Translations under genes and position numbers: made by a program | Notes under the pieces: model-generated | The model's database searches: none | Told to the model about the DNA's origin: nothing | Seen by the model: the letters and a program-made list of their open reading frames with translations, nothing else | In this document: piece by piece, positions 1-55,403 of the stretch | How the letters are laid out: the number at the start of each line of letters is the position of its first letter | Numbering within the stretch: the stretch's first letter is position 1 | From: Saccharofermentans sp. | GTDB lineage: Bacteria; Bacillota; Clostridia; Saccharofermentanales; Saccharofermentanaceae | Direction of reading: 5' to 3' | DNA length: 55,403 nt | Assembly: GCA_016292145.1 (NCBI GenBank) | Contig: JAEFBA010000006.1 | Location: forward strand, 1-55,403

Positions 1-1213
1 CCAACTTTTTCTTTGCGAACTTGATGTTCTCTTCAGTGCTCGTTGATTCATTCTCAAGAAGGATCTTATCTTCGCTGATACCCTGCTCCTTGAGATAGCG
101 TGCGATAGCTTCGCCTTCGGAGATCACCTCGTCAGAGCCTTTTCCGCCTGAGGGTACGAAAATAATGTCTTTGCCGGTCTTATCCTTCTGCATTTTCGCG
201 AACTCGATGGCACGGTCAGCACGTGACTGCAAGAGCTTTGTGAGCGTACCGTCCTTCCTGATCTGGCAGCCATGGATGATGATGTAATCCTTGTCGAATG
301 AAGGGATGCGGAGCGCTGCTTTAACAGCAACGACGATGGTGCCTATGAGGATACATTCAAGGTATGCGACATAAGCGGAGACTGTATTCTCGAGGAACAA
401 CTCTAAGAAGCGCCCGAAGCCTCTCTCGTAGTGCACGTCGATGGCCTTGGAGTAGAAAAGGATCTCGCCGATGACAATAGGAAGAAGCGAGCCGATTCCC
501 AGAACAAGGCCCAGGAAGAGGCCCAGAAGATTCTTCCAGGACTTGCCTTCCTTGCGGATGAGCTGGATGTTGCTGATCGTAACGATGACGGTGGTAACAA
601 CTACTACGGGCCAGGTAAAGAGCACGAACGACTGCGTGCAGCCCGCAGCACTTGAAAGTGCGCCGCCAATGCCGTTTTTGTATATGAGCGCGGTTACCTG
701 CGAATAGACAAGATAGAAGATAAAGATGATGAGACCTAAGTAAAGGATATTATCGTAACTGTAAAGGCTCTTCCTGACCGACTCGCTGTATTTCACAATG
801 AAGAAGCATGCCAAAAGGATAAGATAGACTCCGATGCAGGCGATAACTGCTGAAGACCCTGTGGTGTTGCCGAAATACTTCTCATATGAAACGACGCCGT
901 TTTTGTGCACCATAAAAACGCACAGAGTGGTGAAATCGTCGTATTCGATCATGACGTAAGACCTGCCCGGCTTAACGCCTTTAACGGTAATAACTATGCT
1001 GTCATCAGTCGTCTTCCAGTCAAGAAGCTCGACAAGGCCCTTGCTGCCTTCTTCGACATAGACCTTGTGGATGGTGTTCTTAGAGCTGATATCCTTGCGG
1101 ACATGGGTATAAGTGTTGCCAACGGCGCGGATGTAGAAATAACCGCCAACACCTATCAGAACAGCGAGGATAATGAAGAAATACTTTTTCAAGAACTTGA
1201 TGACCATGGTCAT
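1..1213 (-). CDS. YdcF-like (DUF218) multi-pass membrane protein, 3' end cut by window
   Basis: Reading the minus strand from 1213 gives one open frame of at least 404 codons that runs off the window. An N-terminal membrane segment (about residues 8-28) is followed by a soluble stretch, four or more hydrophobic segments (about 125-300), and then a DUF218-type domain. That domain shows the pattern GCQIRKDGTLTKLLQSR, the Gly-rich PSGGKGSDE and the ENESTSTEENI motif typical of YdcF/SanA relatives. These proteins are implicated in envelope or cell-wall related steps, but the reaction is not established. ATG at 1207 is an alternative start; AGGGA lies just upstream of both. It is divergent from the feoAB gene. 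Family placement is from recognisable motifs; function is unknown. Confidence 0.85.
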   Translation of the reverse strand, partial: MTMVIKFLKKYFFIILAVLIGVGGYFYIRAVGNTYTHVRKDISSKNTIHKVYVEEGSKGLVELLDWKTTDDSIVITVKGVKPGRSYVMIEYDDFTTLCVFMVHKNGVVSYEKYFGNTTGSSAVIACIGVYLILLACFFIVKYSESVRKSLYSYDNILYLGLIIFIFYLVYSQVTALIYKNGIGGALSSAAGCTQSFVLFTWPVVVVTTVIVTISNIQLIRKEGKSWKNLLGLFLGLVLGIGSLLPIVIGEILFYSKAIDVHYERGFGRFLELFLENTVSAYVAYLECILIGTIVVAVKAALRIPSFDKDYIIIHGCQIRKDGTLTKLLQSRADRAIEFAKMQKDKTGKDIIFVPSGGKGSDEVISEGEAIARYLKEQGISEDKILLENESTSTEENIKFAKKKL

Positions 1214-1262
1214 TAGTATATCCCTAAAAAATTTAATTAGATAGGAGACAAACTATAGTATA

Positions 1263-1291
1263 TTGACAAGTTAGCAACTGCTAACTATAAT
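1263..1291 (+). promoter_or_regulatory. feoAB promoter P1 with internal palindromic operator
   Basis: TTGACA (1263-1268), a 17-bp spacer and TATAAT (1286-1291) form a perfect sigma-A consensus. The spacer holds an 18-bp near-perfect palindrome (1269-1286, half-site AGTTAGCAA, one mismatch). A repressor bound there would cover both promoter elements. Given the iron transporter downstream, a DtxR/IdeR-type or other metal-dependent repressor is the natural inference, but no regulator gene is present here. Confidence 0.85.
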
Positions 1292-1295
1292 CTTG

Positions 1296-1324
1296 TTGAC
1301 TTGTTAGCAATGGCTAACTATAAT
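1296..1324 (+). promoter_or_regulatory. feoAB promoter P2 with internal palindromic operator
   Basis: A second promoter lies exactly 33 bp downstream of P1: TTGACT (1296-1301), 17-bp spacer, TATAAT (1319-1324). Its spacer holds the same palindrome type, GTTAGCAATGGCTAAC (1303-1318), with one mismatch. P1 and P2 form a tandem duplication. Because transcription from P2 should begin near 1331, the translation start must lie downstream of that point. Confidence 0.8.
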
Positions 1325-1348
1325 GGTGCGCGAAAAGAGGGAATTCAC

Positions 1349-3733
1349 GTGAGCGAAGCTAAGGAAACAGGCATGAATCTGGGTCAGCTTAAGGCAGGAG
1401 AGAGCTGCATAGTTGACAAGGTCGGCGGCGAAGGCGCACTTCGTCAGCATTTTCTCGACATGGGCATCATCCCGGGTGCCGAGATCACGATCGTGAAGTT
1501 CGCTCCCATGGGCGATCCCGTCGAAGTCAGCATCCACGGATATGAACTTACCTTAAGGCTTGATGACGCGCACAAGATCGCCGTCACAAAGCTCGAGAAT
1601 AAGGCCTCTGAGCAGAGTGCAGCTCCTGCATCCAAAAAGCACAAATCAAAAGTCGCGCACCCTAATCTCGGTGAGCCGGGCGTCCACCACGATAAGAAGA
1701 CAGAAAACCCGCTGCCGGACGATCACGTCTTATCGTTCGCGCTCGTCGGCAACCAGAACAGCGGCAAGACCACATTATTTAACCGCCTGACGGGCTCGAA
1801 CCAGCACGTCGGAAACTTCCCTGGCGTTACGGTCGACCGCAAGGACGGTGCGATAATCGGCCACCCCAATACAGTAATCACGGACCTTCCGGGCATTTAT
1901 TCAATGTCCCCTTATTCTAAAGAAGAGATCGTTTCACGTGACTTCGTGCTAGACAACAAGCCCGATGCCATTATCAATATCGTTGACTCAACAAACATAG
2001 AGCGCAATCTGTATTTGACGATGCAGCTTCTTGAGACCGGACGACCTGTCGTTGTCGCCCTCAACATGATGGACGAACTTACAGGCAACGGCGGTTCTGT
2101 TGATATCAACCTGATGGAGCACATCCTTGGTGTTCCTGTCGTTCCGATCTCTGCTGCGAAGAACCAGGGTATCGGCGAGCTTATAACCCACGCGCTCCAC
2201 ATCGCAAAATACCGCGAGACTCCTTTAGAGCAGGATTTCTGTCCTGAAGGCAGCCCCATCCACTCATCGATACACGCAGTCGAGCACATTGTCGACGACA
2301 ACGCGGAAAGATGCGGTCTTCCTTTAAGATTTGCAGCATGCAAAGCATTGGAAGGCGACCCTCTTATCCTTGAGAAATTAAAGCTCGACGACAATGAGAA
2401 AGACCTCTTAGAGCACATCAGAGTAAAGCTCGAGCAGCAATCTGGTCTTGACCCTTCCGCAGCAGTTGCAGACATGAGATTCTCTTACATCATGTCGCTC
2501 TGCAAGCAGGCAGTAATAAAGCCCAAGGAGTCAAAAGAACGTGCAAGATCCGAGAGGATCGATAGGATCCTCACAGGAAGATTTACTGCGATCCCGATCT
2601 TTATTCTCATCATGGGACTTGTATTCTTCCTCACGTTCAACGTAATCGGAGCAGGATTGCAGTGGCTCCTGGAACAGGGCATCGGAATCCTGACAAACCT
2701 TACCGAAGCAGGGCTTAACAAAGCGGGCGTAAATGATGTTATCCACAGTCTGATAATAGACGGTATTTTCGAGGGCGTCGGAAGTGTACTGAGCTTCCTG
2801 CCGATCGTTGTCGTAATGTTCTTCTTCCTCTCACTTCTTGAGGACAGCGGATATATTGCGCGCATCGCGTTCTTCATGGACAAGCTCCTGCGCAAGATAG
2901 GCCTTTCCGGACGCTCTATCGTGCCGCTCCTCATCGGCTTCGGATGCACTGTTCCGGCAGTCATGTCGACAAGAACGCTGCCTTCTGACAGAGACCGTAA
3001 GATGACGGTTATTCTTACACCGTTCATGAGCTGCACCGCAAAACTCCCGATCTATGCATTCTTCGTAAACGCATTCTTCCCGGGCAAAGGCGGCCTCATC
3101 ATGACAGGCCTTTATCTGCTCAGTATCGTGATCGGCATCCTCATTGCATTCTTCTACAAGAAAGTACTCTTCAAGGGCGAAGCAGCACCGTTTGTAATGG
3201 AGCTTCCGAACTACAGACTGCCTTCAATGCGCAGCACCTTGCAGCTTATGTGGGAAAAGGCCAAGGACTTCCTCCAGAAGGCATTCTCCGTAATCCTCAT
3301 CGCTACGGTCGTCGTCTGGTTCCTCCAGAGCTTCGACTTAAGGCTTAATCTGGTCGACGATTCATCAACGAGTATAATGGCCCTTATCGCGGGCTTCATA
3401 GCACCGATAATGCAGCCTCTGGGCCTTGGTGACTGGCGTATCGTAACTTCACTTATCAGCGGCTTCATGGCCAAGGAAAGCGTCGTCTCCGTACTCGAAG
3501 TCCTCTTCGGTGCCGAAGGCGGTATCACTGCAGTCTTAGGAGTCTTAGAAGCCGGCACGCTCCTTATATTCAGCCTGCTCTACACACCCTGCGTCGCAGC
3601 GATCGCATCGATCAAGCGTGAGCTCGGCTGGAAATGGGCCGCAGCAGTAGTTCTCTGGCAGTGCATCCTCGCATGGATCGTCTGCTTCCTGTTCAGGATA
3701 ATAGTATTGCTTTGCACGGGAGGCCTCTTATGA
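1349..3733 (+). CDS. feoB: FeoA-FeoB fusion ferrous iron transporter
   Basis: Fe(II) uptake across the cytoplasmic membrane. GTG at 1349 is chosen because AAGAGGG (1335-1341) precedes it by 7 bases and because the in-frame codons from 1301 overlap the second promoter; this gives 794 residues. Residues about 9-85 are a FeoA (SH3-like) domain, followed by a charged linker. The FeoB G domain follows with GNQNSGKT (G1), a NFPGVTVD switch, DLPG (G3) and NMMD (G4), then the multi-pass permease core with a Gate-type region around GFGCTVPAVMSTR. FeoA and FeoB are usually separate; the fusion is known in some anaerobes. The gene overlaps the next one by ATGA. The tandem operator-promoters imply metal-responsive repression. 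Confidence 0.95.
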   Translation: MSEAKETGMNLGQLKAGESCIVDKVGGEGALRQHFLDMGIIPGAEITIVKFAPMGDPVEVSIHGYELTLRLDDAHKIAVTKLENKASEQSAAPASKKHKSKVAHPNLGEPGVHHDKKTENPLPDDHVLSFALVGNQNSGKTTLFNRLTGSNQHVGNFPGVTVDRKDGAIIGHPNTVITDLPGIYSMSPYSKEEIVSRDFVLDNKPDAIINIVDSTNIERNLYLTMQLLETGRPVVVALNMMDELTGNGGSVDINLMEHILGVPVVPISAAKNQGIGELITHALHIAKYRETPLEQDFCPEGSPIHSSIHAVEHIVDDNAERCGLPLRFAACKALEGDPLILEKLKLDDNEKDLLEHIRVKLEQQSGLDPSAAVADMRFSYIMSLCKQAVIKPKESKERARSERIDRILTGRFTAIPIFILIMGLVFFLTFNVIGAGLQWLLEQGIGILTNLTEAGLNKAGVNDVIHSLIIDGIFEGVGSVLSFLPIVVVMFFFLSLLEDSGYIARIAFFMDKLLRKIGLSGRSIVPLLIGFGCTVPAVMSTRTLPSDRDRKMTVILTPFMSCTAKLPIYAFFVNAFFPGKGGLIMTGLYLLSIVIGILIAFFYKKVLFKGEAAPFVMELPNYRLPSMRSTLQLMWEKAKDFLQKAFSVILIATVVVWFLQSFDLRLNLVDDSSTSIMALIAGFIAPIMQPLGLGDWRIVTSLISGFMAKESVVSVLEVLFGAEGGITAVLGVLEAGTLLIFSLLYTPCVAAIASIKRELGWKWAAAVVLWQCILAWIVCFLFRIIVLLCTGGLL

Positions 3734-3894
3734 TCACGCTTGCTGCTATAACGTGGAGACCTGTTGACATCATTCTGGTCGCGGTCATAGCTGCTGCTGT
3801 TGCAGGTGCCGTCATCCTTGCGGTGCGCCGTAAGAAGAAGGGTTCATCCTGCTGCGGCGACTGCGCGAAATGCAGGAGCAGATGTCCGTCGTAA
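3730..3894 (+). CDS. FeoB-associated Cys-rich membrane protein
   Basis: A 54-residue protein whose ATG overlaps the feoB stop codon (ATGA), so it is almost certainly translationally coupled. One hydrophobic segment (about residues 12-28) is followed by a basic RRKKK stop-transfer and a short cytoplasmic tail with CCGDCAKCRSRC. Small proteins of this build downstream of feoB are a recognised Gram-positive family and are thought to assist the transporter, perhaps by metal or redox handling. The exact role is not established. Confidence 0.9.
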   Translation: MITLAAITWRPVDIILVAVIAAAVAGAVILAVRRKKKGSSCCGDCAKCRSRCPS

Positions 3895-4316
3895 GATCTT
3901 AGTGACAGATTTTACACCGGCAGCACTGTAAAATATTCATATTCAAGTAACAGCGTGTTTCCAAACAAATAAAGATAACTTCTCTGTGTTTCTGTATAAT
4001 GAATTATAAGTTGGTTAGGAAGAGGCCAAGAGAGACAGTTGCGTTTATGAGACATAACATCTGTGTTTATCAGGTGTTCTAGTTTATTTTCAACAGACAG
4101 GGTTTCTTACCCGGAAACAGACAGCACAGCAAAAGATAACCTCGATCAATTATTGGAACAGACAGTTTTTTAACTATTTCAAAAGAAGCCGGTTATTAGA
4201 ACAATTCTAAATAACTGTTGAAGACGGAAAGATATATGTGGCCGGAACAATAGCTGACTGACGGTCAGTCATACTCTATTTTCCCGGCAAGGCCTTAAGC
4301 TAGGGAGGAACGGCAT
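3895..4316. other. 422-bp intergenic region with repeats and palindromes
   Basis: No gene is supported here. The stretch holds three direct copies of ACAGACAG (4093-4100, 4117-4124, 4158-4165), a hairpin with GTTATT-AGAA arms (4192-4215), a TATAAT hexamer at 3995-4000 without a convincing -35 box, and a perfect palindrome at 4255-4271 described separately. It most likely carries the regulatory region of the zinc-ribbon operon. Confidence 0.5.
4255..4271. promoter_or_regulatory. perfect 17-bp palindrome, candidate operator
   Basis: TGACTGAC-G-GTCAGTCA is a perfect inverted repeat around a single central base, 46 bp before the start of the zinc-ribbon membrane protein. Its length and symmetry fit an operator for a dimeric repressor; TetR-family operators often look like this. 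It could also form an mRNA hairpin. No cognate regulator is adjacent. Confidence 0.5.
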
Positions 4317-5579
4317 ATGGCTAAGTTCTGTCGGTATTGCGGAAGTCCAATTAGTGATAATGCAAAGTTCTGCAACGGCTGCGGTAGATCTCTTGCAAAA
4401 CCGCCTGCGTTTTGCGGGTATTGCGGAAAGCCGATCAGCGAAAACGCAAAGTTCTGTAATGCTTGTGGTAGATCTCTTGTAAAACCATCCGTGCTTCCGC
4501 AAAAACAGCCGGTACAACCCCTGGCACAAAAAACTCAGATGCAGCAGCCTGCACAGCCCCAAGTACAGCAGCCGGCAGCACAGACTCCGCAGCCCGCAAA
4601 GAAGCCTGAGAATAAACCGGCCGTACAACCCAATACAAAGCAAAATATACAGCAGACGGTTAATGCTCCTGTGGTTCAAAAAGCCGTTCAGCTCTCAGGT
4701 GTTATAAATGCACCTGCCACTAAAGGAATGTTCTCATATGAGATGGACAGCATAAACCGCATAAATGGTGTGTCACAGGATATAGTATCCCCTGTAAGAA
4801 CCGTAATGAGCTTTTTTCCGAGAGTAATATCCGGCATAAAAAATATAGGCAAAAACCCGCTTTCATTGATAGCTTTGATCGTACTTCCGCTTATATGGAT
4901 AGTACTTTTAAACCTCAGGCTGACAGGAAATGATGACAATATAGTTGTTAAGATCCTTTCATGGCTGAGTTATGGAGGAGATGTCGGCAATAGAACGTTC
5001 GTGGGCATGATAGGTTCAACTTTGGGAAGAGGAACCGTGGCACTTGCCTATTCTTCGCTTTTGACAGGCGGAATAAAAAGACTGGGAACCGGCGTTAAGA
5101 GCTTATTCTCCAAGCCGGCAGATAAGTCAGTTTCTTCAGGAAAAGGTCTTTCTGTGGCATGGCTTCTTACCGGAATCGGAATGGGACTTATCATAAACCG
5201 ATTCTTAGCGGGTGTTCCGTCCTGGTCGGGAGTCATGGCCGTCATCGCTGCTGTGATGGTGTCACTGCAGGCATGTGGAAACAGCAGCGGTTATCTGTAT
5301 TCCATAGCAAGGTCACTTACATCGAGAGTGACTGTATCAGGCGGTGCGAAAACTGAGGATAAAAACTCGATAAGAATGCTCCTGATGGGCCTTATCGCAG
5401 GCTTTGCCTGCATGATCCCGTATTCTGCCGGCAATTCGCTTCTCTCGTTAATTACACAAGGTGCGGGAGCCGGTGTATTATCAGCAATCCCGTTGGTAAC
5501 AGGAATTATTTTATTGATAGTGGGCATGATCATGGTGCTGGCCGGAAAAAAGCGCGCGAATAAGCAGACGGCACAATGA
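4317..5579 (+). CDS. double zinc-ribbon, multi-pass membrane protein
   Basis: 420 residues, with AGGGAGG 8 bases before the ATG. The N terminus holds two tandem zinc ribbons with cysteines at 5/8/19/22 and 33/36/47/50; the two repeats are about 80% alike at DNA level, so they are an internal duplication. A long Pro/Gln-rich linker (about 58-125) leads to a membrane domain with about six hydrophobic segments (from about residue 180 to the end). Zinc-ribbon plus membrane proteins are common in Clostridia, but I do not recognise this membrane domain. The gene is 25 bp upstream of the large exported protein and is probably its operon partner. Confidence 0.85.
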   Translation: MAKFCRYCGSPISDNAKFCNGCGRSLAKPPAFCGYCGKPISENAKFCNACGRSLVKPSVLPQKQPVQPLAQKTQMQQPAQPQVQQPAAQTPQPAKKPENKPAVQPNTKQNIQQTVNAPVVQKAVQLSGVINAPATKGMFSYEMDSINRINGVSQDIVSPVRTVMSFFPRVISGIKNIGKNPLSLIALIVLPLIWIVLLNLRLTGNDDNIVVKILSWLSYGGDVGNRTFVGMIGSTLGRGTVALAYSSLLTGGIKRLGTGVKSLFSKPADKSVSSGKGLSVAWLLTGIGMGLIINRFLAGVPSWSGVMAVIAAVMVSLQACGNSSGYLYSIARSLTSRVTVSGGAKTEDKNSIRMLLMGLIAGFACMIPYSAGNSLLSLITQGAGAGVLSAIPLVTGIILLIVGMIMVLAGKKRANKQTAQ

Positions 5580-5604
5580 TTTTCGGATACGGGAGAAGAC
5601 GACT

Positions 5605-8600
5605 ATGAAGTATTTCATTAAGAAAAATAAAGCTATCCGCAAACCCATGGCAGCAGTGATCCTTGCAGTCTCTGTTTTTATGTTGTTATCCGGTTTGTTT
5701 GAAACACGTAAAGTATATGCAGATGAGCCTGACGGTTATTGGAAATACACTGATTCTGAAGTGCATGGACCGTCCTCCAAGTTAGAAGGTTCAACGATGT
5801 CAGGCGGCCATGGACATTATTCCTGTGAGGCAGTCTGTGAAGGCGATTATTATCTGGAAAACCACGACGGTTCATGCCGCGGTGAGACAGCATCTATGAC
5901 CATAACTGTTGACGAACCGCCAATGACAACGCTTAAACCGGGGCAGGAGGTAACGATGAAAGTAAGCGCTTCTGTCTCGGCTTCTACGCCTCATGACGGA
6001 GTCCTGGGCTCTGCTGTCAAGATCTCCTGCAATATGGGAACAAACGAGTACCACAACAGTGAGATCGACTTTGTTACCGCTGACGGCGTCGAAGAACTGG
6101 GTATTGGAAGGACATGGGATGCGAATGACTACTATGGTTATGGCGGCCATTTATACGTCATCGGCGGAGACCAGACCTTCAGGGCAACCGTGCCGGCTGG
6201 CAGGGAAGGAAAAACATTATGGATCCGTCATACTTTCCAGCACGGAAGAGGCGAAGATGCCATTGAAACCTATTATTACTACGAATGGATAGATACCTCT
6301 GCAGCTACCGTTCCGACAAGCGTAGTCGGAGGCAATGATGGTAAAGAAACAACTGCAGAGACTGAAGAAGATGACAAGAAGGTAGATATAGTTGTTGATT
6401 CCGATGCCGATGCGAATCCCGGTGATCAGGACGGCGGATTTATTCCTGCAGGGATCGTAGAAGGCTGGAAGACAGCAAAGGATGTTGCCGGAGCTGCAGG
6501 AGGAGTTGCGGCAGCTACCGCATTGATCGCACTTGGTCTGACAGACAAGAAAAAGAAATACCGCATGGCCATATATAAGGACTTCGGAGACACCGTGCAC
6601 CGTGGCGAAAAAGTCTATGTATATGCATGCATAATGGAACGCGATGAGCAGGGAAATGAAAAGGTAAATCATGAACTTACGCGGCAGATAAACATTATCT
6701 CAGAAGACGGTGTATTTGATATTTATGAACAGGATGAACTTGCAGGCGAATATAAGGGTGCCCGTGTTTTACTTGGCAGAAATGAAAACAACCGTGAAGA
6801 AGGTGTCGTCAGCTTCAAGTTCACCGGAAAAGGCGGTACATATACCAACAGGATGAAATTTAAGATCGATGAACCGGCTATCATTTTCTATCAGCCGAAT
6901 ATCGCGCTCAAAGCAAGAGATGAAGATGGTGAGGAGATTGGTTTTACTGTTAAGGGTCTCATTCCGGAAAAGACCAAGATCAGTCTCAAGTTCACCGGAG
7001 GAAACAGCTATACTGCTGCCTGTTCGTATGCTGTAACGGAAGACGGGACAAAATACCCCGGCACATATTTTGCTGTAATCGCCGATATAAACGAGGATGA
7101 AGGAGAACCCGGCACATATCTCGTTCATACGCTTCATGTTACAGCAACAGACGGTAATCTTACGGTAAGTGGTGAGATAGACATCTACCGTGTCTCAATA
7201 GGACTCAATATTGGTGTAAATATGCTTAACTGCTACCGCGTGCCCAAAAAAGAGGCTGCCGGCAAAGAAGCCAAGGACCTTACTGATTCAGATTTTGACA
7301 TAGCATATACTAAGGCCCCGGCTATGATCCTCGAATATAACGAAGAAACAAAGGAGATGTTCTATCTCCCGGCAAAGCCCGAAATAAGTTTCGAGCTAAT
7401 CGATCCTGAGGATTCTCTGATGCGTGAAAGGCTTGATAATCTTGGCCTTGAAGCGAAGCTCACCGGCATAAATGAGAGTATGTCTGAAATAACTATCTTC
7501 TGTACGAAAGGCTATCTTGAAGCTCCGACGCGAGTCTCGATAAAACTTGTTGCAACAGCAACTGAATCGATAGGCGGCGAGGAAAAGACGTATAGATATG
7601 AGAAGGAGGTTATGCTCTTAAGTCAGAAAAAGAGAAAACTTCCTCTCTCTTCAGCGCAGATGGACACGGATAACCAGCAGTATGAATGGGTTATTAATTC
7701 CATGTGCTTCATCACAGACAACGGTTTGATCAACGATCTTGGCGCGGAATACATTATTCTCGGAAATATGTGGGATAGTTTTGATGAGAATTTCGGCTTT
7801 GACCAGATACTGGTTGCTCAAATACAGTCGCGGATCAATGCCTGTATATTTAGGAAAAAACGAGAGGCACTTCAGAAAAGACAGGAATATTACGAGAAGC
7901 TTCAGGAAACTGCGCATGCCGACAATAACTTTTGGACTATTACATCAAAAAGCTTTGCAATGGCAAGTGAGAAATATGTTGATACATGGGGCGGAATCGC
8001 AGCCAGAATCGCTTTAGGTGTATGTACGGGAGGCCTTTCGGAGATCCCGTTTACTGCAATGGATGTTAATAAAGCAGTTTCAGATTACAACGAAAGGACA
8101 CTGCTATGTGACAGAACTACTGGTGGTAAATTATTCTACGGATCTGTTCCTATAATAATGTCTGCTGTAACTGCCGGCGTTGTGAAGGGCGTTGGCTGGT
8201 CTGTCAAGGTTATGACGCCGGCACCAATTAAAGCCGGACTAAAAAAATGGGCTATGACACAGTCTCAGGCTGTAATGAAGAAAATCCCTGAAAAATGGGT
8301 TTATGCTTCAAAGAATATATATAACAAATTCGACGATTTTGCTCAAAAGATCAATTCTTTCGATCCAAGAAAGAAAATGCTCAATATCAGGACGGCAGCT
8401 GCTAAAGCTGATTCACTCAATCTGAGTGCAAAATCCCAAGTTCAGAAGGATATTCTGAATGTAAGGAAAGGACCTCTTTCTCCAAAAGGAGAGTTTAAAT
8501 CGACGATTCAAAGGGCCGGTGAACTAAAAGCTGCGAATAAAGTCGACCGTTTCAAAAAGGCGGCTGACAGAGTCAGGAAAAATCCTTCGCCGGAAGCAGT

Positions 8601-9735
8601 TAAAGAGTTGAAAGAAGCGTTTATGGAAGTGGATAAGGATACTTTCGCACTCAGAATGCTCAATCAGGAAGGAAAGACCGAAGCTCAAATAGTAAGTAAG
8701 ACTAAAATCAAGAATACATATCGTGCCGATTATAACAAGTGCAAGGCAGATTTTATGGAGAATCCTGCCGAAGACCTTATGAAAAAGAGGGCGGCAGCAA
8801 TTAAAAACGTTTCGGAGGATGAGATCGTTATAAAACGCGCTTCAGGAAAGACTGCTCAGGAGTTGGAGGAAGGTTTCACTGTATCGTATGACTCTGACAA
8901 CTCGCCGTTGGTATATGACAAGAAAACGGGCAAGACCAGTTATTTCACTCAGGCGCAGACCGACGAGATCGTTTCAACGAGCTATTGTGATGCTACCGGA
9001 ACAAGTTATACCAGTCTTGATGATGCGATCCAAAAAAGCTCGGATCTCAAAGTTGTTGGTGTGACACCGGAATCTCCTGAATACTATAAAGAATTCTACA
9101 AGCTGAAAACAACCCAGGCTTTCTCGGATGATGCCATAACAGCAAACATAAAGACAGGCAGATACAAAATGGCATATGAATTCGGCAAGATGGAAAGCTC
9201 TTTGGATGAGATCTTCTCTGATAAGGCGAGGAGAATGAAAGTATTGGACGAGTGCAGAAGGTATATCAACCGTGAGATTACAGAAGTTTCGGAAGACACG
9301 ATGAAGGTTATTCGGATGGCAGAAAAACAGGCGGAATGTCTCCATCAAGCTCCAAAGACCTATGATCTGTACATAGGAAAGGACATTAACGGACAGGCTT
9401 ATGGCGCCGCTTCGGGATTTACCGAAGAGAGCCGCATATTTGTCGAGACATGCCGTATGGCTGAGAATCAGGGAACATTTAACATCGATCTTGGTGAACT
9501 CTACGATATTCTCCAAAAGCGGGGAACAACATATTCAGAAAGTGTTTCCAATATGACACTTTGTTTCAGGTCAATAAATAACAATTGCCGTGCAGCTAAT
9601 GCGAAAGCCGCATCCGGTTTCATGAGTATGGTTCCCGGATCGGGAACTACCGGTGCAACGCTGGGAACGTCCGGTTCCGTTGGATCCGCAGTATCTAACA
9701 AAATCAGCGAGAGAAAGAAGAAACTTGACTTATAA
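5605..9735 (+). CDS. 1376-residue exported protein of unknown function
   Basis: GGGAGAAG precedes the ATG. A basic N terminus and hydrophobic core end at a likely signal-peptidase site after VYA (residue 39). The first 230 residues are beta-rich with several Cys and His. A Gly/Ala-rich hydrophobic segment (about 294-312) is followed by KKKKYR and then several beta-rich, Ig-like stretches (about 315-690). Two more hydrophobic segments lie near 795-815 and 846-870, followed by a long Lys-rich helical region (about 880-1030) and a mixed C terminus ending in a Gly/Ser/Thr-rich tail. No catalytic motif or toxin domain is recognisable. It sits between two small membrane proteins and presumably works in the envelope. 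Function unknown. Confidence 0.9.
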   Translation: MKYFIKKNKAIRKPMAAVILAVSVFMLLSGLFETRKVYADEPDGYWKYTDSEVHGPSSKLEGSTMSGGHGHYSCEAVCEGDYYLENHDGSCRGETASMTITVDEPPMTTLKPGQEVTMKVSASVSASTPHDGVLGSAVKISCNMGTNEYHNSEIDFVTADGVEELGIGRTWDANDYYGYGGHLYVIGGDQTFRATVPAGREGKTLWIRHTFQHGRGEDAIETYYYYEWIDTSAATVPTSVVGGNDGKETTAETEEDDKKVDIVVDSDADANPGDQDGGFIPAGIVEGWKTAKDVAGAAGGVAAATALIALGLTDKKKKYRMAIYKDFGDTVHRGEKVYVYACIMERDEQGNEKVNHELTRQINIISEDGVFDIYEQDELAGEYKGARVLLGRNENNREEGVVSFKFTGKGGTYTNRMKFKIDEPAIIFYQPNIALKARDEDGEEIGFTVKGLIPEKTKISLKFTGGNSYTAACSYAVTEDGTKYPGTYFAVIADINEDEGEPGTYLVHTLHVTATDGNLTVSGEIDIYRVSIGLNIGVNMLNCYRVPKKEAAGKEAKDLTDSDFDIAYTKAPAMILEYNEETKEMFYLPAKPEISFELIDPEDSLMRERLDNLGLEAKLTGINESMSEITIFCTKGYLEAPTRVSIKLVATATESIGGEEKTYRYEKEVMLLSQKKRKLPLSSAQMDTDNQQYEWVINSMCFITDNGLINDLGAEYIILGNMWDSFDENFGFDQILVAQIQSRINACIFRKKREALQKRQEYYEKLQETAHADNNFWTITSKSFAMASEKYVDTWGGIAARIALGVCTGGLSEIPFTAMDVNKAVSDYNERTLLCDRTTGGKLFYGSVPIIMSAVTAGVVKGVGWSVKVMTPAPIKAGLKKWAMTQSQAVMKKIPEKWVYASKNIYNKFDDFAQKINSFDPRKKMLNIRTAAAKADSLNLSAKSQVQKDILNVRKGPLSPKGEFKSTIQRAGELKAANKVDRFKKAADRVRKNPSPEAVKELKEAFMEVDKDTFALRMLNQEGKTEAQIVSKTKIKNTYRADYNKCKADFMENPAEDLMKKRAAAIKNVSEDEIVIKRASGKTAQELEEGFTVSYDSDNSPLVYDKKTGKTSYFTQAQTDEIVSTSYCDATGTSYTSLDDAIQKSSDLKVVGVTPESPEYYKEFYKLKTTQAFSDDAITANIKTGRYKMAYEFGKMESSLDEIFSDKARRMKVLDECRRYINREITEVSEDTMKVIRMAEKQAECLHQAPKTYDLYIGKDINGQAYGAASGFTEESRIFVETCRMAENQGTFNIDLGELYDILQKRGTTYSESVSNMTLCFRSINNNCRAANAKAASGFMSMVPGSGTTGATLGTSGSVGSAVSNKISERKKKLDL

Positions 9736-9771
9736 CAAGAGGTCTTCTATCTGTAAAGAAAGGAAATATGT

Positions 9772-10113
9772 ATGACTTCTGAGAACAGAAAATTATCCAC
9801 TGCACTATGCGGCATTTCGACTGCGCTCATGGTTATCAGCTGCCTGATATCTCCTGCCGGAATGATTATGTGGTTCGGAGCGGCAACGGAGTATCCGCAG
9901 GATGTTCCGTTGATGGACAAAGCGGTAATATTTGTAATTGCTGGCGGGATAGCCATATTTTCCGGTCTGATCCTAGGCATCATAGCTAAGATAAAGAACC
10001 GTCAGAGCAAATGGGCAGTAGTGTGTATTGTTTTGACAAGCATCTTTCTATTTATAGGCGTGATAGCGGCGTTCTTTTTCATATGGGCGGCAAGCCAATA
10101 CCACTATCAGTAA
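9772..10113 (+). CDS. small membrane protein (113 aa)
   Basis: AAAGGAAA lies 6 bases before the ATG. Three hydrophobic segments (about residues 10-32, 48-70 and 82-104) make up nearly the whole protein. It follows the giant exported protein by 36 bp and is probably the last gene of that operon. The general build resembles small DUF4190-like membrane proteins, but I cannot assign a family. It is convergent with the next gene. Confidence 0.75.
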   Translation: MTSENRKLSTALCGISTALMVISCLISPAGMIMWFGAATEYPQDVPLMDKAVIFVIAGGIAIFSGLILGIIAKIKNRQSKWAVVCIVLTSIFLFIGVIAAFFFIWAASQYHYQ

Positions 10114-10126
10114 GTTAATAACGGAA

Positions 10127-10630
10127 TCATTCGCTGTCTGCTATGACCACATCGACAGGTATCTTGCTCTGTTCAGCGCCGTCACTTGAATAGTTTACGA
10201 TGAGTGCAGTCATTCCTGTCTTGGCTTTCCTGTAAGTAAAGCCGGAGACTATATGGACGGATTCCTCGTTATTGGGGTATATAACACGTAATTTGTATTC
10301 GGTATGATATTTCGTGCGGGTGCAGGAACGGTCTTTCACCATGCTTGTAATGACGGTGTACTTGCTGTCTTTTATGATCTTGTATCTGTCCATATCAGAC
10401 AGAAAACAACCTAACGAGATAATGAGAACCACCGCTGATGCAATGATAAAGCCGGCGGCATACTGAAACCCGTCTATGACGGCATAGATTCCTGTTGCCG
10501 TAAGTCCGCATCCGATGATGGCGAAAATAACGCCTGTCAGGATATCTTTGCGCCTGAAATGTCTGATGAAGCTCAGTACGGCATCGTGCTCCTGAGGAGC
10601 CGGTTTTCTGGCAAATGAGTATGTGTCCAT
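10127..10630 (-). CDS. two-pass membrane protein, unknown function
   Basis: 167 residues from ATG 10630, which has GGTGGGA just upstream; a longer start at 10663 would add 11 residues but has no ribosome site. Two adjacent hydrophobic segments (about 30-52 and 58-80 in the shorter form) are followed by a soluble C-terminal domain of about 85 residues, rich in beta-strand character and containing RTKYHTEYKLRVIYPN. The build resembles DUF3592-type proteins, which have one membrane hairpin and a beta domain, but this is only suggestive. It is only 13 bp from the convergent small membrane gene. Confidence 0.7.
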   Translation of the reverse strand: MDTYSFARKPAPQEHDAVLSFIRHFRRKDILTGVIFAIIGCGLTATGIYAVIDGFQYAAGFIIASAVVLIISLGCFLSDMDRYKIIKDSKYTVITSMVKDRSCTRTKYHTEYKLRVIYPNNEESVHIVSGFTYRKAKTGMTALIVNYSSDGAEQSKIPVDVVIADSE

Positions 10631-10726
10631 AGATCCCACCAACAAAAAACGAAGCAAAGGCATAAACCGGACAATAAACGTATACAGTTAAACAATAGCG
10701 TCAATCGATACTAACGTCAACTTGTG

Positions 10727-10760
10727 AAAAAAAACGCGACTCCCTACGGCGCCGCGTTTT
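10727..10760 (-). terminator. rho-independent terminator of the GT2 gene
   Basis: On the minus strand the stem AAAACGCG / CGCGTTTT (10753-10760 with 10731-10738) is followed by an unbroken run of eight T. It lies just after the stop of the glycosyltransferase at 10768. Confidence 0.85.
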
Positions 10761-10767
10761 CCTAATA

Positions 10768-12078
10768 TCAAGATATCTTCCTGCTCGTTTCTCTTTGCGC
10801 GAATTCAGCACTGAGAGAAGATGTGGTGGCTTTGTGCTGAATCGGTTTCCAACCGGGGTTAACGAAGAGGGCTGCAAATGCGATTGGAATATATGTGAGC
10901 ATAAAGAGCGGGAAGGAGAATACTGAGAAGATCTTCCTGGCTGTGCCCGCGTGAATGTTCTTCCATTCCGTGATGAGCGTGATTACGCCGAGCGCGAAAA
11001 GCATGGCGCATGCGTTGAATACTGTCTCGCCCATTGACCAGAGTGCGATCATGATGTCGTTTCCTGTTACCGCGCCGATGATGCCGTATGCGAGGTTGCA
11101 TAAGATCGAGAGGGCGGTAAGGATGAATGCGGGCATGATGTTCATCGTCATATCGAATGCAGAGAAATTACCGTGGAACATCTCGTAGGTCAGGTCTTTA
11201 CCATACTTCTGGAAGACCTGGAGGTAGCCTCTTGCCCAGCGCATACGCTGAGTTACGGACTGCTTCAACGATGTGGGCTGCTCGTCGTAGAAGACTGCGG
11301 ACCTGCAGAAGGCGATCTTTCTGCCCTTACATACGCGGTTGATCGTGAACTCGATGTCCTCTGTAAGGAGGTGGAACGGCCAGCCGCCGATATCCTCAAG
11401 AACGCTGTCAGAGAAGAAGAAGCCTGTGCCGGAGATAGCGGCAGAAGCACCGAGTCTGTAGCGTGAATAGTTGAGATACATTGATTCACGGAGGAACCAG
11501 AGACCGTAGCCTGAGCTGATCCAGTTGTCGCCGTAATTTTTAGCTGCACGGTAAGATGTGATCGCGTCGTTGCCGGCGAGATGGCACTTGTGCATTTCCT
11601 CGATATAATTAGGTGACAGAATGTTGTCTGCGTCGAAAACAAAGTATCCGTCAAAACCCAGCGGGTAATCGAACTTGATGTGCTTTAAGAGCATCTCGAT
11701 AGCATAACCCTTGCCGATGTATTTCGTGGATTTTCTTGTGTAAGCGACTGCGCCGTGGTCGACAGCGACACCGTATGTGTTATCGGTGCAGTTGTCCGCC
11801 ATTACGAAGGTCGTGATCTCGCCCTTATAGGTCTGGTTGTTGATCGAGTCGATGAGCTGTCCGATTACGTTCTCTTCGTTGCGTGCGCTGATGAGAACAG
11901 CGTAACGCTTGAGGTGTCTCTCGCAAAGCTCGTTGTCAGCATCCGGTCTTGTGTTCTTCATATGTCTCTTGTCACGGCTCTGGAACCAGAGTGATACCGG
12001 CACGTAGAGAAATTGATATGAATAGCAGACCGCGAAGATCGCTGTGATGATGAAATTAATGATTCTTATCGTTTCCAT
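10768..12078 (-). CDS. membrane GT2 family (BcsA/NodC-like) glycosyltransferase
   Basis: 436 residues from ATG 12078, which has GGGGAG 8 bases upstream; a TTG start at 12099 is less likely. An N-terminal membrane segment (about 6-28) precedes a GT-A domain with the nucleotide-binding region LISARNEEN, the metal-binding DAD in VFDADN, TED as the catalytic base region and QRMRW as the QxxRW motif of processive enzymes. Three or more membrane segments follow. These features predict polymerisation of a sugar nucleotide into a surface polysaccharide with coupled export. No other polysaccharide genes are beside it. It has its own terminator and is monocistronic. Acceptor and sugar cannot be told from sequence. 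Confidence 0.9.
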   Translation of the reverse strand: METIRIINFIITAIFAVCYSYQFLYVPVSLWFQSRDKRHMKNTRPDADNELCERHLKRYAVLISARNEENVIGQLIDSINNQTYKGEITTFVMADNCTDNTYGVAVDHGAVAYTRKSTKYIGKGYAIEMLLKHIKFDYPLGFDGYFVFDADNILSPNYIEEMHKCHLAGNDAITSYRAAKNYGDNWISSGYGLWFLRESMYLNYSRYRLGASAAISGTGFFFSDSVLEDIGGWPFHLLTEDIEFTINRVCKGRKIAFCRSAVFYDEQPTSLKQSVTQRMRWARGYLQVFQKYGKDLTYEMFHGNFSAFDMTMNIMPAFILTALSILCNLAYGIIGAVTGNDIMIALWSMGETVFNACAMLFALGVITLITEWKNIHAGTARKIFSVFSFPLFMLTYIPIAFAALFVNPGWKPIQHKATTSSLSAEFAQRETSRKIS

Positions 12079-12137
12079 AGTCTTGTCTCCCCGCGACAAT
12101 TATTGCACAGACTTTATTAAAATGAAGTGTCGAAAAC

Positions 12138-12154
12138 CTTAAGATTTTCTTAAG
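12138..12154. promoter_or_regulatory. two CTTAAG boxes 11 bp apart upstream of the GT2 gene
   Basis: CTTAAG at 12138-12143 and again at 12149-12154 lie 60-75 bp upstream of the glycosyltransferase start. Direct repeats with 11-bp phasing are typical of OmpR/PhoB-family response regulator boxes. Each box is itself palindromic, so orientation is ambiguous. No regulator gene is adjacent. The rest of the 12079-12444 gap holds one promoter for the macro-domain gene and nothing else I can assign. Confidence 0.4.
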
Positions 12155-12352
12155 AATGAGGCAATTTTTCGTGCAGAATGAAGCGTAACGTTACAATTGT
12201 GTTTCACGATATGCCCCAAAAGCCCGATTTTACTGCGTTTGCTGTTTCCGGCACTTTCCTTCATGCCAATAGTTTAGATTTAGTTAAGATTTCGCTCCAT
12301 TCATTCTGCTTACCAATTTCTTACATGTTTGTCACTTTTAGAAAGGCATTTT

Positions 12353-12382
12353 TTGAATGTGCGGGCATGCGAGGGATATAAT
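12353..12382 (+). promoter_or_regulatory. promoter of the macro-domain gene
   Basis: TTGAAT (12353-12358), an 18-bp spacer and TATAAT (12377-12382) lie about 60 bp upstream of the start codon. A short inverted repeat GTGAC-TTAC-GTCAC (12404-12417) falls just downstream of the expected start of transcription and could be an operator. Confidence 0.6.
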
Positions 12383-12444
12383 ATATGGGTCAAGGAAATT
12401 TTAGTGACTTACGTCACGTTGAATATATGCAAAAAAGGTGAGAT

Positions 12445-13632
12445 ATGGCTTTTCAGATCGTACGAAATGACATCACGAAGATAACGGCAGACGCTATCGT
12501 AAATACGGCTAATCCGGAACCCACGTTCATGGCAGGAACGGACGCTGCGGTATACATGGCTGCAGGCGCGGAAAAGCTCCTTGAAGCGCGCAGTAAGATA
12601 GGCCCGATAGAAGAAGGTGAAGTGGCTGTAACGCCCGCCTTCGGCCTTAATGCAAAATACATATTCCACACTGTGGGACCCGTATGGCAGGGAGGCGGAA
12701 ATAACGAGAAAGAGACCGTCAGGAAATGCTATGAGAACTGCCTTAAAAAAGCAGTCGAACTTAACATCGAGAGCATCGCGTTTCCGCTTATCTCAACAGG
12801 TGTTTACGGCTTTCCAAAAGCGGATGCGCTCATCATAGCAACATCAGTATTCAGCGAGTTTCTTTCAGATCATGAGCTTGATATTACGCTTGCTGTTTTC
12901 GATAACGAGTCATTCGAATTATCAGGAAAGATCTTTGCCGGCGTCAACGAATATATTGACGAGCATTATGTTGAAGACAAGTCCTTGGAAGAGTATGGAA
13001 CATATGCGGCTGCAGTGAGCGGAGCATCGTATAATGCCGCAGGCTTTGGAATGGCAAGTGACGAAGCTATAGATGCCTGCGAAGCTGTGGAAGAAGAGGC
13101 TGTGGAAGCGCCTGCAAAAGCTCGTGAGAAGCCGCGTTTTGCTGACCGTTTAAGGGGCGTAAGAGGCAAGCGCAGCCACATGCGAGATGATGTTCTCAAA
13201 TCCGTTGAAATGCCGCCTCCGCCGGTATCTGCAGAAGCCATGGCAAAGGCTCCGGCACCTAAGAAGAGGTCACTTGACGATGTTGTAAAGAATATTACGG
13301 AGACATGGTCTGAGAGCCTTCTGCGCCTTATCGACGAGAAGGGCTATACCGATGTCGAAGTGTACAAGCGCGCGAATGTCGACAGGAAGCATTTCTCGAA
13401 GATCAGGAGCGACAAGGATTACCTTCCGAAGAAGAAGACAGCCCTTGCATTTGCGCTGGCATTAAGGCTCAATATCGATGAGGCAAAAGACTTCCTGGGC
13501 CGCGCGGGATTTGCATTCTCTCCGTCGAGCAAGACCGATGTTATCGTGCAGTATTTTATCGAGAACGAAGTCTACAATATCATGACGATCAACCTTGCGT
13601 TGTACGAACATGACGAGCCGCTGCTGGGCTGA
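12445..13632 (+). CDS. macro-domain protein with conserved C-terminal helical domain
   Basis: 395 residues; AAAAAGGTGAG precedes the ATG. Residues 1-165 are a macro domain (IVNTANPEP for ADP-ribose binding, the loop region AGTDAAVYMAAG and STGVYGFP). Macro domains bind or remove ADP-ribose, or handle O-acetyl-ADP-ribose. The usual GGGVDGAI-type loop is altered here, so catalytic activity is uncertain. An Ala/Glu-rich linker (about 180-275) leads to a C-terminal domain of about 105 residues with a pattern (LLRLIDEKG, RKHFSKIRS, FALALRLN, FLGRAGFAFS) that recurs in Clostridia proteins both alone and fused. It resembles a helix-turn-helix fold of the XRE kind, with no proven role. It has its own promoter and is convergent with the next gene. 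Confidence 0.85.
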   Translation: MAFQIVRNDITKITADAIVNTANPEPTFMAGTDAAVYMAAGAEKLLEARSKIGPIEEGEVAVTPAFGLNAKYIFHTVGPVWQGGGNNEKETVRKCYENCLKKAVELNIESIAFPLISTGVYGFPKADALIIATSVFSEFLSDHELDITLAVFDNESFELSGKIFAGVNEYIDEHYVEDKSLEEYGTYAAAVSGASYNAAGFGMASDEAIDACEAVEEEAVEAPAKAREKPRFADRLRGVRGKRSHMRDDVLKSVEMPPPPVSAEAMAKAPAPKKRSLDDVVKNITETWSESLLRLIDEKGYTDVEVYKRANVDRKHFSKIRSDKDYLPKKKTALAFALALRLNIDEAKDFLGRAGFAFSPSSKTDVIVQYFIENEVYNIMTINLALYEHDEPLLG

Positions 13633-13681
13633 TCAGAAACTGTATTTCCGGATTTTGAAGAAGGAATAGGAGCTCTTATTC

Positions 13682-16042
13682 TCAGCCGTTCTTCCCGGCA
13701 AGATATGTCCTGATCCTTTCGTTTATTACCGGAACGGATTGTCCCAATGTTTTCTTGCTTCCGAAGTAAGGGGTAAGCTCTTCACGGAGTATCAGTGCAA
13801 CAGTAGGATCGCATCTGTAAACCGCCTCTGCAGAACGGATGATCTCCTCGAAGTTCTGGATATCCAGCTGCCTTGCATTTATAGCCGCTCCCATACTGCG
13901 CAGGTCATCCCCGGAGAAGCCCATATCGACGTACTGCTTTCTCCTTGCGTTGAAGTTATTCATCTGTTCTTTGGACGACTCGTTATATGCATTGAGATTC
14001 ACAGGGATGGCAAGGCCTGTCTTCGCATAGCCCAGCTGCACCTCGTCGGATAAAAGGAGCTTGATGAATGACACGCATGCAGCCTTGTTTTTCGATGCTG
14101 ACGATACGGCGATCGAGCCTGTCACATTGATATAGGGCCCCGTTGCATCTTCGGCAGGAAGACCGAGAACAACGGTGTCGATATCCTGCGTGTTAACGTA
14201 TGCGAAATAAGAACCGGTGTTGCTGAACGTATAAGTTACCGCGTGCATGTTGTCATCGATCGGATTTACGGTGTCCTGCGGGTATTCGGCAGGTGATGAA
14301 TAGTGGGTAACTCCGTTAATGAACGTTGCCAGATCTTTGAATTTATGCTCGTTGAAATCAGGCACGTAGCCTGCATATACATATTCGTTTTTCTGAAGGC
14401 CGTAGCATAAGAGGAAGTAGTTGACAGGGTCTGATGCGACGGGATCATTGCCGTTGCATACCGACGATACGAACTTTCCGTATTCGCCGTAAGTAAAGCC
14501 CTTCTGCCTCTCGCGTATAAAAGCCGAATCGCAGACGATACCCGATACCCGGAATGACAGCGGTACGGAATAGAGATTTCCTGCTGTTTTCGATGCCTCG
14601 AAAACATTACTGAATGCCCCGTCGCAAGTGATGTCATCTGTCAGCGGAGCAAATAGCATGCCTTCGAAAGATGATGAGAACTCCGCGCCGTTCATGATGA
14701 GATCCGGTCCTTCGCCTGCCTGAATATCAGCCTTCAGCTGATCGAAGACGGCCTGCTGCGCCTTAAGGCTGATCGTCTTCAGGTCAGTATCGGTGCCGTC
14801 ATCCTTAAAGCCCGAGAGATAATATCTTGAATCGAATACGATGCGGTATTCCGCATTCTCGGAATTGAACCTGCATACCGCTTCTGCAGTGGTGTAATCA
14901 AGGCGGTCAAACGAAGCGAGCTTAAGCTCGGTCTTATCCTTATTCGGGTCTTCTGCTGCCTTCTCGAGGATAATGATCTTCATCATCTTCCCGCTGTCAT
15001 TGTAGTTCTCGCTGTAAATGCCGCCGCCGAATACAAATCTGTCGTTCTCACAGCTGTAGAGTTTCATTCTGCTGAGAAGATACAGGTTCGCGCCGCACCT
15101 GTCGTAATCCAAGATCCTCTCGGTCTTCTTCCCGCCAAAATCTGCTGCGCTAAGACCGTCTTCATCTGCTGTGGTAACACCGGTATTTCCCGTATAAGAA
15201 GCGCTGAAGATGGTATCGGTATCGCAAAGCCAGCTTAAGTCTTCTTCGAACTTCTCATAAGTGGCGGTTCTTAGGTCAATGATGAAATATCCGTTGATGC
15301 TCCCGGTCGTGGAAGATGACTTCATGTAGGGAAGAAGGATCTTCGCGTCACCCAGATCGAGCATCGGGAACAGCTTCTGCCAGTTGATATCAGAGGACGT
15401 GAATGAGATCGTCTTTGATCTTTTGCCTTCGTACACGATATCCAGATCCATGCAGTTGATATCGTATTTGCCGAAAGCAAACGCGCTGTATCCGCCGGAG
15501 CTTATGTAGCTCATGAGAAATTCGGATGACAGCTGTCTGTCGTATGAATTTACTATCCTTCCCGATTCGGGATCGAAAAATCCGATCGTGCAGTTACTGC
15601 CGCTTTTGCCGGCAGACCAGTCCCACGGTATAACGACATTATCTCCTGCGATACCGGGCACGGATGACATGCTGACCGCACCCTGCTTTGAGAGCCCCAG
15701 ATTTCTTAAGTTGTAAGTGTTTAAATGCTTTCCGTCGAGATCGTAGACCTCAAGCGTATCGCCCTGATAGGGAGCAGGGTCATCATGTTCGTAATCAAAA
15801 TCATTGGGATACGGCCTGGCATAATTGACATGGACAATCGCCTTGTCCTTGATTATCCCGACAAAGTCAGCGTTGAGCGCATTATATTCGGAGCTGTCAT
15901 AAGGAAGCCTGATATCTATGGTCTTTGAATCGAACCAGGCATTTTTGTCCTTGTCAGGATCCTCTTTTTTCTTACAGCCGGCGGCTCCGAGCATAAAAGC
16001 AAATGCCAGAAGCAGCGCTGCGGCCTTCTTAGCGTGTAACAC
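13682..16042 (-). CDS. solute-binding-like lipoprotein with N-terminal propeller-like region (copy A)
   Basis: 786 residues from a GTG start; GAGGGATGG lies 9 bases upstream and no in-frame ATG is suitable. A lipobox ends at Cys23 (LGAAGC), so the mature protein should be lipid-anchored outside the membrane. The first half (about 45-370) is beta-rich with repeated YDLDG and DYDR patches, which suggests a propeller. The second half (about 385-780) looks like a family 1 extracellular solute-binding protein, starting at the motif LDYTTAEAV and ending in a helical segment. No ABC permease or ATPase is nearby. It is a clear paralogue of the next gene upstream, 120 bp away. Ligand unknown; a sensor or scavenger role is possible. 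Confidence 0.8.
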   Translation of the reverse strand: MLHAKKAAALLLAFAFMLGAAGCKKKEDPDKDKNAWFDSKTIDIRLPYDSSEYNALNADFVGIIKDKAIVHVNYARPYPNDFDYEHDDPAPYQGDTLEVYDLDGKHLNTYNLRNLGLSKQGAVSMSSVPGIAGDNVVIPWDWSAGKSGSNCTIGFFDPESGRIVNSYDRQLSSEFLMSYISSGGYSAFAFGKYDINCMDLDIVYEGKRSKTISFTSSDINWQKLFPMLDLGDAKILLPYMKSSSTTGSINGYFIIDLRTATYEKFEEDLSWLCDTDTIFSASYTGNTGVTTADEDGLSAADFGGKKTERILDYDRCGANLYLLSRMKLYSCENDRFVFGGGIYSENYNDSGKMMKIIILEKAAEDPNKDKTELKLASFDRLDYTTAEAVCRFNSENAEYRIVFDSRYYLSGFKDDGTDTDLKTISLKAQQAVFDQLKADIQAGEGPDLIMNGAEFSSSFEGMLFAPLTDDITCDGAFSNVFEASKTAGNLYSVPLSFRVSGIVCDSAFIRERQKGFTYGEYGKFVSSVCNGNDPVASDPVNYFLLCYGLQKNEYVYAGYVPDFNEHKFKDLATFINGVTHYSSPAEYPQDTVNPIDDNMHAVTYTFSNTGSYFAYVNTQDIDTVVLGLPAEDATGPYINVTGSIAVSSASKNKAACVSFIKLLLSDEVQLGYAKTGLAIPVNLNAYNESSKEQMNNFNARRKQYVDMGFSGDDLRSMGAAINARQLDIQNFEEIIRSAEAVYRCDPTVALILREELTPYFGSKKTLGQSVPVINERIRTYLAGKNG

Positions 16043-16162
16043 CGAGAACTACCATCCCTCAAGTAATATGCTCAATTATTATACAATATCAGGTATATTT
16101 TAAGGAGTTGGTAGGGCAAAAGCGTGTGAGATGCAGTAAAGACGGGGCTTTAACCGTGCCTA

Positions 16163-18499
16163 TCACCCTGTCCTCTCGGACAGATAAGTTTTTGTCCTGT
16201 CGCTCATTATCCTGATGACTTCATCAAGAGATTTCTGTCCGGCGAAGTATGCCGGCATCTCTTCGCGGATTATCAGTTCTACCGCCGGATCGCGCCTGCC
16301 GGCAACCTCTGCTGATCTTATAAGGTCTTCGAACTTTTTGATCATGCTCTCATCCGCTTCGCTTATGGCGTTCATATTAACGAGATCCTGCCGGCTGAAT
16401 CCGAAATCGATATATTTCTGCCTCTCCCTGTTGTACTGCTCCATTTCTGTTTTCGAGGACTCTTCGAAAGCGGCACAGTTGACCGGAATGCTGTAAATGG
16501 ACTTCGAATATGAGAGTTCCGTATCTTTTGACAGAAGGAGCTTTATGAATTCGAGACACCCGTCTTTGTTCTTGGAGGCAGCTGACACGGAAACGGAATT
16601 GACAACCTCGACCGAAGGCCCGACGGCATTGTAAGACGGCTGGCCCAGCAGGACGGGATCATGGGCTTTGTGATCTATGTATCCGAAATATGTGGAAGCT
16701 GAGGAAAAGTCCTGATATATTGCGCGGACATCCTCACTGATCGTAACGAAATTGAACGAATCTTCAGTTTCCGGTTCCGGAATGTAATTGACATTCGCGT
16801 TTACATATTCGGCAAGTGCCCTGAACGCGGGAGAATCGTAGTCCGGAGCGCCTTCGTTGTTCAGGAATACATTTGAAGCCGAGCTGAAGTTTTGAATAAA
16901 ATAATCAGTCTTATCCATCGCCCAGAGATCGTCCCCGTTGCAGACGTCTTTTACGAATTTCTTGTATTCGTCGAAAGTGAATCCCTTCCGGTCCGCACCG
17001 GCATTTGACCTGTCGGTAACGATACCGGAAACCTGGAAAGTCAGCGGCACGCTGTAGAGTCTGCCGCCTGTCTTGCATGCATCGAAGATGTTTCCGAAAT
17101 AACCGTCTTTGGAGATATCGCCGGAAAGGTCCATATAGAGCTTGGATTCGATCATGGACGTAAACGGCATGGCATTCATTACGATATCCGGTCCCTCGCC
17201 CGACAGGATATCGACCCTCAGCTTGTCCGCCAATGCGGCCTGTGCCTTAAGGACTCCTTCAGGAGAAGTATCGTTTATGTCTTTGTAGTAAGACTGGTAG
17301 TAATCCGGATCATAAGAAATGTGATAGAAATCACTGTTCATATTGAACCTGTAGACGGCTTCGGCAGTCGTGTAGTCCAACGAATCAAAGCTTGCGAATT
17401 TAAGCTCTGTCTTGCCTTCGGCCGGATCCTTATCAGATTTCTCGAGAACAATTATCTTTATAGGCATCGACGTCTTCATATAGTTCTCGATCATGTACCT
17501 GCCTGCAAATACATATCTGTTGTTGCCGGCGCTGTAGAGCTTAAACTGCTTCAGAAGATAGAGATTTACATTGCATCTGTCATAGTCCAGGATCCGGGAA
17601 GTCTTTTTAGCTCCGAAGTCGACCGCAAAAAGGCCGTCCTCATCAGAGGAAGTAATGCCAAGACCATCCACGGAAGATACAGTGCACAGTGTCATGTAGT
17701 CTCCGCACCACATAAGATCGTCGCCTGATTTGGAGGCGGAAGCCGATTTCAGGTCAACGCGGTAATAATCCATGCTGCCCCACGAAGAGCTTATGATGTA
17801 AGGCACGGCAATCGTTCCGTTTCCCGTATCTATCATGGGGATCCCGGTGCTCCATTCGATATCAGTGCCATTGAGCGTGAGATTTTTTGATGCACCGTCC
17901 TTATCTATTATCTCAAGAAACAGATCGCTGTTGTTCTCGTATTTAGTGTATGAGATGACCGTATAATCTCCGGCGGTGACGGCATCTCTCATATGCAGTT
18001 CGGGACCGGGAAGCTTGTGTGTTTCAGCGATCTTCCCTGACTCGATATCGAAAAAAGCGAGACCGGAATCGTGCCCGGCAGAGTTTTCATAAGACTCATA
18101 CGGGATAATGACTTTGTCCTTTGTTGCCCTGATATTGCCGGTATAAAAACCCGGAAGCCCGATCTCATTGAGATTGTAGGATTTCAGGAGCTTGCCGTCC
18201 AAGTCATAGAGATCCAGAGCATTTCCCTGATAAAGGAACGGATCGTCCTTGCTGTAATCGAAATCCTTAGGAAAATCCTTGGAGTAGAACACATTAACGA
18301 CGGCCTTATCATTAATTATTCCGACAAGCTCCGTCTCTAAAGTCTCGTATTCCTCTTCTTTGTATGGAAGCTCGAGATCAATATCCTTCGCATCGTACCA
18401 GGCGCCGTCGCCCTTGGCGTTCTTTTTCGCGCATCCTGCAAAACCAATAACCATAGACAGCACCAATAAAAGTGCCGTCATCCTGACGGTGTTTCTCAT
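16163..18499 (-). CDS. solute-binding-like lipoprotein with N-terminal propeller-like region (copy B)
   Basis: 778 residues; a GGGGAGGT stretch lies close upstream of ATG 18499. The lipobox ends at Cys23 (IGFAGC). It matches copy A through the whole length: WYDAKDIDLELPY against WFDSKTIDIRLPY at the start, LDYTTAEAV in the middle, and RDPAVELIIREE against CDPTVALILREE near the end. The tandem arrangement points to gene duplication followed by divergence. Like copy A it has a beta-rich N-terminal half and a solute-binding-like C-terminal half, with no transporter genes adjacent. It probably starts the transcript that includes copy A. Confidence 0.8.
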   Translation of the reverse strand: MRNTVRMTALLLVLSMVIGFAGCAKKNAKGDGAWYDAKDIDLELPYKEEEYETLETELVGIINDKAVVNVFYSKDFPKDFDYSKDDPFLYQGNALDLYDLDGKLLKSYNLNEIGLPGFYTGNIRATKDKVIIPYESYENSAGHDSGLAFFDIESGKIAETHKLPGPELHMRDAVTAGDYTVISYTKYENNSDLFLEIIDKDGASKNLTLNGTDIEWSTGIPMIDTGNGTIAVPYIISSSWGSMDYYRVDLKSASASKSGDDLMWCGDYMTLCTVSSVDGLGITSSDEDGLFAVDFGAKKTSRILDYDRCNVNLYLLKQFKLYSAGNNRYVFAGRYMIENYMKTSMPIKIIVLEKSDKDPAEGKTELKFASFDSLDYTTAEAVYRFNMNSDFYHISYDPDYYQSYYKDINDTSPEGVLKAQAALADKLRVDILSGEGPDIVMNAMPFTSMIESKLYMDLSGDISKDGYFGNIFDACKTGGRLYSVPLTFQVSGIVTDRSNAGADRKGFTFDEYKKFVKDVCNGDDLWAMDKTDYFIQNFSSASNVFLNNEGAPDYDSPAFRALAEYVNANVNYIPEPETEDSFNFVTISEDVRAIYQDFSSASTYFGYIDHKAHDPVLLGQPSYNAVGPSVEVVNSVSVSAASKNKDGCLEFIKLLLSKDTELSYSKSIYSIPVNCAAFEESSKTEMEQYNRERQKYIDFGFSRQDLVNMNAISEADESMIKKFEDLIRSAEVAGRRDPAVELIIREEMPAYFAGQKSLDEVIRIMSDRTKTYLSERTG

Positions 18500-18709
18500 A
18501 TTCCCAATTACCTCCCCACAAAGTAACTTAATGATATTCTAAACCATAGCTCTCCGGAATGCCTTAAATAACTCTTAAATCCCAGCCGGCTGCCGTCTTT
18601 CCAAATGTCGCTTCCCGGGCGACCTCTCCCCATGCCCGGCTCATTATACTGAGCTCAAGATCAAACAGCTGCTGACGGAATAACTGCAGCGGAAAGCGAG
18701 GAAAAGAAA

Positions 18710-19381
18710 ATGAAAAAGGGATTAACAGAGATCGTATTCATCTTAGACAGGAGCGGCTCCATGGGAGGCCTTGAGAAAGATACCATCGGAGGCTACAACT
18801 CCATGATCGCAAAGCAGAAGACAGAAGAAGGCGAGGCTGTCATTTCGACGGTGCTTTTCGACAACGAGACAGAAGTCCTGCATGACAGAGTGCCCCTTTC
18901 AAAGGTTGAGCCCATCACTGAAAAGGAATACTTCGTAAGAGGTTCCACAGCGCTTCTTGATGCAGTCGGAGGCGCGATCCATCACATCGGCAACGTCCAC
19001 AAGTACGCAAGGGAAGAGGACGTTCCGGAGAAGACCCTGTTCATCATTACAACAGACGGAATGGAGAATTCCAGCAGACAGTATTCTTATGACAAGGTCA
19101 AGAAGATGGTCGAAAGGCAGAAGGAAAAGTATCACTGGGAGTTCATCTTCTTAGGCGCCAACATGGACGCCGTAAGCGTCGCGAATAACTTCGGCGTAGA
19201 CAGAAATCATGCGGTCACCTACGAGTGCGACAGCGCCGGCACGGCCCTTAACTACAAGATCATGTCCAAGATGGTCTCCCGTGCGAGAAAAGCCGAATCC
19301 GCAATGGCCATGGGAGCCGCCTTCGACTCCGAAGAAATGCTTGCCGAGATCAGGGATGACTACGGAAAGAGACACAAGTAA
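18710..19381 (+). CDS. von Willebrand factor A domain protein
   Basis: 223 residues made up almost wholly of one vWA domain. The metal-ion adhesion site is intact: DRSGS (Asp13, Ser15, Ser17), a Thr in GSTALLDAV and TTDGMEN for the distal Asp. There is no signal peptide or membrane segment, so it should be cytoplasmic. Proteins of this compact type occur with tellurite/stress or AAA+ partners in other bacteria, but none is adjacent here. GGAAAGCGAGGAAAAG precedes the ATG. It stands alone and converges on the LytTR operon. The function beyond metal-dependent protein binding is unknown. Confidence 0.85.
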   Translation: MKKGLTEIVFILDRSGSMGGLEKDTIGGYNSMIAKQKTEEGEAVISTVLFDNETEVLHDRVPLSKVEPITEKEYFVRGSTALLDAVGGAIHHIGNVHKYAREEDVPEKTLFIITTDGMENSSRQYSYDKVKKMVERQKEKYHWEFIFLGANMDAVSVANNFGVDRNHAVTYECDSAGTALNYKIMSKMVSRARKAESAMAMGAAFDSEEMLAEIRDDYGKRHK

Positions 19382-19415
19382 CGCCGGCCTTTATATCCTG
19401 CAAAAATGATCTGTA

Positions 19416-19446
19416 CCGCCCTTTCCGGTTAAGGAAAGCGGCGGTA
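19416..19446. terminator. bidirectional terminator between convergent genes
   Basis: The stem CCGCC-CTTTCC / GGAAAG-CGGCGG has a short loop and one bulge. It lies between the vWA gene (+) and the DUF3021 gene (-). Confidence 0.65.
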
Positions 19447-19457
19447 TTTCATCTGAT

Positions 19458-19889
19458 TTATTCAGCCTTTTCCTGCGCCTTCTCCTGGATCTGACGGATC
19501 AGCTCATCCTGCTTTTTGGTCTCAGAGAAAACACGGTAATAATAGAATGCTGCAAAGACGATATAAGGTATCACGAATGATCTGTAGAACTCGAACCAGC
19601 CTTTGGGCGATATGGGCGATATCGTGACGCTTATTATCAGGAGTATCAGTCCCACAACAGCGCACGCGATAAGGAACTGGGCGATGATCATGACCAGGGG
19701 GCTGACGTTGTCAAAGAGCTTGTGAAGGAACAGCACAAATGTCGCCGCAAGGCATGTTATGAACATGACAATGACATTAAGGTTGTTGGTTTCTGTCTTG
19801 CAGATGATGTTTACTATTGCTCCGACCACTGAGATTATCGTATAAACGCAGCACAGTTCGATCAGGAAGCTGCCGATCTTTTCACGCAT
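19458..19889 (-). CDS. DUF3021-type membrane protein
   Basis: 143 residues from ATG 19889, which shares one base with the stop codon of the upstream LytTR gene (TGATG) and has GAGGGGG upstream. Four hydrophobic segments fit the DUF3021 family, which is regularly paired with a LytTR regulator in Firmicutes and is thought to act as its membrane-bound modulator. The C terminus is short and charged (EKAQEKAE). The tight overlap implies coupled translation. The signal it responds to is unknown. Confidence 0.8.
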   Translation of the reverse strand: MREKIGSFLIELCCVYTIISVVGAIVNIICKTETNNLNVIVMFITCLAATFVLFLHKLFDNVSPLVMIIAQFLIACAVVGLILLIISVTISPISPKGWFEFYRSFVIPYIVFAAFYYYRVFSETKKQDELIRQIQEKAQEKAE

Positions 19890-20359
19890 CAGTTTATCCC
19901 CCTCATCTTCAAAAGATATTCGTTGAAGCTCTTCTTGTAGCTTCTGTTGATGCATATCCTCTCACCGTTATCGAAGGATGCATACACCTTCATGTTAAGG
20001 TCAGGCTTTAATTGCTTTATCCTGTAGATGTTTATGAGATTTGATTTGGAGACCCGTACAAATCCGTAGTTCCAGAGCATCTCTTCGCATGCGGACAAAG
20101 TATTCATGAGTCTGTATACTCCGTTCTTTGTATATGCGAAAAGCTTTCTGTCTATGTGGTCCAGATAATAGATGTCTTTAGGGTCAAGCAGGATCTCTTC
20201 GCCATCGTCAAGATCCTCATCAGCAGGGCGTCCTGATAACGACGGCCTGTCTGAATTGACCGTATCGACCAGCTGTCTTATGAGAGGACGCATATTGGAA
20301 TAATATACGTCCACGTGTTCATTCTGAATATCGTTTTCTTTATACAGGTTCAGTTTCAT
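19889..20359 (-). CDS. LytTR-domain DNA-binding regulator
   Basis: 156 residues. The C-terminal part (about 55-155) is a LytTR domain with IYYLDHIDRKLFAYT, the FVRVSKSNLINIYRIKQL stretch and a terminal NRSYKKSFNEYL. There is no receiver domain, so regulation is likely through the DUF3021 partner rather than by phosphorylation. It overlaps the upstream hydrolase by 4 bp (ATGA) and the downstream DUF3021 gene by 1 bp, so the three genes form one operon. LytTR proteins bind paired direct repeats; I did not find an obvious pair upstream. Confidence 0.88.
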   Translation of the reverse strand: MKLNLYKENDIQNEHVDVYYSNMRPLIRQLVDTVNSDRPSLSGRPADEDLDDGEEILLDPKDIYYLDHIDRKLFAYTKNGVYRLMNTLSACEEMLWNYGFVRVSKSNLINIYRIKQLKPDLNMKVYASFDNGERICINRSYKKSFNEYLLKMRGIN

Positions 20360-21318
20360 TTTCGATCACATTCCGGCGTTTTAAGGAAGTTTTCAACACC
20401 GTCCATATAGCCTTCCGGATCGTCTATGACCCCTTCTATATGCGCGCTGTCAAAATGGATGATAGCCTTATCTTCGCAAGCAATATTACCATAAACCGCG
20501 CAGACCTGTTCAGGAAGGCAGACCTCGTCTTTGTCACTGCAGATGACAAGTGTGGGGATCCGGATACCGGATGCTTTTGCAATAGTGTCACCGTCAGCGT
20601 AATCAATGCCGTAAGCCAGTCTCATGAAGATCTTGCTCGTGCCGGTAAGATAAGTCGCCATGAAAGACTTCGTATCTCCGTCGCCGAACATCTCTTTAAG
20701 GACGAGTTCCATGCCCGGAACAGGGCTGTCACAGATGACAGCATCAGCCGCGCCTTTTGTTCCTGGAGTAACATCTGCCGCATAAAGCACTGCAGTCTGG
20801 GCACCCATTGACTGGCCGTGAACGATAACCTTGCTGTTGCCTAAAGATTCTCTTGCATATGTGACCATTGCCTCGACGTCGAGCTTTTCGAAGATTCCGA
20901 AAGTAACCCTGTCATCAGGGTTTGTGCCGCACCCTCTCTGGTCGATCGCGATGACGTCATAACCTCTTTTGAGATACTCTTCTGCGAGAGGATATGTGCA
21001 GACGCGGTCTCCGCCTGCACCATGCACCAGTATGACGCACGTGTCTGATCCCATGTCGAAAAGCGTTCCCGGAACCTTATTTCCGTCAGCTGCTTCAGCT
21101 TTTACTTCAGCACCTTTGTATCTTGCTTCAAAGCTTTCCGTATCGTATCCCCAGAGCTCAAGCTGCTTAATGCTGTTGTCATGCGTATCTTTTCCTTCAT
21201 TCTGGTGGAGGATCTTATCTGCAATAAAGCCGCCAAATGCAAAAGATCCTGCTGCTCCGAGAAAAGCTATAACGCCCAAAGTAATTGCTGCTGCCTTTAT
21301 GATCTTGTTCTTTTTCAT
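20356..21318 (-). CDS. membrane-anchored alpha/beta hydrolase
   Basis: 320 residues; AAGGAG lies about 10 bases before the ATG. An N-terminal membrane segment (about 9-30) anchors an alpha/beta hydrolase domain facing outward. VHGAGGD forms the oxyanion region, GQSMGA carries the nucleophile Ser170, and CSDKDEVC and DSAHIEG supply candidate Asp and His. The closest general type is the serine aminopeptidase/BAAT-like hydrolase group; substrate unknown. It is first in an operon with LytTR and DUF3021 genes. Confidence 0.85.
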   Translation of the reverse strand: MKKNKIIKAAAITLGVIAFLGAAGSFAFGGFIADKILHQNEGKDTHDNSIKQLELWGYDTESFEARYKGAEVKAEAADGNKVPGTLFDMGSDTCVILVHGAGGDRVCTYPLAEEYLKRGYDVIAIDQRGCGTNPDDRVTFGIFEKLDVEAMVTYARESLGNSKVIVHGQSMGAQTAVLYAADVTPGTKGAADAVICDSPVPGMELVLKEMFGDGDTKSFMATYLTGTSKIFMRLAYGIDYADGDTIAKASGIRIPTLVICSDKDEVCLPEQVCAVYGNIACEDKAIIHFDSAHIEGVIDDPEGYMDGVENFLKTPECDRK

Positions 21319-21449
21319 TTCCGTGAACTCCTTATCCGTTTGTCAATGTTTGATGAGCACACATTATCAAAACGGAAAAGGCCGTGACGGCAGATCGGCA
21401 CAAGATGCATTTTGCAGTGCACAAGTTGCAGTATTTGCGAAAACCGGGC

Positions 21450-21535
21450 ATTAAAAAACCGCCCGTAGCCTAACAAGTTAGAGCGGTTAAACCATAAACT
21501 TGAGGGCAACCGTCGACCGGTAACACCTCATTTGT
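21450..21535 (-). ncRNA. solitary antisense RNA, copy 1 (type I antitoxin-like)
   Basis: On the minus strand TTGCAG (21565-21570), a 17-bp spacer and TATAAT (21542-21547) would start an RNA near 21535. It would end at the hairpin AACCGC/GCGGTT (21483-21488 with 21457-21462) followed by six T. The transcript of about 85 nt is nearly the same as the antitoxin RNA at 21855-21940, including the GAGGTGTTACC ... GGTTGCCCTC hairpin. Only a short, altered remnant of the toxin 3' end (21424-21452, ending VAVFAKTGH) is left opposite it, so this copy has lost its toxin. Confidence 0.65.
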
Positions 21536-21699
21536 AAGTCTATTATATCGTCACGGAAAAGTGTCTGCAACGACAACAGCACACAAATTCCGGTTGTCAA
21601 TCCGGTTTTTAGGACAGTTATTTTTGTTGCAGAACAAGTATCAGATTGTTGTCCCATTAAGTTAATGCAACTGACTGTCATACTGTTTAAAATTTATTC

Positions 21700-21760
21700 G
21701 AGGTGTTACCTCCAACGGAAGGCGGTTGCCCTCCATTACCCCTTTTGAGGAGAATGGAGG
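21700..21760 (+). promoter_or_regulatory. structured 5' leader of the toxin mRNA, hides the ribosome site
   Basis: Two hairpins can be drawn. One pairs GAGGTGTTACC (21700-21710) with GGTTGCCCTC (21724-21733), with one bulge and G-U pairs. The other is a perfect 8-bp stem, CCTCCATT (21730-21737) with AATGGAGG (21753-21760), which buries the GGAGG ribosome site of the toxin. A hidden ribosome site is a standard feature of type I toxin mRNAs. The promoter is not clear; TAAAAT at 21688-21693 is the best -10. Confidence 0.65.
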
Positions 21761-21767
21761 TGATTGT

Positions 21768-21857
21768 ATGACAGATTATGAGCTCTTGAATATTGTTATC
21801 GATATCGGACTTATGGTAGTTGCAATCATTGCTCTGTGCTTGAAAACCAGGCAATAA
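21768..21857 (+). CDS. TxpA/Hol_Tox-like type I toxin peptide (29 aa)
   Basis: A 29-codon gene with GGAGG (21756-21760) 7 bases before the ATG. The peptide starts MTDYELLNIVID, continues with one hydrophobic membrane helix (about residues 9-24), and ends in LKTRQ. The M-x-x-YE-x-L start, single helix and basic end match the putative holin-like toxins related to Bacillus TxpA. Such peptides insert in the membrane and stop growth when not silenced by an antisense RNA. The locus has the expected convergent RNA on the other strand and a hidden ribosome site. The peptide is too short for most gene finders. Identification rests on pattern and context, not on a database search. Confidence 0.75.
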   Translation: MTDYELLNIVIDIGLMVVAIIALCLKTRQ

Positions 21858-21940
21858 AAAACCGCCCGTAGCCTTGACACGTTAGGGCGGTATTTACCAA
21901 ACTTACGAGGGCAACCGTCGACCGGTAACACCTCATTTGT
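21855..21940 (-). ncRNA. antisense RNA antitoxin, copy 2
   Basis: A strong minus-strand promoter, TTGACG (21970-21975), 17 bp, TATAAT (21947-21952), would start an RNA near 21940. It would end at the stem ACCGCCC/GGGCGGT (21861-21867 with 21885-21891) followed by six T. The RNA of about 86 nt overlaps the 3' end of the toxin mRNA, including its stop codon, as in txpA/RatA-type pairs. It also carries GAGGTGTTACC ... GGTTGCCCTC, the same hairpin elements as the toxin 5' leader, so pairing at two places is possible. Confidence 0.7.
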
Positions 21941-22121
21941 AAGTTCATTATATCGTCATGGAAAAAAGGCGTCAACAAGCTGAAGCCGGATGATGTATGA
22001 CTGTCCGAGAATGGCCGCAAAACCGAAGTTAAAACGCAGATAAGTCCGTTTATTGTCCGCCTAAAAGGATCCGGAATGGAATATAATAAGACCATAAAGT
22101 TCAACAGGAGGAATCAGGGTA

Positions 22122-23357
22122 ATGCATGAGATCAAGTGCCCCAAGTGCGGGGAAGTTTTTCAGGTCGATGAGACAGGTTATGCTCAGCTCCTCACACAGG
22201 TAAGGGATGAGGCTTTTGAAGAAGAACTTCATAAGCGTGCGAAGGAATTGGAAGACAAGAACAAAAGCGATCTTAAGATGGCTCAGATGGAGCAGGAGAA
22301 GTCTTTTGCGAAGACTGTTACCGACAAGGACAAGGAGATCGCCGATAAGGAGATGGAGATCCAGAAGCTTAAGAATCAGATCGCCATGAGCGACTCAGAG
22401 AAGAAGCTCGCCGTAAGCGATGCGCTCCGTGATAAGGATAAGGAAGTCGCCGATTACCAGGCCGAGATAATCAAGCTTAAGAGCCAGATCGACAACCAGA
22501 AGAACGAGAGCGCTCTTAAAGAGAAGACGATCGAAGAGAACTATAAGAACCAGTTAAAGCTCAAGGATGAGCAGATCGAGCAATATAAGGATTTCAAGGC
22601 GCGCCAGTCCACCAAGATGGTCGGCGAGAGCTTGGAGCAGCACTGCCAGAACCAGTTCAATGCCATCCGCATGACAGCTTTCCCGAATGCATATTTCGAG
22701 AAGGATAACGAAGTCAGCGGTTCAGGCAGCAAAGGAGATTTTATCTTCAGGGAAGCCGATAATGAAGGCACGGAGTTCATATCCATAATGTTCGAGATGA
22801 AGAACGAGATGGAGACTACGGCAACCAAGCATAAGAATGAGGATTTCTTCAAGGAACTCGACAAGGACAGGACCGAGAAGGGCTGTGAATATGCCGTTCT
22901 CGTATCGCTCCTTGAAGCTGATAATGAGCTTTATAACAACGGCATCGTTGACGTCTCTTACAAGTACCCCAAGATGTATGTCATAAGGCCGCAGTTCTTC
23001 ATTCCCATGATCACCCTTCTGAGGAATGCAGCTCTTAATTCCCTGCAGTACCAGAAGGAACTTGCGGTGGTAAGGAACCAGCAGCTCGACCTGTATAACT
23101 TCGAGACCAACATGCAGGAATTCAAGGATGCATTCGGGCGTAATTACAGGATCGCTTCAGAGAAGTTCCAGACTGCGATCGAGGAGATCGACAAGACGAT
23201 CGATCACCTGGAGAAGGTCAAGAAGGCTCTGCAGTCTTCGGAGAATAACCTGAGACTTGCCAACGACAAGGCTGATGATCTTTCCATCAAGAAGCTCACT
23301 AAGAATGCGCCTTCGGTCAGGCAGATGTTCGATGACCTGAATAAAGACGGGGAATGA
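22122..23357 (+). CDS. DUF2130 family protein
   Basis: 411 residues; ACAGGAGGAA lies upstream of the ATG. The N terminus has one zinc-knuckle pair (CPKCGEVF), then a long coiled coil (about residues 25-165), then the DUF2130 domain (about 170-370). That domain includes GSGSKGDFIFRE and FEMKNE, whose D ... E-x-K pattern fits a PD-(D/E)XK nuclease-like fold. A second coiled coil (about 345-385) follows. DUF2130 proteins are widespread in gut bacteria, and a DNA-related role is inferred from the fold only. It stands alone between the toxin-antitoxin locus and the sugar regulon, with its own terminator. Confidence 0.85.
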   Translation: MHEIKCPKCGEVFQVDETGYAQLLTQVRDEAFEEELHKRAKELEDKNKSDLKMAQMEQEKSFAKTVTDKDKEIADKEMEIQKLKNQIAMSDSEKKLAVSDALRDKDKEVADYQAEIIKLKSQIDNQKNESALKEKTIEENYKNQLKLKDEQIEQYKDFKARQSTKMVGESLEQHCQNQFNAIRMTAFPNAYFEKDNEVSGSGSKGDFIFREADNEGTEFISIMFEMKNEMETTATKHKNEDFFKELDKDRTEKGCEYAVLVSLLEADNELYNNGIVDVSYKYPKMYVIRPQFFIPMITLLRNAALNSLQYQKELAVVRNQQLDLYNFETNMQEFKDAFGRNYRIASEKFQTAIEEIDKTIDHLEKVKKALQSSENNLRLANDKADDLSIKKLTKNAPSVRQMFDDLNKDGE

Positions 23358-23382
23358 GCTCCTGAATAATATTAGCCTGACG

Positions 23383-23407
23383 GCGGGAACGGCAGTTCCC
23401 GCTTTTT
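23383..23407 (+). terminator. rho-independent terminator after the DUF2130 gene
   Basis: The stem GCGGGAAC (23383-23390) / GTTCCCGC (23395-23402) has the loop GGCA and is followed by TTTTT. Confidence 0.9.
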
Positions 23408-23459
23408 GCCTGCGGCACGCCGCCCTCTCCTTACTAATGAAAAGAACATTTTCATAGAG

Positions 23460-23465
23460 TATAAT
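23460..23465 (+). promoter_or_regulatory. TATAAT box very close to the sensor operon start
   Basis: A consensus TATAAT ends only 7 bases before ATG 23473, so transcription would begin at or next to the start codon. There is no ribosome site in the gap. An inverted repeat, ATGAAAA-gaaca-TTTTCAT (23437-23455), overlaps the region where the -35 box should be. This suggests a leaderless or activator-dependent transcript. Confidence 0.4.
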
Positions 23466-23472
23466 TAACGGC

Positions 23473-24516
23473 ATGAAGAAAATGAGAGTCTCAAAGAACA
23501 GGATCATGGTCACTATCTTGGCGGGCATTGTGCTCGTGCTCTTTTTCGCGACAGTGGCAGGACTGATCTATTATAGAGAGATGATCAGGAGCCTGGGAAA
23601 GGTCCAGGAAGAAGCATCTGTCGAATATCCCAGGCTGTATGCGTATATTGCCGAAGATCCGGACAGCCAGCTTTCCGAGCGCATTTATAAAGAGATCACC
23701 GAGTATGCACAAGAGAACGGCTGCTATGTCGAGATGACAGGCCAGAACCTGACTAAGACTTATTCAAAAGCCGACAGGATCAATATTGCGATAAGTTCCA
23801 AAGTAGACGGAATAATCCTCGAAGGAGACAATTCCGAAGAGACAAACGAGCTCTGCAAGAAAGCAATGGACAGCGGCATTCCCGTAGTTACCATTCTGTC
23901 CGACTGCGAGGAATCTTCGAGAACGAGCTTCGTTAATCTTAACAACGTCGATCTGGGGAAAGAATATGGCCACCAGCTTGCAAAGCTCCGCGGTGAGAAG
24001 GGTTCTATTTCGCTTAAGGCCGTGATCCTGCTCGATAACGATACCAGGAATTACGATGACTCGATCTACAGGAGCATCATGGCATATCTGAACGGAAGCA
24101 CCATCTCGCTGTCGAGCTATACGGTAGATATTTCCTCTCCATTTACAACAGAAGAGAACATCATGAAAAAGCTCGATGAACTGGACAAGCAGAACAATAT
24201 TCCGGATGTCATCATCTGTCTCAACGACCGTACAACGGAAAGCACGATCCAGTGTATCGTCGAGAAGAACCTGGTAGGAAAGACCACGGTGCTCGGTTAT
24301 TACGACTCCGAGCCGATCCTTAAATCCATCGAGAAAGGTTCTGTCTATGCTACTTTTGCTGTTGAGGCAAACACCATAGCAAAGCAGTGCATCAACACTC
24401 TTAACGAATATAACGATACCGGCAACGTAAGCACCTATACTACGGCGGGATTCATAAAGATCGACAAGTCAAATGTTGCGACTTACGACCCGGAGGGAAA
24501 GAAGAATGAAGGCTAA
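23473..24516 (+). CDS. membrane-anchored periplasmic-binding-protein-like sugar sensor
   Basis: 347 residues. A single membrane segment (about 10-33) with no lipobox is followed by a type I periplasmic-binding fold (Peripla_BP_4) with the strands and loops VDGIILEGDN, SGIPVVTILSD and PDVIICLNDRTTES. Its gene overlaps the kinase gene by 11 bp. In Clostridium beijerinckii the XylFII-LytS pair uses a comparable membrane binding protein to present a sugar to a kinase; I infer the same role here. Ligand unknown, probably a pentose or related sugar. An alternative start is ATG 23482. Confidence 0.85.
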   Translation: MKKMRVSKNRIMVTILAGIVLVLFFATVAGLIYYREMIRSLGKVQEEASVEYPRLYAYIAEDPDSQLSERIYKEITEYAQENGCYVEMTGQNLTKTYSKADRINIAISSKVDGIILEGDNSEETNELCKKAMDSGIPVVTILSDCEESSRTSFVNLNNVDLGKEYGHQLAKLRGEKGSISLKAVILLDNDTRNYDDSIYRSIMAYLNGSTISLSSYTVDISSPFTTEENIMKKLDELDKQNNIPDVIICLNDRTTESTIQCIVEKNLVGKTTVLGYYDSEPILKSIEKGSVYATFAVEANTIAKQCINTLNEYNDTGNVSTYTTAGFIKIDKSNVATYDPEGKKNEG

Positions 24517-25984
24517 TTTCTTTGCCGACATGAAGATCTCCCGTAAGCTGGTCGCGGTATTTCTTGCGACGTCTCTCATTGCGATGGGCGTCAACATCTT
24601 TATTTATTTCAACCTGAACCAGGCGCTCGATAAGATCAACTCGGTATTCGCAAGTAACATCAGCCTGAATGAACTTTCCGATAATCTGAATAAGCTCCAC
24701 TCGGGTCTTACAGGTTATCTTGAGACCAAGGGCACCGACGATCTCGAGCTTTACTATGCATCAGAACAGAGGATGCATATGCAGATGAGAAGCCTTAACA
24801 ACAGCGTAAGCGATAACGGCGTAAGGCTTTCAGAGCGCGACATGTATAACATGCTGGAGACCTATCTTAAGACTGCAGACGAGGCAGTCCAGGCAAAACG
24901 AGGAAGGAACATCGACGAATACATAGAGAAATACAACGAGTGTTCCAGGATCAAGGATTACCTTAACACATATATCTATTCGGTCAACAACGAACAGTTC
25001 AAAACGAACTCTGAGAACTACATGGCTCTCATCAATTCCCTGAGATATACGGAGATCATGAGCGTGCTTATCTTTGCTGTCGCATCGGTCATGAATGTAT
25101 TGCTCATAATCATTCTGACGAGCACGATAACAAGGCCTCTTACAAGGCTTTCTGCCAAGGCCGATGAGATATCTCAAGGATCGCCCGAGAACGTTGAGCC
25201 CCTGGCAGTATATTCTGACGACGAAGTAGGTAAGGTGACGAGGGCGTTTAACGAGATGCTCGCCTCCATCAAGGACTACATCGCGCGTATCAGGACGCAG
25301 CTCATCACAGAAAGTGAGATGAAGGAGAAGAACCTCCTCATGGAGACGCACCTTAAGGATGCGCAGCTCAAATATCTGCAGTCCCAGATCAACCCGCATT
25401 TCCTCTTCAATACTTTGAATGCAGGTGCGCAGCTCGCCATGATGGAAGGCGCCGACAGGACCGTCGAGTACATCAGGAACATGGCAGACTTCTTCAGATA
25501 CAATGTTAAGAAGAGTTCCGAGACCGTAAAGCTCTCGGAGGAGATAGAGCTCGTTGACTCTTATATGTATATCCTGAACGTAAGATATGCCGGAGAGATA
25601 CTTTTCGAGAAGGACATCGACGAGAGCCTTCTTAATGTAATGGTTCCGTCAATGATCATCCAGCCTTTGGTCGAGAACTCAATAAAATACGGCATCAAGG
25701 ACTTAGAGCCCGGCGAGGGCAGGGTCACGCTCTCCGTTTACCGTGAGGGCAGCATGTGCTGTATCAGGGTCAGTGACAACGGAATAGGCACGGACGAAGA
25801 GATCATCGAGAAGATCATGAATCACGAGAAAAAGCCTTCTGAGACAAGAGGCGTAGGAATAACGAATGTTATGTCGAGGCTCGATCTGTATTACAACAAC
25901 AGGGAAGTTTTCGAGATGAAGAGCCGCAAGAATGAAGGAACACACGTAACGATAAAGATACCGTTGGAGGACACACATGTATAA
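24506..25984 (+). CDS. YesM-like sensor histidine kinase
   Basis: 492 residues from ATG 24506, just after GGAGGGAAAG. Membrane segments lie at about 14-36 and 185-207 with an extracytoplasmic sensor helix region between them. A HAMP domain (about 208-262) leads to a histidine kinase domain of the YesM/LytS type, with SQINPHFLFNTLN carrying the phospho-acceptor His and an HATPase with LVENSIKYGI (N box) and VSDNGIG (G1 box). It overlaps the sensor protein gene upstream and the response regulator gene downstream by 8 bp. Together they form one signalling unit for carbohydrate availability. Confidence 0.93.
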   Translation: MKANFFADMKISRKLVAVFLATSLIAMGVNIFIYFNLNQALDKINSVFASNISLNELSDNLNKLHSGLTGYLETKGTDDLELYYASEQRMHMQMRSLNNSVSDNGVRLSERDMYNMLETYLKTADEAVQAKRGRNIDEYIEKYNECSRIKDYLNTYIYSVNNEQFKTNSENYMALINSLRYTEIMSVLIFAVASVMNVLLIIILTSTITRPLTRLSAKADEISQGSPENVEPLAVYSDDEVGKVTRAFNEMLASIKDYIARIRTQLITESEMKEKNLLMETHLKDAQLKYLQSQINPHFLFNTLNAGAQLAMMEGADRTVEYIRNMADFFRYNVKKSSETVKLSEEIELVDSYMYILNVRYAGEILFEKDIDESLLNVMVPSMIIQPLVENSIKYGIKDLEPGEGRVTLSVYREGSMCCIRVSDNGIGTDEEIIEKIMNHEKKPSETRGVGITNVMSRLDLYYNNREVFEMKSRKNEGTHVTIKIPLEDTHV

Positions 25985-27572
25985 GCTCATGCTCGCCGAT
26001 GACGAGGGCATCGTAAGAGAATCGCTCAAGTTCATAGTAGATAAAGAGTTTCCGGGTTCATTCGAGACTTTCGAGGCCAAGACCGGAAGACGCGTGATCG
26101 AGCTCGCCGACGAGGTGCGCCCTGACATCGCATTCATGGATATCAGGATGCCCGGGATCAACGGTATTGACGCGATGAAGGAGATCAGAAGGACGAACCC
26201 CAACATCGTGTTCGTCGTCATCTCTGCATATGATAAATTCGACTATGCCAAGCAGGCTCTGAATCTCGGCGTTATCGACTACATCAACAAGCCTTTTGAC
26301 AAATCGCAGATCGTCGCAGTGCTGAAGAAAGCTATGGCGGAAGTCGACCGTGTACGTGAGCAGCGTTCACGCGAACTGGAGATCAAGGAAAAGCTTGATT
26401 CGATCGTTCCCATCATCGAGAACGGCCTTATCCAGGACCTTCTGTCCCACGAGCATTACAAGGAGAATATCGAAGAATATAAGAAGCTCCTTGAGATCGA
26501 CGAGAATTACGGCCTTATGCTCGCTATCATCGGAGGCGACAAGGAACCCGGCGGATATATGCGCGGCGTTGTTCCCGCGAGCGTCAAGACGCAGAAGAAC
26601 TATGAGACTGTCCTTCTTGTCATTTCAGATAACTTCAAGTGCATAACAGGTTCTGTAATGGGCAACAAGATACCTGTCCTGATTCCGTGCCCGAAAAGTT
26701 CACTGACACCTGAGGAATATCAGAAGATAGTAGATTCGGCCAACAACACACAAAAGGAGCTGTCTGAAGCTCTCGGCATTGATTTCAGGATCGGAATAGG
26801 TCCCGTAAAGCCTTTGGAAGATATGGCTGATTCATTTAGTGAAGCCCTGTCGATCCTCGTTAAATCCACTCAGAATGTAGCAGAAGCGATAGATCTTCCC
26901 GAAGGCTGCGAATACGATACCGACTATCCGCTCAAAACGGAGAAGGAGCTTTTCGATGCCATTGCACAGGGCGACGTGGTCAGAGCCCAGGAGCAGGCAA
27001 ACCTCTTCTTCGACTGGATGGAAAGATCCTCCGGCGGCGCCATGTCAGACATCTGCCTTAAGGTATTGGAATTTGTCCTTTGGGGAGAGAGGCTTGCATA
27101 TGGCAACGGCGGTCACGTCTACCATTTCATGTCAAGAAGTGAATATCTGCCTGAGATCAATTCGATGAAGAGTTACGACGAGCTCCGCCTCTGGTTCCTC
27201 TCGCACATCGAGAGAGCCGTCAACATGATCAATGCAGCAAATGCCGCAAAGACCGAAGACGTTGCAGAAAAAGCCAAGAAATACATTGACCAGAACTACA
27301 AAGAGGACATCTCGCTTGACGACCTGTCCGGCATGTATGATATCAGCCCGTTCTATTTCAGCAAGGTCTTCAAGACCCAGACGGGCGTTACTTTCACCGA
27401 TTATCTGACAGGTGTCAGGGTTGCAAGGGCAAGAGAACTTCTTGAGGGCACGGGCAAGTCAATGAAGGAGATCTGTTCGGAAGTCGGTTATTCGGATCCG
27501 AACTATTTCTCACGTATCTTCAAAAAGCATACGGGCGTTACCCCCACCGAATATAAGGAGGGCAAGAGATAA
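25977..27572 (+). CDS. YesN-like AraC-family response regulator
   Basis: 531 residues. A receiver domain (about 1-120) has the acidic DDE cluster near the start, phospho-acceptor Asp in FMDIRMPG and the conserved Lys in INKPF. A middle region of about 300 residues has no clear family. The C terminus is an AraC double helix-turn-helix (about 430-531) with ISPFYFSKVFKTQTG and the CSEVGYSDPNYFSRIFKKHTG signature. It is likely to activate the sugar transporter genes downstream; a candidate binding pair is at 28732-28782. Its stop overlaps the next start by one base (TAATG). Confidence 0.93.
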   Translation: MYKLMLADDEGIVRESLKFIVDKEFPGSFETFEAKTGRRVIELADEVRPDIAFMDIRMPGINGIDAMKEIRRTNPNIVFVVISAYDKFDYAKQALNLGVIDYINKPFDKSQIVAVLKKAMAEVDRVREQRSRELEIKEKLDSIVPIIENGLIQDLLSHEHYKENIEEYKKLLEIDENYGLMLAIIGGDKEPGGYMRGVVPASVKTQKNYETVLLVISDNFKCITGSVMGNKIPVLIPCPKSSLTPEEYQKIVDSANNTQKELSEALGIDFRIGIGPVKPLEDMADSFSEALSILVKSTQNVAEAIDLPEGCEYDTDYPLKTEKELFDAIAQGDVVRAQEQANLFFDWMERSSGGAMSDICLKVLEFVLWGERLAYGNGGHVYHFMSRSEYLPEINSMKSYDELRLWFLSHIERAVNMINAANAAKTEDVAEKAKKYIDQNYKEDISLDDLSGMYDISPFYFSKVFKTQTGVTFTDYLTGVRVARARELLEGTGKSMKEICSEVGYSDPNYFSRIFKKHTGVTPTEYKEGKR

Positions 27573-28606
27573 TGAGAAGAACGGTCTTAAAAATACTGTC
27601 CGTATTAATGATGTTCTCATTCCTTCTTTGCGTCGGCTGCAAAGAGCCTGAGAAGAAGGAAGTCACGCCGACCACAAAGACAGAAGGACCTCTTATCGGC
27701 ATGTCGTTCGATTCATTCGTAATCGAGCGCTGGACCAGGGACCGTGATGTCTTCGTATCCAGGGCAAATGAACTGGGTGCCGAAGTAAACGTACAGTCCG
27801 CAGGCGGCGATGTCGATACACAGATATCGCAGATCAAGTACTTCATCGAGATCGGCGTTGATGCGATCGTCATTATCACCGCAGATGCGGTCCGTCTTGC
27901 CGATGTCCTCAAAGAAGCCAAGAATAAGGGCATTCCTGTCATCTGCTACGACCGTCTTGTCATGAACTGCAATGCCGACCTCTACATCTCTTTTAACAAC
28001 GAGACCGTCGGAAAAGAGATGGCTAATGCCATCTGCAGCAAGATCCCTGAAGGCGGCACTATAGTTGAGATCATGGGACCTGAATCAGATAACAACGTGC
28101 CTCAGGTTATGGCCGGTTTTGACAGTGTCTGCCAGGAACACGGCATGAAGATCACTTTAAAATACAACTGTGATAACTGGAGGCCGGAGCTCGCCTACGA
28201 ATTTGTAAATGAGCACTTCGAAGAGATAAGCACTGCCGACGCGATAATGTGCGGCAATGATGCTCTTGCAGGTGAGGCGATCCACGCTCTTGCAGAGCGC
28301 GGCTATGCCGGCAAGATCTACGTTACCGGTCAGGACGGCGACCTTGAGGCATGCCAGAGACTTGTTGAAGGAACACAGCTCGTTACTGTCTATAAACCCG
28401 TTGAGAAGCTAGCCAGAGACGCGGCTGAATATGCCGTAAAGCTCGCTAAAGGAGAGTCTCTGGGCGATACCGGCAAATTCTTCGACGGCACCCGGGACAT
28501 TCCTTATATTGCGATCGAACCTTCAGGCGTAACACTCAGCAATCTGGATTCCGTCATCATCGACAGCGGCTTCCACTTAAGAGAAGATATTTATAAGAAC
28601 AACTGA
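27572..28606 (+). CDS. sugar-binding lipoprotein (first of two beside the transporter)
   Basis: 344 residues with a lipobox-like end at Cys23 (CVGC) and a Peripla_BP_4/XylF-type fold: IGMSFDSFVIERW at the start, AVRLADVLKEAKNKGIPV, CYDRL and CGNDALAGEA near the hinge. It shares the same layout as the binding protein at 28909. Because it is tied to the two-component genes by a one-base overlap, it may serve sensing rather than bulk uptake. Its codon use is like that of the kinase genes and unlike the strongly biased codons of the 28909 gene. Confidence 0.87.
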   Translation: MRRTVLKILSVLMMFSFLLCVGCKEPEKKEVTPTTKTEGPLIGMSFDSFVIERWTRDRDVFVSRANELGAEVNVQSAGGDVDTQISQIKYFIEIGVDAIVIITADAVRLADVLKEAKNKGIPVICYDRLVMNCNADLYISFNNETVGKEMANAICSKIPEGGTIVEIMGPESDNNVPQVMAGFDSVCQEHGMKITLKYNCDNWRPELAYEFVNEHFEEISTADAIMCGNDALAGEAIHALAERGYAGKIYVTGQDGDLEACQRLVEGTQLVTVYKPVEKLARDAAEYAVKLAKGESLGDTGKFFDGTRDIPYIAIEPSGVTLSNLDSVIIDSGFHLREDIYKNN

Positions 28607-28620
28607 GTTCAACAAATAAC

Positions 28621-28646
28621 GGGGCTGTCTTATGACAGCCTCATTT
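28621..28646 (+). terminator. terminator of the sensor operon
   Basis: GGCTGTC (28623-28629) pairs with GACAGCC (28634-28640) around a short loop, followed by a T-containing tail. It separates the regulatory operon from the transporter operon. Confidence 0.6.
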
Positions 28647-28731
28647 ATACGCGCGCATAAGTTTTCTAAATTAAATAAATTTCTACACACATATGAAGTC
28701 CGTTTGGATTATATGAGGCATTTTTGTTGTA

Positions 28732-28782
28732 TTTAGCACAAATTTGATAATTTGGACATATCGACCACATAATTGTGCTAAA
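28732..28782. promoter_or_regulatory. inverted TTTAGCACAA half-sites, candidate activator site
   Basis: TTTAGCACAA (28732-28741) and its exact inverse TTGTGCTAAA (28773-28782) lie 41 bp apart, close to four helical turns. They are about 130-180 bp upstream of the transporter operon start. This is where an AraC-type response regulator dimer would be expected to bind. The rest of the 302-bp gap (28607-28908) is AT-rich. TTGCCA at 28806-28811 is a possible -35 box, but no strong -10 follows it. Confidence 0.5.
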
Positions 28783-28908
28783 AACATGCTAATCCTTATG
28801 ACAACTTGCCAAAAATATCAAGAATCTCGATATGCAACTCCTATATACCCAATGTTAATTTGTATGTGGCAATAAATGCCGATTACTACTAATAGGAGGA
28901 ATTTCTCA

Positions 28909-29967
28909 ATGTTTAAGAAAATTCTTGGAACAATTCTTTGCGCTGCAATCGCATGTGCTGCATTGACAGGCTGCGCTGGTTCCGGAAAGAAGAAGGTTGG
29001 TATCTCAATGCCTACTCAGGATCTCCAGAGATGGAATCAGGACGGCTCTTACATGAAGGAAAAGTTCGAAGCTGCCGGTTATGAAGTAGATCTTCAGTAT
29101 GCAGGCAACAAGGCTGACGTTCAGCTCTCACAGATCGAGGATATGATCAACACAGGCAGCAAGGTTATCGTTATCGCTGCAGTTGAAGCTTCTTCACTCG
29201 GACAGGCTCTTGATAAGGCTGCTAAGAAGAAGATCCCCGTTATCGCTTATGACCGTCTCCTTATGGGTAACGAGAACGTTAGCTACTATGCTACATTCGA
29301 CAACTACAAGGTTGGTCAGATCCAGGGTAACTTCGTAAAGGAGAAGCTCGATCTTGATAACGCAGCTGGTCCTTTCAACATCGAGTTCACAGCTGGTGAC
29401 CCCGGTGACAACAATGCCGGCGTATTCTTCCAGGGCGCTATGGACGTTCTTAAGCCTTACCTCGATTCCGGCAAGCTCGTTTGCGTATCCGGTCAGACAG
29501 ATTTCGATTCTGTTGCTACACCTAAGTGGGATTCCGCTACAGCACAGGCAAGAGCAGAGAGCATCATCGGCAACTATTCCAACAAGAACATCGACGCATG
29601 GCTTTGCTCCAATGACTCTACAGCTCAGGGCGTTGTTACAGCTCTCGACTCCAGCTACAACAGCGAAGGCAGAGGCGGACAGTGGCCGATCATCACAGGT
29701 CAGGACTGCGACATCGTTTCCATGAAGAACATGCTCGCTGGTAAGCAGACAATGTCAATCTTCAAGGATACACGTACACTTGCTGAGAGAACAGTTACAA
29801 TGGTTAACCAGATTCTCGAGGGTAAGGAAGTTGAGACAAACAGCACATACAACAACAACAAGAAGGAAGTTGCTTCCTATCTTTGCGATCCTGTATTCGC
29901 TGACCTCAGCAACTACAAGACAATCCTCATCGATTCCGGCTACTACAAGGAAGCTGATCTTGCTTAA
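28909..29967 (+). CDS. major sugar-binding lipoprotein (XylF/ChvE-like)
   Basis: 352 residues from ATG 28909, with AGGAGGA 8 bases upstream. The lipobox ends at Cys22 (LTGC). The fold matches ChvE/XylF-type binding proteins: VGISMPTQDLQRWNQDG at the N terminus, YDRLLMGNENV, and WLCSNDSTAQGV and ITGQDCD in the C-terminal lobe. Codon use is strongly biased to GCT, GTT, AAG and GGT compared with neighbours, which indicates high expression, as expected of a binding protein needed in excess. The ABC ATPase follows after a hairpin. The ligand is probably a monosaccharide such as xylose, arabinose, glucose or galactose. Confidence 0.92.
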   Translation: MFKKILGTILCAAIACAALTGCAGSGKKKVGISMPTQDLQRWNQDGSYMKEKFEAAGYEVDLQYAGNKADVQLSQIEDMINTGSKVIVIAAVEASSLGQALDKAAKKKIPVIAYDRLLMGNENVSYYATFDNYKVGQIQGNFVKEKLDLDNAAGPFNIEFTAGDPGDNNAGVFFQGAMDVLKPYLDSGKLVCVSGQTDFDSVATPKWDSATAQARAESIIGNYSNKNIDAWLCSNDSTAQGVVTALDSSYNSEGRGGQWPIITGQDCDIVSMKNMLAGKQTMSIFKDTRTLAERTVTMVNQILEGKEVETNSTYNNNKKEVASYLCDPVFADLSNYKTILIDSGYYKEADLA

Positions 29968-29990
29968 TTAATTAACTTTAAGCCCTTTGC

Positions 29991-30010
29991 AGGCGGGGGA
30001 AACCCCGCCT
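29991..30010 (+). terminator. intercistronic hairpin after the binding-protein gene
   Basis: AGGCGGGG (29991-29998) pairs perfectly with CCCCGCCT (30003-30010) around GAAA. There is no T run, so it is better read as an mRNA 3' end stabiliser or partial terminator. That would give more binding-protein mRNA than transporter mRNA. Confidence 0.6.
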
Positions 30011-30075
30011 GTATATTGGGGGGCTGAATCATTTTCTACTACAAACACACTCAAGACTTATGAAAGAGGCGACAA

Positions 30076-31680
30076 ATGGCAAAAGTTTTGCTTGAAATGA
30101 ATAGCATAACCAAAACTTTTCCGGGCGTTAAGGCTCTCGATAATGTAAACCTTAAGGTTGAAGAGGGCGAGATCCACGCGCTGGTCGGCGAGAACGGTGC
30201 CGGTAAATCGACATTGATGAATGTTCTCAGCGGAATTTATCCGATTGGCACCTATGAAGGCGACATAGTTTACGACGGCGAAGTATGCAAATTTCATAAC
30301 ATTAAAGATTCCGAGAGAAAAGGAATCGTTATTATCCACCAGGAACTTGCGTTGGTCCCTTATCTGACCATCGGCGAGAATATGTTCCTCGGCAATGAAC
30401 AGGGAAGCAAATGGTGTATCGACTGGAATAAGACTTATGCAGAAGCAGATAAGTATCTTGCTATGGTAGGTCTTACTGATTCCTCGAAAACACTTATTAA
30501 AGATATAGGTACAGGTAAGCAGCAGCTCGTAGAGATCGCAAAGGCTTTGGCTAAGAACGCCAGACTCCTTATTCTTGACGAGCCTACTTCATCACTCAAC
30601 GAGACTGACTCAAGAGCACTTCTTGATCTCATGAAGAAGCTTCAGAGAGAAGAGGGTCTGACGATGATCATCATCTCCCACAAGCTCAACGAGGTCTCAT
30701 ATGTAGCAGATAAGATCACTGTCATCAGAGACGGTTCCACGATCGAGACAATGGATTCAAAGGACCAGGAGATCTCCGAGGCAAGGATCATCAAAGGCAT
30801 GGTAGGTCGTGAGATCACCGACAGATTCCCGAAGCGTCACGACGTCGAGATCGGTGATGTCATGATGGAGGTCAACGACTGGACTGTCTATCATCCCGAG
30901 TTCTCTGAGCGTAAGGTCGTTGACAATGTATCGATCAACGTACGCGCAGGTGAAGTCGTAGGTATCTACGGACTTATGGGTGCAGGCCGTACGGAGCTTG
31001 CGATGAGTATCTTCGGAAGATCATACGGAATCGGAATCTCAGGTGAATTGAGACTCCGCGGAATACCCGTTACATTAAAGAGCCCCAAGCAGGCTATCAA
31101 AGCAGGTCTTGCATATGTTACGGAAGACCGTAAGGGCAACGGACTCGTTCTGTCCAACTCAATTCTGAGAAATACTACACTTGCTAACCTTGAAGGTGTC
31201 AGCAAGGGCGGTATCTTCCTTGATAAGGACAAGGAGACAGAGGTCGCCCAGGAATATGTCGAAAAGCTCAGGACGAAGACTCCTTCAGTCGAGCAGCTCG
31301 TAGGCAATCTCTCAGGCGGTAACCAGCAGAAGGTCCTCCTTGCAAAGTGGATGTTCGCTAATCCGGACGTTCTCATCCTCGACGAACCTACAAGAGGTAT
31401 CGACGTAGGTGCCAAGTATGAGATCTACTGCATCATCAACGATCTTGCAAAGGCCGGCAAATCAGTAATCATGATCTCTTCCGAGCTTCCTGAAGTCATC
31501 GGAATGAGTGACAGGATCTACATCATGAACCAGGCTAAGATCGTAGGCGAGATGAAGGCTTCTGAAGCAACACAGGAAAACATCATGGCTCACATCGTTG
31601 GTGTAAAAGGTGAACCCGCAAACGCAGACGAAGTTAATGCTGATGCTGTTGACGCTGATAGCGTAGAAAGTGAGGCATAA
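30076..31680 (+). CDS. sugar ABC transporter ATP-binding protein (two ABC domains)
   Basis: 534 residues with two ABC cassettes, as in XylG/MglA/GguA. The first (about 5-245) has Walker A GENGAGKST, Walker B LLILDEPTSS and a degenerate signature (GTGKQQL). The second (about 258-505) has a weakened Walker A (GLMGAGRTE), an intact signature LSGGNQQK and Walker B LILDEPTRG. That asymmetry is normal for the family. A short acidic Ala/Asp/Glu/Val tail (last 20 residues) is unusual. AGAGGCG precedes the ATG. It powers the permeases encoded next. Confidence 0.95.
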   Translation: MAKVLLEMNSITKTFPGVKALDNVNLKVEEGEIHALVGENGAGKSTLMNVLSGIYPIGTYEGDIVYDGEVCKFHNIKDSERKGIVIIHQELALVPYLTIGENMFLGNEQGSKWCIDWNKTYAEADKYLAMVGLTDSSKTLIKDIGTGKQQLVEIAKALAKNARLLILDEPTSSLNETDSRALLDLMKKLQREEGLTMIIISHKLNEVSYVADKITVIRDGSTIETMDSKDQEISEARIIKGMVGREITDRFPKRHDVEIGDVMMEVNDWTVYHPEFSERKVVDNVSINVRAGEVVGIYGLMGAGRTELAMSIFGRSYGIGISGELRLRGIPVTLKSPKQAIKAGLAYVTEDRKGNGLVLSNSILRNTTLANLEGVSKGGIFLDKDKETEVAQEYVEKLRTKTPSVEQLVGNLSGGNQQKVLLAKWMFANPDVLILDEPTRGIDVGAKYEIYCIINDLAKAGKSVIMISSELPEVIGMSDRIYIMNQAKIVGEMKASEATQENIMAHIVGVKGEPANADEVNADAVDADSVESEA

Positions 31681-31682
31681 CG

Positions 31683-32951
31683 ATGGGCGCAAGTAAAGTA
31701 AAGAATTTCTTAAGAAAATACATGATGCTTATCGCTACCGTAGTGGTAGTCATAGCGTTCGGTTTCATTACAGGCGGTCAGTCATTGAACCCTGACAGTA
31801 TCGACCGACTGATCTCACAGAACGCATATGTTTTCGTACTCGGTACAGGTATGCTCCTCTGCATCTTAACCGGCGGTAACATCGATCTTTCAGTAGGTTC
31901 CGTAGTCTGTCTCGCAGGCAGCGTCGGCGCCATCATAATGCAGACAAGGCTCTTTGGCAGTCTGATCCCGTGGCCCATTGCAGTAATCGTAATGCTCCTT
32001 ATGGGTCTTCTCGTAGGTATCTGGCACGGTTACTGGATCGCATATGTAAAGGTTCCGCCTTTTATCGCAACACTCGTCGGCATGCTTGCCTTCAGAGGAC
32101 TTGCAAATATCTTCCTTAAGGGTAAAGACGTTATCGTTGAGAACAAGGATTTCATGAACGTATTCGGCGGAAGTGATACCTGCTATGTTCCGGATTTCCT
32201 TAAGAACGTAGGTCCTGCGCTCGTGAGCGGAGGCAACACACTTAACAAGACTTGTATTGTTTTCGCAGTTTTGTTTGCAGTCGGCTATGTGCTCTACACA
32301 TTTATCAACCGTGTAAGACTTATCAAGCTCGGTTACAAGGTCGACAATATTGTAGTTGTCATTATAAAGACAGTTCTTATCGTTGCAGTAGTTCTCTGGT
32401 TCGGATATAAACTTGCAAGCTACAGAGGTATTCCTACAGCATTTATCTGGATCGCGCTCGTTCTTGCTGTTTTCGCTTACATTACAACGAAAACAACATT
32501 GGGCCGTAACCTCTATGCTGTCGGCGGCAACGAGAAGGCAACAAGACTTTCCGGTATCGACACCAGAAAGGTTATGTTCAGCGCTTACACTCTCATGGGT
32601 GTTCTCGCAGGCTTTGCAAGCATCCTGGTTATCGCAAGAGGCCAGAAGGCAGGTCCTACGGTTGGTGTCGGATTTGAGATGGACGCTATCGCAGCATGCT
32701 TCATCGGCGGCGCTTCCGCATACGGCGGAACAGGTTCCATCGGCGGCGTTATCATCGGTGCTACCCTGATGGGCGTTATCAACCAGGGCATGAACATCGC
32801 AGCTACACCTGTTAACTATCAGAAGGTTGTTAAGGGTATCGTACTTATCCTTGCAGTACTCTTCGATATCATCATGCAGATGAAGAGGAAAGGTGCTAAG
32901 AAGAAGCACGCAAAAGTTATAACTACAGAGGAAGGAGGTGCTAAGTCATGA
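31683..32951 (+). CDS. sugar ABC transporter permease 1 (XylH/GguB-like)
   Basis: 422 residues with about ten hydrophobic segments. It is a BPD_transp_2 family permease with LTGGNIDLSVGSVVCL near the N terminus and the EAA-like AGFASILVIARGQKAGP and CFIGGASAYGGTGS in the C-terminal half. The C terminus is short and very basic (MKRKGAKKKHAK). It begins two bases after the ATPase stop and overlaps the second permease by ATGA, with GGAGGTG inside its 3' end serving the next gene. Together with permease 2 it probably forms a heterodimeric channel. Confidence 0.94.
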   Translation: MGASKVKNFLRKYMMLIATVVVVIAFGFITGGQSLNPDSIDRLISQNAYVFVLGTGMLLCILTGGNIDLSVGSVVCLAGSVGAIIMQTRLFGSLIPWPIAVIVMLLMGLLVGIWHGYWIAYVKVPPFIATLVGMLAFRGLANIFLKGKDVIVENKDFMNVFGGSDTCYVPDFLKNVGPALVSGGNTLNKTCIVFAVLFAVGYVLYTFINRVRLIKLGYKVDNIVVVIIKTVLIVAVVLWFGYKLASYRGIPTAFIWIALVLAVFAYITTKTTLGRNLYAVGGNEKATRLSGIDTRKVMFSAYTLMGVLAGFASILVIARGQKAGPTVGVGFEMDAIAACFIGGASAYGGTGSIGGVIIGATLMGVINQGMNIAATPVNYQKVVKGIVLILAVLFDIIMQMKRKGAKKKHAKVITTEEGGAKS

Positions 32952-34291
32952 ACGAATTCAGCATGAAAAATGTTCTTAAAAAGAATGTAATGGCATTAGC
33001 GCTCCTCGGAATCTATATATTATTTATAATTCTGGGATTTGCAATCAAGGGACAGAACATTCTCGAACCGTCGATCGTTACTTCCCTTATCGAACGTTAC
33101 GCTTACGTATTCATCTTAGGTGCCGGCATGCTCATGTGTATGCTCACCGGCGGTAATATCGACCTTTCAGTCGGTTCGTTCGTCTGCTTTGCAGGCGCGA
33201 TCGTAGGATTGTTCTCTGTTGAGAACCGAATCTTCCAGACGCCTCTGAGCACACCGCTTGTTATCCTGATTGCTTTCGGTGTAGGCATCGCATACGGCGC
33301 CCTCTTAGGCTTCCTTATCGCTTACGTAAGAATACCTCCGTGGATCGCAACACTTGCAGGTTATCTTGCATTCCGCGGCCTTGGCACACAGTACCTTACA
33401 AAGGCATCTGCCGATGCGGCTCTCACTAATTTCCCTGACTCACTGACTAAGATCTTTGGTGGAAGACTTTTTGAGTCAGATTGGGGCGAAATGAATATAC
33501 CTTGCGTAGTGATCGGTGTTGTCGTTGCAGCAGCAGTAGTATTGACCCTGATCATCTCACGCAACAGGAAGGTCGCAAAAGGTTACAAGGCCGATCCTTT
33601 ATGGTTCGTTGTTGTTAAGAGCATTATCCTGGCAGCCATAATCTTATTTTTAACGATCGAATTCTCATTCGACGGCGGCTTCCCGGTAGTAGTCCTCTGG
33701 ATCGCCGGCGTACTCATTCTCTACGGAATCGTCACAGAGAAGACGACGATCGGACGTCACTTCATGACAGTCGGCGGCAACGCAGAGTCTGCCAGACTTT
33801 CCGGTATCAACAACAAGCTCGTCATGTTCTGCGCTTACCTCAATATGGCAGTCCTGACTGTTATCGCAGCCATGATCGTTACCGTAAGAGCTTCGGCTGC
33901 AAACTCAACAGCCGGTGAGGAATATGAGCTTGATGCTATCGCAGCTTGTATCGTCGGCGGTGTCTCCGCTTACGGCGGTTCAGGTACGATCGTCGGAATG
34001 GTTGTCGGTGCTACCCTGATCGGTGTCATCAACCAAGGCATGCAGCTTATCGGTGTAGACCAGAACTGGATCAAGATCGTTAAGGGTCTTGTACTCCTTG
34101 CAGCAGTAGTCTTCGAGATCAAGTCCAAGAACTCCAAAGCTAAGGCTTCAAAGAAGAAGACCAAGCAGGAAAAGACACTTGAGGAAGTGCTCGCAAAGGC
34201 AGAAGAAGAGCTCAAAAAGACTTCGGAAGAATCTTTGGAGAGCGAATCCGCTGCACCTTCTGAAGAGACCATAGTTACAACAGAAGCGTAA
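32948..34291 (+). CDS. sugar ABC transporter permease 2
   Basis: 447 residues, homologous to permease 1 (LTGGNIDLSVGSFVCF, CIVGGVSAYGGSGT). Most members of this family have one permease gene that works as a homodimer. Two different permeases side by side suggest a heterodimer, as in some ChvE-GguAB relatives and MmsB-like duplicated sets. A highly charged, low-complexity C-terminal tail of about 60 residues (Lys/Glu then Ser/Glu rich) lies after the last membrane segment, in the cytoplasm; permease 1 does not have it. A strong terminator follows. Confidence 0.94.
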   Translation: MNEFSMKNVLKKNVMALALLGIYILFIILGFAIKGQNILEPSIVTSLIERYAYVFILGAGMLMCMLTGGNIDLSVGSFVCFAGAIVGLFSVENRIFQTPLSTPLVILIAFGVGIAYGALLGFLIAYVRIPPWIATLAGYLAFRGLGTQYLTKASADAALTNFPDSLTKIFGGRLFESDWGEMNIPCVVIGVVVAAAVVLTLIISRNRKVAKGYKADPLWFVVVKSIILAAIILFLTIEFSFDGGFPVVVLWIAGVLILYGIVTEKTTIGRHFMTVGGNAESARLSGINNKLVMFCAYLNMAVLTVIAAMIVTVRASAANSTAGEEYELDAIAACIVGGVSAYGGSGTIVGMVVGATLIGVINQGMQLIGVDQNWIKIVKGLVLLAAVVFEIKSKNSKAKASKKKTKQEKTLEEVLAKAEEELKKTSEESLESESAAPSEETIVTTEA

Positions 34292-34355
34292 TAACTTGTT
34301 TTTCATAATAATGTTTTCCGGTCACCCGAATATCCGGAATGCACTTTACCTCCAG

Positions 34356-34384
34356 CCGCCGCAAACCCATGCGGCGGTTTTTTT
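34356..34384 (+). terminator. rho-independent terminator of the sugar transporter operon
   Basis: CCGCCGCA (34356-34363) pairs with TGCGGCGG (34370-34377), followed by seven T. Confidence 0.95.
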
Positions 34385-34508
34385 ATTCACTGCAACATCC
34401 CTAATACTTCAACTGTATTTATGGCAGGATCTCAAACCTGCTAACCCTGAAAAAGGCGCAAAAATGTAGTATTCATAGAAAATTTATAGAAAAACGGCTT
34501 TTAGATAG

Positions 34509-34650
34509 TATAATAAGCAAGTCAAAATATTTTTACGGTATCGTGCTAAGGGACACAAAATGCCGGAAGTTTCTGCAACCCGCTGTACTCGGCGGAGGGC
34601 AGTTTTGGGTTCCACCGCACAATAGAACGTACAGAAAATGAGAGGTTTTT
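34509..34650 (+). promoter_or_regulatory. TATAAT box and structured leader of the MoxR operon
   Basis: TATAAT at 34509-34514 is the best -10 box; no good -35 box is seen. The leader of about 130 nt before the moxR start can fold: CTGC-aa-CCCGC (from about 34574) can pair with GCGG-agg-GCAG, and AACCC with GGGTT around it. I tried to match it to known riboswitch cores (TPP, ZTP, c-di-GMP, preQ1) and saw no match. The remaining part of the 34292-34650 gap holds the terminator and AT-rich sequence. Confidence 0.4.
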
Positions 34651-35646
34651 ATGGCTGAACAACTCGTTATGAACATCAATGTTGATGAGCTTGCAAGATC
34701 AGGCGCCATCATCAACAAAATCAGGACTTACTACAATTCCAAGATCGTAGGTCAGTCGCAGCTCGGAGTATCGCTCCTCGTTTCCATGATCGCTAACGGT
34801 CATATCCTTCTGGAGTCCGTGCCGGGTCTTGCAAAGACTACTGCCGCTAAGGTAATGACTGAAGCTGTAGGCGGATCTTTTTCGAGAGTTCAGTGTACAC
34901 CTGACCTCCTGCCTTCCGACATCATCGGTACGCAGACATTCAATATGACAAACAACACCTTCGAGACAAAGATCGGACCTGTTTACGCGAACTTCCTGCT
35001 CCTGGACGAGATCAACCGTTCATCTGCAAAGACCCAGTCCGCGATGCTCGAAGCGATGCAGGAGAGATCCGTAAGTATCGGCGGCCAGACCTATAAGCTC
35101 CCTCCGGTATTCATCGTTATCGCTACACAGAACCCTATCGAGCAGGAAGGTACTTATGAGCTTTCCGAGGCTCAGCAGGACAGATTCCTTTTAAAGGAAG
35201 TAATCACATATCCTAACGTAAATGAGGAAGTCGAGATCTTGAACAGGATCGAAAGTGACGTATTTACGGCATCAGGCGCAGTCGCTACGATCGAGGATAT
35301 CGAATTTTTGCAGGATCTTTGCAAGAGAGTCTATATCTCACCTGCGATCAAGAAGTATATCGTTGATATCGTTCAGGCTACAAGAGAGCCTAAGAGATAC
35401 ATCTCTGCCAACCTTGCAGACTATGTTGCTATGGGTTCTTCCACACGTGCAGCCATCGCGTTCATGGAAGTCTCCAAGGCAGTAGCTCTCATCCAGGGAA
35501 GAGCATATGTTACACCTGATGACGTTAAGGCAATGCGCCACGAAGTAATGCGTCACAGGATCATGCTCAACTTCGCTGCTATCGCAGACGGCGTTAAGGA
35601 AGAGCAGATCATCGATGCAATTGTCGGAGCAATCGTTACTCCATGA
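34651..35646 (+). CDS. MoxR-family AAA+ ATPase
   Basis: 331 residues; GAGAGG lies 6 bases before the ATG. The AAA+ core has SVPGLAKTT as Walker A, LLLDEINR as Walker B and ATQNPIEQEGTYELSEAQQDRF covering sensor and arginine-finger regions, all characteristic of MoxR. MoxR ATPases act as chaperones that load metal or assemble vWA-domain partners. Two vWA genes follow in the same operon, as in the Bat (Bacteroides aerotolerance) type of locus. It overlaps the DUF58 gene by ATGA. Confidence 0.95.
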   Translation: MAEQLVMNINVDELARSGAIINKIRTYYNSKIVGQSQLGVSLLVSMIANGHILLESVPGLAKTTAAKVMTEAVGGSFSRVQCTPDLLPSDIIGTQTFNMTNNTFETKIGPVYANFLLLDEINRSSAKTQSAMLEAMQERSVSIGGQTYKLPPVFIVIATQNPIEQEGTYELSEAQQDRFLLKEVITYPNVNEEVEILNRIESDVFTASGAVATIEDIEFLQDLCKRVYISPAIKKYIVDIVQATREPKRYISANLADYVAMGSSTRAAIAFMEVSKAVALIQGRAYVTPDDVKAMRHEVMRHRIMLNFAAIADGVKEEQIIDAIVGAIVTP

Positions 35647-36524
35647 ATCTAGACTACGTCTCAAAGATTAAGTTCGGGCTTAAGCGTTACAAGACGATAG
35701 CCACGGACAAGGCTACGAGCAGGGTTCTCGACGGTTCATACAATTCTATCTATAAGGGTAGGAGTATGAATTTCGATGAGCTCCGTGAGTACGTGCCCGG
35801 AGATGATATCAAGGATATCGACTGGAAGGCGACTTCAAGGTCGCAGAAGGTTCTCATAAGGCAGTACATAGCCGAGAAGAGACATAACATCATGATGGTC
35901 ATGGATGCCAATAAGAGGATGCTCGCCGAGACCAAGAGCGGCGAGACGAAGGGCGAGGTAGCCCTTATGGCAGGCGGTACCCTGGCTTACATGGTTACCG
36001 ACAACGGCGACTACGTATCAGGTCTTTACTATCACGACGATAAGATGGAGAGATCTCCTTTCAAGACAGGATTCCTGAACCTTGAGTTCCTTTTGGAGGG
36101 GTACGCGAAATGCCTGACACCTGCCAACAAGTCTGATCTTAACGGGATCCTTAAGTACATCATGCACAACATCAAGAGGCGCATGATCGTCGTCATGGTA
36201 ACGGATACAGAGGGTATCTTGAGCCTTCAGGACAATCTCCTTGGCCAGATCACGATGGTACATGACGTGCTCCTCATAAATGTCAGCGATGCGGATATCT
36301 TCGGAAAGAAGGTCTATAATGTCGACGACGCGGGGTACATCCCGCCGTTTATCTCGCAGAGCAAGGCTATCCAGAGGGAGCAGAAGAAGATCCAGCTGGA
36401 AATGGAGAAGCAGGCAGCTATTAAACTTAACAGATACGGAATTCCGTGGGTCGAAGTCGATACAGAGAACAGGGTCGACGGCAAGATCGCGGAACTCTTA
36501 GAGAAGAACAAGACGGTGAACTAA
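35643..36524 (+). CDS. DUF58 protein
   Basis: 293 residues with the family signature REYVPGDDIKDIDWKATSR around residues 45-63, followed by a vWA-like fold lacking a perfect metal site (MVMDANKRM). DUF58 genes almost always follow moxR, as here. The protein has no clear membrane segment, so it is likely cytoplasmic or peripheral. It is translationally coupled to moxR by the 4-bp overlap. Confidence 0.93.
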   Translation: MNLDYVSKIKFGLKRYKTIATDKATSRVLDGSYNSIYKGRSMNFDELREYVPGDDIKDIDWKATSRSQKVLIRQYIAEKRHNIMMVMDANKRMLAETKSGETKGEVALMAGGTLAYMVTDNGDYVSGLYYHDDKMERSPFKTGFLNLEFLLEGYAKCLTPANKSDLNGILKYIMHNIKRRMIVVMVTDTEGILSLQDNLLGQITMVHDVLLINVSDADIFGKKVYNVDDAGYIPPFISQSKAIQREQKKIQLEMEKQAAIKLNRYGIPWVEVDTENRVDGKIAELLEKNKTVN

Positions 36525-36528
36525 AGAT

Positions 36529-37020
36529 ATGCCAACGACGGTAAATTTCAGAAGATTATTTGATTTCTCACAGCTTCCGATAATCATCACGGCAGCCGTT
36601 CTTGCAGCGCTCACGATAGGGATCATACTCATGTTCCTCTATAACCTCCTTAAGGATGTACAGAGGAAGGAGAAGCCCGCGGAAGAGGCACCGAAGCCTG
36701 TATTCGTTAAGCCTGACCTTGCAAAGCTCAAGGCTGAATACATGGAGAAGATCAACAAGATCGAGATCAAATACAACGAAGACACCACGAAGATCAGGCC
36801 TGCTTATGAGGGCATGAGTAAAGTGGTAAGAGAATTTGTTTATAAGGCAACAGGAACCGAAGTTGATAAGTTCACGCTGTCCGAGATCAGCAAGACCGAA
36901 TTCAAGGGCCTTGCAAAGCTTGTCGGCGAATACTATCAGCCGGAGTTCGACAAAATATCTGAAGGTGACGTCAGGGCGTCTTTGGAGAGAACAAGGAGAC
37001 TGGTAGCTGAATGGAATTAA
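36529..37020 (+). CDS. single-pass membrane protein of the Bat-like operon
   Basis: 163 residues with one membrane segment (about 17-39), a Lys/Glu/Pro-rich region, and a helical C-terminal part. The ribosome site is weak and the gene begins 4 bases after the DUF58 stop, so translation is probably coupled. It overlaps the following vWA gene by 10 bp. The position matches the small DUF4381-like membrane proteins in MoxR/vWA operons, and length and topology fit. I cannot confirm the family by motif. Confidence 0.75.
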   Translation: MPTTVNFRRLFDFSQLPIIITAAVLAALTIGIILMFLYNLLKDVQRKEKPAEEAPKPVFVKPDLAKLKAEYMEKINKIEIKYNEDTTKIRPAYEGMSKVVREFVYKATGTEVDKFTLSEISKTEFKGLAKLVGEYYQPEFDKISEGDVRASLERTRRLVAEWN

Positions 37021-38057
37021 AGAGTCCTATAGCTTTATATATCTGTGCAGGCATTGCAGTACTCTGCCTTATTGCCGTCTTCATCACTTTCGGAATGAAG
37101 AGGAAGTACAGCGGCGGCAAGAAAGCATATCTGCCTGAATACCTGAAGAAGAATCCGATATTCAAGACAAGGTTTGTCTGGTACAGCATCCTTAAGTATG
37201 TCCTGATCTTCCTCATCATCACGAGCATCGTCTTATCAGGCTTCCTGATGGCGCGCCCGTACAAGACAGAATCAAAGCAGCTCGCAAACTACAACAGGGA
37301 CATCATCCTCTGTCTGGACATTTCGAGCTCTGTAGATAACCTCAATGCGACGCTCATCGACAAGCTCGAAGAGATCGTAAAGGAATTGAACGGCGAGAGG
37401 TTCGGCATCGTTATCTTCAATACATCACCGTGCCTTCTCTGCCCGCTTACGAATGACTACCAGTACATTATCCGTGAGCTGGAAAAGCTCAAGGACTTCC
37501 TCTCTATAAGACTGGACGTTGATAACGGCAGGCTCATCCCGCCTCCGAACTATGCGGAAGCAAGAGCTTATCTTGAGAACGGTACGCTCGTAGGATGGCC
37601 TGACAGAGGCTCATCGATAATCGGCGAAGGCCTGGCAGGCGCAGTCCTTGATTTCTATGACGTTGAGGAGAAGCCCGACCGCACGAGGATCATCATCTTT
37701 ACGAGCGATAACGACAACGCCATAAAGGAAGGCGAGGAGGAGATCGTAACACTTCCTGAGGCCGGCGAATGGGCTAAGGAAAGGAACATCACGGTCTTCG
37801 GTATCGGTACGGAGATGATGCGCGATGCCGACCGCAAGATGATGAAGGAGACTGTCGAGAACACCGGCGGAACCTTCTGGTATGGCGAAGATAAAGACGT
37901 TGTTGATGACATCGTCGCTAACTTAAGAAAACAAATGGCAACATTGGATGACACACAGTACGAGATCATCGAGAATGAGATCCCTGAAGCAACGTTCAGG
38001 ATGCTTCTGCTCTCGATCTCCCTCATGCTGCTTTGTGCATTCATATTGAAAGTGTGA
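37011..38057 (+). CDS. membrane vWA-domain protein (BatA-like)
   Basis: 348 residues. Two N-terminal membrane segments (about 5-25 and 60-82) and one at the C terminus (about 328-347) flank a vWA domain. The metal site is LDISSS (Asp-x-Ser-x-Ser), with FTSDNDN for the distal acidic residue. The topology and order (MoxR, DUF58, small protein, vWA, vWA, TPR) match BatA in Bat operons, which have been linked to stress tolerance and envelope maintenance. It is followed after 4 bp by the second vWA gene. Confidence 0.9.
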   Translation: MELKSPIALYICAGIAVLCLIAVFITFGMKRKYSGGKKAYLPEYLKKNPIFKTRFVWYSILKYVLIFLIITSIVLSGFLMARPYKTESKQLANYNRDIILCLDISSSVDNLNATLIDKLEEIVKELNGERFGIVIFNTSPCLLCPLTNDYQYIIRELEKLKDFLSIRLDVDNGRLIPPPNYAEARAYLENGTLVGWPDRGSSIIGEGLAGAVLDFYDVEEKPDRTRIIIFTSDNDNAIKEGEEEIVTLPEAGEWAKERNITVFGIGTEMMRDADRKMMKETVENTGGTFWYGEDKDVVDDIVANLRKQMATLDDTQYEIIENEIPEATFRMLLLSISLMLLCAFILKV

Positions 38058-38061
38058 TCAT

Positions 38062-39030
38062 ATGGGCCCAATGACTATTAATCCGATAATCCCCATATGG
38101 CTGATGGCAATAATCTGCGTAGCACTCCTCGCGATCAAGAGGAAGGGCGTAATGCCTTATATCCGTCAGATCCTGATGGTACTCCTTCTTTTCGCGATCA
38201 ACTTAAGACCGATGTACATCTCGAGCGAGATCAAGGTAATAAGACAGAAGCTCAACTGCTACTGCATCATCGTGCTTGACGACACACTCTCCATGATGGC
38301 CGAAGACGTCGACGATTATGTGGGAGACAAACCCAAAACACGTATGGACAGGGCTAAAGAAGATATCGATTACATCACGAAGAACCTGGTCGGCGCGAAG
38401 TTCTGCATCGTTGACTTTAACAACGACGCCAATCTGATCTGCCCGTTCACGGATGACAACAAGTACATCAAGGATTCCGTCGATGCGATCTATCCTCTTG
38501 TCGACTATCACGCAACAGGTACGAACATCAACTGCTGCAAGAGACTTCTCGGCCAGATGATCAACGACGCCAAGCTCTTGAACGACGGCCACGTAGTCGT
38601 ATTCTTCTTATCTGACGGCGAAAATACCGACGATCACAGACTCGATAATTTCTCCGATATCGCAGAGGGCATTGAAGGCGGCGCTATCTTAGGCTATGGC
38701 ACGACTAAGGGCGGCCAGATGCACTATCACGACGATCTTCATAACGAGGACGTTCTCGTTGAGGATAAGAGAGATTACCCTTATAAGCCGGCAGTCTCCA
38801 AGATCGACGAGAAGAACCTCAAGTCATTGTCTCTCGATCTCGGCATCGAATATATCCACATGGACGAATCCGAAGACTTGGATGAGAATCTGGCCAACGT
38901 CATGAAGCTTCTTGACGCGGAAACGGAAGAGACAAAGGAGTACGGTTATGCCGATTTATACTTCTGGTTCGTTATCCCGCTCGCAGCGCTTGTCGTTTAT
39001 GAATTCATAAGCGTTAAGAGGAGGACATAA
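38062..39030 (+). CDS. membrane vWA-domain protein (BatB-like)
   Basis: 322 residues. It has the same plan as the preceding protein: two N-terminal membrane segments (about 9-24, 31-48), a vWA domain and a C-terminal membrane segment (about 296-314). The metal site is LDDTLS, i.e. Asp-x-Thr-x-Ser, a permitted variant, and FLSDGEN supplies the distal Asp. The ribosome site is weak. The pair of vWA proteins may form a complex in the membrane that the MoxR ATPase acts on. Confidence 0.9.
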   Translation: MGPMTINPIIPIWLMAIICVALLAIKRKGVMPYIRQILMVLLLFAINLRPMYISSEIKVIRQKLNCYCIIVLDDTLSMMAEDVDDYVGDKPKTRMDRAKEDIDYITKNLVGAKFCIVDFNNDANLICPFTDDNKYIKDSVDAIYPLVDYHATGTNINCCKRLLGQMINDAKLLNDGHVVVFFLSDGENTDDHRLDNFSDIAEGIEGGAILGYGTTKGGQMHYHDDLHNEDVLVEDKRDYPYKPAVSKIDEKNLKSLSLDLGIEYIHMDESEDLDENLANVMKLLDAETEETKEYGYADLYFWFVIPLAALVVYEFISVKRRT

Positions 39031-39033
39031 CGT

Positions 39034-40113
39034 ATGGCAAAGAAGATAGCAATCGCAATCTGGCTCGTTACGGCACTGCTCCTCGGAATCCTGGTGCTGA
39101 ATTACTATGGCAACAGAAACCTCATCGAGAGATACGGTTCCGGCGTATACCAGCAGAACGAATTGGGATTCTTAGGCTTCACGCAGCCTTATATCAATCA
39201 CTTCAACAGAGGCAACGTCTTCTTCCAGTTAGGTGATTATCAGAAGGCTAAGCAGGAATACCAGTCCGCATTGAACTTAAAGCCGGGTGATCCCTACGAT
39301 TGTAAGGTCAGAGTAAACTATGCTCTCTCTTACGTTAAGCCGATCGATGTAAAGAAGATCAACAAGGATAACTACAAGGATACGATAGAGATCTGCGAGA
39401 CAGCCAAGTCCATTCTTTCCGAGAAGGGCTGTGCGACCAAGAACAACGACGGTCACTACTATGCTGCCCAGAAGCTCTATAACGAGATCGACAACTTCAT
39501 TGAAGATCTCAAGAACCAGTATGAGAATCCGGATCCGTCTCCGACGCCTACGCCGACACCGACTCCGGAACCAAATGAGGATGGCAATACACCTACGCCT
39601 ACACCGACTTCCAAGCCGGACGCCGATGCAACGGAGACGCCTACACCTACGCCGACTCCTGAAGGCGGACAGTCGCCAACACCGACACCTACTCCGCGTG
39701 GCGGAACAGCTACACCTACGCCTACACCGGGCGGCGGAACCGCTACACCTACGCCTACACCGGGTGGTCCCGGATCTCCTACGCCTACACCGGGCGGAGA
39801 AGGCACACCTACGCCCACACCCACACCTGGCGGAGAAGGTACAGGAACGCCTACACCTACACCGGGCGGTGAGGGAACAGGAACACCCACACCTACACCG
39901 GGCGGAGAAGGACAGGGAACACCTACACCTACTCCGGGTGACGAGGGCGGCAACAACCCTACAAACGGCGACGGTCAGGATGATCCTAACAAGTCTCCCG
40001 AGGACAGGATCCGCGATATCCAGAACAGAGGCAACCGTGAACGTACCGGCGGTGGCGGCGGCAACCAAAACGGCAACAACGAATACAATTACGGCGACTC
40101 GGCAACCTGGTAA
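39034..40113 (+). CDS. TPR protein with Pro-Thr repeat region (BatC-like)
   Basis: 359 residues. An N-terminal membrane segment (about 5-24) is followed by a tetratricopeptide region (about 55-110, with [20 protein letters not shown]). From about residue 165 to 315 the protein is a low-complexity chain of TPTPTP blocks separated by GG-E/G-T spacers, then a Gly/Asn-rich C terminus. BatC proteins have TPRs but not this long Pro-Thr region, which resembles linkers in cell-wall or cellulosome proteins and suggests that it spans the wall outside the membrane. The Thr residues could be glycosylated; this is inference. Confidence 0.88.
39539..39945 (+). repeat. tandem Pro-Thr coding repeats
   Basis: A chain of imperfect repeats of the type ACACCTACGCCTACACCGGG with GCGGA-type spacers encodes the Pro-Thr region. 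Unit number could change by slippage between strains. Confidence 0.9.
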
Positions 40114-40148
40114 TTACTTATAATCAGCGAAAAAGAGGTGACTCTTGA

Positions 40149-41489
40149 ATGTTTAAAGAGAGACCTGCGATAAAAGTATTAGACGGCATCTTCATTACGG
40201 CATCATGCCTGTCTACGTTCCTTTACCAGTTCAGTTACTGGTTCATAGCTCTGACCGCAGTGTTGGCTGTGCTGGCATTTATCCTGCCGGGATTCTACGC
40301 CAAGGGGGTCGCAGGCTTCAGGCTCAGGACATGCTCTTACGGCAACACCATCCTGTCAGTATTCCCGTTTACGCTGCTTGTTGTAGTGCCGGCATTCATC
40401 GTGTCGTTATTCTTCCACGAGCAGCTCGGGTGGCCTGCGATAATCACGTATGCCTTAGTAACGCTGGGCCTTCTTAACCTTTATTTCTGGGTCGGCATCA
40501 TCCTTGTCTATCTGACATCAAAGCAGATCGGCATCAGGATGAGGCTTATCGGAATCTTCTGCGGCATGATCCCCATCGCCAATCTTTTCGCGCTCTCGAT
40601 AATATTCAGGATCGCGGGCAGGGAAGTCCGCGAAGAGAGCCAGAGATACTGGAGGAATCTCGAGAGAAAAGACCTTCAGGTATGCAAGACCAAGTATCCG
40701 ATCCTCATGGTACACGGCGTATTCTTCCGTGACTCTGAGCACCTGAACTACTGGGGCCGTGTGCCTGCCGAACTTATCAAGAACGGCGCCACGATCTACT
40801 ACGGCGGCCAGGAATCCGCAGGCGACGTCCACACATGCGCACTGCAGCTTAAGAAGGCCATCGTCAAATGCATTGAAGAGACCGGCGCAGAGAAGGTCAA
40901 CATCATTGCCCACAGTAAAGGCGGTCTTGACTCAAGATACTGCGTCTCCATGCTCGGCATGGCGCCTTACGTCGCTTCACTTACTACGATCAACACTCCG
41001 CACCACGGCTGCGAATTCGCGGAATACCTCATGAACAAGGCTCCCGAGAAGCTCAGAGATACCGTGGCTGCCGCCTATAACAAGGGCGCGAAGCTCGCAG
41101 GCGACATCAACCCTGACTTCATCAAGGCCGTTACCGACCTCACCAAAGCAGGCGTCGAGCAGCTCAACAAAGAGATGGAGCCGATGGCATACCAGTTCGA
41201 CAATATCTATACGCAGAGCTTCGGCTCTAAATTGAACCACGCCGTAAACGGCAGGTTCCCTCTGAACATGAGCTATCACTTCGTAAAGCATTTCGACGGC
41301 TATAACGACGGACTTGTCGGTGAGGAATCCTTCCGGTGGGGTCCTAACTATCAGTTCCTCACAAACCGCGGCCTCCGCGGCATCTCCCACGCCGACATGA
41401 TCGACTTAAACCGCGAGAACATCGACGGGTTCGACATCAGAGAATTCTATGTAAACGTGGTCAAGGGACTGAAGGACAGAGGACTGTAA
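40149..41489 (+). CDS. membrane-anchored triacylglycerol-lipase-like alpha/beta hydrolase
   Basis: 446 residues; AGAGGTG precedes the ATG. The first 165 residues carry about four membrane segments. The rest is an alpha/beta hydrolase of the lipase class, with MVHGVFFRD as oxyanion loop and IIAHSKGGLDSRY carrying the nucleophile Ser. TTINTPHHGCEFA is a motif shared with secreted lipases, and a His in SHADMID is a candidate third member. The membrane part suggests action on lipids or on lipid-linked surface material. It lies 35 bp after the TPR gene and is probably in the same transcript. Confidence 0.85.
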   Translation: MFKERPAIKVLDGIFITASCLSTFLYQFSYWFIALTAVLAVLAFILPGFYAKGVAGFRLRTCSYGNTILSVFPFTLLVVVPAFIVSLFFHEQLGWPAIITYALVTLGLLNLYFWVGIILVYLTSKQIGIRMRLIGIFCGMIPIANLFALSIIFRIAGREVREESQRYWRNLERKDLQVCKTKYPILMVHGVFFRDSEHLNYWGRVPAELIKNGATIYYGGQESAGDVHTCALQLKKAIVKCIEETGAEKVNIIAHSKGGLDSRYCVSMLGMAPYVASLTTINTPHHGCEFAEYLMNKAPEKLRDTVAAAYNKGAKLAGDINPDFIKAVTDLTKAGVEQLNKEMEPMAYQFDNIYTQSFGSKLNHAVNGRFPLNMSYHFVKHFDGYNDGLVGEESFRWGPNYQFLTNRGLRGISHADMIDLNRENIDGFDIREFYVNVVKGLKDRGL

Positions 41490-41499
41490 GGAGGATTAC

Positions 41500-42150
41500 A
41501 TGAAGAAAAGGATAATTACCATACTTCTGGCTGCAACACTTCTCATGACAGCCTGCACCGAAACAGCTAAGAGAAGTGATGAAGAGACAGAGGTAAAAGA
41601 GCAGGTAACTACGACGACTGCTGAGGCAGAGACAACTGTTGAAGAAGAAACAGAAGCTTCTGAGTCAGAGATGGACGCAGCTGCAGATGAAAAGAAAGAC
41701 GCAGCGCTGAACATGTCTTTCGATGAGGTCAAAGATGCCCTTATCGCGGCTTATGCCACAACCAATGAATCTAACGAACGTCTTGCCAATCTGACGGAGA
41801 ACGATGTTGTGGTACCGCCTGTAGATAAGAATGCTCCTATGGGGATCAAGAAAGCGGTAATCTGTTCATGCGGCAGCTTTGGAGATGACGTAATCTACAT
41901 CCAGTTCATGCTTTTCGAGATGGACATGGAATCGGATGCATATAAAGAATTGAAGGTCGGCGGCAAGATTAATTACTATCTGTCAGATACCACGGATTTT
42001 ATTAGTGATGAGCCGGTCATTGCCATCAACGGTCAGTATGTTCTGACCGCGTACGAGACCTATCACATGGGCGATGATTTTCACACTGAGCCCCCGTACA
42101 CGTACCAGGGATTGAATTATGCAGCCGATGCATTCAAAGCATTGAAATAA
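41500..42150 (+). CDS. small secreted lipoprotein, unknown function
   Basis: 216 residues; a near-perfect AAGGAGG lies 6 bases before the ATG. The lipobox ends at Cys15 (LMTAC). A Glu/Thr-rich linker (about 20-60) precedes a C-terminal domain of about 140 residues with VICSCGSFGDDVIYIQF and a conserved-looking Asp/Tyr pattern. It follows the hydrolase by 10 bp. No family was recognised. Confidence 0.8.
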   Translation: MKKRIITILLAATLLMTACTETAKRSDEETEVKEQVTTTTAEAETTVEEETEASESEMDAAADEKKDAALNMSFDEVKDALIAAYATTNESNERLANLTENDVVVPPVDKNAPMGIKKAVICSCGSFGDDVIYIQFMLFEMDMESDAYKELKVGGKINYYLSDTTDFISDEPVIAINGQYVLTAYETYHMGDDFHTEPPYTYQGLNYAADAFKALK

Positions 42151-42160
42151 AGCAATAAAC

Positions 42161-42194
42161 AGGGGCTGTTCTTTGATAAAGACAGCCCCTTTTC
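42161..42194. terminator. bidirectional terminator between convergent genes
   Basis: AGGGGCTGTTCTTT pairs with AAAGACAGCCCCT (one mismatch) around GAT and is followed by T on the plus side and by a T-containing stretch on the minus side. It serves the lipoprotein gene (+) and the Rrf2 gene (-). Confidence 0.85.
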
Positions 42195-42220
42195 CATATT
42201 TATACCGACCGGGTAAAACC

Positions 42221-42634
42221 TTATTCTTTTTCAGCCTCGGCGAGCTCGGCGATCGTGTACTTGTTGAAGAAGTTCTCCATCGTCTCGGAAAAGTCCTTCC
42301 ACATCGGAAGCGTTACGCATGAATTGATGCGGTCGCACTTAGGCGCCTTCGGATCCATGCATGCGACAACGTAGAAGTCGTTCTCGGTAACGGAAATAAC
42401 ATCCCACGCGGTGATGTCCTTTGCGTCACGGGAGAGCTTGTAGCCGCCGTTCTTGCCTCTGAGGCCCTTGACCAGGCCGTTCTGCACGAGCATCTTGATT
42501 ATCGACTCAAGGTACTTCTCAGAGAGATGCTGTCTCTCGGCGATGCCGCTCAAAGTAACATAAGCATCCTTGCCGTATTTTGCGATATCGATCATAACGC
42601 GCAGTGCGTAGCGTCCTTTTGTTGATACAACCAT
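42221..42634 (-). CDS. Rrf2-family transcriptional regulator
   Basis: 137 residues from ATG 42634, with GGAGGAC 6 bases upstream. A winged helix-turn-helix (about 2-80) has STKGRYALRVMIDIA, LSEKYLESIIKMLVQ and LRGKNGGYKL, which define the family. Three cysteines follow (C-x7-C-x5-C in ACMDPKAPKCDRINSC). In IscR and NsrR three cysteines bind an iron-sulfur cluster; spacing differs a little here, so cluster binding is plausible but not certain. It is probably self-regulated from the promoter at 42669-42696. The nearby genes do not include an isc or suf operon. Confidence 0.92.
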   Translation of the reverse strand: MVVSTKGRYALRVMIDIAKYGKDAYVTLSGIAERQHLSEKYLESIIKMLVQNGLVKGLRGKNGGYKLSRDAKDITAWDVISVTENDFYVVACMDPKAPKCDRINSCVTLPMWKDFSETMENFFNKYTIAELAEAEKE

Positions 42635-42649
42635 GTCTGTCCTCCATAC

Positions 42650-42696
42650 GGGATATCCCCATAAACCCATTATACTAGAGGGGAATAGGGTTGTAA
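42650..42696 (-). promoter_or_regulatory. Rrf2 gene promoter and candidate operator
   Basis: On the minus strand TTACAA (42691-42696), a 16-bp spacer and TATAAT (42669-42674) precede the regulator. A perfect GGGATATCCC palindrome (42650-42659) lies where the transcript would begin and may be the autoregulatory site. Confidence 0.5.
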
Positions 42697-42800
42697 TCTA
42701 CACTTTGGGCCGGAAATGTCGGAAATAAGGTGATTTAACAATGTTAAACCGCTCTGTTTAGGGTTTTTCCGGTGCATGCGAAAAAGAATACGGCTTAAGC

Positions 42801-44147
42801 TCAGTCGATCCCTTTTACCTCTCCGCTGTCCTTAAAAGCAGGCCAGGAGAGGTTGCCGTTGTGGGCAAATCCGCCCCAGATCTCGCGGAGCTTCTCGCCG
42901 ACGCGCTGGGAGACGGGGTCATCGATGCTGATATAGGCATTGGACCTGCCGAACAGGAGCGGCAGCTCGCATGCGTGACAGCATCCGGAGTTTGCCTTGA
43001 GCATATTGGGCGTCTGATAGCGGTATTCGTAGACCCAGGAGGAGCCTTCCATGCTGCGCGCGATGTCGTACGCGGGTTCCCTGTAGAACTTGGCGGTGAA
43101 GTCGTCTGACATGAAGCGGTGCGCGCCTTTGCCCGGTCTGAACTTGAACTTGAACCAGTATGCTGCAAGCGGGAGCAGCGCACTCGGAATATTCATTATG
43201 AACAGATCGCCTTCCTGGCTGGTCGTGCCGAACAGGGCAGGTCCCTTAAAGCTCTTGGCCATCTCGCCGGGAGCCTGCTTTATCGTAACTCCGTCGATCG
43301 TAGGCGAGAAACAGCAGTTCGAGTTGCCCTCGTGCAGCACGAGCTTGCGTAGTCCGGCGTTCGCCTCGTGGATCTTCGCGATGTCGATATCCTTAAGTTT
43401 ATTAAGCTCGTCAGGGCTTACGCCCAGCATCTTGAGATATTTATAAGTCAGCCTTTGGCTCTGTTTCTCAGTCCAGAACGAACCGACGCACGCGGACTGC
43501 ACTATCGCTTTGTCAAAGAGCCCGGCCGTCTTCGGATCGCCCATCAATACCAGCATGCACGCAGCTCCGGCGCTCTGTCCGAAGACCGTTATGTTGTCGG
43601 CATTTCCGCCGAAGCGGTGGATGTTGTTGCGCACGAATTTGAGCGCCAGGATCTGGTCGAAAAGTCCGTTATTCTGATCGAAATTCTTATCAAGGAAATG
43701 AAGGTTCAAAAAGCCTTCGAGATTCAGCCTGTAGTTGAAGTTGACGCAGACCGTTCGTGTCTCTCTGGCAAACCTTGCCATGTCGTATGAGAGCTCATCA
43801 GAGTCCTCACCCATGCGCCCCACGCCGCCGTTGGCATATGAGCCGCCGTAGATCCACACCATTACGGGCGCGCCGGGCTCTATGTCCTCAGGCACGAAAA
43901 TGTTCAGATACAGGCAGTCTCTGCCGTCAGGAGATATCGTGGATCTTCCCTTGCCCTGAACAGGGCTTATAGGGCCCCTGACGACGTCCAGAATGCCGTT
44001 CCAGGGCTCAGGCGGTATCGGATGCTTAAACGCCAGATCGCCCACCGGAGGCGCTGCGTAGGGGATGCCCAGATATTCATGACACCCGTCCCTGACGATG
44101 CCCCTTACAAGACCATATTCGGTTGCGACTGTTCTGGCGTAATTCAT
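42801..44147 (-). CDS. type B carboxylesterase
   Basis: 448 residues, a little shorter than typical family members (about 500). The family pattern is complete at the N terminus: EYLGIPYAAPPVGDLAF, DCLYLNIFVPE, the oxyanion loop GGSYANGG and FGQSAGAACM with the nucleophile Ser; a His lies in CCHACELPLLF near the C terminus. No signal peptide is present, so it acts in the cytoplasm. These enzymes cleave carboxylic esters such as those in plant-derived substrates. It is monocistronic, with no strong ribosome site visible. Confidence 0.9.
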   Translation of the reverse strand: MNYARTVATEYGLVRGIVRDGCHEYLGIPYAAPPVGDLAFKHPIPPEPWNGILDVVRGPISPVQGKGRSTISPDGRDCLYLNIFVPEDIEPGAPVMVWIYGGSYANGGVGRMGEDSDELSYDMARFARETRTVCVNFNYRLNLEGFLNLHFLDKNFDQNNGLFDQILALKFVRNNIHRFGGNADNITVFGQSAGAACMLVLMGDPKTAGLFDKAIVQSACVGSFWTEKQSQRLTYKYLKMLGVSPDELNKLKDIDIAKIHEANAGLRKLVLHEGNSNCCFSPTIDGVTIKQAPGEMAKSFKGPALFGTTSQEGDLFIMNIPSALLPLAAYWFKFKFRPGKGAHRFMSDDFTAKFYREPAYDIARSMEGSSWVYEYRYQTPNMLKANSGCCHACELPLLFGRSNAYISIDDPVSQRVGEKLREIWGGFAHNGNLSWPAFKDSGEVKGID

Positions 44148-44224
44148 AAAGAAATTTTAGCATGTCTGCGATACAGGGCGCAACGGGGAGAAGGCTCCGG
44201 CAGTATTCCGGATGCTTGGAGGGA

Positions 44225-45190
44225 TCAGCGTACCTTAACGACTACGATCTCAGGGAAATTATTGATCCTCACCGGCAGGATGCTGTTGCCCAGACCGCGG
44301 CTTATGACAAGCTGCATGCCGCCCATGTCGGTCATTCCTTGATAAAGCTTCGGGAAGATCTCGAATTCAGGACTTACAAATCCGCCAATGCCCGGGATTA
44401 TTATCTGTCCGCCGTGGTAGTGTCCTGTGAAGACCAGGTCGGCGCCGAGCTTCTGATAAAGGGCATTATACTGCGGTTCGTGCGCAAGCATTATGACGGG
44501 CTTCGAATCGTCGAAAGGGCCGTAAGCCACGAACGAATCCAGAGAGCCGTCACCGATTCCGGCCAGGATATAATCGCCCATATCAACATAGGTGTCGTCC
44601 ATGAAGATGACGCCCAGAGACTTCATCTTCTCGAACAGCGGAGCGGTCTTCTCAGAGCCGAGCCAGAGCTCGTGATTGCCTGTTATGTAGTAGACGGGAG
44701 CGATCTTTACCGCGCCCTCGAAAAAATCAACCGCGATATCGATATTTGTGTGGGACTTATCGACCACATCGCCCGTTACGACGATAATGTCGGGCTTTTG
44801 CGCCTCGATCTTCTTAAGAAGCGTCTTTTGCTTGATTCCGAAGAACTGGTTGTGAAGGTCTGATATCTGAACGATGGTGACTTCGGAGGAAAGACCCAGA
44901 TCAACCTCATGATCTGTCGTTACAAGATGGTAGTTCTGATAAAGGCACACGCAGCAGATAATGATCTCCAGCACCATCAGTACAGGGACCACAAAGAACT
45001 TGGGCTTTAGCGTCTTGTGATGGAAGAATCTCATGCCCAGGAATGCGCCAACAGAGCCGCCGATCCATGCCCAGAAGAGAAGGGTCCTCTCGGGTACTCT
45101 GCGCTTGTTCTTTTTCGCGCACGACTTATCGTATCCATAGAGGATGAACGCGATGAGATTTACGAAGATCAGCCAGTAAACAAGAATCAT
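44225..45190 (-). CDS. DUF1294-metallophosphoesterase fusion
   Basis: 321 residues from ATG 45190; a frame extending to 45322 runs through an intergenic repeat and is rejected as the start. The N terminus is a DUF1294 domain (about 2-75) with YDKSCAKKNKRRVPE and IGGSVGAFLGMRFFHHKT. A further membrane segment follows, then a calcineurin-like metallophosphoesterase (about 105-320) with ISDLHN, VTGDVVD, TGNHELW and FTGHYHGGQ. In most species the two domains are on separate genes. The enzyme domain resembles YkuE/LpxH-type membrane phosphoesterases acting outside or at the membrane; substrate unknown. Confidence 0.85.
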   Translation of the reverse strand: MILVYWLIFVNLIAFILYGYDKSCAKKNKRRVPERTLLFWAWIGGSVGAFLGMRFFHHKTLKPKFFVVPVLMVLEIIICCVCLYQNYHLVTTDHEVDLGLSSEVTIVQISDLHNQFFGIKQKTLLKKIEAQKPDIIVVTGDVVDKSHTNIDIAVDFFEGAVKIAPVYYITGNHELWLGSEKTAPLFEKMKSLGVIFMDDTYVDMGDYILAGIGDGSLDSFVAYGPFDDSKPVIMLAHEPQYNALYQKLGADLVFTGHYHGGQIIIPGIGGFVSPEFEIFPKLYQGMTDMGGMQLVISRGLGNSILPVRINNFPEIVVVKVR

Positions 45191-45202
45191 GTTATGTCTT
45201 CT

Positions 45203-45315
45203 AAAACTCCTATAATCGAACTGCCAGTTCGGTTTTGTCGGTTTTTGTAGTTTTACGCGATAGATTTCAGACAAAACCCCTAAAATCGAACTATGAGTCC
45301 GATTATAGGAGTTTT
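45203..45315. repeat. palindromic repeat cluster (three half-units)
   Basis: Three related 20-bp arms are present: AAAACTCCTATAATCGAACT (45203-45222), a direct variant at 45273-45292, and the inverse at 45296-45315. The second and third form a 20-bp hairpin with a 3-base ATG loop (three mismatches or G-U pairs). The first arm begins a smaller hairpin, CGAACTG/CAGTTCG. On the minus strand the large hairpin directly follows the phosphatase gene and can act as its terminator. The outer arms form an inverted repeat (16 bp exact), as in a small MITE or REP-like element. Confidence 0.7.
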
Positions 45316-45323
45316 CGGGCAAA

Positions 45324-45779
45324 TTACAAATATCCCAGATGTTTCATGAAGGCATTAAGGCCTTCTGTCAGGTCATCGTAAGTCTCATCGAAATTATCCG
45401 TGTACCAGGGATCGGCTATGCTCCGGTTGCTTCCGGCAAATGTCAGGAGCTGGTAGATCTTGCCGTCCGGATCGCCGCCTGCAAGACGTGTCATGTTCGA
45501 AATGTTATAAGAATCCATGCCGATCAGGTAATCGTAATGCTCGTAGTCGGCGCGGGTCATCTGGCGCGCGCGGTGCGGAACGACGGGAATGCCGACGGAG
45601 CGCAATTTGCTCACGGTACCGTAGTGCGGTCCGTTGCCGATCTCCTCACGGCTCGTTGCCGCAGAGTCGATCTCAAAGAGGCCGGCGAGCCCCCTCTTAT
45701 TAACCATATCCTGGAACATGGACTGTGCCATTGTGGAACGGCAGATGTTGCCGTGGCATATAAACAAAACTTTTATCAT
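45324..45779 (-). CDS. low-molecular-weight protein tyrosine phosphatase
   Basis: 151 residues, the usual family length. The active-site loop is CHGNICRS (Cys-x5-Arg-Ser) at residues 8-15 and the general acid is in DPWYTDNF near the C terminus. It removes phosphate from tyrosine-phosphorylated proteins; in Firmicutes these often regulate surface polysaccharide kinases, but none is nearby. It lies just outside the integrase end of the mobile element. Confidence 0.93.
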   Translation of the reverse strand: MIKVLFICHGNICRSTMAQSMFQDMVNKRGLAGLFEIDSAATSREEIGNGPHYGTVSKLRSVGIPVVPHRARQMTRADYEHYDYLIGMDSYNISNMTRLAGGDPDGKIYQLLTFAGSNRSIADPWYTDNFDETYDDLTEGLNAFMKHLGYL

Positions 45780-45900
45780 AGTTACGATTTGCCCCGATAA
45801 TCCCCGAAAAGCCTTTGATCATTAGGTTTTTCAAGAACTCGGCCTTTCTTGTTGTTTTGGCTTATCGTGCCCTTTCTCGGCATATCTAAGCCTTGGTCTG

Positions 45901-45937
45901 TAGTAAATTTGTAGTAAAACCAAACCAATTTACTACA
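45901..45937. promoter_or_regulatory. integrase arm-type binding repeats
   Basis: GTAGTAAA at 45901-45908 and 45912-45919 and the inverse TTTACTAC at 45930-45937. Tn916 integrase binds AGTAGTAAAT-type (DR2) repeats with its N-terminal domain near the transposon ends. The same motif just outside the integrase stop marks this side as the element end. Confidence 0.6.
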
Positions 45938-45941
45938 GCGG

Positions 45942-47141
45942 TTATCCGATGGCAGTAACTCTGGCAAACTCTTCCTTCGCGTCATCATACTTAACATGTG
46001 TATAAGTATTCATCGTGACTGTGATGTCAGAATGTCCCATAATATACTGAAGCGTTTTGGGATTCATTCCGCTTCTTGCCATATTGGAACAGAATGTGTG
46101 TCTGCACACATGCGGCGTAATCTTGGGGAACCTCAAGCGATAGATCCTGTCATGCTTCTCCAGGGCAAACTTAAAGTATTTTTCCCAATGCATCGCGACC
46201 TTGGGCATTCCGTTCTTATCAACACACAGAAATCCCGTATATCCGTCAATGACCGGTTCTTTTCTCAACGCGGGTCTGCTCCCGATCATACGTTCAAAGC
46301 AGGCAGCGACTTCTTTAGTCATCGGAACCCTGCGGGTACCTGCATTTGTTTTGGTAGGAATAATGATATATTCCATGCCGCTTGTACGCTGAAGCTGATG
46401 ATCAACATTGATATACATCTCATCGAAATGTATGTCATTGTAAGTAAGACCACAGAATTCCGAGATACGAAGACCTGTATGGAACAAAACATAGAATGCA
46501 TCGTAATACCTGCAATAATGCTTATCGTTCTTCACGTAGTCCAAGAACTCATTCATCTCTCGCTTCGATATAGCGTCGCGAGTAACCTGATCATTGATAA
46601 GGACATCGGCCAGTGCGAACTGGAACGGATTCTTACGTATAAGATCATCCTGATATGCAATCTCAAAGGCAGGTCTCAGTATTCCTCTGAAAGTATGAAG
46701 AGAACTGTAACCTCTCCCATTCTTTTGCAGATCTATCAGCCAACACTTGGCATCCGTCATTTTGACTTTGTCGATCCTCAGGCTACCGAACGGGTTTTTG
46801 GACAGGAAATTGATACATGTCTTATAACCCGCTGCCGTAGAAGGTCTTATACCTGTTCTTGTCTTGACGTACTTCTTGACCAGTTCAAGAACCGTAATAT
46901 CACCGCCGTTAACAGCTACTTGGTTAAACAGATCTGCTTGAATCTGCTTTTCCTTCTCTCTTAATGATAACTCAGGTCTTTTGCCGGAAGGAGTTGCATC
47001 CGTACGATCCAGTCTCCAACTGTACACGATCCTTCTGATCCCGGTATTGTCGTAGTAAGTGTATTGATATCTACCATCCGGTCTCTGGCTCTCTCCATTG
47101 CGAAGAATGCGATTTTTCTTGTCTCGTCTTTTCTCGCTCAT
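45942..47141 (-). CDS. int: Tn916-type tyrosine integrase
   Basis: 399 residues; AAAGGAGAG precedes the ATG. The N terminus (about 1-75) is the small arm-binding domain of the Tn916 group (NGESQRPDGRYQYTYYD). A core-binding helical domain follows (about 80-175). The catalytic domain has the Arg in HTGLRISEFCGL, HVCRHTFCSNM as the His-x-x-Arg box and GHSDITVTMNTYTH with the nucleophilic Tyr. It should join and excise the element at a specific site. The excisionase gene lies just upstream, as in Tn916. Confidence 0.95.
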   Translation of the reverse strand: MSEKRRDKKNRILRNGESQRPDGRYQYTYYDNTGIRRIVYSWRLDRTDATPSGKRPELSLREKEKQIQADLFNQVAVNGGDITVLELVKKYVKTRTGIRPSTAAGYKTCINFLSKNPFGSLRIDKVKMTDAKCWLIDLQKNGRGYSSLHTFRGILRPAFEIAYQDDLIRKNPFQFALADVLINDQVTRDAISKREMNEFLDYVKNDKHYCRYYDAFYVLFHTGLRISEFCGLTYNDIHFDEMYINVDHQLQRTSGMEYIIIPTKTNAGTRRVPMTKEVAACFERMIGSRPALRKEPVIDGYTGFLCVDKNGMPKVAMHWEKYFKFALEKHDRIYRLRFPKITPHVCRHTFCSNMARSGMNPKTLQYIMGHSDITVTMNTYTHVKYDDAKEEFARVTAIG

Positions 47142-47221
47142 TAGTCTCTCTCCTTTCTGTAAAGAGAGCCCGATATGATATAGATAACTATACCATACCG
47201 GAACTCTGATTAACGATTGTT

Positions 47222-47449
47222 TTATACGGCTGTTGCCTGATCTATATACTGTTCAAAGTATTTACGCTTTATCATGACCCGGTTGCCGTTCATGACGACA
47301 AAATCTGCCATAGGATTTTCTTCAACTATTCGCCGTAATTTCTTTTCACCAAAATGGAAATAATCGGCAGCTTCCCTGATGGTCAGTGTGTATTTTTCCC
47401 ATAAAGGGACAACATTTGATCTATTGTTTTGATTCTGATTGTTATTCAT
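47222..47449 (-). CDS. xis: excisionase
   Basis: 75 residues from ATG 47449, with GGAGGAATC 7 bases upstream. It is a winged-helix DNA-binding protein with LTIREAADYFHFGEKKLRRIVEE for the recognition helix and NGNRVMIKRKYFEQYID for the wing and C-terminal helix. The sequence and position before int match the Tn916 Xis group. It directs the integrase to excise the element. Confidence 0.9.
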   Translation of the reverse strand: MNNNQNQNNRSNVVPLWEKYTLTIREAADYFHFGEKKLRRIVEENPMADFVVMNGNRVMIKRKYFEQYIDQATAV

Positions 47450-47462
47450 ATAGATTCCTCCA

Positions 47463-47822
47463 TTATTCCGATTTGTTATTTCTGTCCTTGACCATTTCAG
47501 GTCTGAATGTCTCGTACAACATAGAGACAGCTTCGAAGATTTCGTTTTGACATCTTTCAAGCTCAAGGCTATGTGCAATACCTAGTACATTAAGTTTTCT
47601 GAGCAGCGTGTTGATGTTGCCTCCGGCTCTTTTCATCAGGGAAATCAATTGGTAGTAATCTGCCGGCGGAGCTTCGACGATTACCTCTCCAAACATTGCT
47701 CTTCTGGCATATTCGCTTATGGAAAGTCCGGCTTTGGATGCATTCTTCCTGATGGATTCGTAATCTTCTTTGCCGACTCTGAAGTGGATCTGATAAGACT
47801 TTGCCGGGAAATTCTTATTCAT
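47463..47822 (-). CDS. MobC-like relaxosome accessory protein
   Basis: 119 residues. A ribbon-helix-helix start (YQIHFRVGKEDYESIRKNASKAG then LSISEYARRAM) is followed by the MobC core ISLMKRAGGNINTLLRKLN. MobC proteins bind oriT and help a relaxase nick it. The gene overlaps the ATPase gene by 8 bp and ends 13 bp before xis. The relaxase gene that would normally follow is absent, so the element would need a relaxase supplied by another element or may be immobile. Confidence 0.85.
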   Translation of the reverse strand: MNKNFPAKSYQIHFRVGKEDYESIRKNASKAGLSISEYARRAMFGEVIVEAPPADYYQLISLMKRAGGNINTLLRKLNVLGIAHSLELERCQNEIFEAVSMLYETFRPEMVKDRNNKSE

Positions 47823-48894
47823 CTGTACCTCCTTTGGACGTCTGATCCTTATTTAAGATCCAAAACCACACATCACCTTTCTTGTCCGATCCGAGTCCGG
47901 GAATGTACTTCTTGGCTTCATCAAGTGTCCTCTTACAGATGTTTTTGTTTTTGGCCATCTCTTGGATCTTCTTGGCTTCGACCTCTGTATGATCCGTGAA
48001 GTAAGACTTTAGGAATGTGATTGCCATATCCAGCTTGGTCTCGGTGCGGGCTTTTTGGTTCCTGGAAGCGTAAAGAATGTCATCGGGAGTTACATCGTCA
48101 TATCCGTCAACCCACTCGAAGCCGTTCGCTCCGTCCAGTCTGAATGCCTGTGAAGGTCCCTGTGGTCCGAGAGAAGACTTGTTATGAACAAAGATGCGCA
48201 ACCCGGAATCATCTTTGTGCCTGCCGACAAGAAGGATGCTTCTGGAGATGGCGGTGAAGTCCATGGAGCCGATCCCTCTGTAGATGCTGTTTAAACCCTG
48301 TGCTTTATTAAGATGGCCAATCAGTATGATCGAGCACTTATACTTTTCTGCGAGTTCTCCGACAGGTCTCAAAGTTTCTCTTACCTCATTAGCCTTGTTC
48401 ATGTCGGTACGGGATCCCATGAACGCCTGAATCGGGTCGATAATAAGGACTTTTGCACCGGACATATCAAGGGCAATCTCAATCGCTCTTTGAGATAAAG
48501 CGGTAGGTTTGTCTTCTTCCTTAAAGAAAAGAACGTTTTTGGTATCTGCCCCTAATTCCTCAAGACGGGGTTTTAGAGTATCCCTTACTCCGTCCTCTGC
48601 GGAGAGATAAATGACTTTCTGTTGTTCAAGCTCAGGTAAGCCGGGAAGGGGAGTTCCTGAAGATACACATGCTGCGATCTTAAGTGCGAGATTGGTCTTG
48701 CCATCTCCGGGATTGCCCTGGATTATTGTTATTTTCCCGTAGGGGATATACGGATACCATAACCACTCGACAGTTTCCTTCTCGACTTCAGCCATGCTCA
48801 TCAGCACAGATTCTTCTTCGTTGTATTCTTCTTCGAACTCTTCGTCTTCAAATTCGTTGTTGCTTTCATAGTTTTCGTTGTTAGTAAATTGCAT
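47815..48894 (-). CDS. RepA-like RecA-fold ATPase of mobile element
   Basis: 359 residues from ATG 48894, with GGAGGAATC upstream; longer frames to 49017 run through palindromes and are rejected. An acidic N terminus (about 1-35) precedes a RecA-fold ATPase (about 40-260) with Walker A GNPGDGKTN, Walker B KVLIIDPIQAF, ILIGHLNKA and a C-terminal winged-helix-like part (KLDMAITFLKSYF and onward). These are the features of RepA/DnaB-related plasmid helicase-type ATPases. Together with the palindromic region upstream it suggests that the element can replicate at least transiently after excision. Confidence 0.88.
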   Translation of the reverse strand: MQFTNNENYESNNEFEDEEFEEEYNEEESVLMSMAEVEKETVEWLWYPYIPYGKITIIQGNPGDGKTNLALKIAACVSSGTPLPGLPELEQQKVIYLSAEDGVRDTLKPRLEELGADTKNVLFFKEEDKPTALSQRAIEIALDMSGAKVLIIDPIQAFMGSRTDMNKANEVRETLRPVGELAEKYKCSIILIGHLNKAQGLNSIYRGIGSMDFTAISRSILLVGRHKDDSGLRIFVHNKSSLGPQGPSQAFRLDGANGFEWVDGYDDVTPDDILYASRNQKARTETKLDMAITFLKSYFTDHTEVEAKKIQEMAKNKNICKRTLDEAKKYIPGLGSDKKGDVWFWILNKDQTSKGGTDE

Positions 48895-48929
48895 TTTAGA
48901 TTCCTCCAATGTTTTATTTTTGAGTTTGA

Positions 48930-49009
48930 GGAACGGGGTCTTCAGGGGACGTCCCCTGACAAGCTTTTTGCTTTTGTGTACACAAAAGCGTTGCTTGCGA
49001 AACCGTTCC
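48930..49009. promoter_or_regulatory. 80-bp multi-branched palindrome, candidate oriT or single-strand origin
   Basis: An outer stem GGAACGG/CCGTTCC (48930-48936 with 49003-49009) and an inner stem CAAGC/GCTTG (48960-48964 with 48993-48997) enclose a perfect 20-bp palindrome at 48970-48989 (half-site GCTTTTGTGT). Within the outer stem is also a perfect 18-bp palindrome at 48942-48959 (half-site TCAGGGGAC). Such nested structure next to a MobC and a replication ATPase is typical of oriT, double-strand or single-strand origins. It lies directly upstream of the ATPase and could also regulate it. Confidence 0.6.
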
Positions 49010-49043
49010 GAGGTCATTTGGATAGGAGCAATCTCTAGAAAAT

Positions 49044-49250
49044 GTGTTCCTGTCTGAGACCTAATTTACGTGAATTGAATTGGGATTAGAATGATACTTG
49101 GAGTATCATGTTTTGCCTAAAAAACGGCTTGAATGCTAGGTCCTATGAAACCCAAAAACAGCAGAAGTCTAATATTTCAGGGCATTTGTCAGCATGATAC
49201 TTGGAGTATCATGTTTTAGCTGAATTATCATAAAAATTCACCTTTCTGTC
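49044..49250. repeat. palindrome-pair unit 1
   Basis: Head GTGTTCCTG...AATTTAC starts at 49044. Palindrome 1 (ATGATACTTGGAGTATCAT) is at 49091-49109, followed by GTTTTGCC; palindrome 2 has exactly the same sequence at 49194-49212, followed by GTTTT. A tail CACCTTTCTGTCGG (about 49240) encodes a minus-strand ribosome site before a 20-codon frame from 49231. Between 49251 and 49390 lies an extra stretch with an inverted repeat (49280-49291 with 49326-49336) and no gene. Confidence 0.75.
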
Positions 49251-49390
49251 GGACTTACCCGGCGAAGAAGATGACGATCCATAAAAGTAAAATCGGCAAC
49301 TTATTTCTGTGACCTTTGCGACTTGTTACTTTATGGTCCGATCCGTCGATCCGACAACAAGCGCGTAGTCTGTTATCTGCGTCAGAACTT

Positions 49391-49634
49391 GTGCTCCTGA
49401 CAGTTTTCAATTTACGCTGTTCCGGCAAGGTTTAGAATAGAAAAAAACTTTCTAAGTTTTGCCTGAAACTACGCATAAAATGATGAGCAAACCAGTGAGT
49501 ATTAATGGCGAAATGCATATGGTTGCTGCATTTCTGATATCAGAAAGTTTCTTTCTATATTTTTGGTTCAGTTGGAATTTTAAGTAGGACTCTGAATCAA
49601 TCTTCTGACTTGTCATAAATGTTACCTTTCTGTC
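49391..49634. repeat. palindrome-pair unit 2
   Basis: Head at 49391 (GTGCTCCTGACAG...AATTTAC). Palindrome 1 (ATAGAAAAAAACTTTCTAA) is at 49437-49455, followed by GTTTTGCC. Palindrome 2 is at 49540-49558 with core AGAAAG-TTT-CTTTCT, followed by ATTTTT. Spacings match unit 1 (46 and 103 bp). This unit has the least perfect palindromes. The tail ACCTTTCTGTCGAG is at about 49624. Confidence 0.7.
49452..49616 (-). CDS. possible 54-residue membrane peptide inside unit 2
   Basis: ATG 49616 with AAAGG 8 bases upstream in the conserved inter-unit block. The frame starts MTSQKIDSESYLKF, has a charged helix and then one convincing hydrophobic segment (about residues 30-50, ICISPLILTGLLIILCVV), and stops exactly at palindrome 1. 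Its first codons are similar to those of the frame in unit 3 (I-x-S-x-x-Y-x-K-F). It may be a genuine small membrane protein, or the region may act only as RNA/DNA. Confidence 0.4.
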   Translation of the reverse strand: MTSQKIDSESYLKFQLNQKYRKKLSDIRNAATICISPLILTGLLIILCVVSGKT

Positions 49635-49640
49635 GAGTTT

Positions 49641-49886
49641 GCGTTCCTGACAGTTCTCAATTTACAGTGTTTCTCTGCAGGTTGGAATGGAACTTTGGGT
49701 TCCATGTTTTGCCCGAAAAACGGCGAAAAATGGGTGAATTTAGAGCTTAAAAACTCCAGGAAGCTCCGAAATATATGTGTTTCGGTGCATGGAACTATAA
49801 GTTCCATGTTTTTGGAGATTTTAGGAAATTTCTTATAGTTATATGAACCAATCTCTGACTTTTTCATAAATATCACCTTTCTATCG
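49641..49886. repeat. palindrome-pair unit 3
   Basis: Head at 49641 (GCGTTCCTGACAG...AATTTACAGTGTT). Palindrome 1 (ATGGAACTTTGGGTTCCAT) is at 49687-49705, then GTTTTGCC; palindrome 2 (ATGGAACTATAAGTTCCAT) is at 49789-49807, then GTTTTT. The arms are the same but the centres differ. Spacings are 46 and 102 bp. Tail CACCTTTCTATCGGG at about 49875. A minus-strand frame from ATG 49867 (81 codons) shares its start with the unit 2 frame, but its 3' part runs through the head and is probably not all coding. Confidence 0.75.
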
Positions 49887-49891
49887 GGTTT

Positions 49892-50064
49892 GTGTTCCTG
49901 ACAGTTCTCAATTTACAGTGTTATGAATGAGATTAGAATGATAATCGGATTACCATGTTTGGGGCCTAAAACGTGCATTTCTGAGGGTTATTTTGCTGGT
50001 ATAATCCCGTAAACGCCTTATGAAATAAGGATTTCTGACCATGTTAATCGGATTACCATGTTTT
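49892..50064. repeat. palindrome-pair unit 4
   Basis: Head at 49892 (GTGTTCCTGACAG...AATTTACAGTGTT). Palindrome 1 (ATGATAATCGGATTACCAT) is at 49938-49956, then GTTTGGGGCC; palindrome 2 (ATGTTAATCGGATTACCAT) is at 50041-50059, then GTTTT. Spacings are 46 and 103 bp. No tail with a minus-strand ribosome site follows, so this is the terminal unit of the array. Confidence 0.75.
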
Positions 50065-50466
50065 GTGTTTTGATCCGTAAGAATATTTCGGTAGTCTGGT
50101 ACAAGTCAACCTAATCAATATAATTAACACGCGCACGCACGCGTAAGGCTTTACACACATGCATCCTTGATCACGTTTCTACTTTAGGTAGTATTCAAAT
50201 TGGTTCACGTTCCTTATTGTCTAGCTAAAAGAAAAAGAGCGCAGTAGAGGGAAGGATGTATGTATGCATATAGTTGAGTAAGGCCTCCACTTTTTAGGTA
50301 GCAATCTAAAGGGTCAAACACGGTATAAAACAACAATGCATAACCTTGTAAAGTGTTGTATTTCTTAGCTTTGCGGGGTTTTGTCATTAGTGCTCTTATC
50401 ACTGTAACGATTTCCTTTCTTAAGTGTCTTCCGAGGATAAACACTGAGATATTGATTGTATTATTG
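50065..50466. other. AT-rich spacer at the right side of the mobile element
   Basis: No strongly supported gene. It holds an alternating pyrimidine-purine hairpin ACGCG-CACGCA-CGCGT (50129-50144). A weak minus-strand frame from GTG 50402 to 50214 (62 codons) has AAGGA 10 bases upstream and some Tyr/Leu-rich composition. The right end of the element probably lies here. Confidence 0.35.
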
Positions 50467-50516
50467 TTGACAACTGTCTACTAACGGAGTAACATCGAAG
50501 TATACAAATGTGTACT
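50467..50516 (+). promoter_or_regulatory. blaI-blaR1-like promoter and BlaI-type operator
   Basis: TTGACA (50467-50472), 17 bp, TAACAT (50490-50495). An 18-bp imperfect palindrome, AGTATACA-AA-TGTGTACT (50499-50516), overlaps the expected start of transcription. TACA/TGTA half-sites are the hallmark of BlaI/MecI operators, so self-repression by the next gene product is likely. Confidence 0.7.
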
Positions 50517-50532
50517 AATTGCGGAGGTCAAT

Positions 50533-50892
50533 ATGATCAAATTATCTGATGCCGAGTGGAAGATAGTAACGTGCTTATGGGACAAGGGCTCAATGACTAT
50601 TGCTGAACTTACCAAGTTCTTTAGTAATGATACGGGCTGGTGCAGAAATTCGATTATCACACTGCTTAACCGAATGGAGCAAAAAGAGGCTGTTGATTAT
50701 ACAAGAGAGAACAGGACCAGGCGTTATTTTGCCAAGATCGACAGGACCGAAGCAGAGCTTGAGGAGACCACTTCCTTTTTGAATAAGGTATATAGCGGCA
50801 ATGTCGGCCTTATGATCACCAATCTGATCAAGTCCGAGAAACTGTCAAAGGAAGAGATCGAGGAGCTGCATAAGATATTAGAGGAGAACTGA
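50533..50892 (+). CDS. BlaI/MecI-family repressor
   Basis: 119 residues; GGAGG lies 6 bases before the ATG. The N-terminal winged helix (about 1-75) has LSDAEWKIVTCLWDKG and SIITLLNRMEQKEAVDY; the C-terminal dimer helix has FLNKVYSGNVGLMITNLI, the region where BlaI and MecI are cleaved after induction. It represses its own operon until the adjacent BlaR1-like protease is activated. The membrane protease gene starts one base after its stop. Confidence 0.93.
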   Translation: MIKLSDAEWKIVTCLWDKGSMTIAELTKFFSNDTGWCRNSIITLLNRMEQKEAVDYTRENRTRRYFAKIDRTEAELEETTSFLNKVYSGNVGLMITNLIKSEKLSKEEIEELHKILEEN

Positions 50893-50893
50893 T

Positions 50894-52603
50894 ATGCTGC
50901 GCTACATTTTAGGGTTATCGCTGTTGACGGCATCTCTGATCGCTATCCGGTATATTGTTGATAAAATGATCAGCAGGAAGTTCCAGTATGCTTTATGGAT
51001 CCTGATACCGATATACATGTGTATAGCACCGTTTTTTACAATAAACATTTCGTTGCCTGCAAAAGAAGTCATTGTTCAAGAGCAAACAACTGAAACCGCA
51101 GAAATATTAAATATTGATACCACGGACGTTGTTCCTTTGCCTATACAATACACATCTTCAGGTGAAGCTGAAACAAGTATTCCTGCAAAGAAGCATATTG
51201 ATTGGACAGTCTTGTTCCGTAATACAGCATTAAGCGTATCAGGTACACTAATAATCGCATTAATCATTTATAATCTTGGTTTTATATTGTACTGTAGGCG
51301 GAAAAGACAGTTTGTAAAACGGGATTCCAACTATGGTCTTAGAATATTTAAATTGGATCATCCGAACGCACCATTCCTGTTAGGTAATTGCATTTATCTG
51401 AGTGACGAAGTTGCAGATAGTGAAATGTCTGAATATTCCATATGTCATGAATGTTGTCATTATAAGCATCTTGATCATGTTTGGATTCTGATTCGTTATA
51501 TCGTGCTGGCTTTGAACTGGTTCAATCCGCTTATATGGTATGCATTCAGATTGGTTGATGAGGATTGTGAATTAGCTTGTGATGAAGCTGTTATTTTACA
51601 GCTTGGTGAAGAAAATAGAGTTAATTACGGCAAAGTACTTTTAGAAATACTTACAAAAGAATCTAAAAGGAATTTTTATATATCAACTGCTATGAGCGGT
51701 AGGGGAGAAAGCATTATGAAAAAGAGAATAAAGAATATCAAGAATCCGGGAAAAACGAGTGTTACAGCTGTAGTAATTGCTGGAATGTTGGCTTTGTTTA
51801 TGGCTGGATGTTCACTGGTTGATGTTAATCAAGAGACTGTAGAAGTAATTGTTCCCTCAACAGAAATAGAACAAAGTGAATCTTCAGCGACAGAGCAGAT
51901 TTTAGCAGCTTTGCCACATCCTGATGATCTGTATGTTATAGGAACTTTATATAAAGATGAAGTGATGCCCACTGAAGGACATTTAGAAGATGGATTCTAT
52001 ACCGTTTCAATGACGCCGAATCGTGGAGCAAATGATGATGGATATGATTGTGTGTTTTATCCGTGGGCTCAACTTGAAGTTGATAAGCATTTCATTTATT
52101 CGCTTTATGAAGGAATGATATTGGATTTTACAGGCTGGGGAGAACTTAACACAGTAACGGTATACGATATTGTTAACCGTAGAATTGATCCATATTCATA
52201 TATGGGTACAGACTATACAGGTGAGGTAGTTATTCTGTCAACAAATAAAGGGAATATCTTATTTTGCAAAGTTGATGGCGTTGATAAATGGAAAGCTTCC
52301 ATTGATTCTATACATGAGCCGATAAGATTATTCAATAAACCGGTTAGTGTAAGTGTTGCAGATGACTGCATAATATATGATGCAATGTCTTTCATTAAAT
52401 CAATTGATTTAAACAACACGGATATATCTCAAATTGACATTCGAGACGTTACTGATTTTACCAACAAAGATATGACAAAAGGTATAACCGGCAGTATCAA
52501 CGAGTTCTTCGATAAAGGTCGTTTCCCTGAATATGAAAGATATGATCATACAATGGTAAAGATTGAAAATAATACCGTTACTGAAGTGTATTTTTGGGCT
52601 TAA
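50894..52603 (+). CDS. BlaR1/MecR1-like M56 membrane protease with unusual C-terminal domain
   Basis: 569 residues. Four membrane segments surround the M56 metalloprotease motif HECCH (within CHECCHYKHLDH), followed by NWFNPLIWYAFRLVDEDCELACDEAV, a strongly conserved family stretch. After a basic region (about 275-290) there is another hydrophobic segment (about 296-312), then an extracytoplasmic domain of about 250 residues. This does not show the penicillin-binding Ser-x-x-Lys of BlaR1 and I could not recognise it, so the inducer is probably not a beta-lactam. Its own cleavage on induction would free the BlaI-type repressor's targets. No beta-lactamase gene is adjacent. Confidence 0.87.
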   Translation: MLRYILGLSLLTASLIAIRYIVDKMISRKFQYALWILIPIYMCIAPFFTINISLPAKEVIVQEQTTETAEILNIDTTDVVPLPIQYTSSGEAETSIPAKKHIDWTVLFRNTALSVSGTLIIALIIYNLGFILYCRRKRQFVKRDSNYGLRIFKLDHPNAPFLLGNCIYLSDEVADSEMSEYSICHECCHYKHLDHVWILIRYIVLALNWFNPLIWYAFRLVDEDCELACDEAVILQLGEENRVNYGKVLLEILTKESKRNFYISTAMSGRGESIMKKRIKNIKNPGKTSVTAVVIAGMLALFMAGCSLVDVNQETVEVIVPSTEIEQSESSATEQILAALPHPDDLYVIGTLYKDEVMPTEGHLEDGFYTVSMTPNRGANDDGYDCVFYPWAQLEVDKHFIYSLYEGMILDFTGWGELNTVTVYDIVNRRIDPYSYMGTDYTGEVVILSTNKGNILFCKVDGVDKWKASIDSIHEPIRLFNKPVSVSVADDCIIYDAMSFIKSIDLNNTDISQIDIRDVTDFTNKDMTKGITGSINEFFDKGRFPEYERYDHTMVKIENNTVTEVYFWA

Positions 52604-52797
52604 AACAACTGAAAATATAAATGAGCGCGGTTTCTTTATTCTGCTATTATAGAATTGCTAAAGGATTGTATTGAGTATTTAAATTGTGAAAAATGGGTTG
52701 AATGGAACTAAACAAGGTAAGTCATAGAATAGATAATAAACAGCAATCACGACTAACACAGGATAATCATATCTGATTATTTATGGAGCAGATTCTT

Positions 52798-53358
52798 ATG
52801 AAGGAATTACAAACACCTTGTGGCTACCTGAATCTTTATGATGAATCGGGGGAGTTAGTATCCTTTGATGTTTGTACCGATGAACGTACACATTTGAAAA
52901 TCTATGACGAGATAGTTGATGAGCACATTTCTGTTAAGGCTGTATTGGACGAGATTATAATAAATCCGAGCTCGCTTGTTGTCGGTAAGAAGTATGTTCT
53001 TAAGGTGTCCGGAAATCTTCATTTTGAGTATGGCGATGCGGATGAGTATTCAATCTCGAATGTTGTATCAACCAGTGACGCATCTTTGAGTCTGGGCGCG
53101 TATGACCCTAATGATATAGAGAAAGATAAGCAATATATTCCTAATGAGCGCGGAGGAATGGATCCGCCGGCACAATACGATCAAACGAATTTTCACGGGT
53201 ATGTTATATTGCCTCTTGAAGACTGGTCAGGGTTTTCTTTCCAGCTCTTAGATTATTCAATTCCTGTGATCAAATTCAAGTTAGCGTGGATAGAGCATTT
53301 GCATGATGTGAAGGTGTCAGAATACCAGAATGTAGTAACATCTTTATCAATGTTCTGA
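52798..53358 (+). CDS. hypothetical protein (186 aa)
   Basis: ATG 52798 is chosen because GGAG lies 9 bases upstream; an in-frame ATG at 52783 has no ribosome site. The protein is acidic, predicted mainly beta, with no signal peptide or membrane segment. Motifs such as CGYLNLYDESGE, VVGKKYVLKVSG and FHGYVILPLEDWSG suggest a beta-sandwich. No family was recognised. It follows the BlaR1-like gene after 190 bp and may be a separate unit. Confidence 0.7.
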   Translation: MKELQTPCGYLNLYDESGELVSFDVCTDERTHLKIYDEIVDEHISVKAVLDEIIINPSSLVVGKKYVLKVSGNLHFEYGDADEYSISNVVSTSDASLSLGAYDPNDIEKDKQYIPNERGGMDPPAQYDQTNFHGYVILPLEDWSGFSFQLLDYSIPVIKFKLAWIEHLHDVKVSEYQNVVTSLSMF

Positions 53359-53434
53359 ATTACAAATATAATTGTGAATAATATGAAAAGTTTTGTATGC
53401 TAAACGAAGAAAGAGTTTTCAGAAGGATACATCT

Positions 53435-54511
53435 ATGAAGCGTGTACATCGAGGTTATCTTGAAGGAGTATTAGGTGAAGATAAACCGGCACCGGTATAT
53501 AAGTGTCCGTCATGCGGAAACATCGGATTTGCCTTAAATCACAAGGAGATGAAGGGACACAAATTCAGTGAGTGCGAAGTTTGCAGGGTATGCGGACTGG
53601 ATTGCACGTACGCCGGCTCTAATTATTATAAGAAACTGCTTCCGTTATGGTGCAAGTCGTGGAAGGAATGCGGTGCCAAGTCTTTTTATGAGCTTTCCTA
53701 TGAGAAGAGGATCGACTATTACGATGAAGTATACGAGGCGTTCTTCAGAAAACAGTATTTTGTATTAAGCGATGAGGACCGCGAAAACAGGAAGCTCGAT
53801 GACCGCCTTTTTACGGATAACGGTCATGTTTATCCTTTTATTTCCGATAAGAATAAGAGTTTAGTGATCACTTGCGAGTCAGGCGAAAAATGGACATTTG
53901 AATATGAGACCAATAAGATCCTGTATCTGGATGACGATAAGAGATATGTCCTGCTCGTACGTTCAGTTTATGAGACTATTATCCTGGCCAGTGAATCCCT
54001 TGCCGGGCTTGGTGATTCCAAATCAATAAGGATGGGTTTTCCTGGGTTAAAGCCGGATCTTTTTGCGTTTGTCGGTGCGTTTATGCCCAAGTGTTTGCTG
54101 AGAGACACAGAAGGCAAAGATTACATCGTTGAGATCATTACGAAGGCAAACCCGGATTCAAGCGAAGCATTCAGAAAGCTCGAAGCGGGTATCGAGGAAT
54201 TAAACAGAATGGATCCTTACAAAGTCTATAAGGCAGATGATCCTGATCTTGCGAAATACAATGAGAAGTTCCAGGTTGTTTTCGAACAATTAGCAGAACT
54301 CGAAAAAAAGAAACTGATCGAGACGGATCCTGCCAGAAAAACGATCGGCTATCTCATGAAAAAGGAAAAGAACAAGGAGATCGAACCCGTCTACGCCCTG
54401 GATTTCTGGGAGAACGGATATCCTTCAAAGAAGTATGTATTAACTTACAGGTGTCCTTTTATTATGAACCGGACTGCTGTCAGTCCGTCCGTTATCCGTG
54501 AGGAGATCTGA
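53435..54511 (+). CDS. zinc-ribbon protein of unknown function (358 aa)
   Basis: ATG 53435 has AGAAGGA 7 bases upstream; a longer frame from 53393 lacks one. Cys pairs at about residues 26-29 (CPSCG) and about 51-57 (CEVCRVCG) form one or two zinc ribbons. The rest is a mixed alpha/beta cytoplasmic protein with WKECGAKSFYEL, VYPFISDKN and IRMGFPGLKPDLFAFVGAF. There is no signal peptide or membrane segment. Function unknown. Confidence 0.8.
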   Translation: MKRVHRGYLEGVLGEDKPAPVYKCPSCGNIGFALNHKEMKGHKFSECEVCRVCGLDCTYAGSNYYKKLLPLWCKSWKECGAKSFYELSYEKRIDYYDEVYEAFFRKQYFVLSDEDRENRKLDDRLFTDNGHVYPFISDKNKSLVITCESGEKWTFEYETNKILYLDDDKRYVLLVRSVYETIILASESLAGLGDSKSIRMGFPGLKPDLFAFVGAFMPKCLLRDTEGKDYIVEIITKANPDSSEAFRKLEAGIEELNRMDPYKVYKADDPDLAKYNEKFQVVFEQLAELEKKKLIETDPARKTIGYLMKKEKNKEIEPVYALDFWENGYPSKKYVLTYRCPFIMNRTAVSPSVIREEI

Positions 54512-54571
54512 ACCTATCCGGAAGATTAATAAATCAGGAATTAGATGAACTATAAAACAAAGGGGAAAAAC

Positions 54572-54802
54572 ATGGATGAAATAAAGATCAGAGAACTTGT
54601 AGGCGCCAACATGGATATTGATCTGGTCAGCGATGGTGTTGATTGGGATCAAAGTGTTTGTCCATGGAATAAAGCTGAGAATACCCAAGCACATAAATGC
54701 GCAGTAAAAGACACTTCGATATGTAAATACTTCTGCGGGATAAAACATCTGGATAGTGTACTCTGCAGTTATCCTAATGAAAACAAAGATGCGTTGAATT
54801 AA
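54572..54802 (+). CDS. small Cys-rich protein (76 aa)
   Basis: ATG 54572 has AAAGGGGA 6 bases upstream. The middle is rich in Cys: SVCPWNKAENTQAHKCAVKDTSICKY split by Trp and Lys, then FCG and VLCSYPN, giving five Cys in about 40 residues. This recalls metal-binding small proteins seen often in Clostridia accessory regions. No family name can be given. It lies 60 bp after the zinc-ribbon gene. Confidence 0.7.
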   Translation: MDEIKIRELVGANMDIDLVSDGVDWDQSVCPWNKAENTQAHKCAVKDTSICKYFCGIKHLDSVLCSYPNENKDALN

Positions 54803-54916
54803 TAGACCGAAAAATAAACAGTTAACTAGAAGAGAAGTGACTTCAAGATGAACAGGGAATATTTCAAGAGGCATTTCATAATGACATTAAGGATAGTGCG
54901 TTAGAGGGTGTTTTTT

Positions 54917-55126
54917 ATGGCTGTGAATGCCAAAAACAAAAGAAAACTAATCTATAACGGTCAACTGTTCTATTGGTATGTAAGAAAAAATCAGGATGGT
55001 ATTCCAAGATTACATATTATATCAGACAATAAAAAGGTGAATTTAGACAGACCTCTTTTTGATGCGGAAGTAACGGTTGTTCGTGAATATGTAGTAAAAC
55101 AGCTTGATGATTATTATAGTAGATGA
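54917..55126 (+). CDS. small hypothetical protein (69 aa)
   Basis: ATG 54917 with GAGGGTG upstream; an in-frame ATG at 54908 is possible. The protein is basic at the start and beta-rich: KLIYNGQLFYWYVRKNQDG, PRLHIISDNKKV and a terminal helix REYVVKQLDDYYSR. No family was recognised. A similar build (strand-turn-strand then helix) is common in proteins of unknown function in Clostridia accessory regions. Confidence 0.65.
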   Translation: MAVNAKNKRKLIYNGQLFYWYVRKNQDGIPRLHIISDNKKVNLDRPLFDAEVTVVREYVVKQLDDYYSR

Positions 55127-55228
55127 GATTAGTTTGCAATATTTTTCGTGGAGATTATAAGGTCGATTAATTTATCAGTATAGATAACTTAATCATTTGA
55201 AAGTGCAAATAAAGGGAGAGAAGACATT

Positions 55229-55403
55229 ATGACATCTGAAGAATTTGTAATGAACTTCCGTAAAGAAAAGGATTATATGTTGAATATGTACTTTGATGAG
55301 ACTAGTGATTCCTATACAGGAGAATTAATCAGTAATCTCGTTAAAAAAGGTGCAGACACTGCTGAAATAAAAGAACTTCTAAAATCTGTTTTGAATGAGG
55401 CTT
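55229..55403 (+). CDS. hypothetical protein, 3' end cut by window
   Basis: ATG 55229 with AAGGGAGAG about 8 bases upstream. At least 58 residues are open to the edge: MTSEEFVMNFRKEKDYMLN then YFDETSDSYTGELI and a helix VKKGADTAEIKELLKSVLNEA. The strong ribosome site and helical pattern support a real gene. No function can be assigned. Confidence 0.65.
   Translation, partial: MTSEEFVMNFRKEKDYMLNMYFDETSDSYTGELISNLVKKGADTAEIKELLKSVLNEA

Follow-up and report, generated by a model that had tools for sequence, protein, structure and literature searches.

An array of four palindrome pairs from Saccharofermentans sp., occupying positions 49063 to 50063 of the window (the whole 55,403-nucleotide stretch analyzed here, from a 2.70-Mb draft genome that is 85% complete), probably constitutes an orphan set of XRE-operated promoters answering to XRE proteins supplied in trans by other mobile elements. 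The array lies inside an integrative mobile element, a setting that the initial annotation did not mention, and forms the control region ahead of a minus-strand operon with the gene order AAA_25-nikA-xis-int. An oriT-like block lies between the array and the operon.

Geometry of the array

All four pairs of 19-bp palindromes proposed in the initial annotation were recovered, with start-to-start spacings of 103, 103, 102, and 103 bp in units 1 to 4. The palindromes are treated below as putative operators on the minus strand, with the first of each pair on the coordinate scale being proximal to the promoter and the second distal. In unit 1, both the proximal (49091 to 49109) and the distal (49194 to 49212) copies read ATGATACTCCAAGTATCAT. 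The proximal and distal copies are TAGAAAGTTTTTTTCTA (49438 to 49454) and TAGAAAGAAACTTTCTG (49541 to 49557) in unit 2, ATGGAACCCAAAGTTCCAT (49687 to 49705) and ATGGAACTTATAGTTCCAT (49789 to 49807) in unit 3, and ATGGTAATCCGATTATCAT (49938 to 49956) and ATGGTAATCCGATTAACAT (50041 to 50059) in unit 4. The reported matching within units was borne out at 19/19, 12/17, 16/19, and 18/19 positions in units 1 to 4, with unit 2 being the weakest, and the palindrome sequences differed from unit to unit while the geometry stayed constant.

When any pair of similar palindromes 60 to 150 bp apart was counted, the 1 kb of the array contained four pairs, whereas 482 kb of control loci yielded just one, at a spacing of 144 bp. 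A tighter pair scan detected none in 330 kb. Genome-wide scans were carried out as pattern searches, and across 148 related genomes the array palindromes were nearly confined to such arrays. The array occupies a single locus per genome, and a genome-wide dispersed repeat was rejected on this basis. A relationship to REP/IS200-type hairpins, one of the options raised initially, was not supported: the units were confined to this regulatory position at one locus, and no Y1/RAYT transposase was found among the neighboring genes.

Promoter-like organization of the units

On the minus strand, the order of parts in each unit is the distal palindrome, about 83 bp, CAAAAC (CCAAAC in unit 4), the proximal palindrome, TTCYAA, 17 variable bases, and TAAATT. 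A leader around CAGGAACAC (CAGGAGCAC in unit 2) follows, in most cases with a ribosome-binding site (RBS) and an ATG after it. The conserved head and the trailing GTTTT of the initial annotation take on a changed meaning: the head corresponds to the -10 region and leader of a minus-strand promoter, and GTTTT to the CAAAAC flank, which lies 5' of both sites. The promoter-like blocks are located at 49910 to 49938 in unit 4 (-35 TTCTAA, 49938 to 49933; -10 TAAATT, 49915 to 49910), 49659 to 49687 in unit 3 (TTCCAA and TAAATT), 49409 to 49437 in unit 2 (TTCTAA and TAAATT), and 49063 to 49091 in unit 1 (TTCTAA and TAAATT), the last being the final promoter ahead of the operon. The spacer between the two hexamers is exactly 17 bp in all units and is unconserved in sequence; a constant spacer length with free sequence is a hallmark of promoters. 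The units are therefore probably promoter regions on the minus strand, aimed into the operon of the element. With TAAATT as the -10 element, the center of the proximal palindrome falls at about -44 and that of the distal palindrome at about -147. The weak -35 block and an operator near -44 would fit an activated promoter.

On the plus strand, these blocks give TTTACA-16-TAGAAT, which matches 10/12 positions of the sigma-70 consensus, a better match than that of the minus strand, so the promoter might face the opposite way or both ways. The minus-strand reading was preferred for three reasons: the downstream genes and the RBS lie in that direction; the second and sixth bases of the minus-strand -10 hexamer are A and T, respectively, in 18/18 cases; and the plus-strand hexamers are degraded in unit 3 as well as in the unit 2 copies of two elements. 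Open reading frames in the leaders were considered as conserved peptides and rejected, as the unit 2 frame is shifted in genome G007 and the other frames are unrelated. Units 2 and 1 are separated by a spacer of about 120 bp (49242 to 49400) containing the inverted repeat CCATAAAGTAA / TTACTTTTATGG, possibly a leader attenuator. This spacer recurs after unit 4 in genome G004 (locus L017), ahead of a sigma-region-4-like gene.

Linkage to XRE regulator genes in relatives

A pattern search with the promoter plan alone led to genome G076, in which a Cro/CI-type (XRE) gene lies directly upstream of the promoter. XRE homologues were also located at the G004 array and in genome G064; identity to the G004 protein is 60% for the G076 homologue and 51% for the G064 homologue. 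In all three genomes the operators adjoin the XRE gene, with the distal site abutting or overlapping its stop codon and the proximal site and promoter in register. The counterpart in G004 of the unit 4 distal operator of the window lies 4 bp past the stop of the intact XRE gene. Operator spacing in these loci is 102 bp (G004), 91 bp (G064), and 101 bp (G076). Site match scores were 14, 15, and 11, respectively, where the chance of a score of at least 11 is 0.015 and scores of at least 13 were seen in 0 of 5000 cases. The linkage is drawn from three XRE-bearing loci, among which the G076 sites are weak palindromes and the G064 proximal site has only one half. The operator sequence varies with the XRE, being of the types ATGGTAAT, ATTGAACT, and GTTGACGT/ATTGACGA. 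Consistent with the original proposal that one factor recognizes both copies in a unit, a single regulator probably reads both palindromes, and the XRE-linked relatives point to a specificity that differs per unit while the geometry is kept.

The regulator has an XRE fold (HTH_3/HTH_26 matches). Its predicted structure has a mean pLDDT of 66 with an unreliable C-terminal part, and its PDB fold matches were to general XRE folds only, none with an E value of ≤0.001, including weak matches to Stl and lambda repressor. By sequence reading, G064 carries a small element encoding the XRE, an ATPase, a RepA-like ATPase, and a tyrosine integrase. The G004 element encodes a sigma-region-4-like protein, a PemK-like toxin, Xis, and a tyrosine integrase, the last assigned by reading. 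Wider XRE homologues in G148 and G160 were set aside, as they lie in frames of about 640 amino acids with the XRE-like domain C-terminal and have no palindrome pair. Class-level XRE matches were mostly in frames of about 620 to 630 amino acids. The array-type XRE domain is likewise C-terminal in proteins of about 630 amino acids from phages and other Clostridia (L190, L191, and L204), which belong to PHROG 4031, a family of unknown function.

No XRE gene of the array-linked family was found within the window, and no member of the family was found in the rest of this draft genome or in the near-complete genome G007; given that the draft is 85% complete, the gene could be missing from it. Of the four units, only unit 4 has a candidate cognate XRE, that of G004. 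From the lack of an array-family XRE in both genomes, we infer that the regulators are supplied in trans.

XRE remnants within the array

Short open reading frames follow the promoters of units 4 and 3. The first (49823 to 49867, minus strand, ATG at 49867) encodes MKKSEIGSYNYKKFP, a start joined to an XRE C terminus, and the second (49572 to 49616, minus strand, ATG at 49616) encodes MTSQKIDSESYLKFQ. Intact XREs carry LEIGSELYLKFP, YEIGAEIYMKFP, and LEIGSDLYMIFP close to their C-terminal ends. When 69,028 twelve-residue windows, drawn from the entire 55 kb in all six reading frames, were ranked against the XRE C-terminal motif, the two remnant peptides came first and second with scores of 31.7 and 24.3, and the next window scored 20.3. 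Both remnants are in frame and immediately ahead of the distal site. An RBS and ATG (49214 to 49231, minus strand, ATG at 49231) also precede the unit 1 distal operator, where only the start is present, without an XRE tail. The remnant peptides indicate that XRE-operator-promoter modules are stacked in the array, with their XRE genes cut down to a start and a tail. Both remnants are built alike, with about four residues ahead of the XRE tail, so the deletion of the XRE may be older than the divergence of the operators. In genome G041 (L015, 7364 to 7747), the reading frame of a truncated integrase runs on into the XRE-remnant frame of the array (MKSQKIGSESYLKIKLNQKYRKKLSDRTGFLYF...), and the junction falls at the unit 2 distal operator.

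Variation and conservation between elements

Further units exist in other species of the genus, and their number ranges from 1 to 4 per element. The window carries units 1, 2, 3, and 4; G007 and L141 carry units 1, 2, and 4; and G020 carries units 1 and 4. G026 has units 2 and 4 together with the head of unit 1, the unit 1 palindromes being absent. Unit 4 occurs beside the truncated integrase in G041 and with the intact XRE in G004. In G007, which lacks unit 3, the junction falls within the repeated head, where recombination between repeats would be expected to leave it. Regions upstream of AAA_25 homologues at 45 to 49% identity contained no units.

Across four elements with unit 1, in which both operators are invariant, 1 of 60 positions varied in the operator and promoter sites, compared with 17 of 74 in the interior (p = 2e-4), which argues against a purely fossil array. 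For unit 4, the promoter hexamers and spacer were invariant in seven elements, and the contrast between operator and promoter sites (7 of 60 variable) and the interior (16 of 74) was not significant (p = 0.17). The corresponding contrast for unit 2 was not significant either; too little had diverged, and the sites were as variable as the interior.

The host element and its oriT-like block

The operon downstream of the array, all on the minus strand, begins with a gene for an AAA_25 (RepA-like) ATPase (47815 to 48894), followed by genes for a NikA-like mobilization protein (47463 to 47822), a Tn916-type excisionase (Xis; 47222 to 47578), and a Tn916-type tyrosine integrase (Int; 45942 to 47141). 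Close relatives of the ATPase are found in Ruminococcaceae bacterium AB4001 and rumen genomes. The oriT-like block (48942 to 48997, minus strand) consists of TCAGGGGACGTCCCCTGA and GCTTTTGTGTACACAAAAGC with CAAGC/GCTTG. No relaxase was found in the window, and the relaxase family matches of the genome were confined to two other contigs. From its gene content, the host is predicted to be a relaxase-less integrative mobilizable element for which this block is a candidate oriT. At least five elements of the genus that do carry a relaxase (L055, L059, L060, L061, and L062) have a similar pair of inverted repeats immediately ahead of nikA. This places the probable transfer origin at 48942 to 48997 rather than in the array, and it makes these elements candidate helpers.

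Proposed mechanism

We propose that the array comprises four tandem minus-strand promoters, each with two XRE operators, one at about -44 and the other about 103 bp further upstream. Each unit would derive from a module of the order XRE gene, distal operator, proximal operator, and promoter, from which the XRE has been lost. XREs encoded by related mobile elements elsewhere in the cell and supplied in trans would bind the matching operator pair, probably cooperatively through a DNA loop of about ten helical turns; looping between the paired operators is plausible from their spacing. The bound XRE would then switch on the AAA_25-nikA-xis-int operon, and the four units would provide four specificities in an OR arrangement. 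More tentatively, and with slightly less than even probability, the element may keep a growing promoter library, each promoter copied together with its operator pair from a different partner but without the regulator. Any partner could then trigger excision, and cassettes would be gained and lost by recombination at the conserved promoter-leader repeat.

Alternative readings of the array

The several specificities at one locus without an XRE gene of their own could also mark a decoy or immunity array, a further option of the initial annotation, whose operators titrate the XREs of incoming competitors or keep the element silent in their presence. XRE-fold proteins are often repressors, and the weak structural similarity to Stl and lambda repressor fits this reading, which we consider unlikely, if the least so of the alternatives. 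Plain decoys would have no need for pairs that keep a promoter in exact register, with an RBS and ATG, toward an operon, and the weak -35 block with a proximal site near -44 looks more like the style of an activated promoter. Ranked behind the decoy reading, and also unlikely, is a relic in which modules were amassed by recombination, the XREs decayed, and unit 1 or none still functions. The reduction of the XRE genes to remnants, the free loss of units (including the unit 1 palindromes in G026), and the variability of the unit 2 sites would all be expected of such a relic. However, the conservation of the unit 1 sites relative to their interior, the invariance of the unit 4 promoter in seven elements, and the 102- to 103-bp spacing retained in every unit speak against it.

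Hairpins that act in a leader RNA, as an attenuator or as small RNAs, or that form in single-stranded DNA during transfer would account for the matching within units without a protein, and units 2 to 4 do fold on the minus strand with long palindrome-palindrome pairing (z-scores of -2.0 to -4.5 over the four units). We regard this as improbable, since XRE-bearing relatives keep the half-site, the spacing, and the promoter register but not the hairpins (the G064 proximal site and G076), the long-range fold of unit 3 leaves the palindrome centers unpaired, there is no Rfam match, and palindromic protein sites fold in any case. That the units serve as oriT sites, each for the relaxosome of a different helper, is very improbable. 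The head does contain TCCTG, which we take to be reminiscent of MOBP nic sites, and the window lacks a relaxase; staphylococcal plasmids are known to mimic several oriT subtypes (PMC8136818). Such mimic sites would be expected next to helper relaxase or accessory genes, but neither the head nor the palindrome pair occurred at any of the relaxase loci examined, and the separate oriT-like block outside the array, common to the relaxase/NikA elements, counts against the array as a multicopy oriT. Origin iterons, another of the initial options, are disfavored by palindromes that differ between units and by the placement of the units as promoter modules ahead of a transfer operon.

Relation to known systems

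Hitchhiking elements are known to listen to the master regulator of one helper. If the proposed orphan promoter array is correct, the element would widen its helper range purely by means of DNA sites, and the types of unit present could predict the mobilizing elements. The closest functional parallel is provided by the helper-switched islands of the SGI1/MGI type, which lack a relaxase and are switched on by the helper activators AcaCD or SetCD (PMC4207636, PMC5704250). As in those islands, a nonautonomous integrated element has an excision operon expected to be under a helper regulator in trans; they differ in responding to one helper activator of another protein family, whereas here there are four tandem operator types and the trans supply is proposed from genome content. 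The oriT mimics of the staphylococcal pWBG749 family likewise belong to nonautonomous elements that copy short sites of divergent helpers (PMC8136818). In those plasmids transfer origins are copied, while here the oriT-like block stands apart and the copied parts would be promoter-operator modules. Lambda CI, SaPI Stl (PMC6695447), and the C proteins of restriction-modification systems share the XRE-fold regulator and palindromic sites by a promoter. However, SaPIs keep Stl and respond via protein contacts, whereas the array has no regulator gene and places its specificity in DNA sites about 103 bp apart.

The initial annotation knew of no described element with the plan of the array. In agreement with this, Rfam and plasmid and phage collections gave no relevant match to the units, scans of IMG/VR yielded nothing relevant, a single further hit lay inside a coding sequence, and a limited search of the open-access literature returned no description of tandem promoter modules with differing operators that lack their regulators. 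The parts themselves, namely XRE regulators, paired operators, and helper-dependent elements, are all of known kinds. With differing XRE operators set in one fixed promoter frame, the array would also be a useful natural series for the study of XRE-DNA recognition. Even if the units are inert, it documents clearly how regulation in a mobile element was replaced step by step.

Surroundings of the element

The elements of the window and of G007 and the remnant in G041 all adjoin a conserved sequence at the 5' end of the same low-molecular-weight phosphatase gene, a probable integration site (45324 to 45942 in the window; L013, 3278 to 3930; L015, around 7100). To the right of the array, gene content varies between species. 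By reading only, a BlaI/BlaR1-like pair is present in the window (50533 to 52603), HNH-like and DNA-methylase-like genes in G007, a peptidase-like gene in G026, and a gene for a macrodomain-like protein in G041 (L202, L014, and L015 8384 to 9406 being the loci compared with the window). Elsewhere in the window, several VWA/Bat-like genes in a row are followed by a gene (39034 to 40113) whose predicted product has a long repeat region rich in proline and threonine.
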